A stretch of DNA of 64,000 nt from contig NZ_CP022685.1 of the NCBI RefSeq assembly GCF_002556545.1, forward strand, positions 1,488,001 to 1,552,000, read 5' to 3'. A program made the position numbers and the translations under genes. The first letter of the stretch is position 1, and each line of letters begins with the position of its first letter. Source of the stretch: Streptomyces formicae. GTDB lineage: Bacteria > Actinomycetota > Actinomycetes > Streptomycetales > Streptomycetaceae. The notes beneath the pieces were generated by a model that worked only from the letters and a program-made list of their open reading frames with translations, was not told where the DNA came from and ran no database searches. Shown here in pieces: positions 1 through 64,000 of the stretch.

Positions 1-165
1 CGCACTCCCCTCCGCCGCGAAGACCAGCTCGCGCAGCGACCTGCCGATCAGCGGGTCGAGGACCGCGCACACCTCGTCGAAGGCGGCCGCGAACACCGGG
101 AACGCCTCGTACAACTCACGCCCCATGCCAGGGCGTTGGCTCCCCTGGCCGGTGAACATCAGAGC
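1..165. repeat. Start of AT repeat matching the loading AT (8435-8600)
   Basis: The first 165 bp are nearly identical to about 8435-8600, the N-terminal part of the loading-module AT. The repeat continues past the window edge. It suggests that the AT of PKS A module 2 is also malonyl-specific, though its HAFH/YASH motif is not visible here. Confidence 0.65.
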
Positions 166-3100
166 CGTGCGGCCGCTGTCCGCACTCGTGCCGCGCACCA
201 CGTTCGCCGTGTTCTCGCCGCGGGCGAGCGCGGCCAGGCCCTCCAGGAGTTCGGCCCGGTCCTCGCCGAGCACCACCGCGCGCCGGTCGAAGGCGGTGCG
301 GCCCGTCGTGAGGGTGCGGGCGATCTCGCGCGGCCGGAACGTGCCGTCGGAGTCGGACGCCAGGTGCGCGTGCAGCCGTGCCGCCTGGTCGCGCAGCGCC
401 TCGGGGGAACGCGCGGACAGGGCCCAGGCGACCGGCGCCGGGGACGGCTCCTCCTCGCCGGACCGCTCGGTGTCCGCCTCCGAGTCGGCGGCCTGTTCGA
501 GGATGACGTGGGCGTTGGTGCCGCTGATGCCGAACGAGGAGACGGCGGCCCTGCGCGGCCTGTCGAGCTCGGGCCAGACCTGCTCCTCCGCGAGCAGCGA
601 CACGGCGCCGGTGGACCAGTCGACGTGCGGAGACGGCTCCTCGACGTACAGCGTGCGCGGCAGGACGCCCGCGCGCAGGGCCGTCACCATCTTGATGACG
701 CCGCCGACGCCCGCCGCGGCCTGGGTGTGACCGATGTTGGACTTCAACGAGCCGAGCCACAGCGGCTGTTCGGCCGTGTGCTCCTGGCCGTACGTGGCGA
801 GCAGCGCCTGTGCCTCGATGGGGTCGCCGAGGCGGGTGCCCGTGCCGTGCGCCTCGACCGCGTCGACCTCGGACGCGGTCAGGCCCGCGCTGTGCAGGGC
901 CTGCCGGATGACCCGCTCCTGCGAAGGTCCGTTCGGCGCGGTCAGACCGTTGCTCGCGCCGTCCTGGTTGACGGCCGAGCCGCGCAGGACCGCGAGGACG
1001 GGGTGGCCGTTGCGGCGCGCGTCGGAGAGCCGCTCCACCAGGAGCATGCCGACGCCCTCCGACCAGCCCGCGCCGTCCGCGTCGGCGGAGAAGGACTTGC
1101 AGCGGCCGTCGGGGGCCATGCCGCGCTGCCTGCTGAATTCGATGAAGACGCTCGGCGTCGCCATGACGGTGACACCGCCCGCGAGGGCGAGCGAGCACTC
1201 GCCCTGGCGCAGGGCCTGCGCGGCAAGGTGCAGCGCCACGAGGGACGACGAGCACGCCGTGTCCACCGTCACCGCCGGGCCCTCGAAGCCGAAGGTGTAG
1301 GAGACCCGGCCGGTGGCGACACTGCCCCGGCTGCCGTTGTTCAGGTAGCCCTCGAACCCTTCGGGGGCGGTGTGCAGCCGCGAGCCGTAGTCGTCGTACA
1401 TCACACCGGCGAACACGCCGGTGCTGCTGCCGCGCAGGCTGTGCGGATCGATCCCGGCCCGCTCGACGGCCTCCCACGACGTCTCCAGGAGCAGCCGCTG
1501 CTGCGGGTCCATGGCGAGCGCCTCACGCGGGCTGATGCCGAAGAACTCCGCGTCGAAGCCGTCGGCGTCGTGGAGGAAGCCGCCCTCCTTCGCGTACGTG
1601 GTGCCTTCGCGGTCCGGGTCGGGGTGGTAGAGCCGCTCCGCGTCCCAGCCGCGCCCCTCGGGGAACTCCCCCACGGCGTCGACGCCTTCGGCCACCACGC
1701 GCCACAGGTCCTCGGGCGAGCCGACGCCGCCGGGGTAGCGGCAGCTCATGGCGATGATCGCGATCGGGTCGTCGTCCAGGGGCGCCCCCGGCCCCGGTCG
1801 CGGCACGGCGGCCGGAACGACGGCAGTGCCGCCGGACACGCGCCCCGCGAGATGGGCCACCACGGCGTCGGGCGTCGGGTGGTCGAAGACGAGGGTGGCG
1901 GGGAGCTGGAGGCCGGTGGCCGCGTTGAGGCGGTTGCGCAGCTCCACGGAGATCAGCGAGTCGAAGCCCGCGTCCTTGAAGCTGCGCGCCCCTTCGACGG
2001 CTCCGGCGTCGGCGTGTCCGAGGACAGTGGCGACCTGCGTACGGACCAGGTCCCGCAGCGCGAGGTCCCGGTCAGTCGCCGGGAGCGCGGCGATGCGCTC
2101 CGTCCAAGAGGCGCCGCCCGTCGCGGCGACGGCCGCCGCCGCGCGGCGCGCGGGAGCCCTGACGAGCCCGCGGAGCACGGCGGGCAGCAGCCCGGAGGCG
2201 GCCTGCGCGCGCAGCGCACGCTGGTCCAGCTTCGCCGGTACGAGGACGGCATCGTCGGCGGCGAGCGCCGCGTCGAGCAGGGCGAGGCCCTGCTCCGACG
2301 TCATCGGCGCGACACCGCCGCGCGACATCCGCGCGATGTCGGCCGCGTCCAGGTGGCCCGTCATGCCGGTGGCCTGGCCCCAGAGCCCCCAGGCGAGGGA
2401 GGTCGCGGGCAGCCCCTGGGCGCGGCGGTGCGCGGCGAGGGCGTCCAGGAAGCCGTTCGCGGCCGTGTAGTTGGCCTGTCCCGCGTTGCCGAGGGTCGCC
2501 GTGACCGAGGAGAAGAGCACGAAGGCCGCGAGGTCCGCGCCCAGGTCGCGGGTGAGCTCGTGGAGGTGCCAGGCCGCGTCGGCCTTCGGGCGCAGCACGG
2601 CGTCGAACCGCTCGGGCGTGAGCCCCCCGAGCGTGCTGTCGTCGAGGGTGCCCGCCGTGTGGAACACGGCGGTGAGGGGGTGCGCGGCGGGGATGCCCGC
2701 GAGGAGCGCCGCCACCGCGTCCCGGTCCGCGACGTCGCAGGCGACGACCTCCACATCGGCGCCCAGCGCGGTGAGCTCGGCCGTCAGATCGGCCGCGCCC
2801 GGCGCGTCGGCACCGCGCCTGCTCGCGAGGAGGAGCCGGGTGACGCCGTGGCCGGTCACGAGGTGCCGGGCGACGAGGGTGCCGAGGGTGCCGGACGCGC
2901 CGGTGATCAGGACGGTGCCGTCGGACAGCGCCTGTGCGGTGGTCTCGCTCCCGGCCGCTTCCGCCGGGCTCGCGGGCGGCTGTGCCCGTACGAGCCTGGG
3001 AAGGTGCGCCGTGCCGTCCCGCAGGGCGAGTTCGGGCTCCGTGTCGGCGGCGAGGTGCGCGAGCAGGGCGGCAGGGGACGCCTCGTGCGCGTCGAGGTCG

Positions 3101-6100
3101 GCGAGGGTGATCCTGCCGGGCTGCTCGGCACGCACGCTTCTGGCGAAGCCCCATGCAGCGGCTACGGCCGGGGCGGAGGCATCGACTTCCGGGCGCACGT
3201 TCGCGGCGCCCCGTGTCACGAGTACCAGGCGCGTGTCGGACAAGGTGTCCGCGCCCGCCCAATCCTGGAGCTCGGCCAGCACCCGGTGCGTGACCGCCCG
3301 CACGGCGGCGGGTCCTTCGGCCCCTTCGGCGGGGCGGTCGACGGCCAGCAGGACGACGTCGGGTACGGGGGCTCCCGCCTCGACGGCGGCGCGCAGCGCG
3401 GCGGCGTCGGGATGGACGGAGGCGGTGGCGTGTTCGCTACGCACGGCTGCCGTCAGGTCGGCGGTGAGGGAGTCGTCGCCGCCGAGCACCGACCAGAGAG
3501 GCGAGGCCCCCTTCGGCTCGGGCGCGGGAGCCGGGGTCCACTCCATCTTGTAAAGGGAGTCGGTCGCCGCGCTCACCGCAGGGGCGAGCGCTCCGCCGGG
3601 GACGGGACGCAGCGCCAGCGAGGCCACCGAGGCGACGGGACGCCCCTCGGCGTCGGCCGCGTCGACGCGGAGCGTGTGCGGGCCCACCGGGGCGAGACGC
3701 ACGCGGAGCACCGTCGCACCGGTCGCGTACAGACGCACGCCCGACCAGACGAAGGGCAGCCGCGGCACCTCGTCGCCGTCGGCCTCGCCCTCGGAACCGT
3801 CACCGGCCGGGAGCAGCCCCGCGTGCAGGGCGGCGTCGAGGAGGGCGGGATGCAGCCCGAACTCTGCTGCGGACGCCTGCTGTTCGTCGGTGAGCAGCAC
3901 TTCGGCGTAGGTCGCGTCCGGGGTGTGCCAGGCGGCGCGTACGCCCTGGAAGACCGGACCGTAGTCGTACCCGCGCTCCGCGAGCCGGGCGTACAGCGCG
4001 TCGACGTCCAGGGCACGAGCGTCGGACGGGGGCCAGGCCCGCAGGTCGTCCGGCGCGGCATCGGCGGCCCCGTCTGCGGCGGGCGCGAGGATGCCGGTGG
4101 CGTGGCGGGTCCACGGGCCGGTCTCGTCGTCGCCCTCCGCGTCCGCTCGTGCGTACACGCTCACGGTGCGGCGGCCCGCGGCATCCGCGGCGTCCACGCC
4201 CACCTGGAGCTGGACCGTGTCGCCGGAACCGGGGGAACCGAGCAGGAGCGGTGCCTCCAGGGTGAGTTCGGCCAGTTCCTCGCAGCCGAGTTGTTCGCCC
4301 GCGTGGAGGGCGAGGTCGACGAAGGCGGTCCCGGGCAGCAGCACCGTGCCGGTCACAGCGTGATCCACAAGCCACGGCTGACCGCGCAGCGAAAGACGAC
4401 CAGTCAGCAACAGACCGTCGTCACCGGCCAGCGTCACGGCCGCGCCCAGGAAGGCATGACCGGCGGCGCTCAGACCCGCCGCCGTCACATCACCCACCGG
4501 TGCGGACGACTCCAGCCAATAGCGAGTGCGCTGGAAGGCGTACGTCGGCAGGTCCACCGGGCGCACGGACGGGAACAGGTCCGTCCAGTCGACGCCCGCG
4601 CCATGGACGTACGCCTGACCGAGAGAGGTCAGGAACCGCTCCAGGCCGCCGTCGTCGCGACGCAGCGACGGGACTACATACGCGCCGGTCTCACCGACCG
4701 CTTCGAAGGTTTCCTGGAGGCCAATGGCCAACACCGGATGGGGACTTGACTCCACAAAGATGCGATGACCGTCCGCGAGCAACGCCCGGGTGGTCTTCTC
4801 GAACTCCACCGTGGTGCGCAGATTACGGAACCAGTACTCCGCATCCAGACCTGCCGTATCCAACGACTCACCCGTCACCGTCGAATAGAAGACGACGTCC
4901 GACGACTTCGGGGAGATCGGCGCCAGCAGACGCAGCACATCCTCACGAATACGATCCACATGCGCCGAATGCGAGGCGTAATCCACCGGCACCCGACGCG
5001 CCCGCACTCCTTCGTCGGCCAGCGCCTCCATCAGCTCATCCAGCGCAGACGCCGAACCCGACACCACCGTCGACGACGGCCCATTCACCGCCGCCACCCC
5101 GATATCCGCACTCCACCGACCGATCCGGGACCGGACCTCATCAGCAGGCAACGCCACCGACACCATCCCACCCAGACCCGCCAACGCCCTGATCGCCTGA
5201 CTCCGCAACGCCACCACACGGGCGCCATCCTCAAGACTCAGCCCACCGGCCACGACCGCAGCAGCGATCTCACCCTGCGAATGACCCACCACCGCATCCG
5301 GCTCAACCCCATACGACCGCCACAACGCCGCAAGCGACACCATCACCGCCCACAACACCGGCTGCACCACATCCACCCGCTCCAACGCGACCGGATCATC
5401 CACAACCGCCAACAAATCCCACTCCACAAACGGCGAAAGCGCCTGCGCGCACTCCTCCCACCGCGCACCGAACACCGGCGAACCAGCACGCAACTCCCGC
5501 GCCATCCCCACCCACTGCGACCCCTGCCCCGGAAAGACAAACACCGACTTCCCACCCGCAACGACCCCAGCAGCCTCAGCCCCATCAGCCACCGCCGCGA
5601 GCCCTTCGAGCAACCGGTCCCGACCGGAACCGACCACAACAGCACGATGATCAAACTCGGCACGCGTACCGACCAACGCCGCACCCACACCCGCCAGATC
5701 AATCCCCGGACGCGCCTGCACATACGACGCCAACCGCGCCGCCTGCGCCCTCACCCCCTCCACACCCTTCGCCGACAACACCCACGGCACCACCGAAGGC
5801 CCTGACAGCGCAGACTCTTCCGGCCGCGCATCGCCCTGTTCGAGGATGACGTGCGCGTTGGTGCCGCTGATGCCGAACGAGGAGACGGCGGCCCTGCGCG
5901 GCCGGTCCACCTCGGGCCAGGACCGCTCCTGCGCGAGCAGCGACACCGCGCCCGCCGACCAGTCCACGTGCGGCGAGGGCTCGTCGGCGTGCAAGGTGCG
6001 CGGCAGGATTCCGGCCTGGAGGGCCAGGACCATTTTGATGACGCCGCCGACGCCCGCCGCCTGCTGAGCGTGGCCGATGTTGGACTTCAACGAGCCGAGC

Positions 6101-9100
6101 CACAGCGGCTGTTCGGCCGTGTGTTCCTTGCCGTATGTCGCGAGCAGCGCCTGCGCCTCGATCGGGTCACCCAGCTTGGTGCCCGTGCCGTGCGCCTCGA
6201 CCACGTCCACATCCGCGCCCGTCAGACCCGCGTTCGCGAGAGCCTGACGGATCACCCGCTCCTGCGAAGGACCGTTCGGCGCGGCCAGACCATTGCTCGC
6301 GCCGTCCTGGTTCACGGCCGAGCCGCGCAGCACCGCGAGCACCGGGTGGCCGTTGCGACGCGCGTCGGAGAGCCGCTCCAGGACGAGCATGCCGACGCCC
6401 TCGCCCCAGCCCGTGCCGTCCGCGTCCGCCGAGAACGCCTTGCACCGGCCGTCGGGCGAAAGGCCCTGCTGGCGGCTGAACTCCACGAACATGCCGGGGG
6501 TCGCCATGACGGTCGCGCCGCCTGCGAGCGCGAGGGAGCACTCGCCCTGTCGCAGCGCCTGCGCCGCAAGGTGCAGCGCCACGAGGGACGACGAGCACGC
6601 CGTGTCCACCGTCACCGCCGGACCCTCGAAGCCCAGCGAGTACGAGATGCGGCCCGACGCCACACTCGTGGTGCTGCCGGTGAGCAGATAGCCCTCGTAG
6701 CCGTCGGCGGGTTCGTGCAGCCGGGGGCCGTAGTCCTGGGCGGTGGCGCCGACGAAGACGCCGGTGTCACTGCCGTGCAGCGTGCCGGGGTCGATACCGG
6801 CGCGCTCAAGCGCCTCCCACGACGTCTCCAGAAGCAGCCGCTGCTGCGGATCCATCGCAGCGGCCTCGCGCGGGCTGATGCCGAAGAACTCGGCGTCGAA
6901 ACCGGCCACGTCGCGCAGGAATCCGCCGTCGCGCGTGTAGATCTTGCCGCTGCGGCCGCGCTCGGGGTCGTAGAGGCCCTCGACGTCCCAGCCCCGGTCG
7001 GTGGGCAGTCCGCCGATGGCGTCGACACCGTCGGCGACGATCCGCCAGAGGTCCTCGGGCGTCTCCACGCCGCCGGGGAAGCGGCAGCCCATGGCGACGA
7101 CGGCGAGGGGTTCGTCGGCGGCCGCGCGCCGCACCGGGCCCTGCTGCTCGGTGACGTTGCCGTCCTGCGGCAGCAGTTCGCGGACGATGTGGCGGGCGAG
7201 GACCAGCGGGGTCGGGTGGTCGTAGACGGCGGACGCGGGCAGCGCGAGGCCGGTATCGGCGACGAGCAGGTCCCTGAGCTCCACGGAGGTCAGGGAGTTG
7301 TGGCCGATCTCCTTGAAGGAGAGCGTCGGCTCGATGGCCTCGTCGGTGCCGTAGCCGAGGATGTCGCCGGTGTGCCGCAGGACCAGGCCGAGCACGTGTT
7401 CCTCGCGCCGCCGGGCGGAGAGCCCGCGCAGGCGTGCCGCCAGGCCGGTGTCGTCGAGGTCGTCGAGGTCGTCGACATCCTCGGCGGCGTCCGCCGTGGG
7501 GTGCGCCGTGGCAGCCGGTACGGCGGCGGGCGCGTCGATCCAGTGGCGCTTGCGCTGGAACGGATACGTGGGCAGCGGCACGCGTCGGTCGCGGCCCGTG
7601 CCGTGCAGGGGGCTCCAGTCGACGTCGGTGCCGCCCGCGTACGCCGCCGCGAGGGCGCGCAGGGCCGTGCGGACCTCGTCGTAGCGGCGGTTGAGCAGCG
7701 CGGCGACGACGGCGGGCTCGCCGGAGTCCAGGTCCGCCACGGTGTCCTGGACCATGGCGGTGAGGACGGGATCGGGGCCAAGCTCCAGGAAGGTGGTCAC
7801 CGACCGCTCGCGCAGCGCCCGCACACCATCGTGGAAACGAACACCGGCACGGATGTGGCCTGCCCAGTACCCCGCCGACGTCAACTCGCCCTCTGCCGCG
7901 ACCCGTCCGCTCACATTCGAGACGACCGGAATCGACGGCTCGTGATACGTCACCGTCTCCGCCACCCGACGGAACTCCTCCACCACGCCGTCCATGTGCG
8001 GCGAATGGAACGCGTGACTGACCCGCAACTCCTTCGTCTTCGCACCACGCCCGGCAAACCCCGCCGCCACCTCACGCACCGCGTCCGCGTCACCGGAGAT
8101 GACGACGGCCCGGGGGCCGTTGACCGCCGCCAGGTTCACCCGGCCTTGGTGGCGCTCCAGTTCGGGCAGTACGTCGGACTCGGGCGCGGCGAGGGCGATC
8201 ATCGCGCCGCCCTCGGGCGCCCTGTCCATCAGCCGCCCGCGCGCGACGACGAGGACCGCCGCGTCCTCCAGCGAGAACACCCCGGCCACGTGGGCCGCGG
8301 CGAGTTCACCGACGGAGTGGCCGATGAGCAGGTCGGGCGTGACGCCGAAGGACTCCACCAGGCGGTGCAGCGCGACCTCGACGGCGAACAGGGCAGGCTG
8401 CGTGAAGGCGGTACGGTGCAGCAGTTCCTCCTCCGCGCTCCCCTCCGCCGCGAAGACCAGCTCGCGCAACGACCGCCCGAGCAGCGGGTCGAACGCCGCG
8501 CACACCTCGTCGAAGGCGGCCGCGAACACCGGGAACGCCTCGTACAACTCACGCCCCATGCCCGGACGCTGGCTGCCCTGCCCGGTGAAGAGGAAGGCGG
8601 TGCGTCCTTCCGTGGTGGACGTGCCGCGCACCACGTCCCGCGTGCTCTCGCCGCGGGCGAGCGCGGCCAGACCCTCCAGGAGTCCGGCCCGGTCCTTGCC
8701 GAGCACCACCGCGCGCCGGTCGAAGGCGGTGCGGGAGGTGGCGAGCGACAGGGCGACGTCGGCGGGGTCGAGTTCGGGGCGGGCCTCGGTGAAGTCCCGC
8801 AGCCGCGCCGCCTGGTCGCGCAGCGCGCGGTCGGTGCGCGCGGAGAGCACCCACGGCGCCGAGGGACGGAGCGGCTGCCCGGCGTCCCGGGTGGGCGACG
8901 TCGTCCGCCCCGGCGCCTCGGCGACGACGACGTGGCAGTTCGTGCCGCCCATGCCGAACGAGGAGACTCCGGCGATCAGCCGCTCATCGGGGCTCGGCCA
9001 GGGCGTGTGCTCGGTCTGCACCCGCAGGCGGTACGCGTCGAGCGGGATGTCGGGGTGGGGCGTGGCGAAGTTGAGGGCCCGAGGGATCTCCCGGTGTCCC

Positions 9101-10221
9101 ACCGCGAGCGCCGCCTTGATGAGGGCGACGATGCCCGCGGCGCCCTCCAGGTGGCCGACGTTGGTCTTGGCGGAGCCGACGAGCAGCGGGTTGTCCGGCG
9201 TGCGCGTGGGGGCGAAGACGGCGCCGAGCGCGGCCGCCTCGACGGGGTCGCCCGCCTTGGTGCCGGTGCCGTGCAGCTCCACGTAGCCGACCTCGGCCGG
9301 GGTCACGCCCGCGTGTTCGTGGGCGAGCCGGATGACGGCTTCCTGTGCGCCCCGGTCGGGGACGGTGAGGCCGCGGCCACCGCCGTCGTTGTTGACGGCG
9401 CCGCCGAGGATGACGGAGAGGATGTCGTCGCCGTCGGCCTCGGCGTCCGCGAGCCGCTTGAGGACGACGATCCCGCCGCCCTCGCCGCGTACGTAGCCGT
9501 TGGCGCGCGCGTCGAAGGTGTAGCAGCGGCTGTCGGGCGAGAGTCCGCCGAACTTGGTGACGGAGACGCTGCTCTCCGGCGCCAGGATGAGGTTGACGCC
9601 GCCCGCGACGGCGAGCGCGGACTCGCCCTTGCGCAGGCTCTCGCACGCCTGGTGGACGGCGACGAGCGCCGAGGACTGGCCGGTGTCGACGACCAGGCTC
9701 GGGCCGCGCAGGCCCAGCTGGTAGGAGACGCGGTTGGCGATGATGCCGCGGTGCAGGCCCGTCGAGGTGAACGGGCCGATGGCGGCGGCACCCGCCCGGT
9801 GCAGCAGCGTCGCGTAGTCGTCGAGCATCGCCCCCGCGAAGACGCCGGTGCGGGTGCCGCGCAGGTCACCGGGGACGATGCCCGCGTTCTCCAGGGCCTC
9901 CCAGGCGAGTTCGAGCACGAGGCGCTGCTGCGGGTCCATGGCGGCGGCCTCGCGCGGCGCGATGCCGAAGAAGCGGGCGTCGAAGCCGTCGACCCGGTCG
10001 AGGAATCCGGCCTGGTGGGCATGCGTGGTGCCGGGGGCCGTGGGGTCGGCGTCGTAGAAATCGGCGGCGTTCCAGCGGTCGGCGGGCACGTCGCGCAGGG
10101 CGTGCTCGCCGTCGCGCAGGAGCTGCCAGAAGGCGTCGGGGTCGGGTGAGCCGGGCAGACGGCACGCCACGCCGACGATCGCGATGGCGTGGGCGTCCTG
10201 CGACTTCTTGCTGGTGGTCAT
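1..10221 (-). CDS. Type I modular PKS with KSQ loading module (PKS A), 3' end outside window
   Basis: A multimodular polyketide synthase running off the left edge; 3,407 residues are visible. The ATG at 10221 sits 6 nt after a GAGAGG ribosome site and 14 nt after the PKS B stop, so the two are probably translationally coupled. Domains on the minus strand (approximate): KSQ 10190-8910, AT 8590-7560, ACP 7400-7200; KS 7120-5830, AT 5540-4530, DH 4480-3600, KR 3560-2290, ACP 2090-1850; KS 1765-485; AT from 165 outward. The first KS reads [11 protein letters not shown], with Gln for the active Cys, so it should decarboxylate malonyl-ACP to an acetyl starter. The loading AT has GHSVGE and HAFH (malonyl). 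The module 1 AT has GHSQGE and YASH (methylmalonyl), its DH keeps [11 protein letters not shown] and its KR has LDD plus the catalytic Tyr (B-type). There is no N-terminal docking helix, as expected for a first subunit. No ER fits in module 1. Confidence 0.96.
4285..5810. repeat. Near-identical AT/DH cassette, copy 1 (PKS A module 1)
   Basis: Near-identical at nucleotide level to 12890-14416 (offset about 8,606 bp). It spans the KS-AT linker ([11 protein letters not shown]), the whole methylmalonyl AT and the start of the DH up to [11 protein letters not shown]. Outside these borders the modules diverge. It uses TTG, GAT, GTT and GGT codons far more than its surroundings. Confidence 0.85.
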
Positions 10222-10235
10222 GAAACCTCTCACCC

Positions 10236-22190
<11,955 letters not shown>

Positions 22191-22400
22191 GCAGAGCCAT
22201 CCCTCGATATCGCCGACACGCGCACAACCAGTGATCGCCACGCTGCGCTCGGGGACTTAGCCGTTGCTTTCCAGACGCTAAAGCGGAGCCGTTTAGGCAG
22301 TCTTTAGACCACGTCGCCAGAGTGCGACGCCGAGGTGCCCTGGCCGGGGGCGGGCCGTCGGGTACGCCCTGAACCGGCGTATCCGCTCAAGGAGATGGCT
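22191..22400. promoter_or_regulatory. Divergent promoter region between PKS B and the ABC importer operon
   Basis: A 210-bp intergenic region. Read on the PKS B strand it holds two CTAAA-type heptads exactly 11 bp apart (CTAAAGA at 22307-22301, CTAAACG at 22296-22290). SARP activators typically bind direct heptads with 11-bp periodicity. Next comes CGCTTTAG (22285-22278), then AAAG and TAAGTCCCC, a block also present at the same distance upstream of PKS C. For the importer operon the same heptads read TTTAGG and TTTAGA. These elements are visible in the sequence; the regulator assignment is inference from the SARP gene at 36.2 kb. Confidence 0.55.
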
Positions 22401-24062
22401 TTGTACCTATCGACGCGCTCTGTGGCCCGCCGGCCTTCCGCACGCATCCGCCGCCCCGCGGCGGCGCTCTGCGGCGTGCTCCTGGCGGGCGCCGGGCTTT
22501 CCGCCTGTGACTCCGGGTCCGCCGGTGCCGGGGTCGCCGGTGGCAGTGGCGGGCTCACCTTCGCCACCGACACCGAACCCTCGTGCATCGACCCCGCGGT
22601 CAGTCCCCTTGACGTGACCGCGCTGATCGACCGGAACATCTTCGACTCGCTCGTGAACGCGTCGCCCGACGGGAAGATCCACCCGTGGCTCGCCAAGAGC
22701 TGGTCGGTCTCGAAGGACGGCAGGACGTACACCTTCAAGCTCCGCGAGGGCGTGAAGTTCCACGACGGCACCCCGCTGGACGCGGCCGCGGTCAAGGCCA
22801 GCCTCGACCACGTCGTGGACCCGAAGACCAAGTCCTCCTACGCGGCAGGGCTGTTGAGCGCCTACGACGAGGCGCGGGCCGAGAACGCCTCCACCCTGCG
22901 CGTCGCCCTGAAGCGCCCGGACGCCACCCTGCTCCAGTCGCTGAGCACCGCCTACCTCGGCATCCAGTCGCCCAAGGCGCTCAAGGACACCGCCACCCTG
23001 TGCCGGAACCCGGTCGGCACCGGCCCCTTCACGTTCGCGGGCTGGAAGCAGAAGCAGAGCATCCAGCTGAAGAACAACGACGCCTACCGGTGGGGCCCGC
23101 CGACCGCGGCCCACACGGGCCCCGCGAAGCTGCCGGGCCTGACGATCCGCTTCATCCAGGAGAACGCGGTCCGGGTCGGCGCGCTCAACAGCGGCGAGGT
23201 CGACGTCATCGGCGGCCTGCCCGCGCCGAACGTGCGGACGCTCAAGCGCTCCCCGCGACTCCAGGTGCTCAGCTCGCAGGCGCCCGGCGGCACGTACAGC
23301 GTGCATCTCAACCCCGCGCGCGGACCGCTGAAGGACAAGCGGGTGCGCACCGCGTTCCTGCGCTCCATCGACCTCGACCAGCTGGTGAAGTCGGTGTCGT
23401 TCGGCCAGTACGACCGCGCCTGGAGCCAGCTCGGCCCGCGCACGCTCGGCTACGACAAGCGGATCGAGGGCAGTTGGGCCTACGACACCGAGCTCGCCGG
23501 GAAGCTGCTCGACGAGGCGGGCTGGTCGAAGCGCGACGGCGAGGGCTACCGCGTCAAGGACGGCAAGCGCCTCACGGTGCACTGGCCGTTCGTACCCCAA
23601 CTCCTGCGCGAGCAGCGGGACATCCTGGGCCAGGGCATCCAGGCGCAGGCGAAGAAGGCCGGCATCCAGGTGCGCAGGGACGCGAAGGACACCGGGACCT
23701 ACTCCAAGCAGATCTTCGCCGGTGACGCGGACCTGTGGGACTCCAGCAACGTGCGCGCCGACCCCGATGTGCTGCGCACCCTGTACGCCTCGGACCAGAC
23801 CCTGGCCAAGGGCGGCATGAACGTCTTCAAGGTCTCCGACCCGAAGATCGACGCGTGGCTGCGGCACGGCGCCGCGACCGCGGACCGTACGGCGCGCGCG
23901 AAGGACTACGTCAAGGTGCAGCGCAGGCTGCGGGACGAGGCCCTCGTCCTGCCGGTGTACGTGCCCACGTATCTGGTCGGGGCGGCGAAGGACGTCAAGG
24001 GACTGTCCTTCGAGGCCGCGTCCTACCCGCTGTTCTACGACGTGTCGCTGGGCGACTCGTGA
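22401..24062 (+). CDS. ABC transporter substrate-binding lipoprotein, family 5 (oligopeptide type)
   Basis: Extracytoplasmic solute receptor of a peptide/Opp-type importer, about 553 residues. An arginine-rich n-region and hydrophobic segment end in a lipobox (GLSAC), so the mature protein should be lipid-anchored at the Cys. The body has the family 5 pattern (TDTEPSCIDPAV, a YTFKLREGVKFHDGTPLDA segment, a C-terminal DLWDSSNVRADPD region). Start choice: AAGGAG at 22389-22394 directly abuts the ATG at 22395, leaving no spacer, while the in-frame TTG at 22401 has a 6-nt spacer; I prefer TTG. It is the first gene of a coupled operon, and its stop overlaps the next start (GTGA). The ligand cannot be read from sequence; the coupled amidohydrolase suggests a peptide or amide. 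Confidence 0.88.
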   Translation: MYLSTRSVARRPSARIRRPAAALCGVLLAGAGLSACDSGSAGAGVAGGSGGLTFATDTEPSCIDPAVSPLDVTALIDRNIFDSLVNASPDGKIHPWLAKSWSVSKDGRTYTFKLREGVKFHDGTPLDAAAVKASLDHVVDPKTKSSYAAGLLSAYDEARAENASTLRVALKRPDATLLQSLSTAYLGIQSPKALKDTATLCRNPVGTGPFTFAGWKQKQSIQLKNNDAYRWGPPTAAHTGPAKLPGLTIRFIQENAVRVGALNSGEVDVIGGLPAPNVRTLKRSPRLQVLSSQAPGGTYSVHLNPARGPLKDKRVRTAFLRSIDLDQLVKSVSFGQYDRAWSQLGPRTLGYDKRIEGSWAYDTELAGKLLDEAGWSKRDGEGYRVKDGKRLTVHWPFVPQLLREQRDILGQGIQAQAKKAGIQVRRDAKDTGTYSKQIFAGDADLWDSSNVRADPDVLRTLYASDQTLAKGGMNVFKVSDPKIDAWLRHGAATADRTARAKDYVKVQRRLRDEALVLPVYVPTYLVGAAKDVKGLSFEAASYPLFYDVSLGDS

Positions 24063-25006
24063 CCGGCTCGGCCCGCTCGGTCCTGCGCTGGCTGATCCGG
24101 CGGATCGCCCTTTCGGCGCTGGTCCTGCTCGGCTCGGCGACCACGGCGTTCCTCGCGCTGCGGCTCACCCCGGGCGATCCGGTCCGGGTCATCCTGGGCG
24201 GGTCGAGCGCGACGCCGGAGGTCCTCGCGCAGGTCCGGCACGAACTGGGCACCGACCGGCCGCTGTCGGAGCAGTACGTCCTGTTCCTGGGCAAGCTGCT
24301 CCGCGGCGACCTCGGCACCTCCTACCAACTGCGCGACACCGTCTCGCACGTGATCGGCAGTCAGCTGCGCGGGACCGTGGAGCTCGCGCTGACCTCGTTC
24401 GCCCTCGCGTTCGTCGTGGCGCTGCTGCTCGCGGTGTCCACGGCGGGCCGCTGGCCGGTGGTGCGCGGGATCTCCACCCAGCTGGAGCTGGTGCTCAGTT
24501 CGAGCCCCGGCTTCTGGGTGGGCGTGCTGCTCCTGACGCTGTTCTCGTTCCGCTGGCACGTCTTCCCGGCCGCGGGCGGCGACGGGTTCTCCGGGCTCGT
24601 CCTGCCCGCGGTGACCCTGGCCGCCTCGATGGTCGGCGTCTTCGCTCAGGTCATGCGGGCGGGCGTGGAACGCGCCCTGGAGGAGCCTTTCGTGCTCAGC
24701 GCGCGGGCCAGGGGCTCCGGCGAGACGGCGGTGCGCTTCCGGCACGCGCTGCGGCACGCGATGGTCCCCATGGTCACCCTCTCCGGGTGGGTGGTGGGCA
24801 CGCTGTTCAGCGGCGCCGTGGTGGTGGAGACCGTGTTCAGCAGACAGGGCCTCGGCCGGGTCCTCGCAACGGCGATCCAGGGCCGTGACTTCCCGGTGGT
24901 CACCGGGGTGGTCGTGGTCAGCACGCTGGTGTTCGTCGTGGTCAATCTTCTCGTCGACTGGCTGTACCGGGTGATCGATCCCCGGTTGAGGGAGGTTCCG
25001 GCATGA
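24059..25006 (+). CDS. ABC transporter permease, OppB/DppB type
   Basis: Inner-membrane permease of 315 residues. GTG 24059 overlaps the upstream TGA by 4 bp. An N-terminal membrane helix (IRRIALSALVLLGSATTAFLALRL) precedes the LTPGDPVRVILGG motif typical of OppB/DppB proteins. Several more hydrophobic helices follow, and the coupling loop ALEEPFVLSARARGSGE (EAA-type) lies before the C-terminal helices. It pairs with the OppC-type permease at 26250 and the double ATPase at 27172. The amidohydrolase gene lies between the two permease genes and overlaps this one by 4 bp (ATGA). Confidence 0.92.
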   Translation: MTGSARSVLRWLIRRIALSALVLLGSATTAFLALRLTPGDPVRVILGGSSATPEVLAQVRHELGTDRPLSEQYVLFLGKLLRGDLGTSYQLRDTVSHVIGSQLRGTVELALTSFALAFVVALLLAVSTAGRWPVVRGISTQLELVLSSSPGFWVGVLLLTLFSFRWHVFPAAGGDGFSGLVLPAVTLAASMVGVFAQVMRAGVERALEEPFVLSARARGSGETAVRFRHALRHAMVPMVTLSGWVVGTLFSGAVVVETVFSRQGLGRVLATAIQGRDFPVVTGVVVVSTLVFVVVNLLVDWLYRVIDPRLREVPA

Positions 25007-26253
25007 CCGAGCGGATCTACGCGGCGGGCCTGCTGCTGCACGGACCGGCCGACCGCGCGGCCCTGGCGGACGGTGCCGTACGCGTGGCGGGGGCGACGAT
25101 CACGGACGTCGGTCCCCGCGACGAGGTGATCGCCCGCGCGGCGCCGGGCACCGAGGTGACGCACTTCCCCGACGGCACGCTGCTGCCGGGGCTGATCGAC
25201 GCGCATGTGCACCTGGCGTTCGACGACCACAGCGACGACCCGGTGGGCGCGCTGCGGGCGTCGGGCGCGCCCGCACTCGCCCTGAACGCCGCGGGCGCCG
25301 CGCGGCGGCTGCTCGACGGCGGCGTCACGACGGTGCGGGACCTGGGCGACAGGGACGGCGTCGGCGTGGCGCTGCGGGACAGCGTGCGCGACGGGGTGCT
25401 TCCTGGGCCGCGGATCCTCGCGGCCGGGGCGCCCGTCACGGTGCGCGGCGGCCACTGCTGGTTCCTGGGCGGCGAGGCGACGGGCGCCGACGGCGTACGC
25501 GAGGTGGTCCGCGCCAATCTGGCGGCGGGCGCCGACCTGATCAAGGTGATGGCGACCGGCGGCACGCTCACCCCCGGCGGGCCCGCGCCCGCCGAACCCC
25601 AGTTCACGGTCGCGGAGTTGACCGTCGCGGTGCGGGAGGCGCATGCGGCGGGCGCGCGCGTCGCGGCCCATGTGCACGGGGTCGCGGGCGTCGAGGTGGC
25701 GCTCGCGGCGGGCGTGGACACCCTGGAGCACTGCTCGTTCATCTCGGCGGACGGTCCCGCGGCGGGGCCCGAGCACCGGCCCGACGTCATCGACCGCATC
25801 GCGGAGGCGGGCACGTTCGTCTGTCCCACCTACAGCGGCTCGCTCGACCGGGCCGCCGCCAGCATCGGCATCGACCGGCTGCGGCCGTGGCTCGACGTGG
25901 TGCTGCGCCAGCACGAGCGCGGGGTGCGGCTCATCGCGGGGACCGACGCGGGGATTCCCGGCGCGGGCTTCGACGAGTACGCCGTCGGCCTGAGCTGGTT
26001 CGTGCGCGCGGGGCTTCCCGCGCCGACCGTCGTCGAGATGGCGACGAGCAGGGCCGCGGAGGCCCTCGGGCTCGCCGACGTCACGGGAACCCTCGCGCCG
26101 GGACGCGACGCCGATCTCCTCGTGGTCACGGGCGATCCGCGCCAGGACGTCGCGGTGCTCGGGGCGCCCGGACTGGTCGTCGCGCGCGGCCGCGAACATC
26201 TGCCGGGGAGCGCGCGGACCGCGCCCGCGTCGGGGATACGGAGCACGGTGTGA
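25003..26253 (+). CDS. Amidohydrolase-superfamily metal-dependent hydrolase (prolidase / imidazolonepropionase-like)
   Basis: A 416-residue TIM-barrel hydrolase. Metal-site elements are in place: DAHVH (His68, His70), the probable carboxylated lysine in LIKVMATGGT (Lys181), His223/His225 in AAHVHG, His243 in LEHCSF and Asp315 in IAGTDAG. The pattern resembles the Xaa-Pro dipeptidase / aryldialkylphosphatase-like branch of amidohydrolases. No signal peptide is visible, so it should act in the cytosol. ATG 25003 overlaps the upstream stop (ATGA), and its own stop overlaps the next permease start (GTGA). This coupling implies it acts on the imported substrate, most simply by hydrolysing an imported peptide or amide. 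Which amide is not readable. Confidence 0.87.
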   Translation: MTERIYAAGLLLHGPADRAALADGAVRVAGATITDVGPRDEVIARAAPGTEVTHFPDGTLLPGLIDAHVHLAFDDHSDDPVGALRASGAPALALNAAGAARRLLDGGVTTVRDLGDRDGVGVALRDSVRDGVLPGPRILAAGAPVTVRGGHCWFLGGEATGADGVREVVRANLAAGADLIKVMATGGTLTPGGPAPAEPQFTVAELTVAVREAHAAGARVAAHVHGVAGVEVALAAGVDTLEHCSFISADGPAAGPEHRPDVIDRIAEAGTFVCPTYSGSLDRAAASIGIDRLRPWLDVVLRQHERGVRLIAGTDAGIPGAGFDEYAVGLSWFVRAGLPAPTVVEMATSRAAEALGLADVTGTLAPGRDADLLVVTGDPRQDVAVLGAPGLVVARGREHLPGSARTAPASGIRSTV

Positions 26254-27185
26254 GCACGGTCGCGGAAGAACTGTCCGACCAGAGCGGTCCTGTCGAGGAC
26301 CGGCCCGTCGCGCGGCCGAGGGAGGGCGGGCGCCGGGGCTTCGCCGTCGTGCTGCGTCCCCGTACCTGGCCGGTGCGTCCCTCGGTGGTCCTCGCCTGGG
26401 CGGTCCTCGCGCTCGTCGCCGTCGCCGCGCTGTGGCCCGGGCTGCTCACCGACCGGGCCCCCGACGCGGCCGACCCGCTGCACGCGCTCACCCCGCCGGG
26501 CTCCGACCACTGGTTCGGCACCGACCAGTTGGGCCAGGACGTCTACAGCAGGGTGGCGCACGGCGCCCGCTACTCCCTGGCCGCCGGGCTCGGCGCGACC
26601 GGGCTCGCCATCGTGGTCGGCGCGGCGCTCGGGGTCCTCGCGGCGACGGCGGGGCGCGCCGTGGACGAGCTCGTCATGCGGGTCACCGACATCCTGCTCG
26701 CCTTCCCCGGGCTGCTCCTCGCGCTCCTGGTGGTCGCGGTGCTCGGCCCCGGTTCGGTCCACTCGACGCTCGCCATCAGCGCGTCGATGGTGCCGGGCTT
26801 CGTCCGGCTCGCCCGCGCGCAGGCGCTGGTCATCCGTGACTCCGACTACGTCCAGGCGGCGCGGGTCCTCGGCCGTTCGAAGACCAGCGTCTTCCTGCGG
26901 CACCTGCTGCCCAACGCGCTGCCGCCGGTGCTCGTCCTGGCCACGGTCGGCGTCGGCTCCGCCGTCATCGCGGGATCCTCGCTGAGCTTCCTCGGCCTCG
27001 GCCCCCAGCCGCCCGCGCCCGAGTGGGGAGCCATGCTCTCCCAGGGCCGCGACCTGCTCGACATCTCCTGGGCCCCCGCGGTCTTTCCCGGGGCGGCCAT
27101 CACCCTGACCGTGCTCGCCGTGAACGTGGTCGGGCGCGACCTGCAGCACCGCTTCGAGGGAAGGACCGCCGGTGTCCGGCACTGA
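26250..27185 (+). CDS. ABC transporter permease, OppC/DppC type
   Basis: A 311-residue permease starting at GTG 26250 in a 4-bp overlap with the amidohydrolase stop. A polar N-terminal tail precedes the first helix (SVVLAWAVLALVAVAALWPGLL). FGTDQLGQDVYSRVAHGARYSL is the hallmark of OppC/DppC permeases. The EAA-type loop DYVQAARVLGRSKTSVFLRHLLPN and the closing SWAPAVFPGAAITLTVLAVNVVG helix match the family. Its last 14 bp overlap the ATPase gene. It forms the membrane channel together with the permease at 24059. Confidence 0.92.
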   Translation: MSTVAEELSDQSGPVEDRPVARPREGGRRGFAVVLRPRTWPVRPSVVLAWAVLALVAVAALWPGLLTDRAPDAADPLHALTPPGSDHWFGTDQLGQDVYSRVAHGARYSLAAGLGATGLAIVVGAALGVLAATAGRAVDELVMRVTDILLAFPGLLLALLVVAVLGPGSVHSTLAISASMVPGFVRLARAQALVIRDSDYVQAARVLGRSKTSVFLRHLLPNALPPVLVLATVGVGSAVIAGSSLSFLGLGPQPPAPEWGAMLSQGRDLLDISWAPAVFPGAAITLTVLAVNVVGRDLQHRFEGRTAGVRH

Positions 27186-29022
27186 ATCCAGCGCCCCCGC
27201 GCGCACCCTGCTGACCGTCGAGGGGCTCCGCGTCGGATTCCGCGGCCGCCGCGCCGACGTGTCCGCCGTGCGCGGCGTCGGCTTCTCGCTGGCCGCCGGG
27301 GAGTGCCTGGCGATCGTGGGCGAGTCGGGCTCGGGCAAGAGCGTCACCGCACGGGCCCTGGTCGGCCTGAGCGCGCCGGGCGCCGAGGTGCGCGCCGACG
27401 TGCTGGAGCTGGAGGGCGAGGACCTGCGCGGGCTCGGGGACCGCCGCTGGCGGCAGTTGCGCGGCCGCGGGATCGGTCTCGTCCTCCAGGACGCGCTGGT
27501 CTCGCTCGATCCGCTGCGCCGGGTGGCGGCCGAGGTCGCCGAACCGCTGCGCAACCACCGTACGGTGCCGTCCCGGCAGATCCCCTCGACGGTCGTCTCG
27601 CTGCTCGGCGAAGTGGGCATGCCGGACCCGGAGTTGCGGGCCAGACAGTATCCGCACCAGCTCTCCGGCGGCCTGCGGCAGCGGGCGCTGATCGCCTCCG
27701 CGATCGCCGCGGGCCCCTCCGTGCTGATCGCGGACGAGCCGACGACGGCACTGGACGTGACCGTGCAGGCCCGCGTCCTCGACGTCCTCGCCGCCCGCAA
27801 GGCCGCGGGCACCGGGGTGCTGCTGATCAGCCACGACCTGTCGGTGGTGGCGAAGCTGGCGGACCGGGTCGCGGTGATGTACCAGGGCCGGTTCGTGGAG
27901 GAGGGCGCGGTCCAGGACGTGCTGCGCCGCCCCCGGCACCCGTACACGCGGCAGCTGCTGGCGGCCGTGCCGACCGCGGCGACGCGGCACACCCGGCTGA
28001 GCGGCCCGGCCGGTGGCGCGGGACGCAGGCTCCCCGCGGACGGCTGCTCCTACGCCGCGCGCTGCCCGGTGGCCGTGCCCGAGTGCGCCGTGCGCGAGCC
28101 CGATCTGGTGGAGCGGGGCGCGGGCCACGCCGTGCGGTGCCCGCGCAGCGATGAGCCGTGGCCCGCGCCCCCGGTGCCCGCACCGCGCGTGCGAGACACC
28201 GCTCCTGGCACCGGCGGCACGGCGGATCCCGTGCTCGAAGTGCGCGGCCTCGCCAAGGGGTTCCGCGATCCGGACCGGGTGGTGCGGCCCGCCGTGCGCG
28301 AGGTGTCCTTCGCGCTGCCCGCGGGGCGCACGCTCGGGGTGCTCGGTGAGTCGGGGTCCGGCAAGACCACGGTGGCCAGGATGGTCCTCGGGCTGCTCGA
28401 ACCGGACGCGGGCGAGGTGCGGATAGCCGGTCAGGTGTGGTCGGGCGTGCCGGAGAAGGAACGCAGGGCCCTGCGCGGCCGGGTGCAGCTCGTCCAGCAG
28501 GACCCGTTGAGCGCGTTCGATCCGCGCTGGACCGCGGAGCGCATCGTGGGCGAGGCGCTCGGCTCCCCCGGCCGTCGGCGGGTGCGCGCCAACCGGCCGC
28601 GGATCAGGGAGCTGTTCGAGCTCGTCGGGCTCGACCCCGCGCTCGCCGAGCGCAGGCCCCGGCAGCTCTCGGGCGGCCAGCGCCAGCGCGTGGCGATCGC
28701 CCGCGCCCTCGCGCCCGAGCCCGATCTGATCGTGTGCGACGAGCCGGTCTCGGCCCTCGACGTGTCGGTACAGGCGCAGATCCTCGATCTGTTCACCGAC
28801 CTCCAGGAGCGGCTCGGACTCTCGCTCTTGTTCATCTCGCACGACCTGGGGGTGATCCACCACCTGAGCGACGAGGTGGTGGTCATGCGGGACGGCGAGG
28901 TGGTGGAGGCGGGCACGGCGGAGGAGGTCTTCGCGCGGCCCGCGCATCCGTACACCCGGGCGCTGCTGACGGCGTTGCCCCGGCCCGAGGACGCTTGGTC
29001 CTTCTCCGAAGTCGCGCGCTAG
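27172..29022 (+). CDS. Fused two-domain ABC ATPase (OppD-OppF type)
   Basis: A 616-residue protein with two complete nucleotide-binding domains, energising the importer. NBD1 has Walker A GESGSGKS (residues 50-57), signature LSGGLRQR and Walker B VLIADEPTTALD. It is followed by the cysteine-containing Opp/Dpp C-terminal segment (PADGCSYAARCPVAVPEC). NBD2 has GESGSGKTT, LSGGQRQRVAIARAL and LIVCDEPVSALD. Many genomes encode these as separate OppD and OppF; the fused form is common in actinobacteria. GTG 27172 follows GAGGGAAGGA and overlaps the preceding permease by 14 bp. It is the last gene of the operon; the next gene starts 81 bp later. Confidence 0.94.
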   Translation: MSGTESSAPARTLLTVEGLRVGFRGRRADVSAVRGVGFSLAAGECLAIVGESGSGKSVTARALVGLSAPGAEVRADVLELEGEDLRGLGDRRWRQLRGRGIGLVLQDALVSLDPLRRVAAEVAEPLRNHRTVPSRQIPSTVVSLLGEVGMPDPELRARQYPHQLSGGLRQRALIASAIAAGPSVLIADEPTTALDVTVQARVLDVLAARKAAGTGVLLISHDLSVVAKLADRVAVMYQGRFVEEGAVQDVLRRPRHPYTRQLLAAVPTAATRHTRLSGPAGGAGRRLPADGCSYAARCPVAVPECAVREPDLVERGAGHAVRCPRSDEPWPAPPVPAPRVRDTAPGTGGTADPVLEVRGLAKGFRDPDRVVRPAVREVSFALPAGRTLGVLGESGSGKTTVARMVLGLLEPDAGEVRIAGQVWSGVPEKERRALRGRVQLVQQDPLSAFDPRWTAERIVGEALGSPGRRRVRANRPRIRELFELVGLDPALAERRPRQLSGGQRQRVAIARALAPEPDLIVCDEPVSALDVSVQAQILDLFTDLQERLGLSLLFISHDLGVIHHLSDEVVVMRDGEVVEAGTAEEVFARPAHPYTRALLTALPRPEDAWSFSEVAR

Positions 29023-29103
29023 TCCGCCTTTAGGGGCCGGGGCGAGCATCCACCGTGGCGGCCGCGGTGGCCGCTCCCACTCGACCTCGTGGAGGGGTTG
29101 CGC

Positions 29104-30588
29104 ATGGAACGCACTGTCGTCATCGCGGGCGGAGGCCCGGCCGGTCTGATGCTCGCCGCCGAGCTGGGTCTGGCGGGCGTGGACGCCGTCGTACTGGAGA
29201 AGCTGCCCGAACCCCCGGGCTGGTCGCGGGCGTTGGGGCTGCACTGGGGCTCCATCGAGGCGCTGAACCAACGGGGCCTCGCCGCCCCGGTCTTCGAGTA
29301 CCAGCAGATCAAGTACTTCGGCTTCGGCATGCTGCGGTTCTCCGGCCTGTCGGGGGACCTGGTGCCGCGCCGGGTGCCGCAGCGGCGGATCGAGCAGCTC
29401 CTGGAGGAGCGGGTCAACGCGCTCGCCGGGGTCGAACTGCGCCGCGGCCACGCGGTGGTGGGCATGGAGCAGGACGCGGACGGCGTCACCGTGCGGGTGA
29501 GCGGCGAGGACGGCGAGTACGACATCCGCGCCTCCTACCTGGTGGGCTGTGACGGCGGCGGCAGCACGGTGCGCAAGCTGGCCGGGATCGGCTTCCCCGG
29601 CACCGCGTCCACGACCAACGGCATCACGGGCGACCTGCGGGTGCCGGTGGAGCTCCAGGAGCGGTGGGATCCACAGCTGCGCGAGCGCGGCCTCTTCGCG
29701 TACATCCCGCTGGACGGCGAGCTGGTCCGGGTCACCGCCGCCGAGTTCAGGACCGAGCCCGCCTCCCGGGACGTCCCGCCGACGCTGGCGGAACTGACCA
29801 CGCTGGTGGAGCGGATCGTCGGCGAGGCGCCGCCGCTGGGCGAGGCGGTGATGCTGTCCCGGTTCGGCAGCGCGACCCGGCAGGCCGAGAAGTACCGCGA
29901 GGGCCGGGTGTTCCTGGTCGGCGACGCGGTCCACATCCACTTCCCCATCGGCGGCCAGGGCCTCAACACCAGCATCCAGGACGCCCTGAACCTGGGCTGG
30001 AAGCTCGCCGCCGAGATCCAGGGCTGGGCGCCGCCCGGCCTGCTCGACACCTACCAGGCGGAGCGGCACCCCATCGGCGAGCGGGTCTGCATGAACACCC
30101 GGGCCCAGCTGACGCTGATGGAACAGCCGCAGGAGATGACGCCGCTGCGCGAGATGTTCGGCGAGCTGCTCGCCCTCGACGAGGTGAGCGAGCACCTGAT
30201 CCACATGATGTCGGGCGTGGACATCCGCTACCCGATGCGGGCGGCGGGCGACGCGACCGAGGACGCGGCACCCGAGCACCCCCTGACCGGGCTGCGCGTA
30301 CCGAACGCGGCGCTGCTCACCCCGGCCGGGCCGACGGACGTGGCCCGCACCCTGCACGGCGGCCGCGGCGTGCTGTACGACCTGTCGGGCGGCGAGGCGG
30401 TGCTTCCCGACGTGTCGGCCCTGAAGAGCCGCGTCGACACGGTGGCCGCGGAGCCCGTGACGGAGATCGACGCGCCCGCGCTGCTCGTGCGCCCCGACGG
30501 CTACATCGCGTGGGCCGGTTCGCCGGAGGACGACGCGGCCGGTCTCGATGCCGCGCTGCGCACCTGGTTCGGCGCGCCCGCCGCGTGA
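29104..30588 (+). CDS. FAD-dependent aromatic-hydroxylase-type monooxygenase
   Basis: A 494-residue class A flavoprotein monooxygenase of the FAD_binding_3 / polyketide hydroxylase type. It shows the N-terminal dinucleotide fold IAGGGPAGLMLA, the mid-protein DG motif YLVGCDGGGSTVR and the GD motif VFLVGDAVHIHFPIGGQGLNTS. A C-terminal thioredoxin-like region is typical of PgaE/MtmOIV/rifampicin-monooxygenase relatives. It should use NAD(P)H and O2 to hydroxylate or Baeyer-Villiger oxidise a polyketide. ATG 29104 lies 7 nt after GGAGGGG. CGCCTTTAGGGG about 70 bp upstream resembles the CTTTAG element before PKS B and C. The substrate is unknown; tailoring of the PKS product is inferred from location. 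Confidence 0.9.
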   Translation: MERTVVIAGGGPAGLMLAAELGLAGVDAVVLEKLPEPPGWSRALGLHWGSIEALNQRGLAAPVFEYQQIKYFGFGMLRFSGLSGDLVPRRVPQRRIEQLLEERVNALAGVELRRGHAVVGMEQDADGVTVRVSGEDGEYDIRASYLVGCDGGGSTVRKLAGIGFPGTASTTNGITGDLRVPVELQERWDPQLRERGLFAYIPLDGELVRVTAAEFRTEPASRDVPPTLAELTTLVERIVGEAPPLGEAVMLSRFGSATRQAEKYREGRVFLVGDAVHIHFPIGGQGLNTSIQDALNLGWKLAAEIQGWAPPGLLDTYQAERHPIGERVCMNTRAQLTLMEQPQEMTPLREMFGELLALDEVSEHLIHMMSGVDIRYPMRAAGDATEDAAPEHPLTGLRVPNAALLTPAGPTDVARTLHGGRGVLYDLSGGEAVLPDVSALKSRVDTVAAEPVTEIDAPALLVRPDGYIAWAGSPEDDAAGLDAALRTWFGAPAA

Positions 30589-30681
30589 GGCGACGGGGGT
30601 CTCCGGCAGCGGGGCGCGGGGCCTGACGCTGCCTCACATTCCCTGTCGCACCCCTGTTTTCAGGCCGGACGGGCGTACCGA

Positions 30682-30736
30682 TTGAAAAACGTAGGCTGCC
30701 TCCGTATCGTAAACAGAGCCACCCTCCGTTTAGCGG
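30682..30736 (+). promoter_or_regulatory. MFS promoter with overlapping putative TetR operator
   Basis: The region 30589-30822 is non-coding. TTGAAA (30682-30687), a 17-bp spacer and TATCGT (30705-30710) make a reasonable sigma70-type promoter. From 30708 to 30736 lies a 29-bp element (CGTAA near its left end, TCCGTTTAGCGG at its right end). It matches 20 of 29 positions, without gaps, an element in the tetR promoter (34131-34103, minus). It would cover the transcription start, as expected for a repressor site. Confidence 0.55.
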
Positions 30737-30822
30737 TGGCCCGTCCGGCGGGCCTTTCGCCGTCCCCCTTTCCTGCCCGCCCGCCCGCACTACCTCGCGC
30801 CCGAATTTCACATGGAGGAACC

Positions 30823-32292
30823 ATGTCGACTCAGTCGACAGTGGGAGCACCGGCCGGCTCCGGAGCCACCGAAGCCCCCCGACACCACCCCGGACTCGCG
30901 CTCACGGTCATCCTGGCCTGCCAGTTGATGGTCATCCTGGACGCCACGATCGTGAACATCGCCCTCCCCGACATCCAGGGCGACCTCGACTTCTCGCCGG
31001 CCAAGCTGGCCTGGGTGGTCAACGCCTACACGCTGGCGTTCGGCGGTCTCCTGCTGCTCGGCGGGCGGACCGGTGACATCCTGGGCCGCCGCAAGGTGTT
31101 CACGCTGGGCATCGTGGTCTTCACGGTCGCCTCCTTCGTGGGCGGATTCGCCACCAACGACACCTGGCTGCTGGCCGCGAGGGCGCTCCAGGGAGCCGGT
31201 GCCGCGTTCGCCGCGCCGAGCACCCTGGCCCTCCTGAACACCAACTTCGAGGGCGCGGAGCGCACCAAGGCGCTCTCCATCTACTCCGCGGTCTCCGGCG
31301 CGGGCATGGCCTTCGGCCTGATCGTCGGCGGTCTGCTCACCGACTGGCTCTCGTGGCGCTCGGTGCTCTTCATCAACGTGCCGATCGGCCTCGCGATCCT
31401 CGTGCTCGCCCCGCTCTACGTGCGCCAGCCCGAGCGGCACCCCGGCCGCTTCGACCTGGGCGGCGCGCTGACCTCCACGCTCGGCATGGTCTCGCTGGTC
31501 TACGGCTTCATCCGCGCCTCCGAGGAGGGCTGGAGCGACGGCCTCACCATCGGCTCCTTCGCCGCCGCCGCCATCCTGCTCGTCGCGTTCCTGGTCGTCG
31601 AGACCAAGGCGGAGCAGCCCATCACCCCGCTGAAGCTGCTGCTCCACCGCAACCGGGCCGCCGCGTACACCAACATGCTGCTGCTGCCCGCGACCATGTT
31701 CGCGCTGTTCTTCTTCCTCACCCAGTTCCTCCAGGAAGTCCTCGACTACAGCGCGGTCCAGACCGGTTTCGCCTTCCTGCCGATGGCGCTGACCCAGTTC
31801 GGCATGGCCCGTGCCACGCCGAAGCTGCTGCCGAAGTTCGGCCCCAAGCCGCTGCTCGTCGTCGGCGGCGTACTGGTCACCGCGGGCATCGTCTGGCTGA
31901 CCCAGATCGACGCGGACAGCAGCTACGCGGCCGCCGTCGTCGGCCCGATGCTGCTCTTCGGGACCGGCTCCGGCATGAGCTTCCTGCCGCTGAACATGGT
32001 CATCCTCTCCGAGGTCCAGCCCAAGGACGCCGGTGCCGCGTCCGGTCTGCTCCAGGCGATGCAGCAGGTCGGCGCCACGCTCGGCCTCGCCATCCTGGTC
32101 AACCTCTTCGAGACCGCACGCAGGGACTCCACCCCGGCCGCGGGTTCGAGCCCCACCGAGATCAAGCACCACGTGCTCAGTGACGGCATCGCGTCCGCGG
32201 CCGTGGGCGGCGCCGCGTTCGCGGTGGCCGCGCTGCTGATCTCGCTGTTCGCAGTGAAACTGCCCAAGCCGCCCGCCAAGCCGGCCGCCTGA
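30823..32292 (+). CDS. MFS drug exporter, DHA2 (14-helix) family
   Basis: A 489-residue proton-coupled exporter. The first helix carries the DHA2 motif LDATIVNIALPDIQ, the loop motif A region reads GGRTGDILGRRKVF, and the motif C-like stretch SAVSGAGMAFGLIVGGLLTDW follows. Hydrophobic segments are consistent with about 14 membrane helices. ATG 30823 follows GGAGGAA. It is the likely self-resistance or export pump for the cluster product, and its promoter carries the same element as the tetR promoter. The luciferase-like gene follows after 39 bp, so the two are probably one transcript. Confidence 0.92.
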   Translation: MSTQSTVGAPAGSGATEAPRHHPGLALTVILACQLMVILDATIVNIALPDIQGDLDFSPAKLAWVVNAYTLAFGGLLLLGGRTGDILGRRKVFTLGIVVFTVASFVGGFATNDTWLLAARALQGAGAAFAAPSTLALLNTNFEGAERTKALSIYSAVSGAGMAFGLIVGGLLTDWLSWRSVLFINVPIGLAILVLAPLYVRQPERHPGRFDLGGALTSTLGMVSLVYGFIRASEEGWSDGLTIGSFAAAAILLVAFLVVETKAEQPITPLKLLLHRNRAAAYTNMLLLPATMFALFFFLTQFLQEVLDYSAVQTGFAFLPMALTQFGMARATPKLLPKFGPKPLLVVGGVLVTAGIVWLTQIDADSSYAAAVVGPMLLFGTGSGMSFLPLNMVILSEVQPKDAGAASGLLQAMQQVGATLGLAILVNLFETARRDSTPAAGSSPTEIKHHVLSDGIASAAVGGAAFAVAALLISLFAVKLPKPPAKPAA

Positions 32293-32331
32293 GGCCGCCA
32301 GGCGCCCATCGAACGGAAGCGAGCGAAGAGC

Positions 32332-33381
32332 ATGACCACAACCCAGCCGGACGCGATACCCCTGTCGGTACTGGACTTCTCCCCCGTGGTGAGCGGGTCC
32401 GACCCCGGCCAGGCCCTGCGGGACACCATCACCATCGCGCAACACGTCGACCAGCTCGGCTACCGGCGCTACTGGATGGCGGAGCACCACAACGCCCCCA
32501 ACATCGCCAGCTGTTCACCGCCGATCCTCATGGACCGGATCGCGAGCGCCACCACCCGTCTCAGAGTGGGCTCGGGCGGCGTCATGCTGCCCAACCACTC
32601 CCCGCTGGTGGTCGCCGAGCAGTTCGGCACCCTGGAGGCCCTGCACCCGGGCCGGATCGACATGGGCATCGGCAGGGCCGCGGGCACCGACCCCGTCACC
32701 GCCCGCGCGCTGCGCCGCGACACCAGCAACGACGACTTCGGCGAGCGCCTGGCCGAACTCATCGGCTACTTCGAGGGTTCGGAGCCCGGCGGCCCCGCCC
32801 TGCCGGTCTCCGCGACCCCCGCCGAGGGCAACCGGCCGCCGCTGTGGCTCCTGGGATCCAGCGGCAACAGCGCGCGTACGGCGGCCATGCTCGGGCTCCC
32901 GTTCGCCTTCGCGCACCACTTCAGCGCGGAGAACACCATCCCGGCGCTCAAGCTCTACCGGGAGAACTTCCGCCCCTCGGCCCAGCTCGACCGGCCGTAC
33001 GCCATCGTTGCGGCGATCGTCATCGCGGCGGAGACCGACGAGCGGGCCGAGTACCTCGCGGGCCCCATGGCGCTCTCCTCGCTGCTCCAGCGGACCACCG
33101 GCATCACGGGCCCCTACCCGAGCCCGGAGGAGGCCGCGGCCCACCCGTACGGCCCGCAGGAGCTCCAGTACGTGCGCGAGCGCGTGGCCGCGCACCTGGT
33201 GGGCGGCCCCGAGACGCTGGAGAAGAAGGTCGCGGCCTTCCTGGAGCGCACCGGCGCCGACGAGCTGATGTCGCTCACCCTGGTGCACGGCGTCGAGGAC
33301 CGCATCAGGTCCTTCGAGATCCTCGCCGAGACCGGTGCGCGGCTCGCGCCGCGCGCGGCCGCCCAGCGCGCCGCTGGCTGA
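32332..33381 (+). CDS. Luciferase-like flavin-dependent monooxygenase (MsnO8-type LLM)
   Basis: A 349-residue TIM-barrel protein of the bacterial-luciferase superfamily. Hallmarks include LSVLDFSPV at the N-terminus, [50 protein letters not shown] and a late [21 protein letters not shown] segment. Members use FMNH2 supplied by a separate reductase; a flavin-reductase-domain protein is encoded at 35563. It is co-directional with the MFS gene (39-bp gap). The function could be a tailoring oxidation or detoxification; homologues are often annotated only by fold. Confidence 0.88.
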
Positions 33382-33391
33382 CCCGTAGTCC

Positions 33392-33425
33392 ACCGGGCCC
33401 GGCAATTCCCCCGACCGGGCCCGGT
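33392..33425. terminator. Bidirectional hairpin between convergent luciferase-like and tetR genes
   Basis: ACCGGGCCCGG (33392-33402) is repeated as ACCGGGCCCGGT (33414-33425) around an 11-nt loop. Each arm is self-complementary, so the arms can pair. It sits between the convergent stops at 33381 and 33460. Confidence 0.65.
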
Positions 33426-33459
33426 TCAGCCATGCCCTGGGCCCTCGCGCCCTGGACCC

Positions 33460-34050
33460 TCACACCCTGGGGACGAGGCCCCACAGCGCGAGTTCCAGGA
33501 GCCGGTCCGTGCGGTCCGCGCCCGCCGGGGAGGGCCGGGAGGCCCAGGCAAGTCCGTTGACCAGCCTGAGCAGTTCGGCGATCTCGACGTCCGCGCGGAT
33601 GGCGCCGCTCTCCTGGGCCCTCGCGAGGAGGGCCTCGCCCGCGGTGAGCAGGCGCCGGTGACAGTCGGACGGCTGCGCCGTCGTCTCGCCGAGCATGGTG
33701 GTCATCAGCGATCCGGCGAGCCCCCGGTAGGTGGTCGCGTGTTCGGCGATCGCCCGCAGCCAGTCCATCAGGGCCGCGCCGGGCTCCGGATCGTCGAGGC
33801 GCGCGAGCGCCTGCGCCTGGAGGCCCTCGACGGAGTCGTGGAAGACGGCTTCGAGGAGGTCGTCGCGGGTCGGGAAGTGGCGGTACAGCGTGCCGACGCC
33901 GAGGCCCGCGCGGCGGGCGATGTCCTCCAGGGACGCGTCGGTGCCGTGTTCGGCGAACGCCGCTCTGGCCGCGGTGAGCAGCCGGTCGTAGTTGCGGCGC
34001 GCGTCCGCACGCATGGGACGCCGCGCTGCGGACGTCTGAGTCGCGTCCAT
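33460..34050 (-). CDS. TetR/AcrR-family transcriptional repressor
   Basis: A 196-residue regulator. The N-terminal helix-turn-helix is clear (LEDIARRAGLGVGTLYRHFPTRDDLLEAVF), followed by an all-helical ligand domain. ATG 34050 follows GAGGGGAG; an internal ATG at residue 13 is possible. It is transcribed away from the acyltransferase gene. Its promoter carries a 29-bp element that is repeated at the MFS promoter, so autoregulation plus control of efflux is the natural reading. The inducer would be the cluster product or an intermediate; that part is inference. Confidence 0.93.
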   Translation of the reverse strand: MDATQTSAARRPMRADARRNYDRLLTAARAAFAEHGTDASLEDIARRAGLGVGTLYRHFPTRDDLLEAVFHDSVEGLQAQALARLDDPEPGAALMDWLRAIAEHATTYRGLAGSLMTTMLGETTAQPSDCHRRLLTAGEALLARAQESGAIRADVEIAELLRLVNGLAWASRPSPAGADRTDRLLELALWGLVPRV

Positions 34051-34102
34051 CGGAAGAACTCCCCTCGTCAGTGACGGCCGGCAGTCCCCGCCCGGCCCGT
34101 GA

Positions 34103-34131
34103 CCGACAAACGGAGACCCCCTCAGCTTACG
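34103..34131 (-). promoter_or_regulatory. Putative TetR operator in the tetR / acyltransferase intergenic region
   Basis: On the minus strand this 29-bp stretch starts CGTAAGC and ends TCCGTTTGTCGG; the last 11 bp form a CCG-N5-CGG inverted repeat. It aligns without gaps to 30708-30736 in the MFS promoter (20 of 29 identical). The rest of 34051-34235 also holds GTTTAAG and CTAAGCCCC (34137-34158), resembling the TAAG-N-CCCC motif near the PKS promoters. Confidence 0.5.
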
Positions 34132-34235
34132 TGGTTGTTTAAGCCATCGCTAAGCCCCGCCTCAGCAGGGGCCGGGATTCTGCGCGGAAGCGAGCCAACC
34201 GCCTCGCCACGAACGGCGAAAGGGACAACACCGCC

Positions 34236-35441
34236 ATGACAGCAACCGCTCCCGCGGCCGGCGGCAGCCGGCTGCCCACTCTCACCGGAATGAGGTTCGT
34301 CGCCGCCCTCCTGGTCTTCCTCGGTCACGCCTCCGCGCAGCACCTCTTCGCCGATCCCGGCGTGGACAGCAAGTACGCCCGGATCGTGGAGGGCGCGGGC
34401 TACGTCGGCGTCTCCTTCTTCTTCGTCCTCAGCGGCTTCGTCCTGACCTGGTCGGCGAGGCCCGGCGACACCGTCCTGAAGTTCTGGCGGCGCCGCGCGG
34501 CGAAGATCTATCCGAGCACCGTGGCGGCCGTGCTCCTGGCCTGGCTGTGCCTGAGCATCACCGACCAGGTCGTCGAGGCCGACGTCCTGGTGCCCAACCT
34601 GCTGCTCGTGCACACCTGGGTGCCGGACATCCCGACCTTCCTCGGGGTCAACGCCCCCACCTGGTCGCTGGGTTGCGAGGTGTTCTTCTACGCGCTCTTC
34701 CCGCTGCTGCTGCCCCTGCTGCGGCGGATCCCGGCCCGGCACCTGTGGACGACGGCCGTGATCGTGGTCGCCGCGATCGCCGCGCTGCCACTGGTCGCCC
34801 AACTCCTGCCCGGCACCCCGATGTTCCCGCCGCCGGTCTCGGAGTCCTTCCCGCGCTTCTGGTTCGTGTACGGCTTCCCGCCCGCCCGGACCCTGGAGTT
34901 CGTCCTCGGCATCGTCATGGCCCTGATCGTCCACTCGGGCCGCTGGATCAGGATCGGCATGGGCCCGGCCGCGCTGCTCGCCCTCGCCGCCTTCGTGGCC
35001 CTGAAGTACACCTCGATCCTCTACACGATCGTGGCGGTCAGCGTCGCCCCGCTGGCGCTGCTCGTCGCCGCGGCCGCCGTCGCCGACATCGAGGGCAGGC
35101 GCTCCCCCTTCCGCGGCCGCGCCGCCCTGTGGCTCGGCGAGGCGTCGTTCGCCTTCTACCTGATCCACCAGTTGGTACTGACGTACGGACACCGGGTGTT
35201 GGGCCTTGGCCGTACCTGGAGCACGCCGGGCGCGATCGGCATCCTGGTGCTCCTGCTCGCGGTGTCCGTCGCCGTGGCCGGAGTCCTCTACACCGTCGTG
35301 GAACGCCCCTCGGTGCGCCACCTCTCCCGCTCCCGCAAGGACCGCGCGGACCGGGCGGGGAGGCTCGGGCCCGTCGCCGCCGCCCCCGTCCCCGTCGCGC
35401 CCGCCCCCGGGGAGGAGAGCGAGGTACGTACCCCTCACTGA
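34236..35441 (+). CDS. Membrane-bound acyltransferase, acyltransferase-3 (OafA/MdmB-like) family
   Basis: A 401-residue integral membrane protein. LTGMRFVAALLVFLGHAS near the N-terminus contains the family's catalytic-site His. FFFVLSGFVLTWS, FWRRRAAKIYPS and SLGCEVFFYALFPLLLPLL follow, with about ten hydrophobic helices. The family transfers acyl groups from acyl-CoA to hydroxyls on sugars, lipids and macrolides; MdmB, a macrolide 3-O-acyltransferase, is a known antibiotic-cluster member. Placed between tailoring oxygenases, it is a plausible O-acylation step on the polyketide. ATG 34236 follows AAAGGGA. The C-terminal 30 residues are Ala/Pro/Val-rich and probably disordered. Confidence 0.88.
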   Translation: MTATAPAAGGSRLPTLTGMRFVAALLVFLGHASAQHLFADPGVDSKYARIVEGAGYVGVSFFFVLSGFVLTWSARPGDTVLKFWRRRAAKIYPSTVAAVLLAWLCLSITDQVVEADVLVPNLLLVHTWVPDIPTFLGVNAPTWSLGCEVFFYALFPLLLPLLRRIPARHLWTTAVIVVAAIAALPLVAQLLPGTPMFPPPVSESFPRFWFVYGFPPARTLEFVLGIVMALIVHSGRWIRIGMGPAALLALAAFVALKYTSILYTIVAVSVAPLALLVAAAAVADIEGRRSPFRGRAALWLGEASFAFYLIHQLVLTYGHRVLGLGRTWSTPGAIGILVLLLAVSVAVAGVLYTVVERPSVRHLSRSRKDRADRAGRLGPVAAAPVPVAPAPGEESEVRTPH

Positions 35442-35469
35442 GTTCGTTTCACGTTGTACGTAGTTTCCC

Positions 35470-35486
35470 CGATGGCGACGCCATCG
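35470..35486. promoter_or_regulatory. Perfect 17-bp palindrome upstream of the flavin reductase gene
   Basis: CGATGGCG and CGCCATCG flank a single central A. It lies 28 bp after the acyltransferase stop and 77 bp before the reductase start. The odd spacing and lack of a loop favour a protein-binding operator over a terminator. The regulator is unknown. Confidence 0.45.
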
Positions 35487-35562
35487 AGACCTGGCAGCAT
35501 CTTCACCGGACGGGCTCCGCGGCGCGGCGCCCGTCCGGTGAGACATATCCCTTGGAGGAGTC

Positions 35563-36057
35563 TTGAATGGCTATCGACCCGTGCTGGTGGAACCCGCGCT
35601 GTTCCGCAGCGTGTTCCGTCGGCACGCGGCCGGGGTGGCCATAGTCACCGCACAGGGCGAACACCCTGTCGGCTTCACCGCCACCTCGCTCACCTCCTTG
35701 TCGGCCCAGCCGCCGCTGCTCACCTTCGGGATCAGTGCCACCGCCTCGTCCTGGCCCACCGTCAACACGGCGGGCCACGTGGGCGTCCATCTGCTGGGCG
35801 AGGAGCAGAAGCAGCTCGCCGCCACGTTCGCGCGCAGCGGTGTGGACCGCTTCGCGCCGCCCACGTCCTGGCACCCGGGGCCCGAGGGGGTCCCGGTCCT
35901 CGACGGCGTACTCGCCGTGCTGATCTGTCGTGTCGTCAGCCGCGTGCCCGCCGGGGACCACACCCTGGTCATCGCGGAGCCGGTGCACGTGCGGCACGGC
36001 GAGCCGGGGCAGCCACTGCTCTACCACGACGGCGGGTACGCGGCGCTGCGCACCTGA
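35563..36057 (+). CDS. Flavin reductase domain protein (NAD(P)H:FMN oxidoreductase)
   Basis: A 164-residue protein with the flavin-reductase split-barrel pattern (FRRHAAGVAIVTAQGEHPVGFTATSLTSLSAQPPLLTFGIS, then HVGVHLLGEEQKQLA). It should supply reduced FMN to a two-component oxygenase, most likely the luciferase-like protein at 32332. The start is odd. The reading frame opens at TTG 35563 only 2 nt after GGAGGAG, while an ATG at 35567 with ideal spacing is out of frame and begins MAIDP. That ATG frame ends after 26 codons. One extra G near 35581 would give MAIDPVLVEPALF, so a single-base deletion or sequencing error is likely. The body of the gene is intact. Confidence 0.85.
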   Translation: MNGYRPVLVEPALFRSVFRRHAAGVAIVTAQGEHPVGFTATSLTSLSAQPPLLTFGISATASSWPTVNTAGHVGVHLLGEEQKQLAATFARSGVDRFAPPTSWHPGPEGVPVLDGVLAVLICRVVSRVPAGDHTLVIAEPVHVRHGEPGQPLLYHDGGYAALRT

Positions 36058-36177
36058 GCTCGTGCACACCTGAGCACCACGTCGTACAGCACCACCATCA
36101 CGGATCCGGCGATGAAGGCGGATCCGCACGTCACGCGCGGCCTCGGCCGCTTCGTCTTCATCACAGGGGGATGCGAG

Positions 36178-36948
36178 ATGCGCTACGAAGTCCTGGGCAA
36201 CCTGCGAATAACGGACGGGGACGAGGTCGCCGTCCTCAGAGCGCGCAAGATCGAGCCGCTGCTCGCCACCCTGCTGATCCGCAGCGGCCAGATCGTCTCC
36301 GCGTCCCACCTGATCACCGAGATCTGGGGCGACGAGCCGCCCCGCCGGGCCACCGCCACGCTGCACGTCTACATCTCCCAGCTGCGCAAGTTCCTCACCG
36401 TGCCGGGCGCGACGCAGAGCCCCATCGTGACCCGCGCCCCCGGCTACGTGCTCCAGCTCGGCGAAGCCGCCCTCGACGTGCACGACTTCCAGCAACTGGT
36501 GCGCGAGGGACGCGGCCACGCCAAGGCCCGTCGGCACGCAGAGGCGTCCCGCGCCTTCTCCGCGGCGCTCGGTCTGTGGCGCGGCGACGTGCTCGGCGAT
36601 CTGCGCGGCGGCCCGACCATCGAGAGCTTCACCACCTGGGCCGAGGAGGCCAGGCTGGAGTGCACCGAGATGCTGTTCGAGGCGGACCTGGCCCAGGGTG
36701 CCCACCGCGAACTGGTCGCCGAGCTCTACCAGATCACCCTGGAGCACCCGCTGCGCGAGACCTTCCACCGGCTACTGATGCTGGCCCTCTACCGCTCGGG
36801 GCGCACCAGCGAGGCGCTGATGGCGTACGAATCCGTGCGCGCCAAGCTCGACACCGAGCTGGGCATCACGCCCTGCCGCGCGCTGAACGAACTCCGCCAG
36901 GCCATCCTGCTGTCCGACCCCGCGCTGGACCACGCCATCGCGGCATGA
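36178..36948 (+). CDS. SARP-family pathway-specific activator (AfsR/DnrI/RedD type)
   Basis: A 256-residue activator. The N-terminal half is an OmpR-type winged helix (LRARKIEPLLATLLIRSGQIVSASHLITEIWGDEPPRRATATLHVYISQLRKFL). The C-terminal half is the bacterial transcriptional activator domain (FSAALGLWRGDVLGDL through AYESVRAKLDTELGITP). ATG 36178 lies 7 nt after AGGGGG. SARPs bind direct heptads with 11-bp spacing near -35; such repeats occur upstream of PKS B (22307-22290). It lies directly upstream of the LAL regulator on the same strand, so both activators probably control this cluster. Confidence 0.93.
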   Translation: MRYEVLGNLRITDGDEVAVLRARKIEPLLATLLIRSGQIVSASHLITEIWGDEPPRRATATLHVYISQLRKFLTVPGATQSPIVTRAPGYVLQLGEAALDVHDFQQLVREGRGHAKARRHAEASRAFSAALGLWRGDVLGDLRGGPTIESFTTWAEEARLECTEMLFEADLAQGAHRELVAELYQITLEHPLRETFHRLLMLALYRSGRTSEALMAYESVRAKLDTELGITPCRALNELRQAILLSDPALDHAIAA

Positions 36949-37247
36949 TTTCCCCGTTCACAAATTCGCAACCCGTTTCGGCAGGATTTCACAGTGCAGA
37001 AATATAACCTCGACAATGTCTTCCCCCACTTCAATTGCGGAGAGCTATCCGGAAGGTGAACTTCCGCATTCCACGCGGATACCCTTCTCGATCTTTGCCA
37101 TTGATTTACGCTCGGGAAACCCTTAAAAGTTACACTCGAACATCACAATTCCGCTTGCCTGCGACGAGAGTTGCTCACGCCGCCCGAGCCCCGGACCTCC
37201 GGGACTCGGGCGCGCCGCGGAAGCCGGTGTTGAAGGGAGTGCAAACT
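36949..37247 (+). promoter_or_regulatory. AT-richer intergenic region upstream of the LAL gene
   Basis: About 300 bp without a convincing gene, visibly poorer in GC than the flanks (for example CAAATTCGCAACCCG and CCCTTAAAAGTTACACTCG). An open frame continues upstream of the LAL start, but its codon use is not Streptomyces-like. It probably contains the LAL promoter; I could not assign a -35/-10 pair with acceptable spacing. Confidence 0.4.
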
Positions 37248-40200
37248 GTGGTTCCGACAGATGTCGTAACCGATAATCGGGGACAGTTCTGCGATATCCG
37301 GGCTGACCAGATGTGTCAGTTCACCACCATTTTGGAGAACCTGGAAGAGACGGGCGGCCTGGTCGTCGAGTTGGCGGGCGACCCCGGCACCGGAAAGACC
37401 CGGATGCTGACGCGGTTCGCCGACGAGGCGCGACGACAGGGGTACCAGGTACTCCGCACCGGCTGCACCACCGTCACCCAGAACCATCCTTTCAGGGCGC
37501 TCGCGCAACTTCTCCACACAAACCCGGCTGACTATTCCGACACGCAGTCAGACGAATTGGTCACTCTTCTCCGCGATTTGGCGGCCGCCCCTTCCCGCGA
37601 TGTCCCGGATTCTCCCCCGCACACTCCCGGCGGTTCCCGCTGCCTGATGCTGCACCGGGTCCGGCATCTTCTCCAGGGCCGTGCGAAGACCGGCCTCGTC
37701 CTGCTGATCGACGACCTCCAGTGGGCCGATCCCGGCACCCTCGAGGTGGTCGACTATCTGCTGAGCTGGCCCGTCACCGCCCCACTGCTCCTCGTCGCGG
37801 CGCACCGTCCGCGCCAGTCCGCGCTGCGGCTGCAGGACGCGCTCGGGCACGCCGTCGGACTCGGCACCGCCCGGCGGATCGACCTGCCCCCGCTCACGCT
37901 CGCCGAGAGCGCCCACCTCACCGGGCTGCCCGAGGACGGCCCCGACCTGCTAGCCCTGCACCAGGAGAGCCGCGGCAACCCCCTGTACCTGCGGGCGCTC
38001 GCGGAATCCGCGCAGCAGCCGGTGGACGCCGTCTTCGACGCCCAGGGCCTGCCGCCCGGCTGGTTCTCCAGCAGGCTCCTCGCGGAACTGGCCCAGCTCA
38101 CCCCGGACGAGACCTCGATCATCTCGGCGGCCGCCATGCTCGGCGACCGCTTCGCGCTCGAGGACCTGACCGAGGTGGCCGCCATGGACCCCGATCGCGC
38201 CTGCCGCGCCTCCGCGCGCCTGAGCGAGCGCGACCTGTTCCGTCCCGCGGGCCCCGGACTCCAGCTGACGTTCCGTCACCCGCTCATGCGGCAGGTGGTG
38301 TTCGCGGATCTGGACCACTGCTGGCGGCGCACGGCCCGCGGTCACGTGGTCACCATGCGGTCCAGGGCGGGCACCCCCGCGGTGGAGCTCGCTCCCCTGC
38401 TCGAAGAGGTGCCGCCCACCTCCGGCGACGAGGACCGGCACGTGCTCGCCCAGGCGGCGGTCGAGATCATGGCCACCGACCCCGACACGGCGTGCCGCTG
38501 GATCAGGATCGCGCTGCGCGCGGTGCCCGAGGGCGGCGAGTACTCCGCCGAACGCGTCGAGCTCCTCACGGCCCTCGCCCGCGCCCAGGGACTCGCCGAC
38601 GCGCCGCAGGGCGCCCTGGAGGTGAGCGACGAGATGCTCGCGCTCGTGCCCGCCGAACCACGCGCGCCCCGCGTGCGGATGGTCGTCTACACCGCCCTCC
38701 TGGACTGCTCGCTCGGCCGGCACGGGCGCGCCGACGAACTGCTCGGCGCGGAGCTGCGGCGGGTGGGCGATCCCGATACGGACGAGGAGGCGGCCCTCGC
38801 CGCCTCGCTCACGGTCGCCCGCGAACTGGTCGCCTGCGTCTCCGGAACGCTGCCGGACGCCGAGCAGTTGCGCGCCGCGGTGCGCTGGGCCCGCCGCGGC
38901 GGGGACCGCGCCGACGAGCTGGGCGCGCTGAGCCTGCTCGCCGCCCGTCAGGTGACGCTCGGTCAGTCCGCCCAGGCCGAGGCGGCCGTCGACGCGTGCG
39001 CGGGGGCCGCCGACTCCCTGATCGACGCGGAGCTGGCCGCCCACCCCGAGTATCTGGGGGTCCTCGGCTGGGCCGAGTGCATGCTGGGCAGACCCGCGGA
39101 GGCCGAGAGCCATCTGCAGCGCGGCGTCAGGCTCGCCGAGCGCTCCCACGAGACGCATCTGCTGCCCACCCTGCTCAACCAACTCGCCACCGTCCGCTAC
39201 CAGTCGGGCCGGTTCGTGGAGGCCCGCGAGGCCGCGGCGAGCGCCCAGCGCGTCGCCCCGCGGACCGGCTCCTCGCACGCCGTACGCCTGGCCGCGACCC
39301 TGGAGGCGGTGGCCGCCGCGCAGACCACGCACGACGTGCGGGCGGCGAGACGGGCCGCCGAGCTCAGCGAAGCCCTGATGCCGGTGCCCCTCGGACCGCT
39401 CTCCCGCGACGGGCACTGGCACGTCTCCGCCGCGCTGTGGCTGGCCGACGCGGTGCGCGACTGCGTCCACCCCGCCCAGTGGTCGACGACGGCCATCGCC
39501 GCGTTCGGCGGGCCCCAGCTCCCCCGCGTACCGGCCTCGTTGCGGCCGCTGGCCTGCGAGCTGCTCGCGGAGGCCGCCGCGCGTGCCGGGCGCCCCGACC
39601 CCACCTGGGCGGACCGGGCGGAGGCCGTCGCGCGGCCCTCGTCGCCCGCCCACCGGGCGCACGCGCTCGCCGCGAGGGCGCACGTCCTGACGGGGCCCGA
39701 CGCGGCGCGGCAGGCGGCCGACCGCTACCAGGAGGCGGCCCGTCTCTTCGCGTCGGCGGGGATGACCGGGCAGCAGGCCCGTACGCTGCTGCTCGCCGCG
39801 CCCCGGCTCGCCGAGGCGGGGCATCCCCTGCGGGCCCTCGCCCTCCTTGAGCGGGCGGACGAACTCGCCGAATGGTGCGGCTCCCTGGCCCTGCGGAAGC
39901 GCATCGTCCAGCAGCGTCTTCGGCTCCCCAAGGCCCGGCCCCAGCAGCGCCCGCCGGTGTCCCCGCCGGACGCCGTCACGGGCGCGTCCCGCGTGCCGAC
40001 GGCCACGCCAGCGGTGGCGTCTCCCGCCTCGGGAACCGGTCGGGCGGTGGCCGCCGCGCGGGTCCCGGTCACCCCGCTGACCCCGCTGACCGACCGCGAG
40101 CGCCAGGTCGCCGTCATCGCGGGCACCGGGAAACGCACCCGGGAGATCGCCGAACAGCTCCGGCTCAGCCCGCGGACCATCGACGTCCATCTGACCCGGA

Positions 40201-40265
40201 TCTACCGGAAGCTGGGCATCAACTCGCGGGCCGCGCTGGTGCACTTCATGGCCGAGACGGGCTGA
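37248..40265 (+). CDS. LAL-family large ATP-binding LuxR regulator
   Basis: A 1,005-residue activator. The N-terminal ATPase has Walker A GDPGTGKTR and Walker B LVLLIDDLQWADP. A long helical repeat region follows. The C-terminal LuxR helix-turn-helix reads LTDRERQVAVIAGTGKRTREIAEQLRLSPRTIDVHLTRIYRKLGI. I chose GTG 37248, 8 nt after AAGGGAG; the frame is open to 37035, but that stretch is AT-rich and lacks a ribosome site. LAL proteins (for example PikD, RapH) are typical pathway-specific activators of type I PKS clusters. The first roughly 130 codons use noticeably more A/T-ending codons than the rest. It converges with the ferredoxin gene across a strong hairpin. Confidence 0.93.
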   Translation: MVPTDVVTDNRGQFCDIRADQMCQFTTILENLEETGGLVVELAGDPGTGKTRMLTRFADEARRQGYQVLRTGCTTVTQNHPFRALAQLLHTNPADYSDTQSDELVTLLRDLAAAPSRDVPDSPPHTPGGSRCLMLHRVRHLLQGRAKTGLVLLIDDLQWADPGTLEVVDYLLSWPVTAPLLLVAAHRPRQSALRLQDALGHAVGLGTARRIDLPPLTLAESAHLTGLPEDGPDLLALHQESRGNPLYLRALAESAQQPVDAVFDAQGLPPGWFSSRLLAELAQLTPDETSIISAAAMLGDRFALEDLTEVAAMDPDRACRASARLSERDLFRPAGPGLQLTFRHPLMRQVVFADLDHCWRRTARGHVVTMRSRAGTPAVELAPLLEEVPPTSGDEDRHVLAQAAVEIMATDPDTACRWIRIALRAVPEGGEYSAERVELLTALARAQGLADAPQGALEVSDEMLALVPAEPRAPRVRMVVYTALLDCSLGRHGRADELLGAELRRVGDPDTDEEAALAASLTVARELVACVSGTLPDAEQLRAAVRWARRGGDRADELGALSLLAARQVTLGQSAQAEAAVDACAGAADSLIDAELAAHPEYLGVLGWAECMLGRPAEAESHLQRGVRLAERSHETHLLPTLLNQLATVRYQSGRFVEAREAAASAQRVAPRTGSSHAVRLAATLEAVAAAQTTHDVRAARRAAELSEALMPVPLGPLSRDGHWHVSAALWLADAVRDCVHPAQWSTTAIAAFGGPQLPRVPASLRPLACELLAEAAARAGRPDPTWADRAEAVARPSSPAHRAHALAARAHVLTGPDAARQAADRYQEAARLFASAGMTGQQARTLLLAAPRLAEAGHPLRALALLERADELAEWCGSLALRKRIVQQRLRLPKARPQQRPPVSPPDAVTGASRVPTATPAVASPASGTGRAVAAARVPVTPLTPLTDRERQVAVIAGTGKRTREIAEQLRLSPRTIDVHLTRIYRKLGINSRAALVHFMAETG

Positions 40266-40280
40266 GCACCGATACGGCGA

Positions 40281-40317
40281 GGCCGGGGCCACGGGGTGCT
40301 CCCCCGTGGCCCCGGCC
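40281..40317. terminator. Strong bidirectional terminator hairpin between LAL and ferredoxin genes
   Basis: A perfect 16-bp stem (GGCCGGGGCCACGGGG at 40281-40296 pairing with 40302-40317) and a TGCTC loop, between convergent stops at 40265 and 40327. It is a typical GC-rich actinobacterial terminator without a long U-tract. Confidence 0.85.
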
Positions 40318-40326
40318 CGTTCCCCG

Positions 40327-40539
40327 TCACCCGACGTGCGCGTCCTCGTCGAGCAGGATCGCCCGCTCGGGGCAGGCCCGCGCGCCGCGCCGGGCGGCGT
40401 CCTCCGAGCCCGCCGTGACCACGAACTCCCCCATGTCGTTGGTGCCGAGGTCGCTCACCTCGTAGACCCCTGGGGCCAGCGCGGCACACATGCCGTGGCC
40501 CATGCACAGGTCCTCTTCCACCCGGCCCTTCATGCTCAC
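40327..40539 (-). CDS. 3Fe-4S ferredoxin, P450 redox partner
   Basis: A 70-residue ferredoxin. Cys12, Cys18 and Cys56 (LCMGHGMC and RACPERA) give the C-x5-C ... C-P pattern of single-cluster 3Fe-4S ferredoxins that serve Streptomyces P450s. GTG 40539 overlaps the P450 stop (GTGA) and has AGGAGG 7 nt upstream; the ATG two codons later lacks that spacing. Its coupling to the P450 implies a dedicated electron donor. No ferredoxin reductase is in the window, so a housekeeping one must be used. Confidence 0.93.
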   Translation of the reverse strand: MSMKGRVEEDLCMGHGMCAALAPGVYEVSDLGTNDMGEFVVTAGSEDAARRGARACPERAILLDEDAHVG

Positions 40540-41795
40540 TGTCCGTCCTCCTGTCCGTCCTCGAAGACGAGGTCGAGGTTGAGCAGACCGCGGGTCGGCG
40601 AGTAGTGCCGGATCGGGCGGCTGTCCGGCGCCTGCCGGTAGGCGGGCAGGCGGGTGTGCCACTCCTCCAGGGCGATCTGGATGATGCGGCGTGCCACGTG
40701 CATGCCGAGGCAGCGGTGCGGGCCCACGCCGAACGCCAGCTGGCGGGTCGTCTCGCGCTCGAAGTTCACCTCGTGCGGGTTCTCGAAGACGTCCGGGTCC
40801 AGGCCCGACATGCCCCAGGACAGGAGCACCCGGTCGCCCTTGCGCATCGTGACGCCGTGCCGCTCCACGTCCTGGGTGACCAGGCGGCCCGTGGAGGACA
40901 CCGGCTCGTGGCGCAGGAGTTCCTGGACGACGGCCGGGATCTTCTCCGGCTCGGCGACGATCAGCCGCTGGGTCTCGGGGTGCTTGCTCAGGTAGTCGAA
41001 GACCATGCTGAGCGCGGCCGTCGTGCTGTCCAGGCTGGCCAGCATGGAGACGAACAGGGCGTTGACCATCTCGTCCTGCGTCGGCGGCCTGCCGTCGTAG
41101 GTGGTGCGCAGCATCTGGCTGATGACGTCGCGGCGGCCCTCGGTGTCCTCCGCCCTGCGCCGGTCGATGGCGTCGCTGAAGAACTGCCACAGCGGCCGGT
41201 TGGCCTCGCGTAGCTCGGCGTCGGTGCGGGCGTTGGGGATGCCCTCGCGGCGCAGCCAGTTCTTGTGGTCGAGGAGCGACTTGAGGTACTCGCGGCCGAT
41301 CCCGAAGTTGATGAGGAAGGTCTCGGCGGGCAGCTCCACGGCGAACTCGGAGACGAACTCGCAGGAGTCGCGCCCCTCGATCTTGGCGATGGCGTCCGCG
41401 GCCGCCTGCCGTATCTGCGGGGTGAAGTGGTTGACCACACCGGGGTTGAACAGGCTCGAAAGCGTCTGGCGCCACTTGCGGTGCTCGTCGCCGTCGAGCT
41501 GGATGGGGATCTGCTTCTCGGGGAAGATCTGCCGGTGCGGGATGGCGAGTTCGGCGCTGGAGAAGATCTCCGGGGTGCGCGCCGCCCACTCGATGTCCTC
41601 GTAGCGGGTCAGGATCCAGAAGCCGCCCGCCTCCTCGGAGCGGAAGATCGGCCCCGCCTCGCGCATCTCCTCCCAGTGGGAGACCGGGTCCTGCTGGAGC
41701 CAGGGCTGGTAGAGGCTCCAGGCCCGGGTCCGGTCCGCCAGCGAGACCGGGCACCCGGGCGCGGTCTGCTCCTGGGCTGTGTCCGTCATCTTCAT
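40536..41795 (-). CDS. Cytochrome P450 tailoring hydroxylase
   Basis: A 419-residue soluble bacterial P450. The heme ligand loop is FGVGPHRCLGMHVA, the ExxR motif is in QELLRHEPV, and the N-terminal region shows WILTRYEDIEWAARTPEIFSS. The I-helix reads MLASLDSTTAA, so the usual A/G-G-x-D/E-T is altered (Ser for Gly, Ser for the first Thr). ATG 41795 gives an ATGA overlap with the flavoprotein stop, matching the coupling style of this operon; ATG 41789 (MTDTAQ) is an alternative. It lies in the order PKS C, flavoprotein, P450, ferredoxin, so a hydroxylation or epoxidation of the polyketide is expected. Confidence 0.93.
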   Translation of the reverse strand: MKMTDTAQEQTAPGCPVSLADRTRAWSLYQPWLQQDPVSHWEEMREAGPIFRSEEAGGFWILTRYEDIEWAARTPEIFSSAELAIPHRQIFPEKQIPIQLDGDEHRKWRQTLSSLFNPGVVNHFTPQIRQAAADAIAKIEGRDSCEFVSEFAVELPAETFLINFGIGREYLKSLLDHKNWLRREGIPNARTDAELREANRPLWQFFSDAIDRRRAEDTEGRRDVISQMLRTTYDGRPPTQDEMVNALFVSMLASLDSTTAALSMVFDYLSKHPETQRLIVAEPEKIPAVVQELLRHEPVSSTGRLVTQDVERHGVTMRKGDRVLLSWGMSGLDPDVFENPHEVNFERETTRQLAFGVGPHRCLGMHVARRIIQIALEEWHTRLPAYRQAPDSRPIRHYSPTRGLLNLDLVFEDGQEDGQ

Positions 41796-43306
41796 TCCTT
41801 TCCTGTCGCGGGCGCGGCGGGTTCGCCGAACCAGGTCCGCAGCGCGTGTTCGAGTCCCTTGCCGTCGGAGCCGCCGTCGGCCCACGCGATGTGCCCGTCG
41901 GGGCGGATGAGCACCGCCGCGGCTCCGATCTCCGGCGCCGGGCGCGCCGTCACCGTGTCCACCCGGTCCGCCCAGCCCTCGGGCCACGCACCCGTGGCCG
42001 CGCCGTCGGTGAGGTCGACGAGCACGCCTCGGCCGCCGCGCAGCAGCGCACCGACGCTGCTGTCGCCCGCCGCCGTGCTCAGGGCGACGTCGCGGACGGG
42101 CTGCCCCGTCAGGGGGTGCGGTTCGCCCTCGACCGGGTCACCGGCGGGGACCGTGCCCTCGGGCGGGTAGCCGAAGGCTGCGGTGGCCTCCATCAGGTGC
42201 TGGTTGACCGACCCGTGGCGGGTCAGCTCGGTGAGCATGTCCCGCAGCGGCGTCATCTCGGCCAGCGGGTGCATCAGGCTCATCTGGGCCCGGGAGTGGC
42301 GGGCGACGCGCTCGCCGACCGGGCGCCGTTCGGCCTCGTAGGTGTCGAGCAGCGCGGGCGGCGCCCAGCCGCGCAGGGTGGCGGCGAGCTTCCAGCCGAG
42401 GTTGAAGGCGTCGTGCAGGCCGGTGTTGAGGCCCTGCGTCCCGGAGATGAACAGCTGGTGCGCGGCCTCGCCCGCCAGGAAGACGTTGCCGTCCCGGTAG
42501 CGCTCGGCCAGCCTCGTACGGCCGCCGTAGCGGTACGAGAAGTGGGTGGTCGCGATCTCCACCTCGCGTCCCCGGACCCTGCGCACGCTGGCGAGGAGTT
42601 CCTCGGTGGTGACGGCGCCCGCGTCGGGATCGGGTTCGGTGTCGAACTCGATGGTCATCAGACGGGTCATGCCCGGCCGCAGCGGCAGGGCGCCGAAGAC
42701 CCCGGTCTCGTGCAGTCCGCTCTCGAACAAGTCGTGGTCGCCGCCGGTGAGTTCGACGTCCGCGAGCACCCCGTAGTAGCTCTTGCCGCCGCCGGGGAAG
42801 GGGATGCCCGCGATGCGGCGCACCGTGCTGTCGGGGCCGTCGCAGCCCACCAGGTAGCGTCCTTCGATCCGGTACGTCCCGTCCGCCCCGAGGACCTCGA
42901 CGCTCACTCCTGACGCGTCCTGGGTGAAGCCGGTGACCTCGCTGCCCCTGCGGACCTCGACGCCGAGCTCGGTGACCCACTGCTCCAGGAGGCGCTCGGC
43001 GCGCCACTGCGGGTAGGCGTGGGTGTACTCGCGCTCGTCGACCTCGGTGAGGTCGAGCCAGAGGAACCCGAAGGGCGTGCGCGGCCAGGCGAAGATCTCC
43101 TCGGGCGCGATGCGGTCGGCGAGGCCGCGCAGTCTCAGCAGGTCGAGGGAGCGGCTGTGGATCGCCATGCCCGCCGAGAACTCCTCGATCCCCTCCCTCT
43201 TGTCCAGGACGACGGCCTGGACTCCGGCCAGCGCCAGTTCGCCTGCCAGCAGCAGGCCGGTGGGGCCGCCGCCGGCGATGACGACCCTCTCGCTCGTTTC
43301 CGTCAT
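41792..43306 (-). CDS. Second FAD-dependent polyketide hydroxylase-type monooxygenase
   Basis: A 504-residue class A flavoprotein, paralogous to the one at 29104. It has VVIAGGGPTGLLLAGELA, the DG motif YLVGCDGPDSTVR and VFLAGEAAHQLFISGTQGLNTG. In that last motif the usual GDAAH-x2-PP-x-GGQG is changed: Asp to Glu, no Pro-Pro, and Thr for one Gly. The fold is otherwise complete and the protein is of normal length. ATG 43306 lies 7 nt after GAGGAG, 36 bp downstream of the PKS C stop, so it should be co-transcribed with PKS C. It probably oxidises the released or ACP-bound polyketide. Confidence 0.9.
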   Translation of the reverse strand: MTETSERVVIAGGGPTGLLLAGELALAGVQAVVLDKREGIEEFSAGMAIHSRSLDLLRLRGLADRIAPEEIFAWPRTPFGFLWLDLTEVDEREYTHAYPQWRAERLLEQWVTELGVEVRRGSEVTGFTQDASGVSVEVLGADGTYRIEGRYLVGCDGPDSTVRRIAGIPFPGGGKSYYGVLADVELTGGDHDLFESGLHETGVFGALPLRPGMTRLMTIEFDTEPDPDAGAVTTEELLASVRRVRGREVEIATTHFSYRYGGRTRLAERYRDGNVFLAGEAAHQLFISGTQGLNTGLHDAFNLGWKLAATLRGWAPPALLDTYEAERRPVGERVARHSRAQMSLMHPLAEMTPLRDMLTELTRHGSVNQHLMEATAAFGYPPEGTVPAGDPVEGEPHPLTGQPVRDVALSTAAGDSSVGALLRGGRGVLVDLTDGAATGAWPEGWADRVDTVTARPAPEIGAAAVLIRPDGHIAWADGGSDGKGLEHALRTWFGEPAAPATGKE

Positions 43307-43342
43307 TCGGGGCTCCTCAGGGTGTGCGGTGGGGGTCGGCCT

Positions 43343-55330
<11,988 letters not shown>

Positions 55331-55387
55331 TCGACGCGTACTCCCTTGGGGCAAGTCCGGGGTGGTCGGTGGAGGGCCAGCCTCGCC

Positions 55388-55424
55388 AAGGGGTCTTACG
55401 AACCCCTTTGCACGCCCTAAAGCG
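55388..55424 (-). promoter_or_regulatory. PKS C upstream element: inverted repeat and CGCTTTAG block
   Basis: The 102 bp between lanC and PKS C contain AAGGGGT (55388-55394) and ACCCCTT (55402-55408) around a 7-nt loop, and CTAAAGCG (55417-55424). On the coding strand the order is CGCTTTAG, AAAG, TAAG, CCCC, with the same spacing as upstream of PKS B. The distance from CTAAAGCG to the start codon is 86 nt here and 87 nt at PKS B. Confidence 0.55.
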
Positions 55425-55432
55425 CGGCCGCC

Positions 55433-56848
55433 TCAGCTCATCAGGAGCGCCGCGTCCCAGGCTCCGGCGTCCGGGCCGAGCGTCCTGCCGCGGCGGACGT
55501 CGGCGTAGGAGGCGAGCGCGAGCGCGGCGCCCGCGGCGCCGTCGAGCAGGGCGGGGCTGTCGAGCAGGTGGGCGGCGCCGGGTCCGCCGTCGTTCCCCGG
55601 GGCCCCCGCGCCCGGGACGTGCTCGACGTACTGGCGGAAGCCGAAAGCCGCGCTCTCGTCGAAGCAGTCGACGAGCCCCCGCACGGCACGGTCCACGCCG
55701 TCCCACAGCTCCGGGTCGCCCGTCTCCGCCACCATCCGGAGCCCGGCCTGCACCAGGCCCGCCCTGCCGTGGCAGAGGCCGGGGTCGTGCTCCATGGAGG
55801 CGGGCACCGGGCGCCGCAGCGCGGCCCTTACCGCGTCGGCAGCGCGGGCCCGCACCTTGATGTCGCCGAGCGCCCGGCCCGCCAGGTGCAGGGAGCCCGC
55901 GATGCCGGACGCGCCGTAGCACCAGCCCGCCCTGGCGGTCCGTGCCGCTTCGACGGGGGCCTGCCCCGTCTCCTCCTCGTAGGAGAGGCGCCCGGGCCAG
56001 TACGCGCCCCACTGGTCGGTGTGTTCCTTGCCGAGCACCCAGTCGGTGATGGTCCTGATGGCCTCGGGGCCGCCCGGCACCCGGTGGCCCGCGAGGTCGG
56101 CGAGCGAGAGGAGGGCGAGCGGGCCCGAAATGCCGTGTGCCACACCGACGTTGAGGTCTCCGCGCGGGAAGGCGTCCCGGTCGCGGGGCACGACGTACCG
56201 GCCGGGGTCGCACCACCAGCCGGGCACCTCCCTGCCGCCGACCCGGACCGGTCGGGCGAGACCCGCGAACAGGGCGAGCACCTCCGCGAGGACGTGCGCG
56301 GCGCGCTCGTCGCCGCCGTCCGCGGCGAGCAGCAGGAGGCGGCCCTGCCGGGCGAGTCCGGCCACCGCGTCGTACTCCAGGTAGGAGAGCCCTGGACCGC
56401 TGTGCGCAAGGCGCGCGGCCAGGCGCCGGACGCCCGCTTCGGTGAAGGAGGCGTGCGCCGCCGTACTGCGCGCGAGCAGCTTCGCGTACCCTCCGGAGAC
56501 TCTGGCGTGCAGCCGCGCGGGCAGGATCAGGTCGCCCGCGGCGGCCGGACCGTGCCGGGCGACTCCCGCGGCCGCGGCGGCCAGATGGGCATGGGCCGCC
56601 CGCGCCCACACCGCGTCGCCCCGGGCCGCCCTGTGGGTGTGCAGCAGGGCGACCCCGGCATGACCGAGCAGGACCGACGCGGGCTGCCAGCCGGGCAGCA
56701 TCAGACCGGGCGGCGCGGCCGCGAAAGCCTCCCTCGCGATGTCCGCGACAGCCTCCGGCTCACGCAGCCGGTCGCCGACCGCATGCGCGATCTCCAGCGC
56801 CCGATCGGGAAGACGCGCCTCGTCGGGGAGTTCCGCCAAGGTCCTCAT
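55433..56848 (-). CDS. Lanthionine cyclase, LanC family
   Basis: A 471-residue LanC-like cyclase that adds Cys thiols to dehydroamino acids to form (methyl)lanthionine rings. Zinc ligands are present: Cys in GWCYGASGIAG and Cys-His in DPGLCHGRAG. The upstream HGISGPLALLSLA repeat motif and the alpha-toroid spacing also fit LanC. ATG 56848 is in a 4-bp ATGA overlap with the LanB stop, so the pair is translationally coupled. The extra N-terminal 100 or so residues are alpha-helical and Ala-rich. Its stop is 102 bp from the PKS C start on the same strand. Confidence 0.93.
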   Translation of the reverse strand: MRTLAELPDEARLPDRALEIAHAVGDRLREPEAVADIAREAFAAAPPGLMLPGWQPASVLLGHAGVALLHTHRAARGDAVWARAAHAHLAAAAAGVARHGPAAAGDLILPARLHARVSGGYAKLLARSTAAHASFTEAGVRRLAARLAHSGPGLSYLEYDAVAGLARQGRLLLLAADGGDERAAHVLAEVLALFAGLARPVRVGGREVPGWWCDPGRYVVPRDRDAFPRGDLNVGVAHGISGPLALLSLADLAGHRVPGGPEAIRTITDWVLGKEHTDQWGAYWPGRLSYEEETGQAPVEAARTARAGWCYGASGIAGSLHLAGRALGDIKVRARAADAVRAALRRPVPASMEHDPGLCHGRAGLVQAGLRMVAETGDPELWDGVDRAVRGLVDCFDESAAFGFRQYVEHVPGAGAPGNDGGPGAAHLLDSPALLDGAAGAALALASYADVRRGRTLGPDAGAWDAALLMS

Positions 56849-59800
56849 CTGCCGTGCCGCTTCCTGTCGAGACGCAGCGCGAGCGCCTCGCGCGCGACGG
56901 TGTGGGCGAGCACTTCCGCTTCCTGCCGGGTCCCGAGGAGCCGGTTGCAGTGCATGTGCGCGAGGCTCATGGCGACGGAGGCCCTGCGGTGCGGGGGCAC
57001 TCCTTCGGCGGCGAGCGCGGCACGCAGCTCGGCGAGCGCCCGTGCGCGGTCCGCCCAGCGGGCGGGGAGCGGGCCGGGGTCCTCGCCGGGCGGCACGTCC
57101 GGTCCCGGCGGCCGTACCCGGCCCTCGCCGTCGAGCCGGTCGGCGGCCGCGTTCTTCCACTGGCGCGACACGTCACCGCGCCGGGCCAGGATCCGTTCGC
57201 CGCCGAGCCAGCCCAGGACCTCGTCCGGGGTGCCGAGCCCGGTGAGGACGTCGAGGATGCCGAGGGCGGCGAGCACTTCCTCCGGCAGGTCTCCCGTCTC
57301 CTTGACGGGCAGGGCGAGTTGGGCCACCACCGCCGCGCTGTCGGCGCGGAAGACCCGCTCCGCGTGCCCGTGCGCGGCGGCGCCCCCGTAGCGTTCGGTC
57401 TCGGGGTCGTAGGTGTCGAGGACGAGACGCTGGACTAGCCCGGCGCCGCGCAGCCGCTCCGTCCAGCGGTTGAGTACGGGGAGCAGCGCCGACCAGAGCC
57501 GTGCGGGGTCGCCGTGGAAGCGGAGCCGCAGATGCGGGTCGGGGTCGGCGTAGCGGAGGAAGAACCAGCTGTCGACACCGGCGGAGGCGAGCGCCTGCGG
57601 GTCGATGATCTCGGGCAAGTGCCGTGTCATTACGGTGACTTGATGGGCGTCGGGCAGGTAGAGCTTGGCGTAGAGCCACTCGCCGCCGGGGAGGTGCGCG
57701 GCGCGGGCGCGGGACTCGGCCGAGGGCTCGACGAAGGGCTCGCGGAGGACCGCGCCGGCACTCCCCTGATCGGCGCTCATCCGCTCCCCCGCCACGAGCG
57801 GGAAGACGAACTCCGCCGCGTGCGCCCCCTCGGGCCCCCTCAGCCAGGACGTCCCCCACTCGGCCCCGTACCGCTCCACGACCGACAGGCCGCGTGAGCG
57901 CCTCAACTCCTCGCGCAGGACGTGCAGATGGAGCGGCTCTTCGAGGTCGAGGGCGATGCGGTGGTCGGCGCGGGTCAGCAGGACGTGCCGTGGCACGTCC
58001 CAGCGGCGCCGCCACCGCCCGGCACCGAGGGCGAAGCCCCGGTCCCCCGCCGCTCCCTCGGCGGCGTCGAGGAGTTCGCGGTCGGGCAGCCAACGGGCCG
58101 GGGCGAGCACGGTCCTGCCGCGCGTGACGCGGGGCTGGGCGGGCGCCGACGACCAGGCGCCCCAGTTCCAGGGGATGCACCAGTCGTGCCCCTCCTGCCC
58201 GAGTTCGAGCAGGAAGCGGGCGACGTGCGGCACGTGCCCGGTGGCGGGGTTGAGCATGGAGTACGACACCGGGCGCACCCGCCGTCCGCTCACGGTGTCG
58301 TACAAACGCAGCCCTTCGAGGTCGGCGTGGACGGCGAGGCGCGCCACGTCCAGGTCCGTCGTGCCGGGTTCCGCCGCGGGTCCGACCCCGAGCGGAATGC
58401 GGTGCGCGAGCCACTGGGGAACGGCGGCCACGTTGGCGGAGCGGATGACGCGGGGCCGGTAGGCGACGGTGGCCAGGAGCTCGTCGGTGGCCCCTGCGGC
58501 CGCGCCGCGCCGCACCAGCTCCCCCACCCGCGCGGTGTCCGCGCCCCACACGGAGGCGAACCTGCTGAAGGTGGCACCGCCCAGGGGCGAGCCCGGGTTG
58601 GCGCCGAGCAGCAGCCGAAAGTCCCCTTCGCACAGGTCCTGCCAGCTGCGCGCGACGAGTTCGGCGCCGATCTCCAGGGAGGCGGGTACGCGGCGGCCCT
58701 CGGGCGGCGCGAGGGCGTCGAGCGCGGCGTCGTCGAGCTCCACCTCGGCGGGCCGCCCGCTGTCGCCCCGGGAAGCGCCGCGGAAGGCGCCGAGGAAGAG
58801 TTCGGCGAGGGCGCGATCACGCCGGTCCGCCTCGGGGTGCGGCTCCGGCCGTGCGCCCGGTCCCTTGCGATAGGAGTCGGGCAGGCCCAACCCGCGTCCC
58901 TCGTCGAGGAGTTCGAGGACGGGCACGAGGCGGTCGGTGCCGTACCGCTCCAGGAAGGCGAGGTGGTAGTCGCGCAGGTGCGGGCTCCCTGACCGGATCA
59001 GCGAGGTGCGCCACAGCGTGCTCGCCGCCCGCTCGGCCTCGCGCTCCACCGCGTGCGGCAGCACGAGTTCGGCGGCCAGGCGCAGATCGGACTGGACGAC
59101 GTCGTCGGCCGTGTGCAGCGCGCGCATCCGCCCGGTGACCTCGGCGAGCCCCCGGCCGCGCGCGGCCGGGGGCGCGGCGTCCAGCGCGGCGAGCTCCGCG
59201 GCGATCTCGCGCAGGGCGTCGGCGAAGGGGTGGTCCCAGCCGTCGACGCGCTCCAGGACGTGCGTCAGCGGTGCGGTGCAGTCGGGCGGCGGCGTGAGGT
59301 CGCTGAGCAGGAAGTGGCCCTGTGTGAGCTGGGTGATGCAGCGGTCCACCGCTTCGGCGGAGGCGTCGGGGAAACGCGCGGCGATCCGGGCGGCGAGGTC
59401 CGCCCAGGCGATCGGTTCGGCCGCGCACTCCAGGGCGTGGCGCACGACGGGCGCGAGCCGCACCGAGTGGGCCAGGCGCTGGGCCCCCGCGCCGTCGTGG
59501 AAGTCGACGAGCACGAGCCTGCCGTCCCGCTCGGCGCGCAGCCCGTTGGCGACCAGGCGGGTGCGCCGCAGCACCTCCGGCGTCGCCCGCAGGGTGGCGA
59601 GCACGGCGTCGAGCCAGGCGGCGTCCGGGCGGCTCGCGGCGTGGTGCCCGGTGCCGACGCGCTGCCGCGGCGCCGGGCCGAACCCGGCGAGCTCGACGCC
59701 CGCGAAGAGTCCGAAGGGCGTGGCGCGATAGGTCATCCGCAGGTGGTACTTGACCAGGGAGATCACCAGTCGCCGCAGCCGCCGCTCCTTGAGCGGTTCG

Positions 59801-60075
59801 CCCGCCGCCGCCCTGCGGGCCTCGCCCGCGAGGCTGGGGCTCGCCAGCTCGACCGCCGCCATGAAGTCCGACTGCCCGGTGAGCCTGGCGAGTTCGGCAC
59901 GGAGCGGGTCGGCCCCGGTCGTCTCCGCCACCGGCCCATCGGCCTGGGCCGTCTCCGCCACCACCACGTCGGGACCGGAGCGGCCGCCGCCCCGGTCCGG
60001 GGGAAGAGCGAGCACCGCCGCGCGCAGCAGCGCCACTCCCGCTGATCCGAATTCGACCTTGCCCTTCACGCGCAC
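56845..60075 (-). CDS. Class I lanthipeptide dehydratase, full-length LanB
   Basis: A 1,076-residue dehydratase carrying both halves of class I LanB. The N-terminal glutamylation region includes TGQSDFMAAVELASPSL and YHLRMTYRATPFGLFAGVEL. The C-terminal elimination domain (SpaB_C / thiopeptide-type) starts near WLYAKLYLPDAHQVTVMTRHL and includes SWFFLRYADPDPHLRLRFHG. It should convert Ser/Thr of the precursor at 60167-60313 to Dha/Dhb using glutamyl-tRNA. The start is uncertain: GTG 60075 gives MRVKGK, GTG 60069 is two codons later, and neither has a strong ribosome site. It lies 91 bp downstream of the precursor. Confidence 0.93.
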   Translation of the reverse strand: MRVKGKVEFGSAGVALLRAAVLALPPDRGGGRSGPDVVVAETAQADGPVAETTGADPLRAELARLTGQSDFMAAVELASPSLAGEARRAAAGEPLKERRLRRLVISLVKYHLRMTYRATPFGLFAGVELAGFGPAPRQRVGTGHHAASRPDAAWLDAVLATLRATPEVLRRTRLVANGLRAERDGRLVLVDFHDGAGAQRLAHSVRLAPVVRHALECAAEPIAWADLAARIAARFPDASAEAVDRCITQLTQGHFLLSDLTPPPDCTAPLTHVLERVDGWDHPFADALREIAAELAALDAAPPAARGRGLAEVTGRMRALHTADDVVQSDLRLAAELVLPHAVEREAERAASTLWRTSLIRSGSPHLRDYHLAFLERYGTDRLVPVLELLDEGRGLGLPDSYRKGPGARPEPHPEADRRDRALAELFLGAFRGASRGDSGRPAEVELDDAALDALAPPEGRRVPASLEIGAELVARSWQDLCEGDFRLLLGANPGSPLGGATFSRFASVWGADTARVGELVRRGAAAGATDELLATVAYRPRVIRSANVAAVPQWLAHRIPLGVGPAAEPGTTDLDVARLAVHADLEGLRLYDTVSGRRVRPVSYSMLNPATGHVPHVARFLLELGQEGHDWCIPWNWGAWSSAPAQPRVTRGRTVLAPARWLPDRELLDAAEGAAGDRGFALGAGRWRRRWDVPRHVLLTRADHRIALDLEEPLHLHVLREELRRSRGLSVVERYGAEWGTSWLRGPEGAHAAEFVFPLVAGERMSADQGSAGAVLREPFVEPSAESRARAAHLPGGEWLYAKLYLPDAHQVTVMTRHLPEIIDPQALASAGVDSWFFLRYADPDPHLRLRFHGDPARLWSALLPVLNRWTERLRGAGLVQRLVLDTYDPETERYGGAAAHGHAERVFRADSAAVVAQLALPVKETGDLPEEVLAALGILDVLTGLGTPDEVLGWLGGERILARRGDVSRQWKNAAADRLDGEGRVRPPGPDVPPGEDPGPLPARWADRARALAELRAALAAEGVPPHRRASVAMSLAHMHCNRLLGTRQEAEVLAHTVAREALALRLDRKRHGR

Positions 60076-60166
60076 CCGCCCACTCGTCCCGGTCGCAGCC
60101 CTGTCTCGATACGCCCGTGCCGGGCGGCGCGCATCACCTGCGCATCGCCCGGCACGAGTCGGTGGA

Positions 60167-60313
60167 TCAGCAGTGCCAGGAGGTCACCGGGCAGGAGAGA
60201 CACGTGCCGGTGCCCGTGAAGGACTTGGCCTCCATGGCCGGGGCGTCCTCGAAGGCGGTGTCGAGGTCGAGGTCGAGGTCGAACTCGGTCTCCGCGGCGC
60301 TGATGTTGTTCAT
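60167..60313 (-). CDS. Class I lanthipeptide precursor peptide, 48 residues
   Basis: A small gene starting MNNISAAETEFDLD and ending TGTCLSCPVTSWHC. ATG 60313 has AAAGGGA about 6 nt upstream. The leader has an FDLDLDLD run matching the F-x-L-D box that class I LanB enzymes recognise, and it is strongly acidic. A leader/core junction after AMEAK or after EDAPA is possible; the latter resembles the Ala-Pro-Ala-type ends of actinobacterial class I leaders. The tail has three Cys (38, 41, 48) and seven Ser/Thr from residue 31, enough for up to three thioether rings, with Cys as the last residue. It is the first gene of the LanA-LanB-LanC operon. No LanD, protease or transporter was found next to it. 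Confidence 0.85.
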   Translation of the reverse strand: MNNISAAETEFDLDLDLDTAFEDAPAMEAKSFTGTGTCLSCPVTSWHC

Positions 60314-60473
60314 CTACGTCCCTTTCGTCAGGGGTCACGGCGGCTCCGGCGGCCCCGAACGGGCGGCCGCCGGGCACACCTTCAACACAACGCTCCGTTT
60401 GTAGTGAGGGGCTCTAATCGACGCCTTAAGGGGCCCTGAACAGGCGGCCGTCGAGCACACCGACCACTTCAAT
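60314..60473. other. Intergenic region upstream of the lanthipeptide operon
   Basis: The divergent region between the precursor and the chitinase gene. It holds CTCCGTTTGTAGTG (60394-60406), which shares CTCCGTTTG with the putative TetR operator but lacks the rest of it. It also holds GCCTTAAGGGGCC (60423-60435), similar to GCCTTTAGGGGCC at 29026. No further small open frame with a ribosome site was recognised. Confidence 0.35.
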
Positions 60474-60515
60474 TGGTCCATACCTATTGACGCTCTGGTC
60501 TAGTCCTCTTAACGT
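60474..60515 (+). promoter_or_regulatory. Chitinase promoter with tandem 12-bp repeats (DasR/chitin-type)
   Basis: TGGTCCATACCT (60474-60485) and TGGTCTAGTCCT (60496-60507) form the pair of imperfect direct repeats known from Streptomyces chitinase promoters. The second differs from the DasR core TGGTCTAGACCA at two of 12 positions. TTGACG (60487-60492), a 17-bp spacer and TAACGT (60510-60515) give the promoter. Chitin- or N-acetylglucosamine-responsive control follows from established work on such repeats. Confidence 0.75.
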
Positions 60516-60624
60516 CTGCGTCACTCCCAGGAGAGGCCCGCCCGGTGTGCGCACACCAGGGGCCGCCGCCCTTGTTCGCCCCGCCGCGCCCGCGCGGCAC
60601 CGAGCCTCCCCAGGAGGAACCGAC

Positions 60625-62946
60625 GTGCATCCCGTACGACCCCGGACCACGCTCCTCGCCACCGGCGCGGCCGTCGCCGGACTACTGCTCGGCGGCCTCA
60701 CCGCGAGTACGTCCCACGCCGCCGACAACGAGTCCTGCAGACCCGACGGCCTGTACAAGACACCGGGCGTGGACGTTCCCTACTGTTCCGTCTACGACAG
60801 CGCGGGCCGCGAGAAGATGGGCGCCGACCACCAGCGGCGCGTCATCGGCTACTTCACCGGCTGGCGCACCGGCAAGAACGGCGAGCCCGCCTATCTGGCC
60901 TCCGACATCCCGTGGGACAAGGTCACCCACCTCAACTACGCCTTCGCGCACGTCGACAAGGACAACAAGATCTCCGTCGGCTCCGACGGCGAGAAGAACG
61001 CCGCGACCGGCATGACGTGGCCGGGCGTCGCGGGCGCCGAGATGGACCCCGCGCTCCCCTACAAGGGGCACTTCAACCTCCTGAACAAGTTCAAGAAGCA
61101 GCACCCGAACGTCAAGACCCTGGTCTCGGTGGGCGGTTGGGCCGAGACCGGCGGCTACTTCGGCGACGACGGCAAGCGCGTGGACTCCGGCGGCTTCTAC
61201 TCGATGGCCACCAACGCGGACGGCTCCGTCAACCAGGCGGGCATCGACACGTTCGCCGACTCCACCGTCGCGTTCATCAAGAAGTACGGCTTCAACGGCG
61301 TCGACATCGACTACGAGTACCCGACGACGATGAAGGACTCGGGCAACCCGCTCGACTGGCAGCTCTCCAACGCCCGCCGCGCGGGCCTGGTCAAGGGCTA
61401 CGCCGCGCTGATGAAGTCCCTGCGCGAGAAGCTCGACAGGGCGGGCGCCGCCGACGGCAAGCACTACATGCTGACCGTCGCGGCCCCCTCGTCCGGCTAT
61501 CTGCTGCGCGGCATGGAGACCTTCCAAGTCCAGAAGTACCTGGACTACGTCAACATCATGTCGTACGACCTGCACGGCGCGTGGAACGAGTACGTGGGCC
61601 CGAACGCCTCGCTCTACGACGACGGCAAGGACGCCGAGCTCGCGGCGGCCGGTGTCTACGGCAGCCAGCAGTACGGCGGCATCGGCTACCTCAACACCGA
61701 CTGGGCGTACCACTACTTCCGCGGCTCGATGCCCGCGGGACGGATCAACATCGGACTGCCGTACTACACCCGCGGCTTCAAGAACGTGCAGGGCGGCACG
61801 GACGGCCTCTGGGGCAAGGCGGCCACCACGAACTGCCCGGCCGGGGCCGGACTCACCAAGTGCGGTGACGGCGCCGTCGGCATCGACAACCTGTGGCACG
61901 ACAAGGACGCCAACGGCAAGGAGTCTCCTGCCGGTTCGAACCCGATGTGGCACGCCAAGAACCTGGAGAAGGGCGTCGTCGGCGACTACGTGACCAAGTA
62001 CGGTTTCGCCGCCGACACCAAGCTGACCGGCACCTACGCCCGCAAGTACGACTCCACCCTGGTCGCGCCCTGGCTCTGGAACGCCGACAAGAAGGTCTTC
62101 CTGTCCACCGAGGACGAGCAGTCGGTGAAGGCCAAGGCCGACTACGTGGTCGACAAGGGCATCGGCGGCACGATGGTGTGGGAGCTCGCGGGCGACTACA
62201 AGTTCAACTCCGCCAAGGGCCAGTACGAGATCGGCGACACGCTCACGACCGCGATGTACGACAAGTTCAAGGCGGCCGCCCCGTACGGCGCGAAGGTCGC
62301 GGGCCAGGACCTGCCGGCCAAGGCCGTCGACATCGGCGTGCAGTTCGGCGACTTCAAGCTCGGCGACTCCAACTACCCGATCACGCCCAAGCTGAAGATC
62401 ACCAACAACACGAAGACGACGCTGCCCGGCGGCACGGAGTTCCAGTTCGACTACGCCACCTCCGCTCCCGGCAACGCGTCCGACCAGTCGGGCTTCGGCA
62501 CGAAGGTGATCAGCAGCGGCCACACCGGCAGCAACGTCGGCGGCCTCAAGGGCGACTTCCACCGCGTCTCGCTGAAGCTCCCCGCCTGGCAGACGCTGGC
62601 CCCCGGCGCATCCGTCGACCTGTCCTTCAACTACTACCTGCCGGTGTCGACCCCGTCGAACTGGACGGTGAACATCGGCGGCACGACGTACGCCCTCGCC
62701 GGTGACCTGGCCCGCGGCACCACCCTCGTCGAGCCCGGCACGGGCACGGGCCCCACGGACCCGCCCGGCCCCACCGACCCGCCCGGCAAGTGCGCCCCCG
62801 CCGCCTGGAGCGCGACGTCCGAGTACGGCAGCGGGAGCGTCGTGTCGCAGGACGGGCACACCTGGAAGGCCAAGTGGTGGACGAAGGGCGACAAGCCCGG
62901 CACCACCGGCGAGTGGGGGGTCTGGCAGGACCTGGGCGCCTGCTGA
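60625..62946 (+). CDS. Secreted GH18 chitinase with CBM5/12 chitin-binding domain
   Basis: A 773-residue exo-acting glycosidase. GTG 60625 lies 7 nt after AGGAGG; longer in-frame starts lack a ribosome site. The signal peptide runs to about residue 32 ([10 protein letters not shown]). The GH18 barrel follows, with the catalytic motif [10 protein letters not shown]; Glu231 is the proton donor and Asp227/Asp229 assist. The first motif Asp is Asn here. A beta-sandwich region ([27 protein letters not shown]) and a [12 protein letters not shown] linker come next. The C-terminal CBM5/12 reads [33 protein letters not shown]. It degrades chitin outside the cell and is probably not part of the biosynthetic cluster. 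Confidence 0.95.
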
Positions 62947-63012
62947 CGGCTCCCCCGTGAAACGCCCGGCGGCGGGTTGACGTGCCCTTGCCCCGCCCCC
63001 GGGACCCCGGGC

Positions 63013-63036
63013 GGCCCGGCCCCGACGGGCCGGGCC
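63013..63036 (+). terminator. Hairpin terminator after the chitinase gene
   Basis: A perfect 10-bp stem GGCCCGGCCC / GGGCCGGGCC with a CGAC tetraloop, 66 bp after the chitinase stop and before the sigma factor gene. Confidence 0.7.
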
Positions 63037-63062
63037 GTCCGCGGCTCTGGCACGCTTGCGCG

Positions 63063-63959
63063 GTGAGCACAGAGACGATCTCGGCGGAGGAGTTCGCCTC
63101 CCACCGCCCGCGCGTGTTCGGCCTCGCCTACCGGATGCTCGGCTCCGCGCAGGAGGCGGAGGACACCGTCCAGGACGCGTACCTGCGCTGGCGCGGCGCG
63201 CGCCGCGCGGACATCGAACGGCCCGCCGCCTGGCTGGCGAAGACCGTCACCCATCTCTGTCTGAACCGGCTCACCTCCGCCCGCGCCCGGCGCGAGGAGT
63301 ACGTGGGCACCTGGCTGCCCGAACCGGTGATCACCTCGGGCGGGGCGCTCGGCCCCCTGGAGTCGGCGGAGCAGCGCGACGCGGTGTCGATGGCGCTCCT
63401 GGTCGTCCTGGAGCGGCTCACGCCGACCGAACGCGCGGTGTACGTGCTGCGCGAGGCGTTCGCGTACGGCCACCGCGAGATCGCCGGTGTCCTCGACACG
63501 AGCGAGGCCAACTCCCGCCAGCTGTACCGCAGGGCGGCGCGCGCGGTCGCCGCAGGGCGGACCCGCTTCGAGCCGGAGCCCCGTCCGCACCGGGAACTCG
63601 TCGAGGCGTTCCTCGCGGCGGCCAGGGACGGCGACGTCGCGGGCCTGGAGAAGCTGCTCGCCGCCGACGTGACCTGGTGGGGCGACGGCGGCGGCAAGGT
63701 CACCGCGGCCCGCAGGCCGGTCCTGGGACGCGAGAAGGTCGTACGGTTCCTGGTGGGCGGCATGCGGACGTTCGGTGCCGCGATGGACTTCTCGTACGCC
63801 GAGGTCAACGGCGCGCCCGCGGTGCTCGCGCGGGTCGAGGGGACGCTGGTGGGCACCGCCTCCTTCGAACTGTCCGGCGACGGCGCGGTCATCGGGGTGC
63901 GGGCCGTGGTCAACCCGGACAAACTGGCGTACGCGGAGCGCCAGGTGGCCCCGGTCTAG
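63063..63959 (+). CDS. ECF41-family extracytoplasmic-function sigma factor (SigJ-like)
   Basis: A 298-residue sigma factor with sigma region 2 (RPRVFGLAYRMLGSAQEAEDTVQDAYLRW) and region 4 (LTPTERAVYVLREAFAYGHREIAGVLDTSEANSRQLYRRA). A C-terminal SnoaL-like extension follows that acts as a built-in regulator in this family. All three ECF41 signatures are present: WLPEP in the linker, DGGGK and NPDKL. GTG 63063 matches the family start. The usual carboxymuconolactone-decarboxylase-type partner is not in the window but could lie to the right. The last 41 bp of the window hold nothing recognisable. Confidence 0.93.
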   Translation: MSTETISAEEFASHRPRVFGLAYRMLGSAQEAEDTVQDAYLRWRGARRADIERPAAWLAKTVTHLCLNRLTSARARREEYVGTWLPEPVITSGGALGPLESAEQRDAVSMALLVVLERLTPTERAVYVLREAFAYGHREIAGVLDTSEANSRQLYRRAARAVAAGRTRFEPEPRPHRELVEAFLAAARDGDVAGLEKLLAADVTWWGDGGGKVTAARRPVLGREKVVRFLVGGMRTFGAAMDFSYAEVNGAPAVLARVEGTLVGTASFELSGDGAVIGVRAVVNPDKLAYAERQVAPV

Positions 63960-64000
63960 CTCCGGCTGTCACGTTTTCGGCGGCTGCCCGGTTCTCAGCT

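Follow-up and report, generated by a model that had tools for sequence, protein, structure and literature searches.

The window, by which we mean the whole 64,000-nucleotide stretch of Streptomyces formicae DNA that was analysed, carries on its minus strand a short precursor gene (lanA) followed by lanB and lanC. The features of the locus, in window coordinates, are the following.

60398..60430, minus strand: putative promoter/operator, consisting of CTTAAG(G), 20 nt and then the -10-like hexamer TACAAA (by eye); CTTAAG, at 60425-60430, lies at -117 of lanA
60319..60326, minus strand: lanA ribosome-binding site GAAAGGGA, 5 nt upstream of the ATG start
60167..60313 (stop codon included), minus strand: lanA, 48-aa class I lanthipeptide precursor, identified by translation and by the identical C-terminal 24 residues in three other loci
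60167..60223, minus strand: predicted core SFTGTGTCLSCPVTSWHC and stop, assuming that the leader is cut after Lys30
56845..60075, minus strand: lanB, full-length class I dehydratase of 1076 aa with PF04738 and PF14028; GTG start, alternative start further in
55433..56848, minus strand: lanC, cyclase of 471 aa with PF05147; its ATG overlaps the lanB stop by 4 nt
55388..55408, minus strand: 8-bp hairpin between lanC and the PKS gene, a weak candidate terminator; the stretch folds no better than its shuffles (z -0.75)
43343-55354, minus strand, the same as lanC: modular type I PKS gene, starting about 110 nt after lanC

Translation of the minus-strand ORF from 60313 to 60167 gives MNNISAAETEFDLDLDLDTAFEDAPAMEAKSFTGTGTCLSCPVTSWHC, followed by a stop. 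The product has the leader FDLDLDLD and a tail with three Cys. The elements that the first-pass annotation had read from the letters, namely the 48-residue ORF, its ribosome site, the leader and the tail ending in Cys, were all confirmed at these coordinates, on the minus strand. The window has 739 stop-ended frames that are 30 codons or longer, and lanA is the only one of them in which two Cys close to the end follow an FxLD motif. The lan genes contain no TTA codon, and their third-position GC is 0.92-0.96. The last 24 residues, PAMEAKSFTGTGTCLSCPVTSWHC, are identical in four loci: the window, Streptomyces sp. CB02414, S. atroolivaceus NRRL ISP-5137 and a further Streptomyces genome, G285. 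In CB02414 and S. atroolivaceus the ORF ending in PAMEAKSFTGTGTCLSCPVTSWHC sits just before lanB. Judged from the sequence, lanA is a real gene, because three other Streptomyces loci keep these 24 residues while the leader diverges. The leader is perhaps removed after Lys30; many members of the family alignment have E-[AS]-K at this assumed cleavage site.

The Pfam domains bore out the earlier statement that lanB and lanC directly follow the precursor: 91 nt separate lanA from a full-length lanB, and lanC comes next. LanB contains both the glutamylation and the elimination domain, as the pair formed by PF04738 (558 bits, E 3e-167) and PF14028 (176.6 bits, E 1e-51). Its nearest relatives of solved structure are 5ehk (lantibiotic dehydratase; E 3e-118), which we take to be MibB of microbisporicin, followed by 9g04 and NisB (4wd9, E 5e-36). 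Among the 14 LanB rows of the family, RxTPFG and HxHCNR are present in every one, and E-x-ERYGG in 13 (it is missing from L018). The separate cyclase LanC (PF05147, 88.3 bits, E 5e-25) aligns with 8byk and NisC, with the AHG, WCYG and CHG motifs lined up. These motifs are presumably catalytic or Zn-binding, WCYG and CHG holding Zn ligands. Adjoining lanB and lanC, the precursor combines an FxLD leader with a core of Ser, Thr and Cys. The two-domain LanB, the LanC motifs aligned to NisC, the FDLD leader and the co-conservation of the genes support the earlier assignment of lanA as a class I precursor.

No Pfam or NCBIfam model matched the precursor at cut-off, hence the comparison with precursor models suggested in the first-pass annotation placed it in no characterised family. 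TIGR04363 (FxLD; cut-off 30 bits) did not match the window peptide at E 0.1 or E 1; its sole match in the genome lies elsewhere, at 8434006. The genome has two further full-size lanB genes, at C1:8431828-8434116 and 129452-131401, and the one at 8431828-8434116 adjoins a TIGR04363 (FxLD) precursor, forming a separate lanthipeptide system. NF038155 (FDLD family; cut-off 20 bits) did not match the window peptide at E 1, and gave no match in the genome at E 0.01. TIGR04451 (SCO0268) scored 16.8 bits over residues 7-40, below its cut-off of 40; the neighbours of lanA encode LanB and LanC, not LanM. With ten aligned members as queries, the best NCBIfam matches were to TIGR04451 (five members, best E 0.0039), NF038155 (four members, weak, best E 0.062) and NF033457 (one member, E 0.11), and Pfam returned only unrelated matches (E 0.058 or worse). 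Membership in the FxLD, FDLD and SCO0268 families was therefore rejected, the matches being absent or below cut-off. The acidic FxLD-like leader is shared with TIGR04363 and TIGR04451, but TIGR04451 is a class II family, unlike the class I cassette studied here. NF038155 likewise has an FDLD leader and occurs in Streptomyces class I systems, whereas the members that we read carry CTPGC or other, mostly longer Cys cores.

With nisin and microbisporicin the cassette shares the two-enzyme logic, the F-x-L-D leader and a LanB alignable over most of its length with 5ehk and NisB; LanC resembles NisC over the motif-bearing part. It differs from them in lacking CTPGC and in its predicted core of about 18 residues, and no LanP, LanT or immunity gene was found in the cassette. 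The SxxxCTP(G/S)C motif, given in a class I survey as the lipid II-binder core motif of nisin and gallidermin (PMC7268733), is absent from the precursor; the first-pass description of a short core without a CTPGC-type motif is thus true by sequence. According to the same survey, most class I families are without a characterised member (PMC7268733). Families I 1-4 of Walker et al. 2020, as described there, are similar to ours in being actinobacterial class I precursors without a characterised product, but they have an Asp conserved in the core and are accompanied by a gene for an O-methyltransferase (PMC7268733). Asp is absent from the lanA core, and methyltransferase genes do not recur with the cassette. 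The survey holds 2698 class I precursors, and the present family may be among its supplementary tables (PMC7268733). The core strings had no match in open-access papers, a search that covered article text and not the supplementary tables of surveys; TSWHC did not occur among the open-access matches listed, and no title among these concerned a lanABC family of this kind. The earlier suggestion of a new minimal lanthipeptide largely stands, given that no family model reaches its cut-off, that the core strings are absent from the open-access papers searched and that the recurring genes are lanA, lanB and lanC only.

A LanB scan of genome contigs identified CB02414 and S. atroolivaceus NRRL ISP-5137 as named relatives. 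In total the precursor was found beside lanB in 15 loci, every one from Streptomyces: the window, CB02414, S. atroolivaceus, G285, G219, G077, G494, G294, G048, G348, G390, G311, G463, G433 and G064. In this count L041, which is the same contig as L003 (S. atroolivaceus), was taken once, and the decayed G280 and G524 were set apart. LanC was matched in 14 of the 15 loci, the remaining one (G077, L017) being cut by the contig end; in G294 it aligns as two pieces of one frame. The earlier interpretation had to be amended in two respects: the window peptide falls outside TIGR04363 and NF038155 as modelled, and it belongs to at least 15 loci, eight of which have an even shorter, two-Cys core.

With a single precursor as query, 10 of 392 genomes of Streptomyces gave a match (E 0.01). 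The ten-member profile (E 0.001) matched at least 11 of 392 genomes in the genus, at least 11 of 391 in the order, all of them Streptomyces out of 10 genera, and at least 2 of 394 in the class, namely the own genome and G847; these are lower bounds, since the profile searches scored 17 candidates per genome of about 60-150. The tallies include the own genome, the decayed G280 (genus searches) and the decayed G524 (order search). The match in G847 (E 3e-4), which would extend the family beyond Streptomyces, was judged to be chance: one frame has an SFTG...SCPRT stretch but lacks both an FDLD leader and a terminal Cys, and the 3 kb examined contain no LanB or LanC match. None of 46 plasmid records reached 60% LanB identity (the best 12 of the 46 had 29-35%). 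The two decayed loci indicate that the cassette is dispensable. In G280 (L022:9880-10419) a divergent precursor with the core SIGSVPCPPTYWHCAAE is followed by a LanB match that breaks off at about residue 105, and LanC is missing. G524 (L046, around 9939-10074) retains precursor pieces in two frames, the end still reading GTGTCLSCPVTSWHC, with no LanB or LanC match in 19.9 kb.

Two types of core were distinguished. Seven loci have a three-Cys core: SFTGTGTCLSCPVTSWHC in four, TMTGTGTCISCPITSWHC in G494, TFTGTGTCLACPPTYYDC in G077 and SVTITGTCMSCPVTVMYCH in G219. The other eight have the shorter two-Cys core LMTQVCP[VAP]TSW[HRSN]C(G). M1, the DLDL of the leader and, in the tail, C41, P42, T44 and C48 are invariant over the ten aligned members. 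The last Cys is followed by His in G219 and by Gly in G311 and G463. In the four identical-core loci the 24 codons show, in each of the six pairs, no nonsynonymous and 4-6 synonymous differences, the latter being few. In all six pairs pN is 0 for the core, 0.17-0.32 for the leader and 0.19-0.27 for lanB, which makes the core the most constrained of the parts measured. The LanBs of these loci are 59.6-68.5% identical pairwise, and 60-66% identical to the window LanB. In a LanB tree the three-Cys G494 is sister to the two-Cys clade (82/100), a position that favours the three-Cys core as the ancestral form. The placement of the root is uncertain, as the outgroup branches are long and one outgroup, L024, breaks into the three-Cys group; the outgroups were two paralogous LanBs of the own genome, with end branches of 3 and, as listed, 8. 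L017 (G077) was left out of the tree, its LanB being cut by the contig end, and the L025 row is the longest open frame, maybe from the wrong strand.

CTTAAG occurs once in the 64-kb window, and is found at -109 to -117 in 4/4 identical-core loci, compared with 0/11 other loci examined. In each of the four a hexamer (TACAAA, CAGGAT, TAGATC, TAGACC; by eye) lies 20 nt after TTAAGG/A. In place of this element, TTGAC is present at -103 to -124 in the two-Cys loci and in G494 (9/9); the three-Cys loci of G219 and G077 have neither element. This conservation of promoter-like elements by locus group supports the view that lanA is transcribed as its own unit, and with it the cassette. Control of lanA by DasR was considered and rejected: the best upstream match to a dre site (12/16) overlaps a repeat more likely to belong to the divergent chitinase gene, and 15 other loci had at most 8-10 of 16. 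The repeats in question, TGGTCCATACCT and TGGTCTAGTCCT, surround TTGACG at 60474-60509, upstream of the divergent chitinase frame 60487-62946 (GH18, ChiC and CBM5/12), and presumably resemble the direct repeats of Streptomyces chitinase promoters. The frame at 62982-63959 looks, by eye, like an ECF sigma factor whose C-terminus is SnoaL-like.

Neighbouring genes were surveyed in the 15-20 kb stretches around the cassettes by clustering of called genes, and 19 proteins selected from them were scanned with Pfam. Precursor, lanB and lanC were the only genes that recurred in all loci; genes for a transporter, a LanP-like protease, a LanD or immunity were not found conserved with the cassette in these stretches. 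Single loci have candidates of their own: CB02414 has an upstream MFS gene, and in G285 a gene for a trypsin-family protease adjoins lanC. Another MFS gene, in a block common to G294, G433, G064 and G494, was absent from the gene calls for G348 and G390. In five two-Cys loci (G294, G348, G390, G433, G064) the cassette is located just downstream of a gene for a MurB-like FAD protein, on the same strand and within a common gene block. In G494 the strand opposite the precursor carries the MurB-like, regulator-like (by eye) and MFS genes, at distances of 1 to 4 kb. We take the adjacency to MurB-like genes to reflect a shared location; the MurB-like protein could also be a tailoring reductase. On the whole we consider it very likely that the cassette is functional and represents a class I lanthipeptide gene set pared down to the precursor and the two enzymes LanB and LanC, for which leader removal and export would be provided from elsewhere.

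A more conventional product has to be weighed against this reading, from which it differs in function only: the modified peptide may be a lantibiotic acting on the envelope, with immunity and export encoded by unlinked genes. Class I lanthipeptides are often antibacterial, and PKS or NRPS genes near five of the seven three-Cys loci place the cassette in secondary-metabolite company. We nevertheless regard a lantibiotic as possible rather than probable, given that the CTPGC lipid II motif is absent from the sequence, that no immunity or transport gene is conserved in the loci and that the core has not diversified among the four identical-core species. The lack of recurring transporter and protease genes beside lanABC, together with the two visibly decayed related loci, might also suggest a decaying, non-functional leftover. 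This seems to us most improbable, since all three reading frames are open in the window, the core has the fewest nonsynonymous changes measured, and the promoter-like elements are conserved.

The secondary-metabolite genes raise a further question, whether the adjacent modular type I PKS makes a product to which the lanthipeptide is attached, as in the class III lipolanthines. The PKS gene begins shortly after lanC on the same strand, its first ketosynthase is 70% identical to one near lanA in S. atroolivaceus (L003) and G285 (L015), and PKS/NRPS genes were seen near 5/7 three-Cys loci vs 0/8 two-Cys loci. Yet these neighbours differ in kind and orientation: L003 and L015 have an opposite-strand PKS locus, which includes an FkbH-like gene (by eye), L016 (G219) has an NRPS and L045 (G494) a ketosynthase of 29% identity. 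Ketosynthase matches were limited to these three of the 16 other loci (L003, L015, L045), with none in L002 or L017, and an adenylation domain was found in one (L016, matching only itself). No constant PKS and no acyltransferase recurs with the cassette, the weak hairpin separates lanC from the PKS gene, and most of the two-Cys loci have a single location in common. A hybrid product is thus improbable, and the adjacent PKS is probably only a neighbour, with a link of some kind between PKS/NRPS genes and three-Cys loci indicated. Three very large minus-strand frames of the window (about 3400, 3980 and 4000 aa; 1-22190 and 43343-55354) look by eye like modular type I PKS; between them is a plus-strand block including, by eye, transporter and oxidoreductase genes. 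Oxidative decarboxylation of the C-terminal Cys by a LanD, giving an aminovinyl-cysteine ring, is very improbable. The core ends in Cys in most members, as do aminovinyl-cysteine lanthipeptides, and the genome encodes three PF02441 flavoproteins. These are unlinked, however, the nearest match lying 41 kb away and probably being CoaBC, to judge from the length of its ORF; flavoprotein genes do not recur across the loci, no LanD gene was found with the cassette, and in G219, G311 and G463 a residue follows the last Cys.

For the reduced but working lanABC set, we infer the following scheme from the genes, their domains and their conservation. LanB would bind the FDLDLDLD leader, glutamylate Ser and Thr residues of the core from Glu-tRNA and eliminate glutamate, and LanC would then add the Cys thiols to form thioether rings. 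The C-terminal ring is most likely Thr44-Cys48, because T44 is present in all ten aligned members while S45 and S40 are missing from some. Cys38 and Cys41 would most likely form rings with two of the residues Thr33, Thr35 and Thr37; these rings would overlap in a T-x-T-C-x-x-C unit resembling rings D/E of nisin. As far as the residues themselves can tell, this is the most likely ring pattern of the product. The two-Cys relatives would have one four-residue ring (T-Q-V-C), Pro and then the C-terminal ring. Enzymes encoded elsewhere would remove the leader, perhaps after Lys30, and export the peptide.

The chemistry is thus ordinary class I, which places the cassette as a new and, as far as seen here, uncharacterised family within class I lanthipeptide biosynthesis. 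Its interest lies in the frozen core, the bare lanABC cassette and the shortened two-Cys relatives: a compact class I system with one short core, for which the two-Cys variant provides a natural comparison. As a bolder and, taken whole, rather unlikely proposal, the product would be a short, hormone-like lanthipeptide of invariant sequence, with two or three rings, that serves Streptomyces as a signal or in development and needs no export, protease or immunity genes of its own. Its two-Cys form, at about 13 residues, would rank with the smallest cores of class I and would have arisen from a three-Cys ancestor by loss of the nisin-D/E-like double ring. Function is the least certain step. Because the core is letter-perfect and conserved immunity and transport genes are absent, a molecule with a fixed partner, such as a signal or developmental peptide, fits at least as well as an antibiotic. 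A core that stays unchanged though the LanBs are only 60-69% identical is not what would be expected if the peptide were a fast-evolving antibiotic, and suggests a partner molecule that is itself fixed.
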